Shown in pieces: positions 1 to 64,000 of a stretch of 64,000 bases of DNA. The translations under genes were made by a program, and so were the position numbers. Source of the DNA: Phlegmacium glaucopus (Eukaryota; Basidiomycota; Agaricomycetes; Agaricales; Cortinariaceae); NCBI GenBank assembly GCA_015039465.1, contig MU130625.1, positions 214,655-278,654 on the forward strand. Direction: 5' to 3'. The number at the start of each line of letters is the position of its first letter. Positions within the stretch are counted from its first letter, which is position 1. The notes beneath the pieces are model-generated. The model was not told the DNA's origin and made no database searches. It worked only from the letters and a program-made list of their open reading frames with translations.

Positions 1-1873
1 TCGTAGTTGGCATTTTGGCAAATGAAACACCACCTACGTGACCTGGAAACCAAGCATTTGACATACTATAATCTATGATGTTGATTTCGGGGGTTGGGAG
101 GGAGAGAGCGAGTGCTTCGGAGGGTTGGGGTTGGGGGTCGTCGGCAGCAGCGTCGACGTTGATGTCTTCATTTTCGTCAGCGTCAGCGGCGGCATGTGCC
201 TGCTGATTCGTGGGCTGACGCCTAGTTACGAATACCAGAGGCGCAGGTACGGGTACGACTCCGCATCTTCCTGTTTGTGATACAATCCGGAGGGAGGTAG
301 AAGTGGAGCTAGCGTTAGGAGTGAAAGACGAAGTAGCAGTAGTATAAGGATGAGAGTCGTTGTCGGCAGATCCTTGAGGGCATTCACATATCTTATGATG
401 TTCTTGTACATCTAAAAAGACAGGTTTCATTAATAAACCGATAGATCCTTCAGTGAAGAGATGTGGACGATGTTCATCTGGTATGCCTGGGTAATAAATG
501 TTTGGGTGTCGGAGGAAGTGGACGAATAGGGTTCCTTGTGGGAGCTATGAAAGGTGTCGTTAGTATAGAAAAAAGGAAAGGAAAACAGAATACTACATAT
601 TCCTTGCCGTGCCAACTCCCTCTCATACTCCCCAATTTAAACACATCGCCGGGTAGATACTTTGGCCTTTGAACTGTACAAGCCCCGCATAACAACCTCC
701 GCCACCATTCTGTATCCCAAACCTTACTCTCCTCCCATCCCTCCTCCATCTCATCCCCATCGCTTCCTTCAACACCATCGCTACCTACGCGTCTCGGACA
801 TCCGGTATCCCAATCCCATCTGACAACTCTACACAACCTCGCTGCTGGATTTTTATTAATCTCCCTATAATCCTCTTGAGTAATCCCCACGACACCTTCT
901 CCAGGACCTTGAGGTAGATGAGGTGGAGCTCTGGTCGGAGACATTTCTTTCCTTGCTACGAATAATAATTTTGCTGCTATGGTTATGATGGGTGCTGATA
1001 TGGGCATGCGAGCGTTGAAATAGGGGGCGTTTATGGGTGGAATTTGGATGTAGATAGGGTAAGGAGTTGCAGGGGATAGGGTTGTGATGAGGGGTTGTTG
1101 GTGGTAGGGATTTCGAGTGTCGAGGGGGAGATTGAAGTGGTTTGGAGGGGCGGAAGCGGAGGCGTACTGTAAAGATTAGAGGTTATATTTTAGAATGGAT
1201 TGAAATAGGGAGGGACGACGTACACGATGGGGAAGAACGACGTAGGGCAATGTAAGAAGTATTATCTGTTCTCTGGCTGCAGGCGACTCTGCCAATAGTT
1301 TTTCTAAAGAATGAATCAATACCCGAACGACCAAGAAATAAAAGGGGAATGAGAGATACCTTTTGTCAAAGTCATCCACATCAACCACAACGCCAAAGAA
1401 TTGTTAGCACTGTCCAGAGGCCAACCTTGGTTCGACTCTCTGCCTTCCCACAACCTGGTCATAACGAACTTATCGACATAGGCATCCAAACCAGCATGTT
1501 GAAGTTGTGCATAGTTTTTGCCATCGTTGTTAAGCATAAGGATATAGGAAGCCCATAAGGTGTCGTCGACCACTGATTCTGTTTCTGCGACGTCTGCTCT
1601 ACGGATTTCTTTTAAAAGAAAACAGCAGCGGATGAGTTCATCTGCGAGATCGCGATCTCGTGGATGAAAGGAACGACGATTGATAGCCCGTACGTCGAAC
1701 TTGAATCGACATAGTTTCGCCAGGAATTGTTTAGAAGTTACGATGGCGTTGAAGGAGCGACAGGTGAGAGCGATGGGGAGTAAACCGTGAGGAGGACCAA
1801 GAGGTTGATCTGCCAATAGAATGAAGGAAAACTGAGATATTATTTCGAGTGGTAGTTTGGAGAAGAGAGACAT
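1..1873 (-). CDS. F-box protein, 3' end beyond the left edge
   Basis: Four exons on the minus strand keep one frame: 1873-1360, 1303-1224, 1166-597 and 544-1 (open at the edge). The introns are 56, 57 and 52 nt with GT and AG ends. I chose the ATG at 1873 because the F-box starts right after it (LPLEIISQFSFILL, then ALTCRSFNAIVT), about residues 6-45. An upstream in-frame start at 1957 would add 28 residues. The later part has a Trp-rich stretch and a LPGDVFKLG...GSWHG segment that I recall from C-terminal regions of agaricomycete F-box proteins, followed by an acidic, Ala-rich linker. F-box proteins link substrates to SCF ubiquitin ligases through Skp1. The substrate cannot be guessed. The F-box assignment is fairly secure and the exon borders are good. 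Confidence 0.8.
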
Positions 1874-2595
1874 ATTTTGAGATCTGGTAGAATTGAAAGT
1901 ATTTGAGGCATTTGCAAAGGACCAGCCTTTGCCACCATCGCAGTGGTCAAGATTCAAATCGGCAGATTACTAATCTCCGCTTTAATTATCTTCTTTGGGA
2001 TTTCGCGGACTACAAAAACCGACGGCGATCAGAACAACTTGGGAACAATCACAAAATAACATAAAAAACATATGACATAATATTAACAAACTGATCCTTA
2101 CTCACGGACAAACACGGCGATCACCATTTGATCATGATCAATTATTCACAGCAACATGCTCGTAACACGTCTTTCTACCTTTTTTGACTTTGACTTTTTG
2201 TTTGTTGCCTTGAGTATCCTAGGATTCCTACGTACATAATGGCGTAAAACGCTCGCCGATTCAGTTGCTCATCGCCGTTTTATCCCATACTTCCCTACAA
2301 TTTCGTTAACCTCCAACTTCCCCACATTCCATTCGGAACCATTTCTAAACCAGACCAAGATTCCCATAATTGATTCCATTGGCAGTTGTGTCCCAACCAA
2401 TCTTTCAATTACCAGACTCTCGGATAGAATATCAAACAAAACTTTTATCTAGTAAAGTATTCCTCAAGTAAGTAAGCATCTTTCAAGGTGGTATCCACAG
2501 AACTGTACATAAACAAACAGTCAAGCACTCTGGCAAGGCCCAGACGTCCGCAGTACATCCTCTCTCTTAGCCTACCACAGTATTGGTTTACAGTT

Positions 2596-2727
2596 CAACT
2601 CCGCGACGACTTCCGCTCGTAATCATGCATCAACGGTGAGTGGAATCAGACCATTTGGAATATCCAGCAGGCTTCAACACCCAACTCCGCGATGACTTCC
2701 ACTCGTAATCTTCGGCCAAACGGTGAG
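2596..2727. repeat. imperfect 45-bp direct repeat pair
   Basis: The segment 2596-2640 recurs at 2682-2727 with a few substitutions. Both copies begin caactccgcgaygacttccr and end cggtgag. The function is unknown. The pair sits about 130 bp upstream of a TATA-like box. Confidence 0.6.
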
Positions 2728-2856
2728 GGGCTGGTATTTGATGACTTGTGGCAATTTGATTGATAGTATGCGCAACAATCCGAGGTCTGGGCTATCAATG
2801 AAATTTTGAATGTGTATGGCTACCTAGAACGGTGACGATGGGCAGGGATCCCTAAG

Positions 2857-2866
2857 TATATAAAAG
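2857..2866 (+). promoter_or_regulatory. TATA-like box without a visible gene
   Basis: tatataaaag is a strong TATA match, but no credible coding frame follows within 1 kb. It could be the promoter of a decayed LTR or of a non-coding transcript. Confidence 0.25.
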
Positions 2867-5800
2867 AGGCTCCAGAACTTGAGTCTAGAGGTCAGCGGAG
2901 TTCAAGTTCGGTCCTCAGTCCGGGCGCGTTCAGTGGCTTGAGCCTGGTGCATGTGCGCTTTTCTGGGTGCCTGTATTAGTGTTTCAGTTGGATTCAGAGC
3001 ATAGTTGCTGGTTGGTTAAGTGCTGGTTGGTCGGGTGGACAATGAATTCGAAGAAGGTTTGTGTGTATAACCTTGTGGCGTAACCGTGGGTATCAAGTCA
3101 AGTTGAAATTGTAGTGTACACTGTAGGATTAGTCCTTCCAATAATAAATGCCAGAATTTGTAATAAAATGGGTCATGGCACGTATACGGCTAGACCAACT
3201 CACTAATTAATTAGTTATTTATCGTTCAAGTTCACCTTATGATTCGGATGGGGTAAAGCCAACTTGGTTAAACGGAATGATCGGTTGAGCGCCTACGGCA
3301 ACTGGTCTAAACAACCTGAGATCCGGTTGAAGAAATCATGAAACCCAATAGTAGTTGGGTCAAACACTGCTGGCTACAGCGCGAATGATCTCAAGGCCCG
3401 CTTCCAAAAATTTGTAACTTATTATAGAACAGCCCGAAGTAACATAAAAGCCGTAAAACGAATGACATTGGCGCGAGCGTGAGCGCTCAACACCCTTCAT
3501 CTTTTACCGACTTCAGGGATTAAGTAATTAACGTACCGATATTCCGTGTGGGTAAAGTAGTGAGCAGATTGTATTTAGACAAAATGTCCTTCTTGAGGAT
3601 CTTTTTCCAAACAATTGGATCTACTCGTTACAAATGAGGAAGGGAAGTGTCTTGTTGAAAGGCTGCCAATGGCAATCTAGAAACTTCCTTGAAGGTTTGA
3701 ACTTTAAAAAACGTTTATACATAAATGAATAATGAACATTAATGAATTCGATTATCTTTGAATACATTCCTCCTTGATCACGATGGTACATGCACTATCC
3801 ATACTGCACCTGCAGCTCTATGTATCGATCGCTGAGGCCATTCAAAGTTTCTTCCAGACCTCGGAAGTTCCGGAACTCCATAAGTAAAAAGTACATATAT
3901 ATACCACGCGTTCACCTCATGTTTCTGGATGGATGAGATTTTGATTCCACAAGTCAGGCTCTTACACCCCCTTACCCCACGTCATCATGATTTGTGCCAG
4001 TTAACTGTCGACCGTCGACAGGCAATGATAACGATATGTGTGTGGACGGATGTCAAAACGGTTTAAATTGACAAGGACTTTTGGCATTGAACACATTAAG
4101 ACATTGATCGCCGTGTCCGTTCCTCTCCTTGTGATGCTTAGTAAAAAAGCAAGAGGTTGTGTGAAATGTTGACACTTTCGATGATGTTATGCCGCTCATG
4201 CCGCTTTCGTGTGGACGTCATGGTGAATACCGTGTGAATGACGATCATGAGTGTAACAATATTTAATAACAACGTTTGCACAAATGTCTACATGGGTATT
4301 ACTGCCAACTTCATCGATCGAAAACTGGCCAATCATCGGGTTTTAACTCCGCACCATGAGGATCCTTTCATTCTAAAAAATTTAATTTCATGCAATTTTT
4401 TTTTTAGATACCTACTGTAAATCCTGTAATCATTTTTTGGCATTGCAGACTTCTAGTGCAGTAGTATTTTAAACATTCACACGAACATTCGATTTTTACT
4501 GACTGTGATGTATATGTGCCTTTTTTTTGCCCCCTCGGTATCGATTATGACCATGATGATGCGACGCGACACAACGCGGGTTAAACTCATTATCATAATT
4601 CTATGAGCCGGTCCGTTAAAAGTACGGCTGTGCATTTCGGAATTTCAGGAATTAGAATGTCATAATCCTATCTAGAACTTGTATTCAAATAAGTAATAAT
4701 AACTTTTGACGGCGAGGTGATCCATGGTCCGTGGATTCAGGTAGGTAGGCAGTGATCCATGACGACCCCGCGGTTTAGAATATATTTATCCTTTGTTTCT
4801 AAATTTGGTTATCTGTCAAGTTACAATTAGTGGATGGAATGACCTTTAGGAGACGGAGATGGAGATGGAGATAAAAAAGATGGATAGAGAGAAGTTAGAT
4901 TGATCATGCAATCGTGATAAAAATGATATGTTTCAAGTTGTAACCTGTCGTCGGTTCTTGAAGATAGATGTGTGATTGACAATCTAAGGTGCGCCCCACA
5001 TGGATAGTGCTGTGTTTTATTTTCGGAACGTTTCAGCCGACTCTCCTGTGCGCCTCCTTCCATTTTTTGACCTTCATAGTTAATATACAAACGGATGGGT
5101 CGGAACAAGAAAAAATATGCAGTGTGAGGCACTGGGGATAGGGGATCGACAAACCATGATATATACTTAAGTAGAATACTACTATCAGCGTTGATGATCG
5201 ATGGTGGCTGATGATCAACGAGACACTAACTCAGTTATTATACTTCTAGATCCGAGCTCTCAATAAGAATCGATTATTAGGCAGTGGCATCTGCAATAGC
5301 GGCCGTTGCTACTAGGAAAAAGAAGGCAAGAAGAATTCTCGTTCAAACCACAAACGACATCGAGTTGTAACTGACATTAAAATTGGAGAGAGAAGCAAGG
5401 TGTTGGTGATATCTTAGGAAGGGGGAATTAATTTTCCGTGTATGAAAGACAGGTATGTCTTGTTACCTTTTTTTTTCTCTTACTTTCTTGATTGTGATGA
5501 GAAGAGTGTGCGATGGAACGGCTTGTTAAGCCCGCGAGGAACTTGCCGAGCGATCAAGGCGACCCTATGCAGGTTTCCGGCTCATCGGGAGAAGTGCCCG
5601 AACTCCTCGTGTTTGTGTATATATGGCAAGGCTCAAGAGGAAGTAGCCGATCTGTCTAATCAGAGGATATAGATTATTACCACCTATTGACTGCATCATT
5701 CATATGGCTGTTTGCAACACAGTCGTCGGAGAACTACAGGTCCTAGAGATATCATTTTTGTGTTATAAAATCCAATTAATGAATATATCAAGGGAGAATT

Positions 5801-8800
5801 ATGGTTTGGTTAAGGACCGTATCCTATGACTCTTGTGGTAATGTTAAAGTGAAATTAAGAAAAATTAAAACAAATACAAAACACCCGGTTCTAAAAGACA
5901 AAAAATAATATGGTCGCGTGTGACGAAATGTGACCTGCTGCTAACTCACAACCTTGATGAAAGGCTCGAAAGAGTATTGGCATCTGCCTCAGATGAATCA
6001 ACAAACAAAGACGCGTTCATCTATTCAAATCTGTCTGCTTTTGTCGTTACGCATGTGCACATGCCAACAAACTGCCATGGGGTGGAGTTCTTGCGCAGTC
6101 TGGCTTCTATCGAAGGCATTTTGATGATGCAGTACGCTGACGTCAAATAGTTTGAGGTATCTCCCCTTCCTATGAATCGCGTGTACGATGTTGTTCGTTT
6201 GAGGTGGTGACGCGATAGGAACCCAGGACGGTGGCCACCACGGCAATGCTCGTAACTGATTGGTGATATCCTACCAAGGCGGAGTCTACTCTGGGAATGA
6301 CCAGACTATTTGCAGCGTTGAGTGCAGAGTGCATTTCAAAAGCATGGCCGATCTCAATTTAACAACGAGTTCTCTGTCCTCCTTTCCCTATCCAACAACT
6401 CTAGTGAGCTTTCTTCAATCTCCGACATGCCAAGTTTCCAGCCATCGAGTCGAGTCCTATTCGGTCCTCATCCTACAAGTTCCTTAAATCGGCTTATAAA
6501 TACACCCATTCATATATGCGACGGGGTCGCTCGTTAACTTGATCATGATCTGATGCATCATTCCGCGATTATGGCCTTTAGCAAGGGGGGGACAAGGATA
6601 TTTGAAATTTTAATCCCACAGGGTCTGGTGCGTTCCTGTCTAAGTTGTTGCGTGCATCCTTAATGGAGGAATTCTATAGTAAACTGCACCTGATTTGCTT
6701 GTCGATGTCCATGTATAACACATGTACGTAGGAAGAGGCAGGGGCCGCGAAGTTAGTGTTCAACCCTGATCATCATGGCCAACTGCTTAGCCTGTGCGTT
6801 GCCAAAGAGTCATTTCTTGTTGGTAAGCATCAAGTCGTGCCGACATTGCTCTGGTTGTGTATCCATTAGGTGTATCGTGCACAATCTGTGATATTCCCTC
6901 TTGGCGGTTCACGAGACCAAGAACGTCAGTGGCGCTGGCGCAGCAGTCACCACTCCCACGACTTCAAGAATTGCATCCGTTTGCAGCTCTTCACAGAATC
7001 GCGGGAGGAACTGTCGTCGTGTTGACTTGGTCGTATAATGCGAGCTTGTGTGCACTGGTTGCACAAAAGTTTCTTCCACAGGCAAAGTTATCTAAACTAT
7101 TTGGTGGAGTTTTTCATGTCGAAGCCGTGAAGCTAATGCTTTTTTTTGCGTTTTTTCCCTGCAGGGTTTGATTAAAGCTCACCAAGTAAAATTTATACTG
7201 TCGTCCTCAGTGTTACATTAAATTTAAAATCGTCAGATGGCTTTCGGAATACTCGTGGGATCTTAGGAGTTTTCACCACCTTCGTCGGGCAACGAAGAAG
7301 GGGGCCATGAACATATTCCACCGGTTCAGGTTCGGCCCCAGTCAGGACGTTCTTCCTGACTTCGGTTAATTTCTAAGCGCTTCAAAGAGTCTCCATCTTC
7401 CCACCCATGGGTTTGGATCATCGCCTTACCGTAACTTCCTCTTACCAAACAGGGTTCGTAATCTCTTACATGCACGATCCTCGCCCTTCTTTGGATAGCA
7501 CATATGCCGTACTTCTTGTCATTTTAACTTGAAAGGAATTTCGGATTCGTGTTTATGCGAATAGGGCCATCTTCCAGCCAGGCCCCCTTCGAGTCGGAGA
7601 ACGCGCTGGTCCAGGTGAACAGAATGCTGTCGGCAGACACTCGACGAACTTCCAGAAGAGGCTTTGAACCCCCTTTTGTACGATTAATCAGGCGATACTT
7701 TCCGGGAAGGGAGGGAAATCACAGCAGGGTTGTCGTTGTGTTCAAATTCTGCTTATGGATGTGATGTAAGTTGAAGTTGCCGATATTCAGGGATTTACTT
7801 ATAATATTACATCGCCGTTGCTGTTCCAGATGCGTCAGTTGTCGTCTCTCGACTTCCACTCTGGTTGACAATCATGCTCCATGATATTCAGTACGGGATT
7901 AAGCAGAACTGGTCGCCAACGACAATTGTCTGCAACCTCGGCCGTTGAGTTCAATCGCTTGGTTGCATTTATATAGGCATCAACATCGACTGGAATCGGG
8001 TGTATCGAAGCTGTCGATATCTATGTCCTTCTAGGATCCCGTTGAAGATTCGGCATCCTGTCAGCCTTCAACGCATGTTGGGGTGGTCTTTATTTTTTGG
8101 GGTTCCGTCACATCTTTGGTCTATCCCCTCTTGTAAACGAGCCTTCAACACACCCAGTGGGCTTAGAGGTCCTGTGATTCGAAGAGATGTTGAGCTCGAG
8201 TAACCCTTGGAGTTAGTTTAGCATCTCCAAGAAACCAGGTACTTCCGGAATTGAAATGTTTTTCTCAGGCTATCGACGTAAACTTGAGGACGTCTGGTTT
8301 GCCCCGTCCTTGAACTTTGAAGCAGGTGAGTCGTTTGCTTCAAAACGATTTACTCGTCCGTAATCCACATTGCATGCAAGAGCATTAGAATGGACGGCTG
8401 TGGAATTTCGCCATTTGCCCTGAACCGCCAACCTCCTGGGTCAGATGTTGAGGTAATTCTCGATACGTTCGTTCCCTGCTCTGCCCACTCGTTGGCCAAT
8501 ATAAATCAAGGTGAGTCTAATTAAAAAAAATATCGAAGAGGCTATAGTGTTATCAACTCGTATTACATAGCGAATTCAATTCTGGCATCCGCAGGTTGAA
8601 TTCTCGAGCAACAGCTTATAGTTCACTTCACTTCTTTCGTTCATAAATAATTGAATGTGTCGGCGGAGAATACGCTATGGCGTGTCATTGGTTGACTGAC
8701 ATAATCTAGCCCTCCTTTTCTTTGTTCTATTTATTGAAAATCTGTATTAGGTTTCCAGGAACCCGTATACAAACCTTCTCTGAGGGCTCTAGCCTCTCAT

Positions 8801-9327
8801 CTTCAAGCTTGTACTCTTTTTCTCCGCCTGCCACCAGCAATCGCACAGGATTTGACAACTATCCATTGAAGCCTTGTTTAATTTGTATATTTCTTCTGAT
8901 TGGAAGGACGCCACCGCCACACTTGTTCCAGTATCGTTTGTGAGGACTCATTGCAGTCAAGGCGGCTGGGACGTGAACTGCCAGATGCCTTGGGTTAATA
9001 AACTTGTCTATGTACGGGTAAGATAGGGGAACGTCAGGAACTGGCACTCTTATGTAAGCTCCTTAGCGCCAGGCAAAATCTCGCATTCGAAAATCAAAAA
9101 AAAATGAGTTCACTAGATATCGTCAAGTCCCTAGATCTTGTATTTTTTATCAAACTCCCCTTTCGAATCAACAAGAACATCTGGTGGAAGTGTAAGTATG
9201 GTGAATACTGTCAGGAAAACACCTGACTCGACTTGTGATCTCACATGACCTTTATTCTCCACCTTCCATGTATACAATATCTCTTTTAATAAAGTTCTAT
9301 TGTAGTACTACCGCAATCACTGCTACT

Positions 9328-9357
9328 CAAATAATTTCCTTATAAGGAAATTATTTG
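9328..9357. repeat. perfect 30-bp palindrome
   Basis: Positions 9328-9342 (caaataatttcctta) are followed directly by their exact reverse complement, with no spacer. Symmetry stops at 9327/9358. A hairpin-forming or protein-dimer site is possible. It lies in DNA without genes. Confidence 0.8.
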
Positions 9358-12300
9358 TTAGGAAAAATGTTAAAATGTGTCTATAAACGGGGCTTTCCCC
9401 TGGAAACACAACCCAGCACCCGCAGTGAATCTCATATAATTTCTTGTTGTGGACGCGTTTGAGCTCGTCCGTCGTGTGTAGTATTGTGCTTACCTAAGGG
9501 TGCTACCATCTTACGTGTTTTGGAAGGCTCGATCTTGTCCGTTCTGGTTCTCTCCGTCTGCTCTTTCACTATGCCTTTGTTGGACTTATGAACCCTGCTT
9601 GACTGCATCTTCATGATAGGCCGCCTGACTATTGTTTACACGCCACTTTTGTATGGTTATACGCTATGGGCTAATGGCCTCACATCCTGCGGCCAGGAGG
9701 CAACTTCAATGGGATAGATTCGACGCGGAGGTATACGATATACGATTGCTGCTTTTTTACGTATTACACACCGTGCTAGCCTGTGTCGACAAATTTCCAA
9801 CCCACACGAACGGATATAATTCAGGAGTCAAGCTTATAAGTTGCAATTCGAATGTCAATTGTCACTGTCTTTCAACGGTCATCTTGTTTAAGTTGTTATT
9901 AAAAGAGAGTATCCCCAACTAAGAATTCTCATTCTCACGAATGCTGCGCTCAGTACGTTATCCCCCTATCTTGTATCTTCAGGGATCGATGTTTCATTCG
10001 ACGCCGTAACCTTTGTCTATTGAGGCATGCAAAATAATCGACGCCCTCAGTCCTCCTCCTCAGTATTTGATAACTTTTCGACTGCTGACAATTCCTCATC
10101 TATCAACTATGCCGCCTGCCATAGCGCCCGAGAACTTTCTCTCCACTTTTTTGACAATATTGAGATCGCTAGGACACCTTGGAGAATCTATTGCCAGTGA
10201 ACATAGCTCTCCATTCTCTTTCCCTTGGATCTATGTTCATTCTCAAAGCAGATACGTTGGATGTTTCATCTTGATCTGAAAGGTCCGCCCGTATGTTTTC
10301 AGATAGTTTCCGGTATACATAATTCAACCAATTCAATATTGTTCCAAAGGTCCTAGGAACCCTCGACTTCATCTCTAGATCTTCGTCTAATACGCCATCT
10401 TTTGAATTTACCGAGGCTTTATCCAATGAATGGATAGGTATGCTTTTTGTCGCATTGTCCCTAACACTCCTGTGTTGCTTATCGTCATTACGCCTTGGCG
10501 TCTCGAAATGCTAATCAACATTTGATCAACCTCTTCTTCATCTCAAATATCATTCCATTGGTTGGGTTCAAGGTTGCCAGATTATTCTAGTGTTCTAAGT
10601 TCCTCCCCCTCGCGCGGTGAATGTTACTTGGTGGCGGTTGTTATACTTGCTCTCGACTAGAACTTCTCGTACAGTGACTTAGCTTCCCAACCAGAAGCTT
10701 GAAACTGCTCCAACTATTGAACCGAGCCTCGTGAACTCTATGCAGTGTGAATCTACGGACTGAAACTATTCTTGGCCTTTCCATTCAAAACGCCTCTGGA
10801 GTATTAAGCCACACCATTCCAGAAGGCAATAATACTATATAGAATGTCAAACTGGCTTGGATCATGGAGCTTCTCAGAATCTCACCAACAGACCTTGAGC
10901 GTCAAATTTCGTTAGGGCGCGCTCCCAGTCAACGGTTACACTTTCCTCCTTTTTGACAACAACATACCGATAGTGATATTTGTTTTCAAGTTACCCGATC
11001 AATTCTCCAGATTTTTATCTCCACTTCTTCTCCTTGTCTCCCAGCCTTTTACAGTGATTCGGTGGGCGGTAACACCGGTGACACATGGGCTTTCTGGATA
11101 CGGAATCAAACGTATTGTACTTAATACTAGAAGGCGAATTTGGCTTCTTACTGCATTTGTTAATATTTTTCCGGGTGTCTGGTTAGCATGATTCGTTCTA
11201 TTGGCGAAGTTTGTGACATGTCTCAGAGAGGCACTTATTGATATCTTGATTAGTGCGTACATGATAACAAAGTGTCCAGACTCTACTAGTAGAACTTGTC
11301 CAGAACGAATGTCAGGTGCAATAGTAGAGAAGCAATGACCAATTCTTTTAGCCGCGTTTGCAGGAACAGTCGCGCTCAGCTCAGCTCATGCAATGCAACT
11401 TGAATGAACACATTCATTGCATGCCAGATCTGCTTATTATTATCCTCACGTCGTTAGTTTCGAAGCAGATGATCCATACTAACCTGCAGCGGTTGCGATT
11501 TCTGTTGATCCTTTCCATGGACATCTCGTGGTACTCTTATCATGGCCTTCTCATCCTCATCAGACTCAGAACTTATCGATAGCTTCGCGGGAGAAGCATA
11601 CTTGGATGCTTGCTGAGCATTATGTCACGTCACCTTACTTACGGGTCGCCAAAGTAAACCGCTCTGCCTTGGCTCGGCCAATGACAGCCATAACTCTGTC
11701 AATCCTTAATAGATTGTTTAAATTAAAAATGCCAAATACTACTAGAAGGTTACTTGTATGTAGAAAAACATTGGAATTACTATGATGACAGTAAGGACCT
11801 CTCGAAGAAGTGCGTTACATTCCACTGCGATTTTTAATCTCCACTTCAAATCAAATCCTGAGAAAGGACTGTCACAGTGAACCCTCACGGTGATGAGGCG
11901 ACTCGTCAGTTAACTCTCCACACCCAACAGAAGTAATCTTTATGCAGCTGTAAAGCTAAGACGTCAGGCTACCCATTCCAATCAAGTGTTTTTGGCGACT
12001 TCTTCAACAGTCATTTCTGATTACCAAAAACTGGTAAACACTGTTCGAGCGCAGATGGCACTGGCAAGGCAACCCACTCGCTGTCGGCCCTGGATGGCAT
12101 AACATCCTGGACATCGTACTGGCAGCATTTGAAATTATGAACCACCTTCATGGCTGCCCGCCTTTCCAACCGTTGATCTGGCCAAGACCTGTCCTGAGCC
12201 CTTTGTTTTGATTGAGAGTTATCGGTGGTAAGTACCATCATTTCTGATGGAGGTATTGATGCATATTGATCTCTCAAGATCAGATGGTTTTTTCGTTTTC

Positions 12301-12975
12301 CAAAGTTGTTGGCATACGAAGATTCTGGCGTGTACACTGTGCTGGTCAATATTCTCTGATCGCCCCGGTGCGGCGAATCAGTACTTCAGTGACTAGAATA
12401 CTACCTTTGCTGTATCCTACGTAGTCTGCCGACCTGTGCACCTCTGGGCTTGGGCCGCGGCCGTTGGCGTCAGATTTTTCACCCTGACTTCTTTCTCTGA
12501 TCACATTTCTTCTTTATACGCTCAAAGCACCAGTTCAAGACAATCCTGAAATATATGCGTGTTTGGATTCATCGTTCTCATGTCTTTGTTCTCGTTTACA
12601 TTTATGGTCTCTTTTGATTGCCGGACCGAGATTACTGATTACATATAACAAATTTTAAACGCCACAGACGACCATCGACGTCACTTTGAGTCTCTTTGAC
12701 TGCTTATGTTGAGTCAATCAACTAAAAATTTTAAGGTTGTTAACAATGAAAACAGTGAATATATGCGCATTCTTGTGCTGATTTTCATGTTTTTATGATT
12801 GAAAGCAGACAAAATAAGTCGTGAATGTCCCGTTTTGGCAAGAATTTGACCGTAAAAGGAATGTGATTCGCATTTCACAGAAGAATGTCAAGGCCGACGT
12901 TGTATAAAAAATCAAAGTTCGAGGCAGACATTTCTTACTCTTAACCACCACAATCTCCCTCCATTGACCCCTCTA

Positions 12976-15733
12976 ATGGTCCACCAATCTGACTCTCAGC
13001 AGCATCTCTCCGTTTATGACCCAATTCCCCCCCGTTCCCGACAACATTCAGGCCTTTTGGGCTCCATTTGGGCTCCTCAACCTCAACAATCGGACACAAC
13101 GTGGCCAAAAACCCTGGACACCTTTTCAAGGGCGGCTGAGCTTCAGTATGACTTGTATCCTCGCTTTGAAGCCGGAAACCCAACCGTACAGCCCATCGTC
13201 AGTCGAGAGGACGTTTTTGGGCCCCCTCAAAAAACTACAAGAGAAATCGGCGCCATCGGGGATGGTAGGAAAAAAAACAGCCCTGATTATGACGATACGG
13301 TATGTGTACCTTTTCAGGGTCCTTTTTTGATCGTACTGATGTGCGAATCTTTTTTTTTCTCTCTCTGATAGCATGTCGAACAACTCCTTCGTACACTCAA
13401 TCTCAATTCCCCCGCTCCTTTTGGTCACAAACCCGCTCCTTTAACTTTAAACCTTCAAACATCTCCTAGCTCCCCAGACTTTTCTCCAGCCTCTGTCTCG
13501 TCGGCGCTCTTAACGCCGACGGACCTCTCACCTGGCAGATCCTTCGATGTCAAGCTGCACTCTCCATATGAACATCCCTATCTCTCCCCACCTTCTCTTT
13601 TATTTGACAACGGTTCACCTGGAAAATTTCAGGAAAACCTGGCCCCGAACCTTCCTGCTTACCGCGCTCCTCTCGTTCATTTAAACCATCCTCGTAACCA
13701 ACCTGGTGCTAACGCTTTCTCATTATTTGAACCGTTCGCCGAGCCTCCAACGCCTGCACCTGTTGCTCAAAACCAAGTCCACCCGTCGCCTTCGTCTGAC
13801 CTGCCTCAGTCAATCTACAACTCTCCTTTACCTCGGCGTGTAGATCATACCCGTCTGCAACCGGTGGACTGGCGACTGAACAACCAGTTGCAGCAACAAC
13901 AGTCATTGCACTCTGACTGGCGTCTAGCCAGCGAAAAGTTTGCAAACGATTTTCCCTTTGGCAACGGCCAAGAGGAACCACTTCGATCGTCATTCGCCTA
14001 TCAGCAGTCTTCTTCACAGCCTTTCCAATCTTCTCATGAAGTAAGCATTTTATTTTATGAGGACACTTTAAAATATGCTCATGTATGCGCATATACCCGT
14101 CGTTATTAGCCCATTAATTTTCTTTCTCTGCTTCATCCTTCATCGTCGCCACCTTATCATATTTTTGTTGCACGCATTATCAAATCATCCGACCAACAAG
14201 CATCTATCTTTCTCCAGCAGAAACTCAAGGTTGCTGACCTTGACGAGAGAGCCAAGATCGTGGATGCTATCTGCACTCGTGGATTCGAAATGATGGCGCA
14301 CCGGTATCAATAACTTTTCGTCATTCGGAACGTAATAAATACTAACTTTTCTTTCTCGTATAGGTTCGGTAATTGGGCAGTCCAAAGATGTCTTGAGGCT
14401 GCTTCAACGGCCGAGGAGAGACGGAAGATCGTTTCTTGCATGAGGTATATTTTAAACCTTTTCCTAAGGTCTCCATCTTCATGTCCTATTAGAGGGCGGA
14501 TCGTCGACCTTGCCACAAACTGCTACGGTTGTCATGTCTTACAAAAGGCACTCGACTGTGAAGAAGATATCCGCCTTTTGATTGTGTCGGAATTACTCCT
14601 CGGAGATCCTGCTCAGACTCTCGTGAATAAACATGCCTCGCACGTTTGGAGCAAGGTATTTCGTTCGATTGTTAAGATACGAGGATCAGGGGTGCTCACT
14701 GTTGCTCTATTAGATCATGGAATTGTCCTGGACTCCTCCCGCGCCTCCAATTTTCACCTAGTACGTTCAATCTGTTCACTACTTCTTGAAGGACGCCAAC
14801 TGAAAAACCGTTCCTAGCGTCAATAAATCATTGAAAGGAAAATGGGCTTCACTCGCTTGTCATGAGACTGGCTCCCTCGTTGTTCAGGTTCAAACGACTT
14901 GTCGTCTGATTATCAACAGCTTCTAATTCACTTTATAGCATGCGTTTGAAAACCTTGAAGCCGAAGCTAAGGACGGAATCGTCGATGAGCTCCTCAATCA
15001 AGGGTTTACCGTATTTAGTGAAGTCGCCAAGAGCCAATGGGGTTCCTATTGCATCCAGCACAGTAAGATTCTTCTTATTCGAATCTTTTCCATTTCTATA
15101 CGATTAACCCTGCTGCTTTATTCTTCAGTTTTGGAGCATGGATCTGAGAAGCATCGTCAGATGACCCTAGACCATCTTCTTGATGGTTTACTCGAGTTCG
15201 CTACTAATGAACAAGGGTCCAAATCTCTTACTAAGGCTCTAAAGGAAGGTGGGTTGGAAACACTTGATAAAGTCGTGAGGCGTATGTGTGAACCAGCTAA
15301 AAGGTGAGGGTATCTTTTTGGTCGTATTGAGATTCTAGCGCTAATCCTGAAATAACCAGTGCTCGTCGTGCTATGATTGTCGACCTGGCCCTTTCCGTGA
15401 CAGGCAGCCAGCTCATCGCCAGCGTCTTACCTACTGTAGGCTTCTGCTCGGATTCTGACTTCCTCTGTTGATAACTGTCTTCTCCTTTGCAGGCTGACAA
15501 GGACCAGCGTGCGTTACTTTATGAATGTATCCGGGGTCATATCGTTACTCTCCGGGGCTGCAAGACCGGTTCTAAAGTTATTTGGCTGTTGTGAGTAGTT
15601 CCGGCGTACCTCTTCGTTATATATCTTATTGATCTCTTGGAGTTTAGTGATCGGATGGTAACTAATTCCTCGGCCTCGTCGACGACCATCCATTCTGATA
15701 ATTTCTGCCAAGCGCGCATACTACGGCTATTAA
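12976..15733 (+). CDS. Pumilio-family (PUF) RNA-binding protein
   Basis: Thirteen exons keep one frame: 12976-13299, 13372-14040, 14110-14303, 14364-14444, 14493-14655, 14714-14760, 14818-14887, 14939-15062, 15129-15303, 15360-15435, 15493-15590, 15648-15657 and 15713-15733. They give 683 residues. The N-terminal 330 residues are low-complexity, rich in Pro, Ser and Gln. The rest is a Pumilio homology domain: SSDQQASIFLQQKLK, then repeats with the usual core residues (RFGNWAVQRCLE, NCYGCHVLQKAL, CHETGSLVVQHAFE, SQWGSYCIQHILEHG, NEQGSKSLTKAL) and a C-terminal DRMRAYYGY. The NDQQ-LQQKLK start resembles the yeast Jsn1/Puf2 branch, though I see no RRM. PUF proteins bind 3' UTRs and repress or localise mRNAs in the cytoplasm. 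Exon 12 is only 10 nt long. Confidence 0.92.
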
Positions 15734-16455
15734 ACAATACGCATTCGCAACTGCTATGACTCATCGCTCTCGAATTTCAACCAAAAGCTTCGTATCTTAT
15801 CGCTCTGTCTTGGAACTATCTCAACGCCATCGATATCGGTCGCTTGCAACATATTTTATTCATACCATTGAACCTTCAATTAATATTTAGAGACGATCAA
15901 CAACCATTCATAATTCTCATCATCATCCATCATCGCTCCCGCTGCAAAGACTCTTCAAGTTCTCATCAAACATCAATTACTGCATCATATCCAATACATC
16001 GCAAACCGGAATATCTCATCATTAACCCAAGTAAAATTCATCATCCCATCCAACCATCATTGCGTCGTTTTTATGTCAATATCAAGCAAGTACTATGAAC
16101 CATCATTTCTTCTTCCAGTTGTCTTTTTTTTTGTCCCCTCCTCGATTTCCTATGCTTCCTCGTACACGCCATCATCATCATTTGCATTTACATATCATTC
16201 TTCTACATTCAGTAGACCCTTTTTTTCTACCATATCCCTGGATGATTAACCATCTTGACACGTTCCCAGCATCTCATCCAACCTTTCTTCCTTCTTTGTA
16301 CATATGTTATATAAACTCCATGGACTCTTTTTTAAGACGATTGTTTTCTTATTGCACTGTCATCATTCATGCGTCCGCTCAGCTGTAGAATACATCCTAT
16401 CTCACATTCCTTTTTTGCATCAATCGAGAATATGTTATAATTATCCCTGTCAAAA
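15734..16455. other. intergenic, converging 3' ends
   Basis: This AT- and pyrimidine-rich stretch lies between the stop codons of the Pumilio gene and the uL2m gene, which face each other. It holds no credible coding frame and probably contains both 3' UTRs. Confidence 0.6.
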
Positions 16456-17802
16456 TTAAGCTAAACCTTGCTTTTCTTTTCCTCTGGGACGCTCGCGAAT
16501 GACCATCTTATTACTATTCTTGGGTCCCTTCGGTCCAGGTTTTCTTGTCCTTGTACCTTTTGTACCCCAGCCCCAAATAGATACGGGATGCTTGTTCGAC
16601 TTGGATTTTCCGCGACCACCTCCGTGAGGATGGTCGTTACTAAAGAGATAATGAGTTGTTTAGATAATTAAGGAAAATGGGGGGACATACGCGTTCATAG
16701 CAACACCACGAACTGAAGGCCTGATTCCCAACCATCGAGAACGACCAGCCTTACCCAAAGACCGGTTTTTCCACAACGTGTTGCTGACCTTGCCGATGGT
16801 AGCGCAACAATCGCGTAAAATTTTTCTCACTTCTCCGCTTTGCAGTCGGACTTGAACATATCGGCTGCCTTCCTCGTATCCGACGACTTGGGCAAATGAG
16901 CCTGCTGAACGGACAAGGATACCGGGCCCCGTAGGAGACAGAGCAACTGTGTTGATAACGGTTCCAGCTGGGATAAGTCTGAGTGGGAGGACGTTCCCAG
17001 GTTTAAGCGTCAACGAACGTAAGAGACCGACTGCAAGAGATTGTGCAGACGATTCTGTCGACGATTCCATCCTTTCTCTAGCTGAAGAATATCCCGCGTC
17101 GTTGTCCTCAGTCTCTTGCGTCGTTGACTTTTCTGCTAATGCAGAATCGAATCCTGGAATAAATCCTTCCGGAATTCCTTGTCTAAAACTTTGAACTTGA
17201 TCTCCTGCCCTTAACCCCTCCGTAGCTATAATATAACTCCATTTCTGGCTTCCGATAGCCTTCGGGTCACGGTTTTGTAAGAGGGCGATGTGAGCTGAAC
17301 GACCTGGGTCGTATTCGATACGAATAACATCATGAATACCAGGTGCTTCACGTTTATAATCCAATATGCGTATACGTTGTTTATGTCCACCGCCTCGATG
17401 ACGGACTGTGATTACACCATGTTGATTTCTACCTCCGTTCTTGCGTCGTGCGATTGTGAGTGAACGTATGGGTCTGCCTTCGTATATGTGTGGGTTGAGT
17501 GGTCGTCGAAGGTGACGGATACCTGGAGATACGGGTTTATATGTTTTGTAGAGGTCTTTGGTACGTGCTAGAGCGGTGCTGACGTCGTTTGGTTTTGCGT
17601 TTTTCCATATTTCGGTGACGTAGCTTCTTCTTTGACTACTTTGTGAAAGTGAAAATGTTGATGTTTTTGAATTTGTTGTTGAATGGAGAAGAGATGCTGC
17701 TGCTGCTAAGCATTTTGTTGGTGGTGAAGACGAAGATGAAAAAGGGATTGTTAAACGGTTCCGAAGCAGCGTCGTGCTGCTGCTCCGAACTGAGGAGAAC
17801 AT
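16456..17802 (-). CDS. RML2: mitochondrial large-subunit ribosomal protein uL2m
   Basis: Two exons, 17802-16691 and 16639-16456, give 431 residues. The intron of 51 nt falls inside the conserved [18 protein letters not shown] loop, the L2 segment near the peptidyl-transferase centre. The start MFSSVRSSS opens an Arg/Ser/Thr-rich presequence of about 60 residues, as expected for mitochondrial import. An in-frame ATG 58 codons upstream was not used because it lies in the promoter shared with RVB2. The OB-fold part ([23 protein letters not shown]) and the SH3-like part ([22 protein letters not shown]) are clear. A Ser/Glu-rich insertion of about 50 residues separates them. I read this as the fungal mitochondrial form rather than a cytosolic uL2. 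Confidence 0.95.
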
Positions 17803-17970
17803 GAAGGTTTTGTATTTGTTGTGTGACGACAACAGGGATTTCTTTTTTATTTGGTTCAGTTGACCGAAAGCCAAACTCAACATTGACGCGTCTCCTTCAA
17901 TCCAGCCATGGTAAACCCTCCTTTTCTCTTCAGAGAGACAATAAAACTTATTATACTCGTGTTTTAGGCT
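17803..17970. promoter_or_regulatory. 168-bp shared promoter of uL2m and RVB2
   Basis: The start codons of two head-to-head housekeeping genes are 168 bp apart, so both 5' UTRs and both promoters must fit in this interval. No TATA box is visible. Confidence 0.6.
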
Positions 17971-19791
<1,821 letters not shown>

Positions 19792-20225
19792 GATTCCCTC
19801 GGCGTATGCCAAGTATGTAGTGTAGTGTTTACAGTTTAGCGAGAATACAAGTCCGAGGGCGCGCTTAAGTAACGGATGAACGAGTGGGTCGTCACAAGTC
19901 CGAGGTAACGCATAAGCGAGTAAGAACGGATCAAAGACTCTGTGGGGGTGACTCAATGCCACTGCGGTCGTAAGGCGGGAATGATCCATGACTTCCCGCG
20001 GTAGGCGGAATAACCCTTTAAGCTCTTTATTTATTCTTAAACCACACAACCACACAAGGATCTTGCCTGGAATATGTCATTGACGGAGCTTCTCTTTTTC
20101 TTCTTGTAGATGGTTTTGACACTTTTACATTCCATACATTCCGTACAACAACTTATCATCCGGCCGATCGCCCTGTGGCACTTTCTTGATCCGCCCTGAG
20201 CTATTCCTAAAATGAGGTCTATGAG
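19792..20225. other. intergenic, downstream of RVB2
   Basis: It holds the 3' region of RVB2 and the upstream region of the small gene at 20314. I see no further coding frame. Confidence 0.5.
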
Positions 20226-20233
20226 TATATAAA
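20226..20233 (+). promoter_or_regulatory. TATA box of the 94-residue gene
   Basis: tatataaa lies 80 bp upstream of the ATG at 20314. A C/T-rich leader (aaccacccatcttaaccacc) fills the gap, as in strongly expressed fungal genes. Confidence 0.6.
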
Positions 20234-20313
20234 GTGCCATGAGACCACTTCGATTTGTTCCTTAACCACCCATCTTAACCACCCACCCAACCAACTTTGC
20301 CTGCTTAACTATC

Positions 20314-20842
20314 ATGCCTTCAGTACGTCGTCTACGATCCACCCCTCATTATGATCCACTTTACTCATGCACAACCCCTACAGTCAGACTCATTATCACA
20401 AAGATTATCAAGAACTTTCCGTCGCAGTGTATGTCCCCGGGATTGCCGTTATATCCTACACAACCTTATACGAATTATTTTCTAGTCAGTGTCATCTAAA
20501 CGTTCCTCGAGCTGTGGGGCGAGTATCTCTTCAGGTTCAGACACGAGCACACTGGTCAGTCCGATCCCCTTACCATAGCAATGGGGGTATTGACTAAGTT
20601 ACTCCAATAGGACAGCATTGAATTCCCAAATCCCAAATTTCAGTCAAGAATCGAAGTGATCGAAGAGGTAAATCTTCTTCTTTGGCTATGCAGTTGAATT
20701 ACCCCGCTCATCTCTTTTGCCTTGCTCGTCGGATTAGAACGATATGCTTGACCCTGAAGACCAAGCTTGGGGTCCACCTCCACCATCAAGCTTCCAACTG
20801 TCGATGCCAGCGTTTACATGGAAAAAAAAGTCGCAGTCATAA
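20314..20842 (+). CDS. small Ser-rich protein, 94 residues, five exons
   Basis: I assembled exons 20314-20322, 20384-20428, 20486-20554, 20611-20667 and 20738-20842. All four introns (61, 57, 56 and 70 nt) are GT-AG and all fall between codons. The product starts MPSSDSLSQRLSRTFRRSS, continues Ser-rich (SKRSSSCGASISSGSDTST), then an acidic middle (RIEVIEENDMLDPEDQ) and a Pro/Trp C-terminus (AWGPPPPSSFQLSMPAFTW) closing with KKKSQS. I do not recognise the family. It has no signal peptide or membrane segment, and the basic N-terminus and Lys cluster would suit a nuclear or membrane-peripheral protein. The TATA box and clean splice phases argue that it is real. The exact acceptor of intron 4 is the least certain point. 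Confidence 0.7.
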
Positions 20843-21207
20843 CCTAGTGGGGAATTCATGCGTCATACATCATGCGACTCCTACCCGTTCCATGTGCTTC
20901 ACAGACAAACATCTCTTGCGCCCATTTCTTTTTGCCACCTATCACCTCGGGAGGGTTTTTTTTAGTTTCCTTTTTCTGTCCCTTGACTGCAAAGTTCTAT
21001 TCTTCACCATTCATCTCGCTTTTTCACCGAGTAAAGAAAGTACTACCCCAGGCACAAAAGCCCTGAACCTTCTATTTCCATGTACTATATGTAGCATCGA
21101 GTGGTAATCGGAATACACCCATTGTAGCTTACACCTCACATGACAACTTGAGCATATTATAGAACAGACCGACCCTTACAGGAACACTCCAACACTAAGG
21201 GCGATCT

Positions 21208-22480
21208 TCATCCGAACCGCTGCTTTGCCAGTTGCTGGAACATATCCATCGTAGCCTGTAGGGAGTATTTGTATAATTCGGTTGAGTGGAAGCATACACC
21301 ATACCTTTTCTTTCTCCTTGAACGCTGAAGCTCTCTCGCGGATGGCATTATTCTTTGCTTCATTTTTCTGTCGCTTTGCCATATCTCGTCGTGCAATTCT
21401 AGAAAACACATGTCAGCTTTCTGATCGGCAGTGTCATCAAGAGCAAACGCATGGTCGTAACTGGGCTCTGAAACTGTCACCCCCACCCATTAATGTCGAT
21501 TCATCAATCTCAAGCCCCTCATCGCCCTTCTCTCTGAAATCGCGATCATTCTCCCGCTTTAGCTTCTTCTTCTCTAACAGCCCTTCCCTACCAACTGGTT
21601 TGGGCCCCACCATTTCTTCTATCCGCTCTTTCACCTCGGTCTTGTCCCTTTTTCGTTTATGGGTTCTTTCTTCATCTCGATACTCAGCTGCTTGTTCACG
21701 TGCAAGTGTTACATCAAACCCGGGTGGCATGGCAGGTCCTTGTACACGACTGCCTGGCCGAGAACTGGGTACTGCTGTACCATGCGATACGACTGACGGC
21801 GGTTCTTGACCATATGTAGCTGCTCCAACTTCCTGGCGCGCATTTCGTAACGCTTCATTGTCGTCACGAGTACCCTTTGAGGCAAAAGACCACTTATAAG
21901 CAGTGTTAATTGTAGCCGGCATTGATGCGGAGTTGACGCCATCGTAATATGTCTCTGTGGTTAACCAAAAGATTCGTAAATGCACAGTCCCAATCACCAT
22001 GACGAAAGGAAACATTTTTTTACGTGAAAGTTTCCCTCTATTCCACGCCTACCGGGCAGATAAAGATGTAAGTAAGATGTAAGGTTTCAGGCCCCACAGC
22101 CGCTGGATATCGGATGCCTACCTTTACAAATTTTCGAAAGTAACTAACCTTACGATTTAGCGGTCAGCGCGTGAAAAAAAAAAGGAAAAGAAAGAAATGA
22201 AAAAACGGGCAGACTCACCTCCGTGCTCTATCACCGGACAGAGAATCGAAGTACTGTTTACAAAGATAACGGCCGTTCAAAAATTTCAAAGCCCATTTCT
22301 TGTGTGTTTGAATTTGAAACAAACCTTATCTTTCTCTTCTTTCAACCACAGCCTGAATTCATCACTCTTTTGGAAGTATTGAGATTCGTTGATGGGTAAT
22401 ACACCATTTGGCAGTTCAACTCGTCTTTCAGGTGACCTAGAGCGATCATTCGAACGGGAACGGGAACGTCTAGATGGCAT
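21208..22480 (-). CDS. SCI1-like charged coiled-coil protein
   Basis: Seven exons, 22480-22325, 22253-22219, 22143-22122, 22048-22024, 21954-21462, 21398-21305 and 21255-21208, give 290 residues. The N-terminus is Arg/Ser-rich (MPSRRSRSRSNDRSRSPERR). It is followed by a conserved block YFQKSDEFRLWLKEEKDKYF...ARSYFRKFVKAWNRGKLS and AYKWSFASK, then a Lys/Glu/Arg-rich helix region and the C-terminus ATMDMFQQLAKQRFG. This layout matches fungal proteins annotated as style cell-cycle inhibitor 1-like, whose role in fungi is not established. The RS-like head and charged helices suggest a nuclear, perhaps RNA-linked, protein. Two exons are only 22 and 25 nt. It is the intact parent of two truncated copies at 37.5 and 45.9 kb. 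Confidence 0.85.
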
Positions 22481-23233
22481 ATTTGTTTTTGGAAATTTGA
22501 GAGCCTTGTGGTGATGACGTTCTCTGATCAAAAAGGTTGTTGATAGTTGTTGAACATCATCCTCGGCTGACCACCGGCATTTGTGGTCACCAGGACATTC
22601 GTCTTGTCATCGGCAGTTGACCTCCTCCCCATTCACATCCTTCGAACAATATGGCGGCTATAGTGAACTTACATGATCGTGGAGCCTAATAATTTTTTGT
22701 TGATGACTACCAGTGGAGCAGTAGTCTAGTTCTAATCTGACTTAGGCTTTATCTTTTGACCACATGCATGCTCGCAGCTTTTGGCGTTCCGTTTAACCTA
22801 ATACAGCTGAGTATCTAAATCTACTTTGGTTCTGATCTCATCCGTTTATCCTCATCGAGGGTGGCACTCCCGTACCGGATTGAGCGAGCGCTCCGGCTGG
22901 TCCGGTCAGCGACTAACTTACCAGCACGTGCGTCCATTGTTTTTTCTTTTCATTGTTGCCACCAACAACGTGCTATCGAGCTCGTTTTCCTTTTTTTTTT
23001 TTTAGGACATCCCTCTTCACTTCATATCTTTTTTACTTTCAAAGATGCCTGTCCTTGCGCGTTAAAGAGCTTGGGTACCCGAAAGATCCCTTGCTCAATT
23101 CTCAACTTTTAGACCTATAGACATCCATAGAAGAAACAACCACATATCCCTAGACGGTTTCTCAAGCTTTTTTTCTCTTTTTTTTTTTTCCGCCGATCAT
23201 AGAAGGACTGCTCCCAGTACAACTATATATTAC
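22481..23233. promoter_or_regulatory. divergent intergenic region, repeated three times
   Basis: It lies between the SCI1-like ATG (minus) and the methyltransferase ATG (plus). It holds several poly-T tracts and no coding frame. Versions of it recur at 38209-38933 and 46608-47258 between the corresponding copies, so the whole divergent promoter was duplicated with the genes. Confidence 0.6.
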
Positions 23234-24604
23234 ATGGATCTCATCAATCCATCTAGACTTGATATACGCTCTACGACCTCTCGACGTATAGACCCACCAA
23301 CATCGACCCTGCCATCTCTCAGCCATCTTACTACCTACACCGCCGACCAGGTCAAACAAAGCCTCCAGAATTTGCACTATTTATACTTCCAGCCACATCC
23401 CGAACCATCCCTTTTTCACTCTTCAAAGCTTTCTATTCCCACAAGGAACGTCCCACGTCCCGTACACATCAACAATAGCAACAACAACACTTCGTCAATA
23501 CCTGATTCTGGATATGCATCTGCAGAGGAAGATGACGTCAAAGCTGAATTTCCGGTCGGTTCCGAACTTTCTTTCTATGAAGATAACGAGTCGGATACCG
23601 AATCGGATTTACTGCGCGCCGACTCTTTCGAACGTTCTTTCGCCATCAAATGGTTGACTGGCTTTATCACGCGTTCAGATCACTGGATTGCATCCTGTGG
23701 TTCAGAATCCGATTCGGTAGAGAGATCAGCTGTTCTCGACCAAGCGATAATTTTACTTTCCACCTTCACGAACGGCGACGAAGAGACAGAAGTTGCTCTG
23801 ACACGTACTTTCTCCTTCCCACTGACGACGACGAGCTCTACCTTGAAAAACAAGAAAAACAAGAACGAAATTCAGGTGCAGCTGAATGATGCTCCGCTTT
23901 TGAAAGAAGACCATACTTCTGTCGGGTTACAAAGTTGGGGTAGCTCCATTCTACTCGCAGAGCGTATTTGCCTTCAACCCTCCCTTTTCTCATTGGCTAT
24001 GCCAGTCAACGCCGATGGTAGTAGACCTCTTCGAATTCTCGAGCTTGGCGCTGGTACAGGAATGCTCAGTATCGTCGCTGCCAAGATTCTACAATCCTGT
24101 AATCCAGCACCACAAATTATAGCTACAGATTATCATCCAGAGGTGCTCGACAACCTCGCCAGAAATGTCGCAACTAACTTTCCGAAAGCTCCTGCTGTTA
24201 TCACCATTAAGTGTCTGGACTGGGAAGTCCCATGTTATAGCGAGCCTCTGGATCGACCGTTCGATGTCATCTTAGCCGCCGATGTTATATACCACCCCGA
24301 ACATGCTACATGGATCAAACAGTGCGTTGAGAAGCTTCTTGCTCGGCCTTCTCCCAGCTCCAATTGTAGTGGCGGTGGTGTCTTCTGGCTTATTATTCCC
24401 GTAAGATCGACAGGAAGACATGAAGGGTTGGACCGGACCGTTGACGCCATTTTCCCTATTTATCCCCTCGAACATGTGGAAGCCTGTAAAGATTCTGAAT
24501 CCTATTTGGCTATTTTAGAGAAGGCAGAAGTTGGAAGGCAAGGAAGTGTTGGTCGGGCTGATGAAGGTGGTTACAAGTTATTTAAGATCGGTTGGATCAA
24601 TTAA
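23234..24604 (+). CDS. Methyltransf_16 (EFM2/FAM86-like) methyltransferase, copy A
   Basis: An intronless frame of 456 residues. The SAM-binding motif I is RILELGAGTGMLSI (residues 267-280), followed by the acidic ATDYHPEVLDN loop (298-307) and DVILAADVIYHPEH (344-357), the usual layout of lysine methyltransferase family 16. Upstream, LKEDHTSVGLQSWGSSILLAE matches the conserved entry segment of this family. The N-terminal 220 residues are Ser/Asp-rich. Related yeast enzymes (Efm2) methylate translation elongation factors, but the substrate here is inferred only by family. The ATG at 23234 is the first in frame and agrees with copy C. Intact paralogue at 47259, dead copy at 38934. Confidence 0.9.
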   Translation: MDLINPSRLDIRSTTSRRIDPPTSTLPSLSHLTTYTADQVKQSLQNLHYLYFQPHPEPSLFHSSKLSIPTRNVPRPVHINNSNNNTSSIPDSGYASAEEDDVKAEFPVGSELSFYEDNESDTESDLLRADSFERSFAIKWLTGFITRSDHWIASCGSESDSVERSAVLDQAIILLSTFTNGDEETEVALTRTFSFPLTTTSSTLKNKKNKNEIQVQLNDAPLLKEDHTSVGLQSWGSSILLAERICLQPSLFSLAMPVNADGSRPLRILELGAGTGMLSIVAAKILQSCNPAPQIIATDYHPEVLDNLARNVATNFPKAPAVITIKCLDWEVPCYSEPLDRPFDVILAADVIYHPEHATWIKQCVEKLLARPSPSSNCSGGGVFWLIIPVRSTGRHEGLDRTVDAIFPIYPLEHVEACKDSESYLAILEKAEVGRQGSVGRADEGGYKLFKIGWIN

Positions 24605-24801
24605 TTCCAGGTTGTTCCATATGCATGAAGGAAAGTTTTGTTGAACGGTTACGAGTTTAATTATTATGTGCAATATATCTACAAAATGATATATATATAT
24701 ATCATTATGAATGCCTCGCAGGCTTAGATATCGTCAAATGAATAGATGAACATCGTAAAAGAACAGAAGAGGAGACTGGGAGGATAAAAAAATAACTCTT
24801 T

Positions 24802-26316
24802 TTAACAACCCATTGTGACACCCATCGTACGGACCAGTGTGATCATTCATTCACGTTTCCAAATAAAAATATCTTAACATCCACCACAGTACACTCTTTA
24901 CTTGTATTATCTTGACCTATAGTTAGTTTATTTATTTATAAGTAGATAGCAAGTACTTTCGTTCCGGAAATAAAATACCGGGACAGGAAACCCATTCATC
25001 ATTCTCCCTGATGTGTACTTCACCAGATGGGTGATGGTAGCCCAAGTGCCGACCTAATTACAGACTGTGGATGATATCTTGGAAATATAACAAAAAGGAA
25101 TAGTTGCATACCTGGAAGAATGGGAACGACATCCTTTCTACAAAACGAACAAAAAGCATCATGTTCAGAAAATCCTGGATCAACGTAAATAAAATTTAGA
25201 AAAAGATGCGATGCTCAACTTGTTATTGATGCGTAAGACTAAGGTGGGCGTCAATGTAATCTGCAAATGCATGGTTCCCGACCTGAACAGGATTTAAGTT
25301 GATGTTTGGGTTGGGCTAGAACGAAATGTAGAACATACTCGAGGCATTCCATAGCCTATTATTTTGAATGATACGCCACTGATATGTAAAGGAAGATATA
25401 CCCCATCGAGAAGAGCGATAGCAGCTCCTACACAAGTTAAGGATCAGCAGGAAGACTTTACAAATTCAATTCCAAGCTGAACGCACCAAGAGCGTGCCCA
25501 ACAATTGTTACTTTAGTTGCGCCGTGCGTAGCGATAGCAGATTTAACAGCCGAGAGGATTTTCGTCGCCGTCCTTGAAATGAAAAAAAAAAAAGGGTTCA
25601 GAAAAGTCAGCAATGATAACCCCTTAGATCCCAACGCTGGATCGAGAATTTGGTTTACTTGGCTTGTTCATTTGTGAAACCGCTGTGAGCGTGAATAGAG
25701 GGACTAACACCAGGGAAGAGAGTGGGGTCTAACGATTCCAAAAGTAAATCGGTGTCTGGCTATATACGTATCAAAAAAGATTGTCAGTTCAAATGTTGAA
25801 AACCTAGGCAAGAGTTTGCAAGTAACATCTAAGACATGTCGGTTCCTTGATGAGCGACGATAACCGTCCCTAACGATGGCGAGAAGCCAACGTACCCTTG
25901 ATCACAAAACAGCAAAGTTCGGATCATTGTGCAACAAAGATTCAAACGAGTTTATAACACCTACAGAACTGCACAGAGCCACCATCGCCTCCTGATGCCA
26001 CTGGGATAAAGTCCGAGTTTGCAGCACAATTGGCTAATATTCAAAAGAACATAGAACCCGTCAATCACCGCGCAAGAAAGTGAAAGAAAAAAACATATAC
26101 CACCACAAGACCAGTGGATTGTCGTACTTGGGTCGCAATACGCTGTGCTGCCGGATAATGTAAAGGTTTGAACGATGAGATCTGCGAGGAACTGAGAGTC
26201 GTGATGCTCTGCGGCCTCTGCCTCTGGGACAATTGAGCTAACTCGAGGCCAGGTGCAGCATTGACGACCGGGGCCAACAGAGAGGCGAGGATGAAGCCAG
26301 CAACTTGAACTAGCAT
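24802..26316 (-). pseudogene. class 3 lipase, copy A, decayed
   Basis: All ten exon blocks of the lipase are recognisable by comparison with copies B and C, but the frame is broken at least five times. Exon 1 lacks one base after FKP, so ASTAYC is lost. Exon 3 has an in-frame TAG after GTDMS where the others read GTDTSK. Exon 4 lacks 13 bases near its start. Exon 7 lacks two bases near its end. Exon 10 has a 4-base duplication (atga) just before the catalytic-His motif. The signal peptide (MLVQVAGFILASLLAPVVNA) and the GHSLG motif remain. No functional enzyme can be made. Confidence 0.85.
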
Positions 26317-26751
26317 TCTTAAGTTGCGTTCGCTCAAGTGATCGGTGCCAAGAATTAGGGATGTCGAAAGAAAAGAGTCGCCATATGAAGAAATATATAT
26401 ATCCACTGGGTAAAGCGAATAACTATGCGAGTAAGTACATCACGAGAATCAAACACCCAAGAGAAACTCCTAGGAGATGTGGCATCGCCATAATATTCTG
26501 TCATGTCAGTCCGGGTTCAAAGTTAAGTAATTACAGGTAAATTACATGCACTCACCATGTGGTACAGGCGACCTGCGCAGGAACAAGCATCCGAATAGCA
26601 GGATCAGGAGGCCTGAATAGGCAAAGTATATACACTATTTTTAGATTTTCGCATCAATGGTGCCGACAGCACTCATATTTTCAATGGCCGATGTGACAAG
26701 ATTTTGTGAACATTCTGTCACAAGGAAACCAGTCTAAAGATATGCAAAATC
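26317..26751. other. 5' flank of lipase copy A
   Basis: No coding frame. It resembles 50337-50830 upstream of lipase C, so the duplication reaches beyond the gene. Confidence 0.5.
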
Positions 26752-27630
26752 CAGGCTCCTAAAACCAGCACGCTCGTATCGCTCGAAGGAGCTTCATCTC
26801 AAAGCGGTGTTTTTATCAGTGTACAAACATAATACAAATATTTTGATGAACAAACAAACCTTAGGGCTCTAACTCGCGATAGAGCGGCTGGCGTTATAGG
26901 GCGTCGGTGATCCCGGTGAATGAAATAAACCCAATATTAGGGTTCCATATCTGCGAGTGATTCAGTGCTCACTGCAAACTCACTGCTGTCCTCATCGCGG
27001 TCGTCAATCAGCCACCTTGACTCTTTTTCAATATAAAAACCTTATATAATGAAATACATCACACGAGAAACATCTATGTGCGACGGATACTCCAGAAATG
27101 GATGCTATGAGCACATTAATTATCATCTGACTCTGCCAGACCATGCAGTCTTGACGGACGATTTACTCACTGACTGTGTATAATATACTTCAAACCCATA
27201 CACAAGGTCTTCAGAAAATCTCCAGTGGCCCCTCCACTGCGAATTTGAGTTATAATTGACGACTTTGAACAGTTTAACCTCACAGCATTTGACTTTCTCC
27301 AATGTCCATGCACTCTTACTGACCAATACATTTGGAGATCACCCAGTTACCGAACCCTTTGGAACTCAGGCAGAGCTCTGTCTTGAAGCATTTTCGAACT
27401 GAAGAATTTTGGGTAGTAGTACCCATGTTTGGAACCATAAAATTAGGTTTACTTAAGATCACCGGGATCACCAATGGCCTAAAGTGCCAGCCGCTCTATC
27501 GCGAGTTGGAGCCCACTAGATGAATTTGCCTTTGTTTACATTTTGATGAAAAAGATATGATAAGATAACAGTCCCCACTTTTGGATGAAGCTCCTTCGAG
27601 CGATACGAGCATGCTGGTTTTAGGAGCCTG
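26752..27630. mobile_element. non-autonomous Mutator-like element, 879 bp
   Basis: The ends are inverted repeats: caggctcctaaaaccagcac on the left and its near-exact inverse on the right. The repeats continue inwards for about 200 bp in blocks (ctcgcgatagagcggctggc on the left is answered by gccagccgctctatcgcgag at about 27488). The flanks are tgcaaaatc (26743-26751) and tacaaaatc (27631-27639), a 9-bp target-site duplication with one mismatch. Long TIRs and a 9-bp duplication fit Mutator-like elements. I see no transposase. The element at 50840 shares the CAGGCTCCTA terminus. Confidence 0.75.
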
Positions 27631-27650
27631 TACAAAATCTATTGTAACTG

Positions 27651-28046
27651 CTAGGGCTGCACACCATCACCGTACCTACGGGCATACGGCCGTATGTTAC
27701 GGCTACCGTCACTGTACTGTGAAGGGTCTGGGACATCAAAAATACGGCCGTAACTCCACGGCCATAAGAGGGGTCTGTCAAATTCGCTGTGTGTTCACAT
27801 GGCGGTGGCATGGCTGGACTCAGATCAGCTGAACAAAGCTAAATCCAAGCTCAGATAAAATTTTGGGAGAAATTTACCTCAAATTTACCTGCTGGGTGTC
27901 ACCATCAGTGGTCTGCTGAACCATATTTTACGGCACACGGTATGGTACAACGTGAACCATAGCCGTGCTGTGGAGGGTTGAAAGTTCAACAAATATGGCC
28001 GTTGACTTACAGCCAACTACTGTTATGGTACGGCGTGCAGCCCTAG
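27651..28046. mobile_element. possible hAT-type MITE, 0.4 kb
   Basis: The ends are ctagggctgc and gcagccctag, and the inner sequence is rich in acggccgta-like motifs on both arms. A clean 8-bp duplication is not visible (gtaactgc on the left, gtactaactgc on the right), so the class is a guess. Flanking DNA on the right continues into the region shared with 52.6-53.6 kb. Confidence 0.45.
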
Positions 28047-28934
28047 TACTAACTGCCACCAGACTGCACAAGACTGATTACTGTCAGTCTAATACTGGTC
28101 CTAAAGGGGACCAGTTCATAACCAGTTAGAACCATTTCCCCAACAAAACTCAAATGACAGCATCATCAGGATTTAGGAGCCCATTCAGGTTAACCTGCCC
28201 AAAGTGTGCGAAAATTGTCAGCATCTAGGGTCTTTAGTAGTAGTAGTGATATAACTGCCATTATTAATAAAATGGCAGAACAATAATAACATGATGCAGT
28301 AATATGTGTCTGCCTTAGAGGTTTGTCAGCCAGTGGTTTTTTCCCATGGTACAAGAGAAAAATTAGAAACAGGGAAAAAAAGTGAAAATAATGAGGAATA
28401 GCATACAATAATACACATCCACCATCGGACATGTCAAACAGCAAATTATTTTCACAAAACCAAAAGAGAAAACAAATATTAGTGCAAAAAACAGCATATA
28501 TCAATATAATATATGCAACTGACAATCTGGTCCAGGATCAGTTCTAACTGGTCTTTTAATGGTGCTATATATTCTGCCAAGTTGAAAGGCAAAGGATCAG
28601 ACTGCTTTAAAATAGGCAGGACAAAATATTGTCCTACAAAGACTGGTTACAGTCCAATTCAGTTTCTAATCTTTTGCAGTCCTATAGATCAGACCTTCAA
28701 GCACTATTCAATATCCACATCAAAGATATGGCTGTGCTTGGCAAGGCTTGGAAATTGGGTATGTAACCAGCTTATACAATCATAATGCTTTCATGCTTCA
28801 TTTCACTAACAACTACATCAATATTTGTCTTACAGTCTTTATCTCCTGAATCCATCCCTTGTCAGTCCTTTGCACACCATTACATTATTGTGGGAGGAAA
28901 TCATACCCATAAGTTTAAGAAGCTAACATTGAAA
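28047..28934. other. 3' flank of the NLR gene, duplicated at 52.6-54.75 kb
   Basis: It holds no credible gene. It aligns by eye with 52650-54750, which carries two extra insertions (a hAT element and a solo LTR). This copy therefore shows the empty site of the LTR (cctacaaagactggttac at 28632). Confidence 0.6.
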
Positions 28935-31900
28935 CTATATTTGAGAGAAAACATTGAGCAGGAAAATCTTGGAATAAAATATAAGGGCCACACATACTTC
29001 TAGAAGCAAAATTTCTCCTGTGGAATATCCAAGGCATATTTTAGACAAGTGATAGCTAACAGATGTTGGATCACAGAAAGGTGGTGGAATCCAAATTTTA
29101 TAGTTCATGGTGTGGAATATCATGTCTTCATATATATCAAGCAATGATAACTGTAATGAGGGATATAATTCGCCATGAGCATCATGGTGGATATAAATAC
29201 CATCAGGAATTGACGGTAAACCAGGTAATTGACTGTTACCAGATATAGATGGAACAAACATATGTGCATCCAGCTCTGCCTCACACTCTCCTGTGGCTGT
29301 GTTCCAGATCCTTACAGTCTTCTCATGAGATGCAGTCACAATATGCATACCATCAGGAGAGAAGACAGCAGAGATGACAATGTCTGGATGTCCTTCCAGC
29401 TCTGCCTCACACTCTGCTGTGGCTGTATTCCAGATCTGTGCAGTTCCATCATGAGATGCAGACACAATATGCATACCATCAGAAGAGAAGACAGCAGAGA
29501 AGACAGGTGCTGAATGTCCTTGCAGCTCTGCCTCACACTCTCCTGTGGCTATATTCCAGATCCATGCAGTGTTATCATGAGATCCAGACACAATATGCAT
29601 ACTATCAGGAGAGAAGACAGCACAGAAGACAGAGCTTGAATGTCCTTTCAGCTCTGCCTCACACTCTCCTGTGGCTATATTCCAGATCCTCACAGTCTTA
29701 TCAATGTTACGATGCATACACGCAGCGTATGCACACCATTCAGTAGAGAAGACAGCAGAGAAGACAGGTGCTGAATGTCCTTGCAGCTCTGCCTCACACT
29801 CTCCTGTGGCTATATTCCAGATCCTTGCAGTCTTATCTCTAGATGCAGACACAATATGCATACCATCAGGAGAGAACACAGCAGAGTTGACTCTTTCTGA
29901 ATGTCCTTTTAGCTCTGCCTCACACTCTTCTGTGGCTGTCTTCCAGATCCTTGCAGTGCAGTCTGCAGATGCAGACACAATATGCATACCATCAGGAGAG
30001 AAGACAGCAGATCTGACTGATGCTGAATGTCCTTTCAGCTCTGCCTCACACTCTCCTGTGGCTGTATTCCAGATCCATGCAGTGTTATCTGCAGATGCAG
30101 ACACCACACACATACCATCAGGAGAGAAGACAGCCGAGATGACACTTCCTGAATGTCCTTTCAGCTCTGCCTCACGCTCCCCTGTGGATGTATTCCAGAT
30201 CCGTCAAGTCCAATCCTCAGATGCAGACACAATATGCATACCATCAGGAGAGAAGACAGCAGATGTGACACTGTCTGAATGTCCTTTCAGCTCTGCCTTG
30301 CACTCTCCTGTGGCTGTATTCCAGATCCTTGCAGTGTTATCTCTAGATGCAGACACAATATGCATACCATCAGGAGAGAAGACAGCAGACATGACACTGT
30401 CTGAATGTCCTTCCAACTCTGCCTCACACTCTCCTGTGGCTGTATTCCAGATCCTTGCAGTGTGATCATAAGATGCAGACACAATATGCATACCATCAGG
30501 AGAGAAGACAGCAGAGTTGACACAGTTTGAATGTCCTTTCAGCTCTGCCTCACACTCTCCTGTGGCTGTATTCCAGATCCTTGCAGTGTTATCATTAGAT
30601 GCAGACACAAGATGCATACCATCAGAAGATAAGACAGCAGAGTGGACCCGTTTTGAATGTCCTTTCAACTCTGCCTCACACTCTCCTGTGTCTGGATTCC
30701 AGATCCGTACTGTGTTATCATCAGATGCAGAGACAATATGCATACCATCAGAAGAGAAGACAGCAGAGTTGACACTTCTTGAATGTCCTTCCAGTTCTGC
30801 CTCACCCTCCCCTGTGGATGTATTCCAGATCCGTAAAGTCCAATCCTCAGATGCAGACACAATATGCATACCATCAGGAGAGAAGACAGCAGAGTTGACA
30901 CATCCTGAATGCCTTAGAACTGCTTCATTCTTGCTCCATGCTTTTCTCCTTCCAATGCAGAGCTTCCATGGACACTTCATCCTACTTCCATATGTTTTCC
31001 AAATATCTGATTCTGCTGGCAGCCAAACTAATGCTGAAGGACATCCTTCAAGACTGTTCTTTTTAATAAATTCAAAATTTTCTTTCAGGAACCTTTCAGC
31101 ATCAATCACTGCCATCTTCAATGGGTCTTTGGCCTATTTTCTATTGTAAGTGCAATTCAGCTGCACCAACAGGAACACTTACCTTTGCCCAACTTTTCAG
31201 CTCATGCAATGAATGCATTGCCATTCCCAACTTTCCTAAAATACTCAAACAATCCATCCATTGCAGAAGATGTCTTTGGAAAAAATGATTCACTTCATCA
31301 ATTTCATTGTTATTGTCTGAATATGTGAAATGTGACACCCAGCTGCCACAAGCATATGCAAGGGATTCAGAAATATCTCCACATCTCCTCTCTGCCAAGT
31401 AAGATACCCTTTCTTCCTCTGACCATTCTTTATCCATCAAGGACAGACACTGAAGTGCTAAAGACTTATGTGAAATACATGGGTCCAAGTAGTGCTTTGA
31501 GGACAGATTTTGGTTGCTGATGAAATCATAGAAGGAAGCATGAAATGTTGAGATGGGCATATCAGGGGTTTGGGATGGAATATATATCAAGGAATGGAGA
31601 GGAGAAAGGGCATCCACAGTGTGTTCTATGGGCATTTCCATCAAAGCACTGATGGCAGCTATAGAAAGAGGATTATAGACATATACAACAGCTGTGAGAA
31701 CCATGTCTATATCTGATGCCTCCCAAGTACTTGTTGACTCATAGGCAGCATCCAAAATTCTTTCATAAAGAACATGTAGTGGCTGGATTACACCAGATGT
31801 TATCCCCAATCCAGAATTGACAACACCTGAGAGACGCCTAGGCATCCTAGAGCTACCCTTCTGAGCAATATATTTGCAAACAGTTGCTGCATAAATGAAC

Positions 31901-33413
31901 AAAGTCCCAGACATGTTGACAAGGCTCTCAAGTTCAGCCTGAGGAGGCCAATTATGCCTATTGCACTTTACTTGGCCACCAAGCAAGCAAGCTTTAATAT
32001 ACAGCTCAATATCAGCCTTAACAATCTCCTTTTCAACCTCATGAAGGATGAAGTTGGAATGATCCCAAGAATGATCAAAAGTCTCCTTGAGCACTATCTC
32101 TGGACGACTAGTGATGAAGAACTTCACTGGAAGAGATTTACTGTGCTTTGATATCTCAGAAAGTAACTCAGCCACAAAGGACTGGTCAGAGCACTCATCC
32201 AGGGCATCAAGAACAATAACTGGAACTACTCCTCCTCTCATACTATCCTTATATGCAGTCAGTGGTCTGACCATGAAATTCAGGAATTGTTTCCTGATCC
32301 TCCAAGATGTGCAGTCAGTACTCAGATCAGTTTTTACTACATCCAAGATGAGTTGGGGAAGAGAAGGGAGATACTTGGCCAACTGAAGAGAGATGGCGGG
32401 GATGATGCAACGAACATCACTGGTATCAGCCCTGAGATGAGAAGAGAAGAAGGTACCACCAAGGGAACCCATTTCACGGAGGATTTCACTGAAAGAGTAA
32501 GCAATTGTCGTTTTGCCTGTTCCAGCCATCCCATTGAGCCAGTATACCTTTGTGGTCGTATCATCACTGGCCCACACTCGAAGTGAATCGAGGATAACCT
32601 TGCGCGTGTTCTCCGTACATGCGTTGCGTGGAGATGCTGCGTCGTATTCTGCAAACTGAGCGCGTGGCAGGAGCTTCTCGTGTAGTGCATCCTATGAACT
32701 AGCATTCAGCGCAGATCATTGAACTCCAAATATTATATTGCCCACTATGATTCGAGAGTTTGATTGTTCGTCTCTATCAGCATTGGACGGCGGCACATGC
32801 ATGTGGACCTGGGTTATCTGACATGATGGATAGTACTGTCAGTACACAGATTGGATTTCGTACGGATGGAATGATGCTTACACTGTTGGCCATATTAATC
32901 GTTGATTGATGTAGGCGTACATCGTGAGCACCTTGGAAGGCAGACATTGAACTATGGGTGTTTGGAGCCATGTACTAAACGAGGAGCCATCAATAACGAC
33001 GGTCGTGAACGCAACACGGACTCTGACCGTGGATGGAGTTTCTGGTCCTGGGCTACTAGCAGAACCAAGTTCCCTGGGCACAATAGGTATCGATGTTGAA
33101 ACTGGTACGGAATTTGGCAGAGACACTTTCGAGGTCATAATCGCTGTAGCAGCGTGATCGACGCTGACCACAGGGACCATTTCGAGCGGCAAGTGGCTTC
33201 AAATAATGAATAGAGTAAGTCAATGATGAAGCAAATAGGGAATTCTGCTGCTTACCTTGTTCCAGCGTCTGTCGTTGCCATACGGTTATCAGAGCTTGGA
33301 TCCACGTCGATCGGCAATGGTGTGGGCGGGCGTGACGAAGGAGAGAACTTCCTTTTGACATTTCGAACCGCTTCTGTTATGCGATTTCTCTTAGATGGTC
33401 TTTCACTCGACAT
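28935..33413 (-). CDS. NACHT-WD40 NLR protein with an in-frame TGA
   Basis: Exons 33413-33256, 33196-33028, 32974-32882, 32817-32746, 32691-31183 and 31133-28935 keep one frame. The product would be 1399 residues if the TGA at 30206-30204 were read through, or 976 residues if it stops there. After a basic, Pro-rich N-terminus comes the linker GAHDVRLHQSTINMANSITQ found before NACHT domains in agaricomycete NLRs. The NACHT domain has P-loop GMAGTGKTT (about residue 218) and Walker B VIVLDALDECSD (about 322). Then come helical repeats and 13 WD40 units of 42 residues plus a C-terminal half-blade. Such STAND proteins (HET-D/HET-E type) sense ligands through the WD40 array and trigger defence or incompatibility. 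No known effector domain is visible at the N-terminus. The intron 33027-32975 is inferred because it alone joins the frames. Confidence 0.8.
29265..30911 (-). repeat. array of 13 WD40 repeats, 126-bp unit
   Basis: Thirteen 42-codon units share the core SAVFSPDGMHIVSAS and GECEAELKGHS with very few changes at the DNA level. Differences cluster at the residues after HS, after V and after SAS (for example GCVNS, RSVNS, KRVHS; EDWT, DDNT, YDHT). Unit 10 is disturbed (STEWCAYAACMHRNID) but stays in frame. Unit 6 carries the TGA where unit 1 has Leu. Confidence 0.9.
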
Positions 33414-34390
33414 GATGATGATGGTGAAGAGAGAGCGCCGTGCTGTTCCCACGGTGGGGTCTCAGCATATGAGAAACAAATTACAAAGGCAGAGGATTAA
33501 CAATAATAATAAGGACAACCGCTACTAGCCTGATCACAACCGACGGTATCATATGTAATAACTCCTCAAGAACGTCGTAGCTTGAATTAAGGCGGACAGG
33601 ATAAGCGTCACGGCGCGATATTGAGGGTGATACATAATTAGTAATCATAATATTGATACTAATGACGTTCGGCTAATTTTTGGTGGTAGAAATAAGGGAG
33701 TAATTTCAGAGTCGCCAGCCAATACTATCATTGGTGTTGGTTTTCACATTGATAGTCAAATAAGAACTGAACCGAAACTCGTCAGATGCAACGGTCGTCG
33801 ACCAGCGGTTGGTATTGAGCCCGCAATATTCCTTCTCCTGTCAGTAACGACGTAAAGGCGAGGTTAGTTAGTCATGGTAGGCAAGCATCGTGAGACCAGT
33901 ACGAGCCAGTATGGTTTTGATGCCACATTATTTAGGGGGGTTGAGGCGGAGTCATTGTAGTACTTGCTAGTGTAGCCTTTGGGCGCTTCAGAACGACCAC
34001 ATTTGAGGGTGTTGTTGAGGTGGCGTCGACGATAATTTGGTAGTGGATAGGAACGTCGTTAGTTAACATAGTTTTCTCAAAGTTTGAATGTGAACCAGCT
34101 CATTGTGTTGTGTCGCGGATGAGATAACAGTGAAATTTGGACTTGACATCGACGTTGACGTTGGTTATGATATTGAGTCCGGTATATCCTTGAGTACACA
34201 TAGGCATAACCCAAAGCACACTCGGGCCGTACATAAATGAAGATGATGAGTTTACAACTTGATCGATTCATCCTTGACGCAGCTGGATAATAATATGCGC
34301 TCAATGCATTCTAGTACTGGTTCGAGCAGGCCGTTGCTTTTAGCACGGCACATCCGAGTTCTGACTGAGAGCAGAGGGGATTACATAAAT
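33414..34390. other. NLR upstream region and start of a duplicated segment
   Basis: From about 33570 it aligns by eye with 43560-44038, for example the shared gtcagatgcaacggtcgtcg. It holds no gene that I can support. Confidence 0.5.
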
Positions 34391-34449
34391 AGCACAAGTG
34401 AAAAAGAAAGAAAAAAACTCACGCACCATTCCAACAGCGTACTCGAAGT

Positions 34450-35260
34450 CAATCACCTTGCCTACCTCCCGACTCCCATTCATCAGCCACTTCCATCCAT
34501 CGTTTTCCTTGATTTGGCACTGTCATCTGATCAGGACCTAAACCCATCTCCTGATCCGCATACGAGACAGCACAGGTATAAGCAAGACCATGCGCATCTG
34601 CGAATTTCTTTCTGTTTTGGAGGTAGCTCCAAATCGGGGAATGTGTATGCTCCTAACACGAGTATTCCAGGGAGGTAACATGAGAGATGTTCAAGATGGT
34701 GGTCGAGTGAACCTCATTGGATGTCACTGGCGTAGAGAAGACCTCGTGTTGGAGTTTGGTACACGAGGTTGTTGATGATTCCATTAGCTGATGTGATGTC
34801 AGAAAAAGTTAAATGAGTTGAGAGAGGATGTGACTGGATGGAAACGTTAGGCTTAAGTTATAATACGTACATTGTTTACGAGCTTTGGGATCACCACGTT
34901 TCGCGGGGTCGTAACCACTGTCGGCAGTAGCGCTAATGGTGAAGTGTTCTATATTTAAAAGAAGTCAGGATTTGGAATGATTTGAATTCAGGGAAGAACT
35001 TACGACCGCTAGGATTTCCATCTGTCCTGGACCACTGATCATGAAATAAACCATACGTGTTGTTTGCTCTATAGAATACATCTGTCACCATCTGGGCCTA
35101 ATAACAACTATCAGCCTTGAAAAACTGTGAAATAAATCTAATCCCAAGCCAACCCTTTCATAATAGTCCTTAATCCCAGCAAGATACTTGAATTCAAGTC
35201 GTCGCTTCTGCGAAAAGAACAGTCCTTTTATTTCCATCGGAAAGGATTTCACCACTGTGT
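34450..35260 (-). pseudogene. glycosyl hydrolase 47-like remnant
   Basis: Minus-strand pieces separated by plausible introns read like class I alpha-1,2-mannosidase: FFSQKRRLEFKYLAGIKDYY, then NNTYGLFHDQW, ATADSGYDPAKRGDPKARK, NGIINNLVYQTPTRGLLYAS and HGLAYTCAVSYADQEMGLGP with WESGGRQGD. Several pieces end in stop codons (after LLYASDIQ and after GRQGD), and neither a start nor the C-terminal half is found. I take it for a decayed gene fragment. The family assignment rests on my recollection of GH47 motifs. Confidence 0.45.
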
Positions 35261-35998
35261 AAAGGTTGGATCAGATGATGATGATGATGATGATGGACAA
35301 ATTAATGGAATGATTGGGAGATACGTACGTTTCAACATTTACAGAATTAGCAGGGGGTCCTGATTCGGTACCGTTAAAAGCAGGAAGAAGAATTTGACTA
35401 ATTCTTTCTGCCTAGCGAAGGGGGGCTGGCTCGGCGGAAAGAGTGTAGGCAGAGTGCAAGTCCCCGAGGTAACGAATTGTGGCGATTACATAGACGTGGA
35501 AGTGGGGTCTGAGCAAATGCAAGTTGATGGGCATATCGAGCGACGCCAGAAGACCTATCTTTGTGTTCAACTATGTATTTGCTTATTTGTGACAACAATG
35601 GTTTTGTCGAAGTACGTGTTTTGGTAATCCGACCGGCAATCACCGCACGAATAGATGCTGACCCGTTTTTTTCAATTTTGCAGGGTCAGGTTTGTATAAG
35701 ACCGAGTCCTCAATACTGAGAACTCGGAATCTTCAGCTATTACAGCAACTCTCTCGACTTTTTTTCCCCGGCTGCTCTTGCAGAATGTAACCCTACTTCG
35801 GGCAGCATGCTTTTCAAGATCTTTGCATTGTAGTTGCTACTCACCGCGTCGAGGATAAGGACAACTGGCACACCTTCTACACAAGACGTCGTACAGCTCA
35901 AATATTCGAACACTTGATCTTTTCACGAATTAGGTAGGTTGTTAACACGACGCAGGGTCTCGTCAACTGATTTTATCTATGAACAGAGACGAATCCCA
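35261..35998. other. duplicated intergenic DNA
   Basis: It contains a short (atg)n run at 35274-35295. The part 35730-35960 recurs at 44930-45140. No frame is convincing. Confidence 0.4.
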
Positions 35999-36605
35999 TC
36001 AGCAAGTTAGCATTTTACTTTTTCACTTTTCAACCCTTTTCAGCTTTTTCTGGGCTTCGCCAAAAGTGAAAAGCTAAAAAGTGAAGAAGCTAACTACCGG
36101 TCAACAAACTAGACTAAATTACTAATCTGACAGAAATTCGTGGCAATGGTGGTCTATGTATGGGTTCACAAAGTAAGTTTGGAACATGTCGAGGGCATTG
36201 ACATGCGTAACGTAGTCAGGCAATTTAAGGAAAGAAAGGTGTCCCAGAAACTCGCTGGAAAGAATTGGTGGACAGCGATGACGATACACTTGACGCCGAT
36301 TTGTCTATCTTGGACAATGATCGCGCTTGTGTCTTCAATTTTTGTAGCCCAGTCAAATCTTGTGCTTGATCCTGCATTTCATACTCATAATAATTGTCAG
36401 CAGAACTATATAGATACATACTTTGCTTTTCCTAGCTTTCTGTCACTTTCCGTAGCTTTTCCGCCTTTCCTTTCCCTTGAGCAACATAAAAAGTAGCCAG
36501 CTTTTTTGAATTAGGCACGCGGCTTTTTGAACCTGCCACTTTTGTCCCTTTTTGCCACTTTTTTCCCTTGTACAAGCGGAAAAAAGCTATTTGCTAAACT
36601 ACTGA
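35999..36605. mobile_element. insertion absent from the sister segment, about 0.6 kb
   Basis: The duplicate at 45180-45215 runs straight through this point (cagagacgaatccaccaatt), so about 600 bp were inserted here or lost there. The ends are loosely inverted (tcagcaagttagca, and tgctaaactactga read inversely), and an internal hairpin spans 36006-36094. The class is unknown. Confidence 0.4.
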
Positions 36606-37530
36606 TGCCACCAATGAACGCATGTCCATCCGTCTGTTTGAGCCCGTCTGCAACCACGCATATACTCAAAGGCCTATCGTCCCCTACCACGGGTTTGCCA
36701 CTTCTACCTTGTCCTTTTACTACACGCTCTCATGACGTCCTTTTCGTTCGTATTGAAGTCGAAATTGCGTATGGCAGGCCTCAACCCAGTTCCAAGCTGC
36801 ATCCAAAGTTACTCCTCTCTGAGATGTTTTCTACAAAAGTGGAAGAAGGCGAGTCTGACCAGTGCATTCAGAATCAAAGGTGAAGACAGCTCATCTCTCG
36901 GTAATACTTTTACTGGTGACACCATCCTCTTCCTCTCACTCCTAGGCGAACCGAACCCACCGGGCACGAAATGAAGTCGCCCACAGCTTGGGCATCGCCT
37001 GTGTCCCATCCCGCCAAATTCGCTAATGTCACGGAGGGAACAAAATTGGTGCGAAATGGCGGACCTCTACCAGCAATGGATGAGACTCTGATGGCCGTTT
37101 AGTCTGGCACAGTCGAAAGTATGGAGGAATCAGCAGTATGTTCCCAGCTTAAAAATGAAATCGTCGTATTGCCATCATCTGACAGTGATATGCAGGGTAA
37201 AACGTTGGACCAATTTGGAGTCACGGTCGAAGAGATAAAACCTAGCGACACAGAGTTGGACTTTACTACTACTGATGTCACCACCTTGACTTCTTCGACA
37301 CAACCGACTGAGCCCACGCCTCCCAATTGCCAATAAGTTTCCAATGACTCTTGTAGTCGCAAGAACAAGAACCAGAGGTAGTCACAGACTTTCTGGAGCA
37401 ACCAACATCGTTGTCTATAGCAGCTCCAATCGACTTGACACTGTCCTCTAGGGGAGTGGCGATCCCTACTCCGGACGACGTTATGGAAGACAAAGAAGTT
37501 GTAGAGGTGCCAGTGACTGATCCAACAAAT
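36606..37530 (+). other. segment X, joined to the truncated SCI1-like copy
   Basis: It recurs at 45195-45941. Weak plus-strand coding character is seen in both copies (LENEIIVLPSS; SIAAPIDLTLSSRGV...DDVMED; EVPVTD), but frames break and no start or family is evident. It may be the tail of an unrelated gene carried along in the duplication. Confidence 0.4.
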
Positions 37531-38208
37531 GTTACATCAAACCCGGGTGGCATGGCAGGCCCTTGTACACGACCGCCTGGCCGAGAGCCGGGTACTGAAC
37601 CATGGGATACGACTGACGACTGTTTATGGTCATATGAAGCTGCTCCAACTTCCTCGCGTGTATTTGGTAATGCGTCGTTGTCGGCACGGATACTCTTTGA
37701 GGCAAAAGACCACTTATTTATATTAGCAGTGTTAATTGTAGGCGGGATTGATGCAGAATTGACGTCATCGTAATATGTCCCTGTTAACAAGGTCGTAAGC
37801 ACAGTCCAACCATTAATCACCGCGAGGAAGGAATGAGTTTTACGTGAAATTTTCCCTCCGTTCAATGCCTACCTTTACAAACTTTCGAAAATAACTATCT
37901 TATGATTTAGCGGACAGCGCGTGAAAAAAAAAAGGGGGCGGGAAGGGCTAACCTCCTTGCTGTATCATCGGACAGAGAATTGAAGTACTGTTACAACACA
38001 AGATATCGGCTGTCAAAACATTATACTTTCCATCTCATTCTTGTATTGAATGAACCAAATAAACATTGCATTTCTCTTCCAGCCTGAATTCTTCTCTTTT
38101 GGAAATATTGAAATTCGCTGATGGGTGATACACATTTGGTAGTTCAACTCGTCTTTATGGTGACCTAGAGCGTTCATTCGAACACGAACGGGAACATCTC
38201 GAAGGCAT
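37531..38208 (-). pseudogene. SCI1-like copy B, truncated
   Basis: It begins MPSRCSRSCSNERSRSP and then meets a TAA within exon 1. The YYDDVNSAS...WSFASK exon follows, and homology ends abruptly after MPPGFDVT, where segment X starts. The last third of the parent protein, including the coiled coil, is missing. Confidence 0.8.
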
Positions 38209-38933
38209 TTTTTTACTTTAGAGGCATTGTGATGACGTTGGGATGACGTTCGTTGATCAAAAAGGTTGTTGATAGTTGTTGAACATCGTCCCTCGAATTA
38301 CCTCGGCTGGCCACCGGCATTTGTGGTCACCGGGACATTTGTCTTGTCATCGGCAGTTGACCTCCTCCCCACTCACATCCTTCGAACAATATGCGGCTAT
38401 AGTTTAGTTTACTGAACTTGCATGATCGTGGAGCCTAATAATTTGTTCTGTCGTTGATGACTACCAGTGGAGCAGTCTAGTTCTAATCTGATTTAGGCTT
38501 TTCCGTTTAACCTAATACAGCTGGGTATCTAAATCTTGGTTCTAATCTAATCCATTGAGGGTGGCACTCCCGCACCGGATTGAGCGAGCGCTCCGGCTGG
38601 TCCGGTCAGCGACTAACTTACCAGCACGTGCGTCCAATTTTTTTCTTTCATTCAATCATTGTTGCCACCAATAACGTGCCATCGAGCTCGCTTTGCTTTT
38701 TTTAGGACATCCCCTCTTCCCTCACATCTTTTTACTTTCGAAGATGCCTGTCCTTGCGCGTTAAAGAGCTTGGGTACCGACGAGACCCTTGCTCAATTCT
38801 CAACTTTTAGATGTATAGAAAATCCATAGAAGAAAATCACACAGAAGCCCCTCCCCTAGACGTTTCTCAAGCTTTTTCTCTTTTTTTTCCCGCCGATCAT
38901 AGAAGGACTGCTCCCAGTACAACTATATATTAT
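38209..38933. other. duplicated divergent promoter, copy B
   Basis: It matches 22481-23233 with small deletions. No gene inside. Confidence 0.6.
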
Positions 38934-40305
38934 ATGGATTAATCCATCTTGACTTGGTATACCCTCGACAAGCTCCCGACGTGTAGACCCACCAACATCG
39001 ACCCTGCCATCTCTCAGCCATCTTACTACCTACACCGCCGAACAGGTTAAACAAAGCCTCCAGAATTGGCGCTATTTATATTTCCAGCCACAGCCAGAAC
39101 CATCCCTTTCTCACTCTTCAAAGCTTTCTATTCCCACAAGGAACGTCCCACGTCCCGTATACAAACAACCCTTCAGTTCCCGATTCTGGATACGCATCTG
39201 CAGAGGAAGATGAAGTCGAAACTGAATGTTTCTCGGTCGGTTCCGAATCTTCTTTCTATGAAGATAACGAGTCAGATACCGAGTCGGATTTACTGCGTGC
39301 GACTCTTTCGAGCATTCTTTCGCCATCAAATGGTTGACTGGCTTCATTACCCGTTCAGATAACTGGGTTACTCAGAATCCCATTCGGTAGAGAGATCAAG
39401 TATTCTCGACCAAGCGATAACTTTACTATCCACCTTCACGAACGGCGACGAAGGGACAGAAGTTGCCCTGACGCGTACTTTCTCTTTTCCACTGACGACC
39501 ACGAGCTCTACCCTGAAGAAGAAGAATGAAATTCAGGTGGAGTTGAATGATACTCCGCTTTTGAAAGAGGGCCATACTTCTGTCGGGTTACAAAGTTGGG
39601 GTAGCTCCGTTCTGCTCGCAGAGCGTATCTGCCTTCAACCTTCCCTTTTCTCATTGACTTTGCCAATCGACACCGATGGTAGACCTCTTCGAATTCTTGA
39701 GCTCGGCGCTGGCACAGGAATGCACAGTATCGTCGCTGCCAAGATTCTACAATCCTGTAATCCAGCCCCACAAATTATCGCTACAGATTACCATCCCGAG
39801 GTGCTCGACAACCTTGCCAAAAATGTCGCAACTAATCTCCTTCTGTTATCACCATCAGGTGTCTGGACTGGGAAGCCCCACATTATAGCGAGCCTCTGGA
39901 TCGACTGTTCGATGTCATCTTAGCTGCCGACGTTATATACCATCCCGAACATGCTAGATGGATCGACTGTTCGATGTCATCTTAGCTGCCGACGTTATAT
40001 ACCATCCCGAACATGCTAGATGGATCGGACAGTGCGTTGAGAAGCTTCTTAGTCGGCCTTCTTCCAGCTCCAACTGTGGTGGCGGTGGTGTCTTCTGGCT
40101 TATTATTCCCGTAAGATCGACAGGAAGACATGAAAGATTGGACCGGACCGTTGACAGCCTTTTTCCCACTTATCCCCTCGAACGTGTGGAAGCCCGTAAA
40201 GATTCTGAATCCCAGTTGGCTATTTTAGAGAAGGAAGAAGTTGGAAGTGTTGGTCGGGTTAATGAAGGTGGTTACAAGTTGTTTAAGATCGGTTGGATCA
40301 ATTAA
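38934..40305 (+). pseudogene. methyltransferase copy B, dead
   Basis: The start reads ATG GAT TAA, a stop at codon 3. Further frameshifts follow, a 10-bp deletion after NVATN, and a 62-bp tandem duplication over DVILAADVIYHPEH. Motif I (ELGAGTGMHSI) survives. It is about as long as copies A and C but cannot encode the enzyme. Confidence 0.88.
39897..40020. repeat. perfect 62-bp tandem duplication
   Basis: 39897-39958 and 39959-40020 are identical, starting tggatcgactgttcg and ending catgctaga. Copies A and C have one unit. The unit is not a multiple of three, so it shifts the frame of the dead methyltransferase. Confidence 0.9.
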
Positions 40306-40483
40306 TTCCACGGTTGTTGTTCATTATGCATGAAGACAAGTTTGGTTGAACTGTTTGAATGTGCAATATATCTATACTATATTTCAAAATGATATATACA
40401 ATAGTCACTATGAATTACCTCACAGGCTTAGATGCTGTCAAATGAATAGAAGAGGAGACTCGGAGGATAAAAAAATAACTTTT

Positions 40484-41989
40484 TTAACAGCCCATTGTGA
40501 TACCGTCGTAAGGACCATGGTGGTCATTCACATTTCCGACCAAAAGGTTCTGGACATGCCCAACAGTACATTCTTTACTTGTATTATCTTGACCTATAGT
40601 TAGATTATTTATTTATAGTTAGTAAGCGTTTCGTGTCCTCGTTCCGGAGATAAAGTTATTAATTACCGGGACAGGAAACCCATTCATCCTTCTCCCTGAT
40701 GTGTACTTCACCAGATGGGTGATGGTAGCCCAAGTGCCGACCTAATTACAGACTGTGGATGATATTTTGGAAATATAACAAAAAGGAATAGTTGCATACC
40801 TGGAAGAATGGGAACGACATCCTTTCTACCAGAATAAACAAGAACAATCATGTTCAGAAGATGCTAGATCAACCTAAATAAAAAAAGATGCGATGCTCAA
40901 CTTGTTATTGATGTGCGTAACACTGAGGTGGGCGTCAATGTAATCTGCGAATGCCTGATTCCCGACCTGAACAAGATTTACGTCGATGTTTAGGTGGGGT
41001 TATGATGAAATGTAGAACATACTCGAGGCATTCCATAACCTATCATTTTAAATGATACGCCGCTGATATGTAAAGGAAGATATACCCCATCGAGAAGAGC
41101 GATAGCAGCTCCTACACAAGTTAAGGATCAGCAGGAAGGCTTTACAAATTCAATTCCAAGCTGAACGTACCAAGAGAATGCCCGACAATTGTTACTTTAG
41201 TTGCGCCATGCGTAGCGATAGCAGATTTAACAGCTGAGAGGATTTCCGTCGCCGTCCTTAAAAAAAAGGGGTTCGGAAAGTTAGCAATGATAACCCCTTA
41301 GATCCCAACGCTGGATCGAGAATTTGGTTTACTTGGCTTGTTCATTTGCGAAACCGCTGTGAGCGTGAATAGAGGGACTAACACCAGGGAAGAGAGTAGG
41401 GTCTAATGATTCCAAAAGTAAATCGGCGTCCGTGACATCGGCTTGGCTATATACGCATCAAAAAAGGTTGTCAGTTCAAATGTTGGAAACCTAGGCAAGA
41501 AGTTGGAACTAACATCTTAGAGGTGTCGGTTCCTTGATGAGCGACGATGACTGTCCTTAGCGATGGCGAGAAGCCAACGTACCCTTGATCACAAAATAGT
41601 AGAGTTCAGATCATCCTGTCACGAAGATTCAAAAGAGTATATAACACCTACAGAACTGCACAGAGCCACCATCGCCGCCTGATGCTACTGGAATGAAGTC
41701 CGAGTTTGCAGCACAATTGGCTATTATTCAAAAGAATACAGAACCCGTCAATCACTGCACAAGAAAGCCAGAGAAAAAAACCTATACCACCACAAGACCA
41801 ATGGACTGTCGTACTTGGGTCACAATACGCTGTGCTGGCGAAGAACGTGAAAGGTTTGAACCATGAGATCTGTGATGAACTGAGAGTCGTGATGCTTTGC
41901 CTCTTGGACAATTGAGCTAACTCGAGGCCAGGTGCAGCATTGACGACCGGGGCCAACAGAGAGGCGAGGATGAAGCCAGCAGCTAGCAT
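40484..41989 (-). CDS. secreted class 3 lipase, copy B
   Basis: Ten exons: 41989-41788, 41720-41652, 41583-41514, 41446-41333, 41256-41171, 41111-41023, 40966-40902, 40825-40800, 40741-40667 and 40593-40484, giving 301 residues. A signal peptide (MLAAGFILASLLAPVVNA) is followed by a Kex2-like KR in LSKRQ. The catalytic triad expected for PF01764 is present: Ser179 in GHSLG, Asp234 in KKDVVPILPG and His290 in NDHHGPYDG. Cysteines in WSCGANCAAN and near the C-terminus could form disulfides. The protein should be an extracellular triacylglycerol lipase or esterase. All exon phases agree with copy C. It lies tail-to-tail with the dead methyltransferase B. Confidence 0.92.
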
Positions 41990-42585
41990 TCTTGAGTTGG
42001 TTTCGCTCAAGAATTGGTACCAAGAATGAGAGGTGTCAAACGAAAAGAGTCGCCATATGAAGAAATATATATCCACTGGGTAAACCGAATAACTATGCGA
42101 GTAAGTACATCACGAGAAATCAAACACCCGAGAGAAACTCCTAGGAAACATGGCATCGCCATAATATTCTGTCTGTCAGTGTGGCTTCAAGCCCAGTCAA
42201 AATCGGACCTAAGGTAGCCGAGAATGAACGAGGCAAAACGATAATATGAGTTCCTAGTGAGATAGATCGAATGCAGTCGTACAGTTGTTATGTACGTTGT
42301 TACCCTCGGCAGGGCTTTGAAATTTGAAATTTGACAAGTTGCCCGTTGTTTGTCATGCTTACATACACATAAATAAGACGTTGTTTGAACAAAGTCCATC
42401 TTCTCACTTGAAGACAGCGAACATCTATGAACTAGGGGTGCGCTGTAAGGAAAGTAATTCCTTTACTGTTGAACAATGGACCCATAAAATATTACCGGAA
42501 TGGGATAGGGCCGCCAGACGGCCCAACGAAACACGTTGTATTTAGTGTATGCCACACACAATCTCTCTCATTGTCCTATTTCGCT
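41990..42585. other. lipase B upstream region
   Basis: The first 180 bp resemble the upstream DNA of lipases A and C. Similarity stops near 42175. No gene seen. Confidence 0.5.
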
Positions 42586-42587
42586 TA

Positions 42588-43192
42588 CAGCCAAATGCAA
42601 AACCCTAGACAGTTTTTGAATTTCCCGCCCGTGCGCCCGTGTTTGTGTAAACATCTGCTTTTGGTAGCAATGACGCAAGCTGTGGAGTAACCCTTCGACG
42701 GCACCAAGCTCCCTCCATCACTTGTACACCGTGCATTGAGTTGAATCCACCGTTACTACTCTTGCATACCAACACTATGTCATAGTCTATGTTCTTGCCA
42801 TCGACCCTGGCACCAATGAGTATAAAGAGATTCCAGAGATTCTCTGACAGGACTCCCAGTAGATTTCCAATTACATTTTATTCGATAAATAGCCCTTTCA
42901 CCGATCCCTGTGGCTTGCTCAATCTGAGCTGGCTTCATCCCACGTAAGGACATGGTCAAGATAAGCTGCTTCTGCGCTTTTGGAATATAGTGATAGTTGC
43001 CCATAACAGAATAGACCGCCATTCTAACTACAATTACTGGTGGAGCAGCAGCCCCACCAATGCTCCACAGACACCTCGACTCATTGCCAAAAAGAGCAAA
43101 TGACTTCCTGACTTACCAAAAGCAGTTGTTTATATAAACACGGGCGCACGGGCGGGAAATTCAAAAACTGTCTAGGGTTTTGCATTTGGCTG
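42588..43192. mobile_element. Tc1/mariner-like element, transposase remnant
   Basis: The TIRs start cagccaaatgcaaaacccta and are almost perfect for about 60 bp at both ends. TA flanks both sides (42586-42587 and 43193-43194), the Tc1/mariner target duplication. On the minus strand 43022-42780 encodes a helix-turn-helix head (LILTMSLRGMKPAQIEQATG, then GERAIYRIKCNWKSTG) typical of fungal Tc1-type transposases. The catalytic DDE part is absent, so the 605-bp element cannot move alone. Confidence 0.8.
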
Positions 43193-43194
43193 TA

Positions 43195-44038
43195 AATACT
43201 GGACTTTTGTACCGTAATAAATCAGTTGATTACTCCCCCTCAATTTCATTCTCAAAGGACTCATATCACGAGTTCTATTTCTACTGCTACAAAAGAAAAT
43301 ACAAGTAAGTTTCTCGGAGTAACGAAGGTCCGTTACCGAGAAGGCTTGTACTATCTAAAACTCTCCCATCCGAGATCCCCTGCTTGAACACCGAAACGGA
43401 CAGTGTCCCTTCCTCTCGCATCAAATATAATACCTATTTCTACGGTAGTACAAACTACTACATCACAGCGCACCGTACCGATTTGGCGGCTACATTATGG
43501 TGACGGTAGTGCCGAAGCCGTACCGTAGAGAGGTTTGCGAACCTCTTGACGGTACGGTACGGTTCATAATATTGATACTAACGACGTTCGGCTAAAATAA
43601 TGCCATTTTAGTGGTAGAAATAAGGGAGCAATTTCGGAGTTGCGAGCCAATAACTATCATTGGTGTAACTGAACCGAAACTCGTCAGATGCAACGGTCGT
43701 CGACCAGCGGTTGGTATTGAGCCCGCAATATTCCTTCTCTTGTCAGTAACGACGTAAAGGCGAGGTTAGTTAGTCATGGTAGGCAAGAGAGCAAGTAGAC
43801 CATCGTGAGACCAGTACCAGCCAGTATGCTTTTGATGCCACATTATTTAGGGGAGTTGAGGCAGAGTCATTGTAGTACTTGCCAATCTAACCTTTGGGTT
43901 TGCTTTGGGTGCTTCAGAACGACCACATTTGAGGGTGGTGTTGAGGTGGCGTCGACTGAATTGGTTTGAATGTGAACCAGCTCATTGTGTTGTGTCGCGG
44001 ACGAGATAACGGTGAAATTTGGACTTGACATCGACATT
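43195..44038. other. duplicate of the 33.5-34.2 kb region
   Basis: Intergenic-type DNA. From 43560 it matches 33570 onwards. The minus frame SATQHNELVHIQT is shared by both copies, but no complete gene is visible. Confidence 0.5.
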
Positions 44039-44762
44039 GGGTGACTTTCCATAAGGCTAACTTGAATTTCTAACTCTAAACTATTGACAGGTAGGGTCCT
44101 GTGCCGAAGTGCCGTATGGATACCGTCCTAATCTGGTACTAGACCTGTCAGGTGGCGTTTTTCAAGAGCTTTCTAAACCTTAAATTTGGAGAGAGGGTAT
44201 CGACCCCTCCTCCAGATTCTTGAATCCATCAACGCCCAAATAAGGCTCTTCGGGTCCCGTCCCGTTGCCGTTTTTGTGCTTTTTGTCCCTCCCGCGCCGA
44301 CAAGAGCACCTCTCCCCCATTACCAGCGCTGTTCCATGCAGCCAGCTCGACTGTACCCTGGACCCTGAAGGCTCAGGCCCGTGCCTTTCGCAAGAGCTGG
44401 GGACAGCAGAGGTAATTTTGTGTTGGATTTTGCTGTTCATTGTGCAGAAATCGGCCCACATCCGCTCATGTGATAAGTGCTGCAGCCAGGTGAGCATTGA
44501 ATTCTTCAGCCTCGCACTCCTCAGTCTCCTGCATGAACAGAAAGTGGCCATTTCTTCATCCATAGTACTGGAACGATGTAGATAACCATCACACCTATCT
44601 GATGATAACCAAATCTGGATTCAAGTTAAATAATTTCTTTGTTTTATGTCAGGTCGTTGTGGTTTAGAAAACCGCTAAATATTCGTTGCCAGGTACACTT
44701 TTGAACTCCGAAATTAAGGTTTAGATTTGAAGAAATCAAGTTAGCCTTATGGAAAGTCACCC
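44039..44762. mobile_element. Harbinger-like element, 724 bp
   Basis: The TIRs are gggtgactttccataaggct on the left and the exact inverse on the right (agccttatggaaagtcaccc), continuing to about 28 bp. ATT flanks both ends (44036-44038 and 44763-44765). The sister locus at 34141-34170 lacks the insert and runs straight through (catcgacgttgacgttgg). A 3-bp duplication and a GGG start fit PIF/Harbinger. The minus frame 44563-44180 (HERMWADFCTMNSKIQHKI) is of unknown identity. Confidence 0.75.
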
Positions 44763-44765
44763 ATT

Positions 44766-45941
44766 GACGTTGGTTGGTATTCAGTCCGGTATAATCCTTG
44801 AGGACACATCATAGTATGATATTCCAACCCAAAGCACTCGGGCCGTAAATACAGATGATGAGTTACGTCATGTTCATGCTTTCCTTGAAACTATGATGGA
44901 AGGCGCAGCCGGATATGCGCTCATGATGCATTCTAGCATCTTCAGCTACTTACGGCAAATCTCGAAAGTTTTTCTTCTCCAGCTCATGCAGAATGTAACG
45001 GTACTTCGGCAGCAAGCTTTGCAAGATCTTCTGATTGTGGTTGCTAAACGGCCCATCGCGTCGAGGATAAGGACGACTGGTACACCGGCGTAGTACAGGT
45101 CGAATGTTCGAACACTTGATCTTGTCACGAATTAGGGTAGGTCTTCAACATGATGCACGATCTTGTCAACTGATTGTGCTTATGAACAGAGACGAATCCA
45201 CCAATTGACGTATGCCCATCCGTCTGCTCGAGCTCGTCCGCAACTACGCATACACCCAAAGGCCTATCGTCCCCTACCACGGATTTGCCACTTCCACCTA
45301 ACCACCTCATTCAAAATCAAAGGCGAAGGCAGCTCATCTCTCAGTGGTATTTTTTACTCATGGCACTATCCGCTTCCTCTCACTCGCAGACGAACCCATC
45401 GGGCACGAATGAGGTTGCCCACAGCTTGGTATCGCCTGTGTCTCCTCCCGCCGAATTCGTTAATGTCACGGAGAAAACAAAATTGGCGCAAATGGCGGAC
45501 GTCTATCAGCAATGGAGACTCCGATGGCCGTTCAGTCTGGCACATTCGAAAGTATGGAGGAACCAGCAGCATTTCCCAGCTCGAAAATGAAATTATCGTA
45601 CTGCCATCATCTCAATGCCGACCCAATTTGCAGTCACGGTCGAAGAGATAAAACCTAGCGAGACAGAGTTCTTTACTACTACTGATGTCACGCCCTTGAC
45701 TTCTTCGACAGAAGCGACCGAGCCCACGCCCCCCAATCGCCAGTCTTCCACTGATTCTTGTAGTCGCAAGAACAAGAACCAGAGCTAGTCAGACTTTCTG
45801 GAGCAACTAACATTGTTGTCTATAGCAGCTCCAATCGACTTGACACTGTTCTCTAGGGGAGTGGTAATCCTTACTGCGGACGACGTTATGGAAGACGGAC
45901 GAGTTGTGGAGGTGCCAGTGACTGATCTAACAACAAGTGTT
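44766..45941. other. segment X, second copy
   Basis: It matches 34165-34320 and 35730-37530 with large gaps. The two parts of segment X are therefore shorter here, and the GH47-like remnant is mostly absent. Frames are broken. Confidence 0.45.
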
Positions 45942-46607
45942 ACCTCAAACCAGGGTGGCATGGCAGGCGCTTGTACACGACCGGCTGGCCGAGAACTAAC
46001 CATGGGATACAATTGACGGCAGTTCTTGGCCATATATCGCTGCTCCAACTTCTTCGCGTGCATTTCGTAATGCGTTGTTGTCGGCACTGTACTCTTTTGA
46101 GGCAAAAGACCACTTATAAGCAGTGTTATTTGTAGCCAGGATTGATGCAGAATTGACGTCATCGTAATATGTCTCTGTTAACAAGGTCGTAACCACAATC
46201 CAACCATTGATCACCGTGAGGAATGAATGAGCTTTACATGAAAGTTTCCCTCTGTTCCATGCCTACCTTTACAAATTTTCGAAAATAACTATCTTACGAT
46301 TTAGTGGTCAGCGCGTGAAAAAAAAAAAAGAAAGCGGGAAGGGCTCACCTCTTTGCTCTCCGGACAGAGAATCGATGTACTGTTACAACACAAGATAACG
46401 GCTGTCAAAGCATGATAACTTTCATTTCATTCTTGTGTTGAATGAACCTGAACCAAATAAACCTTGCCTCTCTTCCTTCAACCACAGCCTGAATTCGTCA
46501 CTCTTTTGAGATTTGCTGATGGGTGAAACACCATTTGATAATTCAACTCGTCTTTCGGATGACCTAGAGCGTTCATTCGAACAGGAACGGGAACGTCTAG
46601 AAGGCAT
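45942..46607 (-). pseudogene. SCI1-like copy C, truncated
   Basis: The start MPSRRSRSCSNERSRSSERR is intact, but exon 1 ends two bases short of the parent (KEERQ) and shifts frame. The WSFASK exon ends at a stop after IVSHG. Homology to the parent stops at the same PPxFxVT point as in copy B, followed by segment X. Confidence 0.8.
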
Positions 46608-47258
46608 TTTTTACTTGGGAAATTTGTGGCTGCAAGAGGCCTTGGTGATGACGTTCTTCGATCAAAAGGTTGTCGGTAGTCGTCCATTACCTCGGCTGGC
46701 CACCGGCATTTGTCTTGTCATCCGCCCCCCTCACATCCTCGACGATATGCGGCTATAGTCACTGAACTGCATGAACCTGGAGCCAATAATGGGTTATGTC
46801 GCTGATCACTACTGGTGGAGCAGTCTAATCTGACTTGGGCTTATATTTTGCCACATGCACGCTCGCAGCCTTGGGCTTTCCGGCGAAGCCATTACTTGGT
46901 TCTATATAATCCGTATATCCTCGCCAGATGGCACTTCCACGCCGGATTAAAAGTTTAGAGTAAGCCAGCCAGCCCAATCAGTGACTAAAATCAGGCGCGT
47001 GCATTTTTTTCTTCATAGCTGTTGAACTCGTTTTGCTTATAGGACATCCTCTTCTTCATATTTTACTTTCAAGATGCCTGTCCTTGCGCGTTAAGAACTT
47101 GGGTAACGAAAGACCCTTGCACAATTTTCAGCTTAGGCCTATTAGAAATCCATAGAAGAAATCACAGAAACAACTACACCTCCCTAGACGTTTCCCAAAA
47201 AAAGAATTCCCCTTTTTTTCGATGATCATAGAAGGACTGCTCCCAGTGCAACTACTAC
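46608..47258. other. duplicated divergent promoter, copy C
   Basis: It corresponds to 22481-23233 with several deletions. No gene inside. Confidence 0.55.
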
Positions 47259-48596
47259 ATGGGTCTCATTAATCCATCTAGACTTGGTCTACGCTCGACA
47301 AGCTCTCGACGTGCAGGCCCGTTAACATCGACCCTGCCACCTATCAACCATCTTGCTACCCACACCACTAAACAGATTAGGCAAAGCCACCAGAATCTGT
47401 ACCATCTATGCTTCCAGCCAGAACCATCTCCTTTTCATGCTTCAAAGCTTCCCATTCCCAGACGGAACTTGAACGTCCCACGGCCCGTACGCAACAATAC
47501 TTCAGTACCTGATTCTGGATATGCATCTGCAGAGAAAGATGGAATCAAAGCTGAATTTTCGGTCGGTTCCGAATCTTCTTTCTATGAAGATAACGAATAT
47601 ACCGAGTTGGATTTACTGCGTGCCGACTCTTTCGAGCGTTCTTTCGCTATCAAATGGCTAAGTGCCTTTATCACCCGTTCAGACAACTGGATTGCAGCCT
47701 GTGGTTCAGAATCCGATTCGGTAGAGAGATCAACTATTCTCGACCAAGCGATAACTTTACTTTCCACCTTCACCAATGGCGACGAAGAGACAGAAGTTGC
47801 TCTGACACGTACTCTCTCTTTTCCACTGACGACGAGCTCTACCTTGAAGAAGAAGAATAAAAACGAAATTCAGGTGGAACTGAATGATGCTCCGCTTTTG
47901 AAAGAGGACCATACCTCTGTCGGGTTACAAAATTGGGGTAGCTCCATTCTACTTGCAGGACGTATTTGCCGTCACCCTTCTCTTTTCTCATTGACTGTGC
48001 CAATCAACACCGATGGCAGACCTCTTCGAATTCTTGAGCTCGGCGCTGGCACAGGAATGCACAGTATCGTCGCTGCCAAGATTCTACAATCCTGTAATTC
48101 AACACTACAAATTATGGGTACAGATTATCATCCAGAGGTGCTCGACAACCTTGCCAAAAATGTCGCAACTAACTTCCCGAAATCTCCTTCTGTTATTACC
48201 ATCAGGTGTCTGGACTGGGAAGTCCCACGTTATAGCGAGTCTTTGGATCGACCGTTCGATGTCATTCTAGCTGCCGATGTTATATACTACCCCGAACATG
48301 CTAGATGGATCAAACAGTGCGTTGAGAAGCTTCTTAGTCGGCCTTCTTCCAGCTCCAACTGTAGTGGCGGTGATGTCTTCTGGCTTATTATTCCTGTAAG
48401 ATCGACGGGAAGACACGAAGGGTTGGACAGGACCGTTGATACCCTTTTCCCTGCTTATCCCCTCGAACATGTGGAAGCCCATATAGATTCTAAATCCCAG
48501 TTGGCTATTTTAGAGAAGGAAGAAATTGGAAGACAGGGAAGTGTTGGTTGGGCTGATGGTGGTTACAAGTTGTTTGAAATCAGCTGGATCAATTAA
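47259..48596 (+). CDS. Methyltransf_16 (EFM2/FAM86-like) methyltransferase, copy C
   Basis: An intact intronless frame of 445 residues. Motif I is RILELGAGTGMHSI, then TDYHPEVLDNLAKN and DVILAADVIYYPEH. Compared with copy A it lacks a few residues in the Asn-rich N-terminal stretch and carries scattered substitutions (for example HH to YY-type changes near the active site). It is probably functional. Its partner, lipase C, lies tail-to-tail 207 bp downstream, as in the other two cassettes. Confidence 0.88.
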   Translation: MGLINPSRLGLRSTSSRRAGPLTSTLPPINHLATHTTKQIRQSHQNLYHLCFQPEPSPFHASKLPIPRRNLNVPRPVRNNTSVPDSGYASAEKDGIKAEFSVGSESSFYEDNEYTELDLLRADSFERSFAIKWLSAFITRSDNWIAACGSESDSVERSTILDQAITLLSTFTNGDEETEVALTRTLSFPLTTSSTLKKKNKNEIQVELNDAPLLKEDHTSVGLQNWGSSILLAGRICRHPSLFSLTVPINTDGRPLRILELGAGTGMHSIVAAKILQSCNSTLQIMGTDYHPEVLDNLAKNVATNFPKSPSVITIRCLDWEVPRYSESLDRPFDVILAADVIYYPEHARWIKQCVEKLLSRPSSSSNCSGGDVFWLIIPVRSTGRHEGLDRTVDTLFPAYPLEHVEAHIDSKSQLAILEKEEIGRQGSVGWADGGYKLFEISWIN

Positions 48597-48803
48597 TTCC
48601 AGGATTGTTTTTCATTATACATCAAGGAAAGTTTTGTTGAACGGTTTTTGAGTTTAATTGTTATTTGTGATATATCTACTAAGATTCCAAAATGATTTTT
48701 ATATATATCGCTATGAACGCCTCGTAGGCTTAGACACAATCCAATGAAACAGGATCATCATCGCAAAAGAATAGAAGAGGAGACTCCAGGAATAAAATAA
48801 CTT

Positions 48804-50336
48804 TTAACAGCCCATTGTGACACCGTCGTAAGGACCACGGTGGTCATTCATGTTTCCGACTAAAAGGTTCTGAACATCCCCCACAGTACATTCATCACTT
48901 GGATTATCTTGACCTAAAGGCAGATTGTTTATTTATAGATAGTAAGTACCTCGTTCTGGAAATAAAATCATTAATTACCGGGACAGGAAACCCATTGATC
49001 GTTCTCCATGATGTGTATTTCGCCAGATGGTTGATGGTAGCCCAAGAGCCGGCCTGGTTACACAGACACAATGTGGATACCTTGAAAACATAACAAAAAA
49101 AAAGAAGGGTTGCATACCTGGAAGAATGGGAACGACATCCTTTCTACAAAATAAAGAAAAACCAATCATGTTCAGAAAACCCTAGATCAACCAAAATAAA
49201 AAAAGATGCGATACTCAACTTGTTATTGATATGTGTAACACTGAGGTGGGCGTCAATGTAATCTGCAAATGCCTGATTCCCGACCTGAGCAAGATTTGAG
49301 TCGATGTTTGGGTTGGGCTAGAACGAAATGTAGAACATACTCGAGGCATTCCGTAGCCTATCATTTTGAATGATACGCCGCTGATATGTAAGGGAAGATA
49401 TACCCCATCGAGAAGAGCGATAGCGGCTCCTATACAAGTTTGAAGCCAGAGAATCAGCAGTATAAAATTTTACAAATTCAATTCCGAGTCCAAGCTGAAC
49501 GTACCAAGAGAGTGCCCGACAATTGTTACATGAGTTGCGCTATGCGTAGCGATAGCAGTCTTAACAGCTGAGAGGATTCGCGTCGCCGTCCTTGAAAAAA
49601 AAAAGAAGGGAGTCGGAAAGTCAGCAAGGGTTGATGCAGTTAATGTTTTAAACGCCAACGCTGGATCGCTTACTTGGCCTGTTCATTTGCGAAACCGCTG
49701 TGAGCTAGAATAGAGCGACTAACACCAGGGAAGAGAGTAGGGTCTAACGATTCCAAAAGTAAATCGGCGTTTGTGACATCGGCTTGGCTATATACGCATC
49801 AAAAAGTTGTCAGGTCAAATGTTGAAAACTTAGGCAAGAATTTGCAACTAACATCTTAGACGTGTCGGTTCCTTGATGAGCGACAATGACCGTCCCTAGC
49901 GATGGCGAGAAGCCAACGTACCCTTTGGTCACAACAGAGGGGGTTCGGATCATCGTGTCACGAAGATTCAAAAGAGTAGCATATAACACGTACAGAACTG
50001 CACAGATCCACCATCGCCACCTGATGCTACTGGGATGAAGTCCGAGTTTGCAGCACAATTGGCTGTTGTTTCAAAAGAATACAGAACCCGTCAATCATCG
50101 CTCCGAGTCCAATTCCTCCAAGAAAAACACATACCACCACAAGACCAGTTAATTGTCGTACTTGGGTTACAATACGCTGTGCTGGCGAAGAACGTGAAAG
50201 GTTTGAACGACAAGATCTGCGATGAACTGAGAGTGGTGATGCTTTGCCTCTTGGATAATTGAGCTAACTCGAGGCCAGGTGCAGCGTTGACGACCGAGGC
50301 CAACAGAGAGGCGAGGATGAAGCCAGCAACTAGCAT
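48804..50336 (-). CDS. secreted class 3 lipase, copy C
   Basis: Ten exons: 50336-50135, 50062-49994, 49922-49853, 49787-49674, 49590-49505, 49429-49341, 49284-49220, 49143-49118, 49053-48979 and 48913-48804, giving 301 residues with the same phases as copy B. The signal peptide is MLVAGFILASLLASVVNA. The triad is Ser179 (GHSLG), Asp234 (KKDVVPILPG) and His290 (NDHRGPYDG). The frame is fully open. Differences from copy B are mostly single residues, such as HQPSGEIHIMEND for HHPSGEVHIREKD. The expected role is an extracellular lipase or esterase. Confidence 0.92.
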
Positions 50337-50830
50337 TCTAGAGTTGCGTTCGCTCAAGAATCGGTGCCAAGGATTAGGGATGTCAAAAGAAAAGAGTCGC
50401 CATATGAAGAAATATATATATCCACTGGGTAAACCGAATAACTATGCGAGTAAGTAGATCACAAGAATCAAACACCCAAGAGAAACTCCTAGGAAATGTG
50501 GCATCGTCATGATATTCTGTCATGTCAGTGCAGGTTCAAGGTTAAGTAATTACAGGTAATTACTCTCCATGTGGTACAGGCAGCCTGCGCAGGAGCAAGT
50601 ATTCGAATGGCAGGATCAAGTCTTAGACCCGAATAGGCAGAATGACTATTTTTAGATTTTAGCATCAATGCTGCCAACACCGGTATATTTTCAATGTCCG
50701 GTGTGACAAGATTCAAGATTCTGTCACAGTCTTAAAACCTACATGAACCCGTGCCTTCGGCACAGATTCAGGGCTTGAGATCCCAAAACCATTGTTTTCC
50801 ATTGGAGACAATTTGGAGTTCTCATATACT
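50337..50830. other. lipase C upstream region
   Basis: It matches 26317-26751 upstream of the dead lipase A. No gene seen. Confidence 0.5.
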
Positions 50831-50839
50831 GTACTAAAC

Positions 50840-51567
50840 CAGGCTCCTACCCATCCACTGTCGCAAAATAGAAAAAGTGTTATCTTTGTATGATCGAAAT
50901 TCTGACTTATGTGATCATGTGATCTTAAACCTTAATTTTTTCTTATTTTGCGACAGCGGATGGCAAAAATCAAGGTGGTGGATTGCACATGTTTGTTCCT
51001 TGGTCACGCACAAGACGCAACACTGCTGATGCGCAAGCAGTTGTGCACCGATTATATATATAGAACTGTAGGTAAAATCTATGTTGCTTGCTAGTCACTT
51101 GTGTGAACTCTTGGTGAACTCCCTCAGTTTCTCATATCAGCTCAGATAGAGCATCAAGGATATCTGAGATGTGAGATAAGAGGGATGTGCAATGTCTTTC
51201 GTGGGCAGGGTCTCGACTGAGTCGACTTCATAGTGTTTGGAGGACAAGCTCATGCCATTGTTATTATCAAGAGCTTTCAGGACTTGTTTCAAAAGCTGGT
51301 GTTGCATTGTAATGTTAATTGATCTTTTCTTATGGATTCTACCTACAGTACTACATATATCATAAAAAAGTTGGGTGGCTTTGGCTACGCGACACATCTC
51401 GTGCTCGATCACAAACATGTGCAATCTGCTGCCTTGATTTTTGCCAGCCGCTGTCGTAAAATAAGAAAAAATTAAGGTTTAAGGTCACATGATCACATAA
51501 GTCAGAATTTCAATTATACAAAGATAACACTTTTTCTATTTTGCGACAGTGGATGGGTAGGAGCCTG
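50840..51567. mobile_element. non-autonomous Mutator-like element, 728 bp
   Basis: The ends are caggctcctacccatccact and its exact inverse. The inverted repeats extend about 125 bp, including a gtcgcaaaatagaaaaagtg block. Both flanks are gtactaaac (50831-50839 and 51568-51576), a perfect 9-bp target-site duplication. Inside, a minus frame of 95 codons (51424-51137) has no recognised domain. The CAGGCTCCTA terminus is shared with the element at 26752. Confidence 0.85.
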
Positions 51568-51576
51568 GTACTAAAC

Positions 51577-52310
51577 CAACTAACCCTTTGGTCACACATC
51601 AAAAAGTGCCCATCCAAAAAAGTTTCTTTTCCTATATATTTTGGCCAAATTTTTCAAATTCTTGAACAGTTGGTTGGTTCAGTCAGAAGCAGTGGTATTT
51701 CATTTGTTACACCCCTCATCATATTTACTTCACTTATATTTTACTGATGTCTTGTAGTTTTATTGGTCTGCCCACTGACTGTAACATGTTCCCATCTGCC
51801 CAACTTTCCATCCATATATCTGCCCATGTTCCCATCCAATTTTTATGTTCCAATCCTCCCACCTCCTTGTCTGTTCATGTTCCTTCCCATCTACACAACA
51901 TGTGCACTATATTTATGTAGTCCTTCTGTTGTATTTATAACCAAAAGTCATGGTGGGGGAAATTTTTAATCATCCATATATCCATCCACCCACCTGTTCC
52001 CAAATAGTTAGTTCTTACTTTTTACTCAAATGCACTCTGTTCATACTCTGTACAAAGATTGTGATCAAATGTATACATTGAACTGGCACATTGGCTGTTC
52101 TAAACCCTACCTCACTACACACACCTGATTTATATTTTTCTCAATTTCACCTATGATGGTTCATTTAATTTAATTTTTCTGATTTTTTTTTTTCAAAATT
52201 CACATAGTACAGTATTCCACAAACCTCCCTCATTTTACCATTCATCTGCTCAGCCTGTTTTTATTGTAACCATCCTCCAATTTAATTATTCTCACTTACA
52301 GATGACAGAC
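51577..52310. other. AT-rich intergenic DNA
   Basis: Low-complexity stretches of tccatccatat and ccatctgccc type. No gene or element that I can define. Confidence 0.5.
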
Positions 52311-52732
52311 AGAAAAGAACAAAAAGTGAAAATAACAGGCTCTGGTCAACACTCCTGTCCATCCACCCATCAGTCACTACATTTTTTAGTAAATACATGT
52401 TCAAAAAGTGAAATTAAAACACAGAAATATAACATTATAGTTGTTTCAGAAGAACTACTTAAAAGAACCCAAAAAAGCGAAATTTGAAGTCATGTCACGG
52501 TGATGTCACGACTTGTGACTTTCATGACCATGTGCTACCTTTGTCACGTATATACAGAGAGGAAGTGTGTGAACGGCTTAGTCAAACTTACGTAAGCTTA
52601 CGTAGCGTCCTCTGTTAATATATAAAGATCACAACTGCAACCAGACTGCAAAAGACTGCACAAGACTGATTACTGTCAGTCTAACACAGGTCCTAAAGGG
52701 GCATTTATATGAAGCAGTTAGAACCAGCTGCC

Positions 52733-53115
52733 CAAGGGGGCACCGGGATCAGAAAAAAATACCCAGGGTCAATTTTTTGTTAAGGACTTTCTGGCTGGAC
52801 TAACTAACTAACATAAGCAAGTTATGTCTATATATGGTAATTTTACATAATTATTTAAATATTACAATTATTTCTAAATTTAGATGTATATGATGGCACA
52901 TCAATTCAGCCATCACATTTCACAAAACCATTCCAACACATCCATACCACTGACAACATGATAGGAATTATATATTATAGTTATTTACAGTATATTAGGG
53001 CTCATATTTATTAAAATAATGATCAAATTCAGATGAAAAATCAGGGGTCCAAATTTATTTTTTCAGGCCTGCAGCTGGACCCCTGGTCCAGAATTCAGAT
53101 GCTGGTGCCCCCTTG
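52733..53115. mobile_element. hAT-type MITE, 383 bp
   Basis: The ends are caagggggcacc and ggtgcccccttg. The 8-bp sequence cagctgcc flanks both sides (52725-52732 and 53116-53123), the duplication length of hAT elements. The related locus at about 28129 lacks the insert. No coding capacity. A backward copy of this element and its flanks lies in 57527-58430. Confidence 0.85.
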
Positions 53116-53620
53116 CAGCTGCCCCAACAAAACTCAAATGGCAGCATCATCAGGGTTCAGGAACCCATTCAAGTTGACCTGCCCAAAGTGTGTGAAAATT
53201 GTCAGCATCTAAGGTCTTTAGTAGTAGTAGTAGTATAACTTCCATTAAAGTGGCAGAACAATAATAACATGATGCACTAATATGTGTCTGCCTTAAATGT
53301 TTGTCAGACAGTGGGTTTTTCCCCCTGGTACAAAAGAAAGCAGAAACAGAGAATGAAAGTGGAAATAATAAAGAATAGCATACAATAATACACATCCACC
53401 ATTGGACATGTCAAATGGCAAATTATTTTCACAAAATCAAAAAAAAAACCAAATATTAGTGAAAAAACAGCATATATTAATATATAATATATGCACCTGA
53501 CAATGTGGTCCAGGACCAGTTATAACTGGTCTTTGAATGGTCCTATATATTCTTCCAACTTGAAAGACAAAGGATCAGACTGCTTTTAAAATGGGCAGGA
53601 CAAAACATTCTCCTACAAAG

Positions 53621-54444
53621 TGTTATTGTTAGAGGACGTTAGACCCGGGAATCAAGTTGAATACTAAGGTGCTTATCTTCAATAAGCACCTTACACCTAT
53701 ATACTACAAGCGTTGATGCACATGTGAAGCTTGTAAGCTCCTCAGAGGTACAATAGTTCGTGGGGCTGGTGTGGTTGAAGCGGTCTAAGGTAGAGGTCTG
53801 TTTTTTTCATGTCACAGTCACAGTAACTAAGTATCTACTCAATTCCGAGTACAGAACAAAACCAAGCTCATCAGTGTGAGAGTAACTACATCTAAATACG
53901 GCTAGTACAGATAGAAGGCATATGGTGTGTCAAGATAACAAATATAGAAGTTGACGTGTGACCACAGTCAGGGACATCATCGGCGGAGGGCATAACTACT
54001 ACTACAATAAGGAGGCATACGCAAGGTGTAGGATGGTGTGATGCGGTATGGATATGATCGTAGATATAAGTGAAAGTAAATGTACTAAGCATACTAGAGG
54101 CAGACACAATGAGTGTCCCCTAGTACATGTTCTATATATATCCTACTTTTCCCCCTTTGCCCAAGTACTATATTTTCTTCCCTTGCTTTATCATCGTTAT
54201 GACTCATTACGGCAGTGCCGATGCAGCCTCTAATGACTCACCATTCACATATATAAAGAGCCATACCCACAGTAGTATTTTCCTAGTTTAGACCTACTAT
54301 TATGGTCTTAATCTACTGCTTGCTCAGAACTTGCCCTCTAGTCTAAATCAAGGGAACACTATTGCTTGGATACTAAGGCTTCTAGTTACCTGGACTATTT
54401 TTCTCAGCACCAAACATGAGTGCAGGCTTGTAGTTGCTGTAACG
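53621..54444. mobile_element. solo LTR, 824 bp, with empty site
   Basis: caaag flanks both ends (53616-53620 and 54445-54449). The duplicate locus at 28632 reads cctacaaagactggtt with a single caaag and no insert. The LTR starts tgttattgttag and ends ctgtaacg. An internal tatataaa at about 54249 looks like its promoter. No internal retrotransposon sequence is left, so recombination between two LTRs is likely. Confidence 0.8.
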
Positions 54445-54449
54445 CAAAG

Positions 54450-54752
54450 ACTGGTTACAGTCCAATTCAGTTTCTGATCTTTTGCAATCCCTGTAGACCA
54501 GACCTTCAAGCACTACTCAATATCCACATCAAAAATTTCATACTATCAGTGATGCTTTAATAACATGAAAGATATGGCTGTGCATGGCAAGGCTTGGATA
54601 GCCTGGAAATTAGGCATGTCATCAGCTTATGCAATCATAATGCTTTCATACTTTATTTCACTAACAACTACATAGATATTTGTCTTACAGCCTTTATCTT
54701 CCTAATTCATCCCTTTTCAGTCCTTTGCACAATACATTGTTGTGGAAAGAAA
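54450..54752. other. 3' flank of the WD40 fragment
   Basis: It matches 28636-28934. No gene. Confidence 0.5.
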
Positions 54753-55900
54753 TCATACCCATAAGCTTAAGAAGTTAACATTGAAACTATATTTAAAAGA
54801 AAACATTGAGCAAGGAAAATTGTAAAATAGATTGTAAGGGGTCATACATACTTCTAGAAGCAAAATTTCCCCTGTTCCATATCCCAGGCATATTTTAGAC
54901 AAGTGATAGCTGACAGATGTTGGATTACAGAAAGGTGATGGAATCCAAAGTTTATAGTTCATGGTGGTGTGGAATACCATGCCTTGATGTATATCAAGGA
55001 ATGATAACTGTAATGAGGGATAAAGCTGGCCATAAGCATCATGGTGGATATAAATACCATCAGGTATTGATGATAAACTGGGTAATTGACTGTTATCATA
55101 TATGGATGGAACAGATATATGTCCTTTCAGCTGTGCCTCACACTCCCCTGTGGCTGCATTCCAGATGTGTGCAATTCTATTATAAGATGCAGACACAATA
55201 TGCATACCATCAGGAGAGAAGACAGCAGAGTAGACAAAATATGAGTGTCCTTTCAGCTCTGCCTCACACTCTCCTGTGGCTGTATTCCAGATCCTTGCAG
55301 TCTTATCAAAAGATGCAGACACAATATGCATACCATCAGAAGAGAAGACAGCAGAGTAGACAGAGTTTGAATGTCCTTTTAGCTCTGCCTCACACTCTCC
55401 TGTGGCTGTATTCCAGATCCTTGCAGTGTTATCATCAGATGCAGAGACAATATGCATACCATCAGGAGAGAAGACAGCAGAGTTGACCCTATATGAATGT
55501 CCTTTCAACTCTGCCTCACACTCTCCTGTGGCTCTATTCCAGATCCTTGCAGTGTGATCATAAGATGCAGACACAATATGCATACCATCAGGAGAGAAGA
55601 CAGCAGAGTTGACACTTTTTGAATGTCCTTTCAGCTCTGCCTCACACTCTCCTGTGGCTGTATTCCAGATCCTTGCAGTGTCATCATCAGATGCAGACAC
55701 AATATACATACCATCAGGAGAGAAGACAGCAGAGTTGACCTGATATGAATGTCCTTTCAGCTCTGCCTCACACTGTCCTGCGGCTGTATTCCAGATCCTT
55801 GCAGTGTTATCATCAGATGCAGATACAATATGCATACCATCAGGAGAGAAGACAGCAGAGTTGACAAAATTTGAATGTCCTTTCAGCTCTGCCTCACACT
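54753..55900 (-). pseudogene. 5'-truncated WD40 gene (NLR paralogue)
   Basis: Six full 42-residue WD40 units and a partial one are followed by the same C-terminal half-blade as the NLR at 28935 (SIPDGIYIHHDAYG...SYHLSKICLGYGTGEILLLE). The open frame is clean, but the coding match stops dead at 55900 inside the GECEAEL part of a unit. No start, NACHT domain or linker is attached. Confidence 0.85.
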
Positions 55901-58430
55901 ACACGGCCCAGTCGATATTACACGGCCTACTCTGTAGTAGACGGCCCATCTGTTACACGGCCAAGTCTGACGGCCAAGTATGACAGGGCCAGCTCTGTAA
56001 GAGCGCTCCATGGCCGTCACGACTAATAAGGAAAGTTACGGCCCGACAGAACTCACGAATTATAGTCAGACGTAGTGACCGGTATCGGTCCAGTACTCAT
56101 AATGGTAGACTATAGACATGAAGGTATAAATGACATGTAAGGGTCGAATATGGTCGTCATCATGGTGGTCAGACCTGACGGGCAAATAGTCGGGACCAGT
56201 ATCGGCCAAGTATATACATTACGGCCGAGTAGGTATCTCAACGGCCGAGTAGGTGTCTCACGGGCCGGACAACTATATGGCCGTAACGGTACAGTACGGG
56301 ACGTGAGGACTAGTACGTCACGGCCAAGTATGGAAAACTGTGGATGACGGAGAGAGAGATAGGGTCGTCATGTACAGGGACAAGTAGGGTCATGGTCGAC
56401 CAACTAGACTCGTAGTGGGCCAGTATCTACCGGTTGATAGTGGTCATGTTGTTTGAGGACGGCCGAGTATGTGGGATGGTTTTGTCTAGCCAACTGTCGT
56501 GGGCCGGTACGACTATCTGGACGGACCGTAACAGATCACGGCATCCATAAGACACTTAGGCATAGAAAGCTGTGTCACACATCTAGGTTTATATCTTATG
56601 GCATAAGGGTCTAAGTGCCCCGGGGTACTTAGGCATAGAAAGTTGTGTCACACAGGCAAGGCCCTTAGCATAGTAAGTTATGTGACATCACAGGGATGGA
56701 CGGACTACCATACGTATAACACAGACGTAGAATACTAGTGTGACGTTCCTAGACCTTATGTCGGTGTCCTCTCACACTCCGTCTCGAGTTTCCTGTAAGT
56801 TTAACCCAGTTGAGACGACAGAAGAGAGGACTACCATACGTATAACACAGACGTAGACTACTAGTGTGACGTTCCTAGACCTTATGTCGGTGTCCTCTCA
56901 CACTCCGTCTCGACTTTCCTGTAAGTTTAACACAGTTGAGACGACAGAAGAGAGGACTACCATACGTATAACACAGACGTAGAATACTATTTTGACGTTC
57001 CTAGACCTTATGTCGGTGTCCTCTCACCAAAAAAAAAAAAAAAAAAAAAAAAATCAATGCATTTGGTCAAAGACTTCACAAGGTAACCGACCTTCAACGT
57101 TTTTACCGTAAAACCGTCCATAGACCCATCTTTAACGAGTAAACATTCCAGGACTCACACGTTATTTTATTTTATTGACGACTCTTTATAAATTTTATGT
57201 ATCATCTCTTAAAATGTAGTAGTTTTGTACAACGTCTTTACTTATTAACTTCATAATATAACGAATTTTCAAAGTCAGGTGGTCTATTTCTTTCGTTTCG
57301 GTGGGGGTTTTGTCAATTGGTGTATTAATGGTAAAAATAGTATTTTTAAGTAAGTGATATATAAGGATACTACGATATTATGTAAATAGTATGTTTTTTT
57401 TAGTAGGTCCTACTACGTCTTGAGTCACTCGTTCGATACAAAGTTCACAAAGTGTGAAACAGTGTGTAAACCGTTACACTGCACTGTATTGCGACGGTTT
57501 AGACATTATCTGTAACGGGTGGTGGTGAATCTACGACTGTTAAAAGTGTGTGAAACCCGTCCAGTTGAACTTACCCAAGGACTTGGGACTACTACGACGG
57601 TAAACTCAAAACAACCCCGTCGACGTTCCCCCGTGGCCGTAGACTTAAGACCTGGTCCCCAGGTCGACGTCCGGACTTTTTTATTTAAACCTGGGGACTA
57701 AAAAGTAGACTTAAACTAGTAATAAAATTATTTATACTCGAGATTGTATGACATTTATTGATATTATGTATTAAGGATGATACAACAGTCACCATACCTA
57801 CACAACCTTACCAAAACGCTTTACACTACCGACTTGACTACACGGTAGTATATGTAGATTTAAATCTTTATTAACATTATAAATTTATTAATACATTTTA
57901 ATGGTATATATCTGTATTGAACGAATACAATCAATCAATCAGGTCGGTCTTTCAGGAATTGTTTTTTAACTGGGACCCATAAAAAAAGACTAGGGCCACG
58001 GGGGAACCCGTCGACCAAGATTGACGAAGTATATTTACGGGGAAATCCTGGACACAATCTGACTGTCATTAGTCAGAACACGTCAGAAAACGTCAGACCA
58101 ACGTCAACACTAGAAATATATAATTGTCTCCTGCGATGCATTCGAATGCATTTAAACTGATTCGGTAAGTGTGTGAAAGGAGAGACATATATGCACTGTT
58201 TCCATCGTGTACCAGTACTTTCAGTGTTCAGCACTGTAGTGGCACTGTACTGAAGTTTAAAGCGAAAAAACCCAAGAAAATTCATCAAGAAGACTTTGTT
58301 GATATTACAATATAAAGACACAAAATTAAAGTGAAAAACTTGTACATAAATGATTTTTTACATCACTGACTACCCACCTACCTGTCCTCACAACTGGTCT
58401 CGGACAATAAAAGTGAAAAACAAGAAAAGA
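55901..58430. other. 2.5-kb block that is the backward (uncomplemented) image of local sequence
   Basis: Read right to left without complementing, this block matches neighbouring DNA. Positions 57527-58430 are the letter-by-letter reversal of 52311-53213, including the hAT element and both copies of its target duplication. For example aagtgaaaaacaagaaaaga at 58411-58430 mirrors agaaaagaacaaaaagtgaa at 52311-52330. Positions 56704-57026 are reversed WD40 repeats: ccatacgtataacacagacg occurs at 56708, 56834 and 56960, exactly 126 bp apart, and mirrors gcagacacaatatgcatacc at 55567. Positions 57054-57500 mirror the satellite seen at 58431-59087. Reverse complementation gives no match. No frame encodes WD40 protein here. 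Confidence 0.9.
57029..57053. repeat. A25 homopolymer inside the mirrored block
   Basis: A run of 25 A joins reversed WD40 repeats to reversed satellite sequence. It may mark a retroposed end or a gap filled during assembly. Confidence 0.8.
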
Positions 58431-59087
58431 TGTCTTGGTGATGTGAAATGTTCTAATATATATTTTAAATATTTCTCAGCAATTATATTATTTTATTTCA
58501 CACCCAGACCCTTATAAATGATCAGTTTCCACCCAAATTCCTGCTAAAATGCAGTGTTGGCAACTTCTAGCCTATAGAACACATCTAAAACTGGTTTCTG
58601 TAGCTCATATTACAAATAGTATAATGTGCATTATTAACATCTCTCAGGAGTTAGAATTTTTTATTTCACACTCAAGCCCTTAAAAAATAAGTGAACTACT
58701 GCCTGTTCCAATCCAAATTTGAAACTTCCAGCCTATAGAACTGTTCATAAGCTGGTCTTTGTAGCTCTTCCTGTGACCAAAGATTATCTATGGTGTATCA
58801 AAAATATTTCTCAAGAATTTTATTATTTTATTTCACACTTATAATCCTACAATTAAGCAAACCCCACCCACATCCCTGCTAAATTGCAATTTTTGAGACA
58901 TCCAGCCTATAAAACTCTTCAGAAACTGGGTTCTGCAACCTATCATAGTGACAAAAAATGCTCTACCATATATTCTCAGTATTTCTCAGGAGTTATATTT
59001 TTTAATTCTGCTCCCAACCCCCCACAACTAAGTGATCTTCAGCCAATTTCATCCAATGTGTGATGTTTGAGACTTCCAACCTATAGA
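58431..59087. repeat. four degenerate tandem copies, period about 175 bp
   Basis: Each copy carries tatttctcaggagtta-like, ttttatttcacac-like and cagcctatagaac-like blocks in the same order. The last copy is cut by the LTR at 59088. A further copy lies backwards in 57054-57500. Confidence 0.7.
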
Positions 59088-59500
59088 TGTTAGGGGACAC
59101 CCGACTTTAACCCAAACCTCAACTCTAGAATCATACACCCCACCTTTCCGACGACCTCCGACCTTCCATCCAACTCCGCTTCCGTCACCGGTTGACTCCG
59201 GAATCCCGTAGTTCCGCTCCGACTCCAGTCCTCCGATTCACTCCGTCTTTTATTTCTATTTTTCATATCGCACCACTTCTTATTTAATTAATTAATTATT
59301 ATTGTATCATTCCTTTATTTATTTTATATCTCCGTTATGTCCATATTAGTACTTAAACACCCCCAGCCTAGCAGGGATCCCCATCCTTTCCTCTTTGGAT
59401 CCCCTGCTAGGTAAGTCACTTGTAGATATCTTTTCTGAAATATTATTAACTTTGGATCCCCTGCTAGCTTGACTAAGTCAGTGTCGCAGTTGCCCTAACA
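59088..59500. mobile_element. LTR, 413 bp, inserted in the satellite
   Basis: It starts tgttaggg and ends ccctaaca, a perfect 8-bp inverted end of LTR type, and interrupts the last satellite copy. The flanks (ataga, ccaca) do not match, so it is probably one end of a larger or rearranged element. An internal ggatcccctgctag motif occurs twice. No partner LTR is seen in the window. Confidence 0.6.
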
Positions 59501-60369
59501 CCACAATGCAGCCGGATTGCTGCCTGGGTTTTGTGTGATCACTCAGAATTGCAGTGCTTGGTTCACCACCTGAATTAGCCAGGCTGGAAACCTTCCAGTC
59601 AGACACAACCAAATGACATATTTTAGGCCAACCTGAATTAAGAACTAAATCTGTAGGCTGAAAATATCATGGGGCCTGAACTGAATGGTTAGCCAGCCTG
59701 AAACTATTCTGGGCAATCAGGTCAGACCCGAACCAAGTCAGAACCAAATGAAAATATTGTAGGCTGGTGAATGGCTAGTTACCAGTGAACTACAGAGAGA
59801 CCTACAAATCTTTTCAACCAGCAGTCAAGCATTCTTGACTGCCGGTCAACATTTGTCAATGATAATTAATGAATACTGGCCTTTTAAGTGACCGTTTGTG
59901 ATGAATTTTGATCTTCACTTGTTCCAGGAGCTCCAGATCTCTGACCTCCCATTTGGGCTGGTTTCTGTCGATGGGAAGCTTTGAGGTTCAATTTACCTGA
60001 CCCTGGTCAGCAATGGTACTTTGTTCACTGCCCGATCTATTCCAGGCCTCAATCAGCTTGTTGATTGAAGAAAGTTTAATACAGATCCACAAAGTATTTA
60101 CTGGTCCCAGCTGATCAACCACCCTTGAATGTTACTCTGAGTGCTCTCAAGGGTATAACCTGTAACAAACACCTGGTCTTCAATAAATTCAATACAGTCC
60201 AGATGATCCTCCGCAGCTTTGAGGGCAGCAGCATATTCAACACTGTATGGAATGCTGGAAGCATTGGGAGGCTGGATCTCCTCATGGGCGTTTTGTAGTT
60301 CCGGAAAGGTTGGCTACAGAGCAACCAAATCAACCCAGAAAGTCTGGTGAAGCTGTGGCTATCACCCAA
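59501..60369. other. unassigned DNA right of the LTR
   Basis: No reverse transcriptase, protease or integrase motif. Short repeated phrases such as gaatggctag-ttaccag occur. It may be decayed element interior. Confidence 0.35.
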
Positions 60370-60795
60370 TCAGCAGAAGTTTTGTCCCTGCTTCTGCTTT
60401 TCTGCATGTGACCCAGTTGGCCCTTTCTGTGGAGATGGCTGGGGTGGCACTCCTTTCTTTTGCCTCTTGCAAGGAGGTCTTCCATCAGTGGGAGATCTCC
60501 ATACACCCTTTTTCTTTGATTTGGATGCTTTCAGGAGAGCTTTGATTGCTGATTGAGGGGAGGGTGGAACTGTTGGGAATGCTGGCATTGAAATATTGTC
60601 ATGGTCCTGATAGTCGGGGACTCCAAATGGGTTAGGGTCTGGCATTGGAAAGGAGGGAGAGGTTGAATTGGGGTCTGAGGCCAGCCCAGGGAAATTGGGG
60701 AGGGCCGCGTCATTGTCCAAATTGAGTTCCCAGAACATAGGACAGGTAGAGCTGGCAGAAGCAAGGATGGTAGATGATTCAGGGAAGGGTGGCAT
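60370..60795 (-). CDS. Pro-rich open frame with basic C-terminus
   Basis: Starting at ATG 60795, 141 residues: MPPFPESSTILASASS, then DNDAALPNFPGLASDPN, a Pro/Ser/Asp middle and a basic end (KASKSKKKGVWRS...RPPCKRQKKG) that looks like a nuclear localisation signal. The same frame upstream of the ATG repeats PPFPNSP and PPFPES motifs back to a stop near 60950, so the true gene may start further up. Family not recognised. The setting among transposon ends suggests an element-borne or captured gene. Confidence 0.35.
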   Translation of the reverse strand: MPPFPESSTILASASSTCPMFWELNLDNDAALPNFPGLASDPNSTSPSFPMPDPNPFGVPDYQDHDNISMPAFPTVPPSPQSAIKALLKASKSKKKGVWRSPTDGRPPCKRQKKGVPPQPSPQKGPTGSHAEKQKQGQNFC

Positions 60796-61165
60796 AGAGA
60801 CTGAATTACGAATGGGAGAGATTGGAGGTGAATTAGGAAATGGGGGGACCTCAGCCGAATCAGCTGATTCGGGCAGAGGACCGACAAGAGGTGAATTGGG
60901 AAATGGGGGGACATTTGCTGATTCGGGGAATGGAGGCAGGCAAAATCAGGGGGGAATCCGGGAATGCCGGCATCCTTTCAGGGTCATCATGGCTTGCAAA
61001 TGTGACCATTTTTGGGGGATTGTTGGTTGTTTGGGGTCGGGAAGTATCTGTGAATGGACTGTCAGAGTTGGCCCAATTTTGGGAAGAAGGGAAAGAAAAT
61101 AGTAAAACTTACATCTCATGTGTGGTGCCATGGTGTAGTTGAGGATTGACTGGAATATGGAGGTC

Positions 61166-62679
61166 TTTACACTCCCCCACATTGTCCGGCCAGACTTCCG
61201 CCGGACTACTTCTGGACACTTTTTTAATTTAATGTAATTTTTCATGGTGTAAATGAGGGAAATTGTCCGGCGGACATGTCCAATGGAAAGTCTGATGGAC
61301 AGTCACTGGAAACAGCATACAAGTCTGAGCAGACAGTACCGGACAAGGACTGGACTCAATTACTACTAATATTTAAAAATCTACCAATAGCAATACACTG
61401 AATATTATTCATTATTAAATGGTGGCAATGCCATGTTGCCATCACAATCCTGTTTTTTGTTCAGCTCGCGAGTTGGTCATGTGACCACATGTGACCCACA
61501 ACAAACAAGTGTGTTACACAACCACAACAAACAACCTGTTACTAACAACCACCACCACCACCACCAAGATAACAACAACAAACAACAACAAACAACAAAC
61601 AATGACAACAACAACAATGGATGACAACAACAATGATGGATGGATGACAATGGATGACAATGAATGACAACGATGACAATGACAATGACAACGATGCCCC
61701 CTCCTCACTGGGGGGGGTATTTGGTTTGTTTTTTTTTATATAAGTTTCACAACGCAATGCCCTCACCACCCCCCCTTTCACCAAGGGGGGTTTTTTTTAA
61801 TAGTTTTTTATTAGATTTTGAACAATGACATACGACACAAGACCAACCAAATGACAACAACAAACAACTGACCAAACAACAAACAACAAACAACAACCCC
61901 CCCTTCATTTGTTTCTAGGCTACGATGAACCCCCCTCACTGGGGGGTTCTTTTTTTGTTTTTACAGTTATAACTACAGTGATACCGCTGTCACCTGTTTC
62001 GACGACCACCCACCTGTTTCGACGACCACCCACCTGTTTCGGCCACCAAGGACCACCCTTTTCAACCGCCACCCATCTGTTTCGACAACCACCCACCTAT
62101 TTTGACCACCAGGCACCCTTTTCGACCACCAGGCACCCGTTTGGACCCACCAGGCACCTATTTCGACCACCAGGGACCCTTTTCAACCACCACGCACCCA
62201 TTTGAACCCACCATGCACCCTTTTCAACCACCACGCACCCTGTTCAATACCCATTTCTTTCTTATATATGTATTATTGTAATTATTAGTTACTACAACCC
62301 TCCTTCACAAGGAGGGTAATAAATTTATTTTAATCTTAATTAATATGTTACAAAAGTTACAAAAAATCTAAGTTAGTAAGGAATTGACTGAAGTCAATAA
62401 AAATCAATAAATTGAATATAGATGTACATGTAACATCAGACAAAATAACAATATAACTTGTTTAAAATTTACATTAAGTCTTGTCAAATTCCAATTAAAT
62501 TCTGCCGGAGTCCGGCAGAATCTGACCAGACATACAGTCCGGTCATTTTTCTACTTCAAAATTACTTGACCAGACTATGACCAGACTATGACCAGAATTC
62601 CACCGGAATTCCACCAGACTCCGGCGGAATTTTACCAGAGTCCGGCAGAGTCCAGCTGGACAATGTGGGGGACTGTAAA
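61166..62679. mobile_element. 1.5-kb terminal-inverted-repeat element filled with repeats
   Basis: The left end tttacactcccccacattgt is answered at the right by acaatgtgggggactgtaaa. Subterminal gccgga, gtccgg and ccagact motifs recur at both ends. The interior is simple sequence: acc and aac microsatellites (61545-61700), short mirror blocks of the cactggggggt kind, and the minisatellite at 61995. No transposase. The target duplication is unclear. A further left-type terminus lies at 63377. Confidence 0.6.
61995..62255. repeat. minisatellite, unit about 20-27 bp
   Basis: Degenerate tandem units of the type acccacctgtttcgacgacc and accaggcacccttttcgacc. Located inside the terminal-inverted-repeat element. 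Confidence 0.75.
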
Positions 62680-62862
62680 ATACACGGAATATGCTGGGAT
62701 GACGGTTGGTGGATGGAAGCAAAAAATGTTGATCATGTTTGCCAAGTCACATGGTCATGATTTGTGCAATGTGTATGAAAGAAAGTTTATGCAACATCTT
62801 CCTCTTTTTCATCTTCAACCACCATTCCCTCACTCCACTCCCAACATTGCTACATCACCCCA

Positions 62863-63480
62863 ATGCCTTCCAAGTCTGCTCAACCCTCCAAGGCCAAGAT
62901 GGGTGCCGCTGAACAACAAAAATATAACACTGATGTGGTTGGCTGGGCAAAGAAGCTGTGGGGAGCAATCAAGGATGGGAGTTATGCCCCAGACCACCAA
63001 GACTTTTTTGATGAGTTCAACAGGCTTTGTGATGTGTCTGAAGGCAGCCAGAGCACAAAAACCACCATGCTGGACCATGTCGCCCCAATTTACAATCATG
63101 TCGCATCGCAGGGCTATCAGCCTGATATCTATTACCAGCCTCCCAAAGACGCTGTGTCCAACTTCTGCACCAACAAACCTGTGACCAAATGGATTGGCCC
63201 AGCCGATCAGTGGAGTCGGTCACCTTCCCCTACCTTGAATTCCCCGAAGCCGATGCCAACACCCACCAACAAAGTCAGTAAAAAAACCATGCTGAGCCTG
63301 AAGCCACAACAACTCATGGCCTGCATTGTCGCAAGCAATGCAGGACCATCAAAAAAGGGCAAGTCAAAGGCTGTACTTTACAGTCCCCCACATACTCCAC
63401 CGGACTCCACTGGACTCCACCAGACTCCGCTGGACTCCGCTGGACTCCACCAAACTCAAGTCCTGGACTGTTCAGTGTGA
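62863..63480 (+). CDS. uncharacterised protein, 205 residues
   Basis: An uninterrupted frame starting MPSKSAQPSKAKMGAAEQQ. The first 130 residues look like a folded helical protein (VVGWAKKLWGAIKDG, HQDFFDEFNRLCDVSEG, YYQPPKDAVSNFCTNK). Then comes a Ser/Pro/Lys-rich tail. The last 35 codons run into a transposon-like terminus at 63377 (HTPPDSTGLHQTPLDSAGLH), so the original C-terminus may have been replaced by element sequence. Family not recognised. It may belong to the surrounding element. Confidence 0.5.
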   Translation: MPSKSAQPSKAKMGAAEQQKYNTDVVGWAKKLWGAIKDGSYAPDHQDFFDEFNRLCDVSEGSQSTKTTMLDHVAPIYNHVASQGYQPDIYYQPPKDAVSNFCTNKPVTKWIGPADQWSRSPSPTLNSPKPMPTPTNKVSKKTMLSLKPQQLMACIVASNAGPSKKGKSKAVLYSPPHTPPDSTGLHQTPLDSAGLHQTQVLDCSV

Positions 63481-63600
63481 CACCTGTCACATACTGGAGT
63501 CCGGTGGAGTCTGATGGACTATGTGGTGTCTGATGGAGTCCGGTGGAGTCCGCTGGACTATGTGGTGTCTGATGGAGTCCAGTGGAGTCCGACCGTCTTC
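63377..63600. mobile_element. left-type end of a second related element
   Basis: tttacagtcccccacatact repeats the terminus of the element at 61166. It is followed by ccaccggactccactggact-type subterminal repeats, first in one orientation and then inverted (gtccggtggagtctgatgga). The other end is not in the window. Confidence 0.45.
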
Positions 63601-63719
63601 TTGAACTTCTACTACTACGTCTACTATAACCACCACTACCACCACTACAAATTAATGTGAAACATTTTTGAACAAACAGATCAACAAGGATATACTCATA
63701 TATTATTACATTTTCCGGT

Positions 63720-64000
63720 GGTCTGGGGTCTGAGTTGTCCTGAGGTGGTTTCAGGTGGTCTGAGGTCGCCTGAGGTGGTCTGAGGTAGTCTGTGGTGTAT
63801 CAGGTGGTCTGAGGTCGCCTGAGGTGGCCTGAGGTGGTCTGTGGTGTATCAGGTGGTCTGAGGTGGCCTGAGGTGGTCTGATCTGAGGTGGTCTGAGGTG
63901 GCCTGAGGTGGCCTGAGGTAGTCTGTGGTGTATCAGGTGGTCTGAGGTGGCCTGAGGTGACCTGAGGTAGTCTGTGGTGTATCAGGTGGTCTGAGGTCGT
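63720..64000. repeat. minisatellite of ggtggtctga-type units, runs off the right edge
   Basis: Units of 10-11 bp (ggtggtctga, ggtggcctga, ggtcgcctga) are grouped into longer blocks separated by gtctgtggtgtatca, which recurs several times. No coding frame. Confidence 0.85.

What the first reader, a model, noticed from the sequence alone, without database searches (positions are those of the whole stretch)
55901..58430. A 2.5-kb block is the backward, uncomplemented image of nearby DNA
About 900 bp (57527-58430) are the string reversal of 52311-53213, and three 126-bp WD40 units (56704-57026) are the string reversal of coding repeats found at 54.7-55.9 kb. No known process (inversion, palindrome formation, replication slippage, retrotransposition) can place a sequence in parallel polarity without complementing it. 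Either an assembly or formatting step reversed a contig without complementing it, or this is an unprecedented structure. It is invisible to ordinary homology searches, because neither strand matches.
Basis: seen in the sequence. Interest (0 to 1): 0.95.

Follow-up and report, generated by a model that had tools for sequence, protein, structure and literature searches.

The report
Gap fill pasted in backwards
A stretch of a mushroom genome really does read backwards without being complemented, but it is a software error in the assembly (two gap-filling pieces written in reverse around a run of 25 A's), found at other places of the same assembly too, and not a new kind of DNA.

Summary
In detail: reversed as a string, window 55901-58430 aligns to 52311-53213 (98.8%, 904 bp; 1578 bits, best of 200 shuffles 37 bits) and to forward WD40 repeats. 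It is an assembly artefact. The block is two pieces, 55901-57028 and 57054-58430, each reversed in place around exactly 25 A's. Turned back piece by piece, the left one continues the left flank's WD40 array (6.2 to 8.8 copies) and the right one the right flank's tandem repeat; turning the whole block does neither. Runs of exactly 25 A occur 157 times on contig plus strands and once on minus; of exactly 24, 0 and 1. Biology cannot know contig orientation. In-place reversal also rejoins broken repeats at C154, C224 (two places) and C41, and reversed strings encode WD40, ankyrin, TPR and reverse-transcriptase domains. The genome is Phlegmacium (Cortinarius) glaucopus, named in a JGI study that patched hybrid assemblies with PBJelly, whose gaps can be exactly 25 bases. 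PBJelly as the source is inferred; the A's instead of N's are unexplained.

The parts
55901..57028 (.). Left piece, rev(X): string-reversed rightward extension of the left flank (1128 bp). X read the right way = 2.6 WD40 units, then an 801-bp dispersed element
   Evidence: Reversed alignment; the turned-around 801-bp part matches C164, C228 and C190 over 801 bp and C184 over 745 bp at 98-99%; restored WD40 array continuous. The boundary at 55900 is uncertain by a few bases
57029..57053 (+). 25-base placeholder written as A
   Evidence: Exactly 25 A; longest other homopolymer listed in the window is 13; own genome has 157 plus / 1 minus such runs
57054..58430 (.). Right piece, rev(Y): string-reversed leftward extension of the right flank (1377 bp). 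Y read the right way = copy of 52311-53213, then a dispersed repeat (Y 905-1377) with 34 matches covering most of it
56702..57027 (.). String-reversed WD40 units (2.6 x 126 bp) inside rev(X)
   Evidence: translation of the reversed string gives PF00400 at 2e-33; three as-given stretches give no WD40
55119..55900 (-). Left flank: normal WD40 array, 6.2 x 126 bp, coding on the minus strand
58431..59028 (+). Right flank: diverged tandem repeat (spacing 167-175 bp) that rev(Y), turned back, continues
52311..53213 (+). Normal-orientation copy of the sequence found reversed at 57527-58430; contains a dispersed element (about positions 420-805)

Best explanation
An assembly gap lay between a WD40 array (ending near 55900) and a tandem repeat (starting near 58431). 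A gap filler extended the left flank rightwards by X (1128 bp) and the right flank leftwards by Y (1377 bp), did not join them, put a 25-base placeholder between them, and wrote both extension strings reversed without complementing them. The sequence therefore reads left flank - rev(X) - A25 - rev(Y) - right flank. Shown: the reversal, the two pieces, the in-phase restoration of both flanks, the plus-strand-only 25-A joints, and the same pattern at several other places, one of them a contig end. Inferred: that the tool was PBJelly (about 60%), and that the reversal happens when an extension from the other strand is reversed but not complemented. Not explained: why the placeholder is A and not N.
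For: (1) Reversal beyond chance. (2) Plus / minus runs of exactly 23 A: 1/1; 24 A: 0/1; 25 A: 157/1; 26 A: 72/1. (3) Restoration by in-place reversal: window WD40 array 6.2 to 8.8 copies and a 175-bp repeat newly found across the right joint, neither of which appears if the whole block is turned; joint alignment scores 190 to 362 (left) and 59 to 104 (right); C154 end 462 to 764 bp, 98.7%, no gap; L035 (5.3 + 7.6) and L038 (8.4 + 4.5), both on C224, to 12.9 copies; L067 on C41, 4.6 + 3.8 to 8.3 copies with 0% indels at break 1030, the best of nine breaks tried. (4) L056: the end of the reversed left piece equals the first 57 bases after the A25, 57 of 57. (5) Reversed strings encode WD40, ankyrin, TPR and RVT_2 domains; six as-given stretches have no hit above a Pfam cut-off. 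In 15 of 17 reversed segments the longest open stretch is longer reversed than as given, with one tie and one shorter. (6) Organism and method context.
Against: No raw reads were seen. The placeholder is A, whereas other gaps in the same assembly are N. By the 6-mer model 19 of 30 A25 joints show no strong reversed segment beside the A25, so the reversal is not universal or the model is weak on short flanks. L039 (C44) has a reversed segment with no A25 or N inside its locus. 21 of 25 strong segments lie within 150 bp of an A25, N run or contig end, against a mean of 16.8 (maximum 22) for random placement in the same short loci, so that test is weak. L033 gains nothing from in-place reversal, and a wider scan of L067 preferred another break (1076), which merges the piece with the array on the right. 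One reversed stretch (L056) has no Pfam hit. The passages I saw do not say that this genome was one of the hybrids.
Confidence: 0.97

Rival explanations
1. A real chromosomal structure: DNA copied in parallel polarity without complementing by an unknown process.
For: The reversed-only match is real.
Against: 25-A runs lie on the contig plus strand 157 to 1 although contig orientation is arbitrary; reversing the pieces in place restores normal repeats and the reversed strings encode normal domains.
Confidence: 0.002
3. A formatting step reversed one contiguous contig 55901-58430.
For: The whole block is reversed.
Against: Reversing the whole block leaves the left array at 6.2 copies and shows no repeat across the right joint; reversing each piece restores both. 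At 9 of 11 other joints with a strong reversed segment only one side is reversed.
Confidence: 0.01

Closest known systems
PBJelly flank-extension / 'overfilled' gap (PMC3504050, passages seen; PMC6733440, passages seen)
   Same: Two flank extensions that are not joined, inserted into a scaffold gap; short gaps inflated to exactly 25 bases
   Different: Here the extensions are string-reversed and the 25 bases are A, not N; the passages I saw describe neither, and two phrase searches found no paper
Ordinary inverted or misjoined assembly segments (general knowledge)
   Same: Wrong orientation of a piece inside a scaffold
   Different: Ordinary inversions are reverse complements and still match on the other strand; these match the forward copies on neither strand

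Membership tests
PBJelly double flank-extension (overfilled) gap | Extensions from both flanks, not joined to each other | tested here: met
   X continues the left flank, Y continues the right flank
PBJelly double flank-extension (overfilled) gap | 25-base gap between them | tested here: met
   Exactly 25 bases at 57029-57053 and at 157 plus-strand places
PBJelly double flank-extension (overfilled) gap | Gap letters are N | tested here: not met
   Letters are A; so it is described as working like such a gap, not filed as one
PBJelly double flank-extension (overfilled) gap | This assembly was made with PBJelly | tested here: inconclusive
   PMC7550596 says hybrid assemblies were ALLPATHS-LG plus PBJelly and names C. 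glaucopus; I did not see that C. glaucopus is a hybrid
Real chromosomal inversion or palindrome | Reverse-complement match to the source | tested here: not met
   As given, no match above 31.9 bits on either strand of the rest of the window

The most novel reading that the evidence does not exclude
A systematic error class that I did not find described: string-reversed flank extensions next to 25-A placeholders, at an estimated 300 placeholder joints in this genome of which a part carries reversed pieces. It may also sit unnoticed in other hybrid assemblies made with the same pipeline, hiding repeats and WD40, TPR and ankyrin genes from homology searches.
Probability: 0.35. Interest if true: 0.4.

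Novelty: not a real feature. Interest (0 to 1): 0.17.

Why it matters
It removes a claim of impossible DNA and explains it to within a few bases at both joints. It also suggests a cheap test, a plus-strand-only excess of exactly 25-A runs plus a k-mer orientation scan, for finding string-reversed fills in other public assemblies. Such fills do not match their normal copies in ordinary searches and interrupt repeat-rich genes. For one as-given frame from such a piece I found no public protein relative, so contamination of protein databases is not shown.

Tried and rejected
Chance or low complexity: rejected. One reversed contig: rejected. Window 43265-43815, the next 6-mer outlier: as given it matches many repeat copies; not pursued as a reversed fill, orientation not settled. 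L033: in-place reversal gave no longer array (1485 to 1487). L067: the wide scan (breaks 900-1149) scored highest at 1076, merging the piece with the array on the right; one search tried nine breaks between 1020 and 1040 and the left array peaked at 1030; both are told. Count of joints with reversed-only matches (17 of 30; 15 of 30 outside their own locus): poor discrimination, since 17 of 30 also match as given and 30 of 30 control loci, chosen for kinship to the block, match reversed pieces. Segment placement test: weak. One search labelled the window block reversed at the start, so its call of 55895-58111 is partly circular, trained without the block, is the clean test. Protein from reversed DNA (L042 as given): none of 7992 scored candidates at E <= 0.001.

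Literature. Searches: (two found no paper; 27, 30, 36, 40, 52 seen as listings with starts of abstracts). Passages only, no whole text: PMC3504050, PMC7550596, PMC6733440, PMC9635638, PMC4580222, PMC8848313; none of the passages shown mentions string-reversed fills.

Full report
CHECK. Reversed as a string, the block 55901-58430 aligns to 52311-53213 over 904 columns at 98.8% and to forward WD40 units elsewhere in the window. As given, its best match to the rest of the window is 31.9 bits; reversed it is 1578 bits; the best of 200 dinucleotide shuffles is 37.4 bits. A 5-mer orientation score trained on the window without the block gives -145 and -91 per kb for the two pieces, while 60 cross-validated 1-kb windows have a median of +57 and a minimum of -26. 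The stretch from 57901 on scores near zero there. A 6-mer segmentation that was started with the block labelled reversed calls 55895-58111; it is partly circular for the window.

ANATOMY. The block contains one run of exactly 25 A's, 57029-57053; the next longest homopolymer listed in the window is 13. It separates rev(X), 1128 bp, from rev(Y), 1377 bp. X read the right way starts with 2.6 WD40 units and runs into an 801-bp element; turned around, that element matches C164, C228 and C190 over 801 bp and C184 over 745 bp at 98-99%. Y starts with the copy of 52311-53213; its last part (905-1377) has 34 matches covering most of it, and the 11 such loci that were cut (L071-L081) show no strong reversed segment. 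So nearly all of the block is ordinary genome repeat once turned around.

BOTH FLANKS RECONNECT. If X and Y are each reversed in place, Tandem Repeats Finder joins the left flank's WD40 array and X into one array of 8.8 copies instead of 6.2, and finds a 175-bp repeat across the Y/right-flank joint that is absent as given. Reversing the whole block as one unit does neither. At the left joint the restored sequence aligns to the interior of the array with score 362 against 190 as given, with a 5-base insertion at the joint; at the right joint 104 against 59, with gaps of 3 and 4 bases. That is what two separate flank extensions look like.

RECURRENCE. The window lies in G000 contig C225 (60.5 Mb, 259 contigs). 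The block as given matches other places of the same assembly. Runs on contig plus / minus strands: exactly 23 A, 1/1; 24 A, 0/1; 25 A, 157/1; 26 A, 72/1. The 26-to-25 ratio of 0.46 is near the 0.56 expected if a 25-base placeholder sometimes meets a neighbouring A, and the counts suggest about 300 joints (my estimate). Because contig orientation is arbitrary, a plus-only run is written by software. At the end of contig C154 an element breaks off after 462 bp as given but runs on for 764 bp at 98.7% without a gap when the last 303 bases are reversed in place. Two C224 loci (L035, L038) behave in the same way. So does L067 on C41: among nine breaks between 1020 and 1040 the left array peaks at 1030 (8.3 copies, 0% indels), although a wider scan scored a different break higher (1076), which merges the piece with the array on the right. 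L033 gave no gain. At L056 the end of the reversed left piece is identical over 57 of 57 bases to the start of the sequence after the A25, an overlap that reversal would have hidden from the gap filler.

HOW COMMON. Of the 30 A25 joints whose loci were cut (the first 30 listed, of 158 runs), 11 have a strong reversed segment next to the A25 by the 6-mer model (7 left only, 2 right only, 2 both) and 19 have none. The model is noisy on 1.5-kb flanks, so this is a rough count. Of 26 loci without A25, N run or contig end, one (L039, fetched because it matches the block as given) has a strong reversed segment. Of 25 strong segments in all, 21 lie within 150 bp of an A25, N run or contig end, against a mean of 16.8 and a maximum of 22 in 2000 random placements within the same loci: suggestive only. 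A count of reversed-only matches at the joints (17 of 30) turned out not to discriminate.

PROTEINS. From 17 reversed segments I took five reversed stretches, most with the look of known domains, besides the window's: WD40 (window 2e-33; L026 5.5e-60), ankyrin (L042, 1.2e-45), TPR (L067, 9.1e-58), RVT_2 (L070, 2.3e-45), and L056 with no hit. Six as-given stretches (three from the window block, one each from L042, L067, L035) have no hit above a Pfam cut-off.

SOURCE. A protein named BYT27DRAFT_7342761 of Phlegmacium glaucopus lies on a contig of 435,958 bases, the length of C225, so the genome is very probably Phlegmacium (Cortinarius) glaucopus. The JGI paper that names this species says hybrid genomes were assembled with ALLPATHS-LG and patched with PBJelly (passages only). 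PBJelly extends gap flanks and calls unjoined excess 'overfilled'; it is said to inflate short gaps to exactly 25 bases. That fits, but I did not see that this genome was one of the hybrids, and the A's in place of N's are unexplained; a 2-bit encoding that turns N into A is my guess.

VERDICT. Real in the letters, not real in the organism. The mechanism is a gap filler, or a step just after it, that wrote flank extensions reversed without complementing them.

Noticed in passing
window 29262-30921: A second, normally oriented WD40 126-bp array, 85-94% identical to the reversed units turned around.
   Followed up: no
L056 515-571 and 1527-1583: The end of the reversed left extension is identical (57 of 57) to the first bases after the 25-A placeholder, so the overlap that could have closed the gap is hidden by the reversal.
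   Followed up: yes
L067 1450-3027: The 25-A run is read in frame as a run of lysines inside an open TPR frame, so the artefact could enter predicted proteins.
   Followed up: no
L012 1-659, L025 898-1957, L026 99-2468: Reversed-looking segments that abut runs of N and not an A25, perhaps extensions into gaps that stayed open.
   Followed up: partly
G000 C10:707-1483, C196:3363-4139, C147:899-1642, C138:650-1357, C154 end: The 801-bp element of X has several copies close to contig ends, perhaps a subtelomeric or gap-prone repeat.
   Followed up: no
window 43265-43815: Weak reversed-like 6-mer score (-33.5) in a dispersed repeat with many copies; orientation not settled.
   Followed up: partly
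window 47259-48596: Lysine-methyltransferase-like gene (PF10294; some relatives are named EFM2 or EEF2KMT) with at least one other relative on the same contig.
   Followed up: no
window 63388-63997: Repetitive sequence that matches its own reversal and complement; no link to the block.
   Followed up: no
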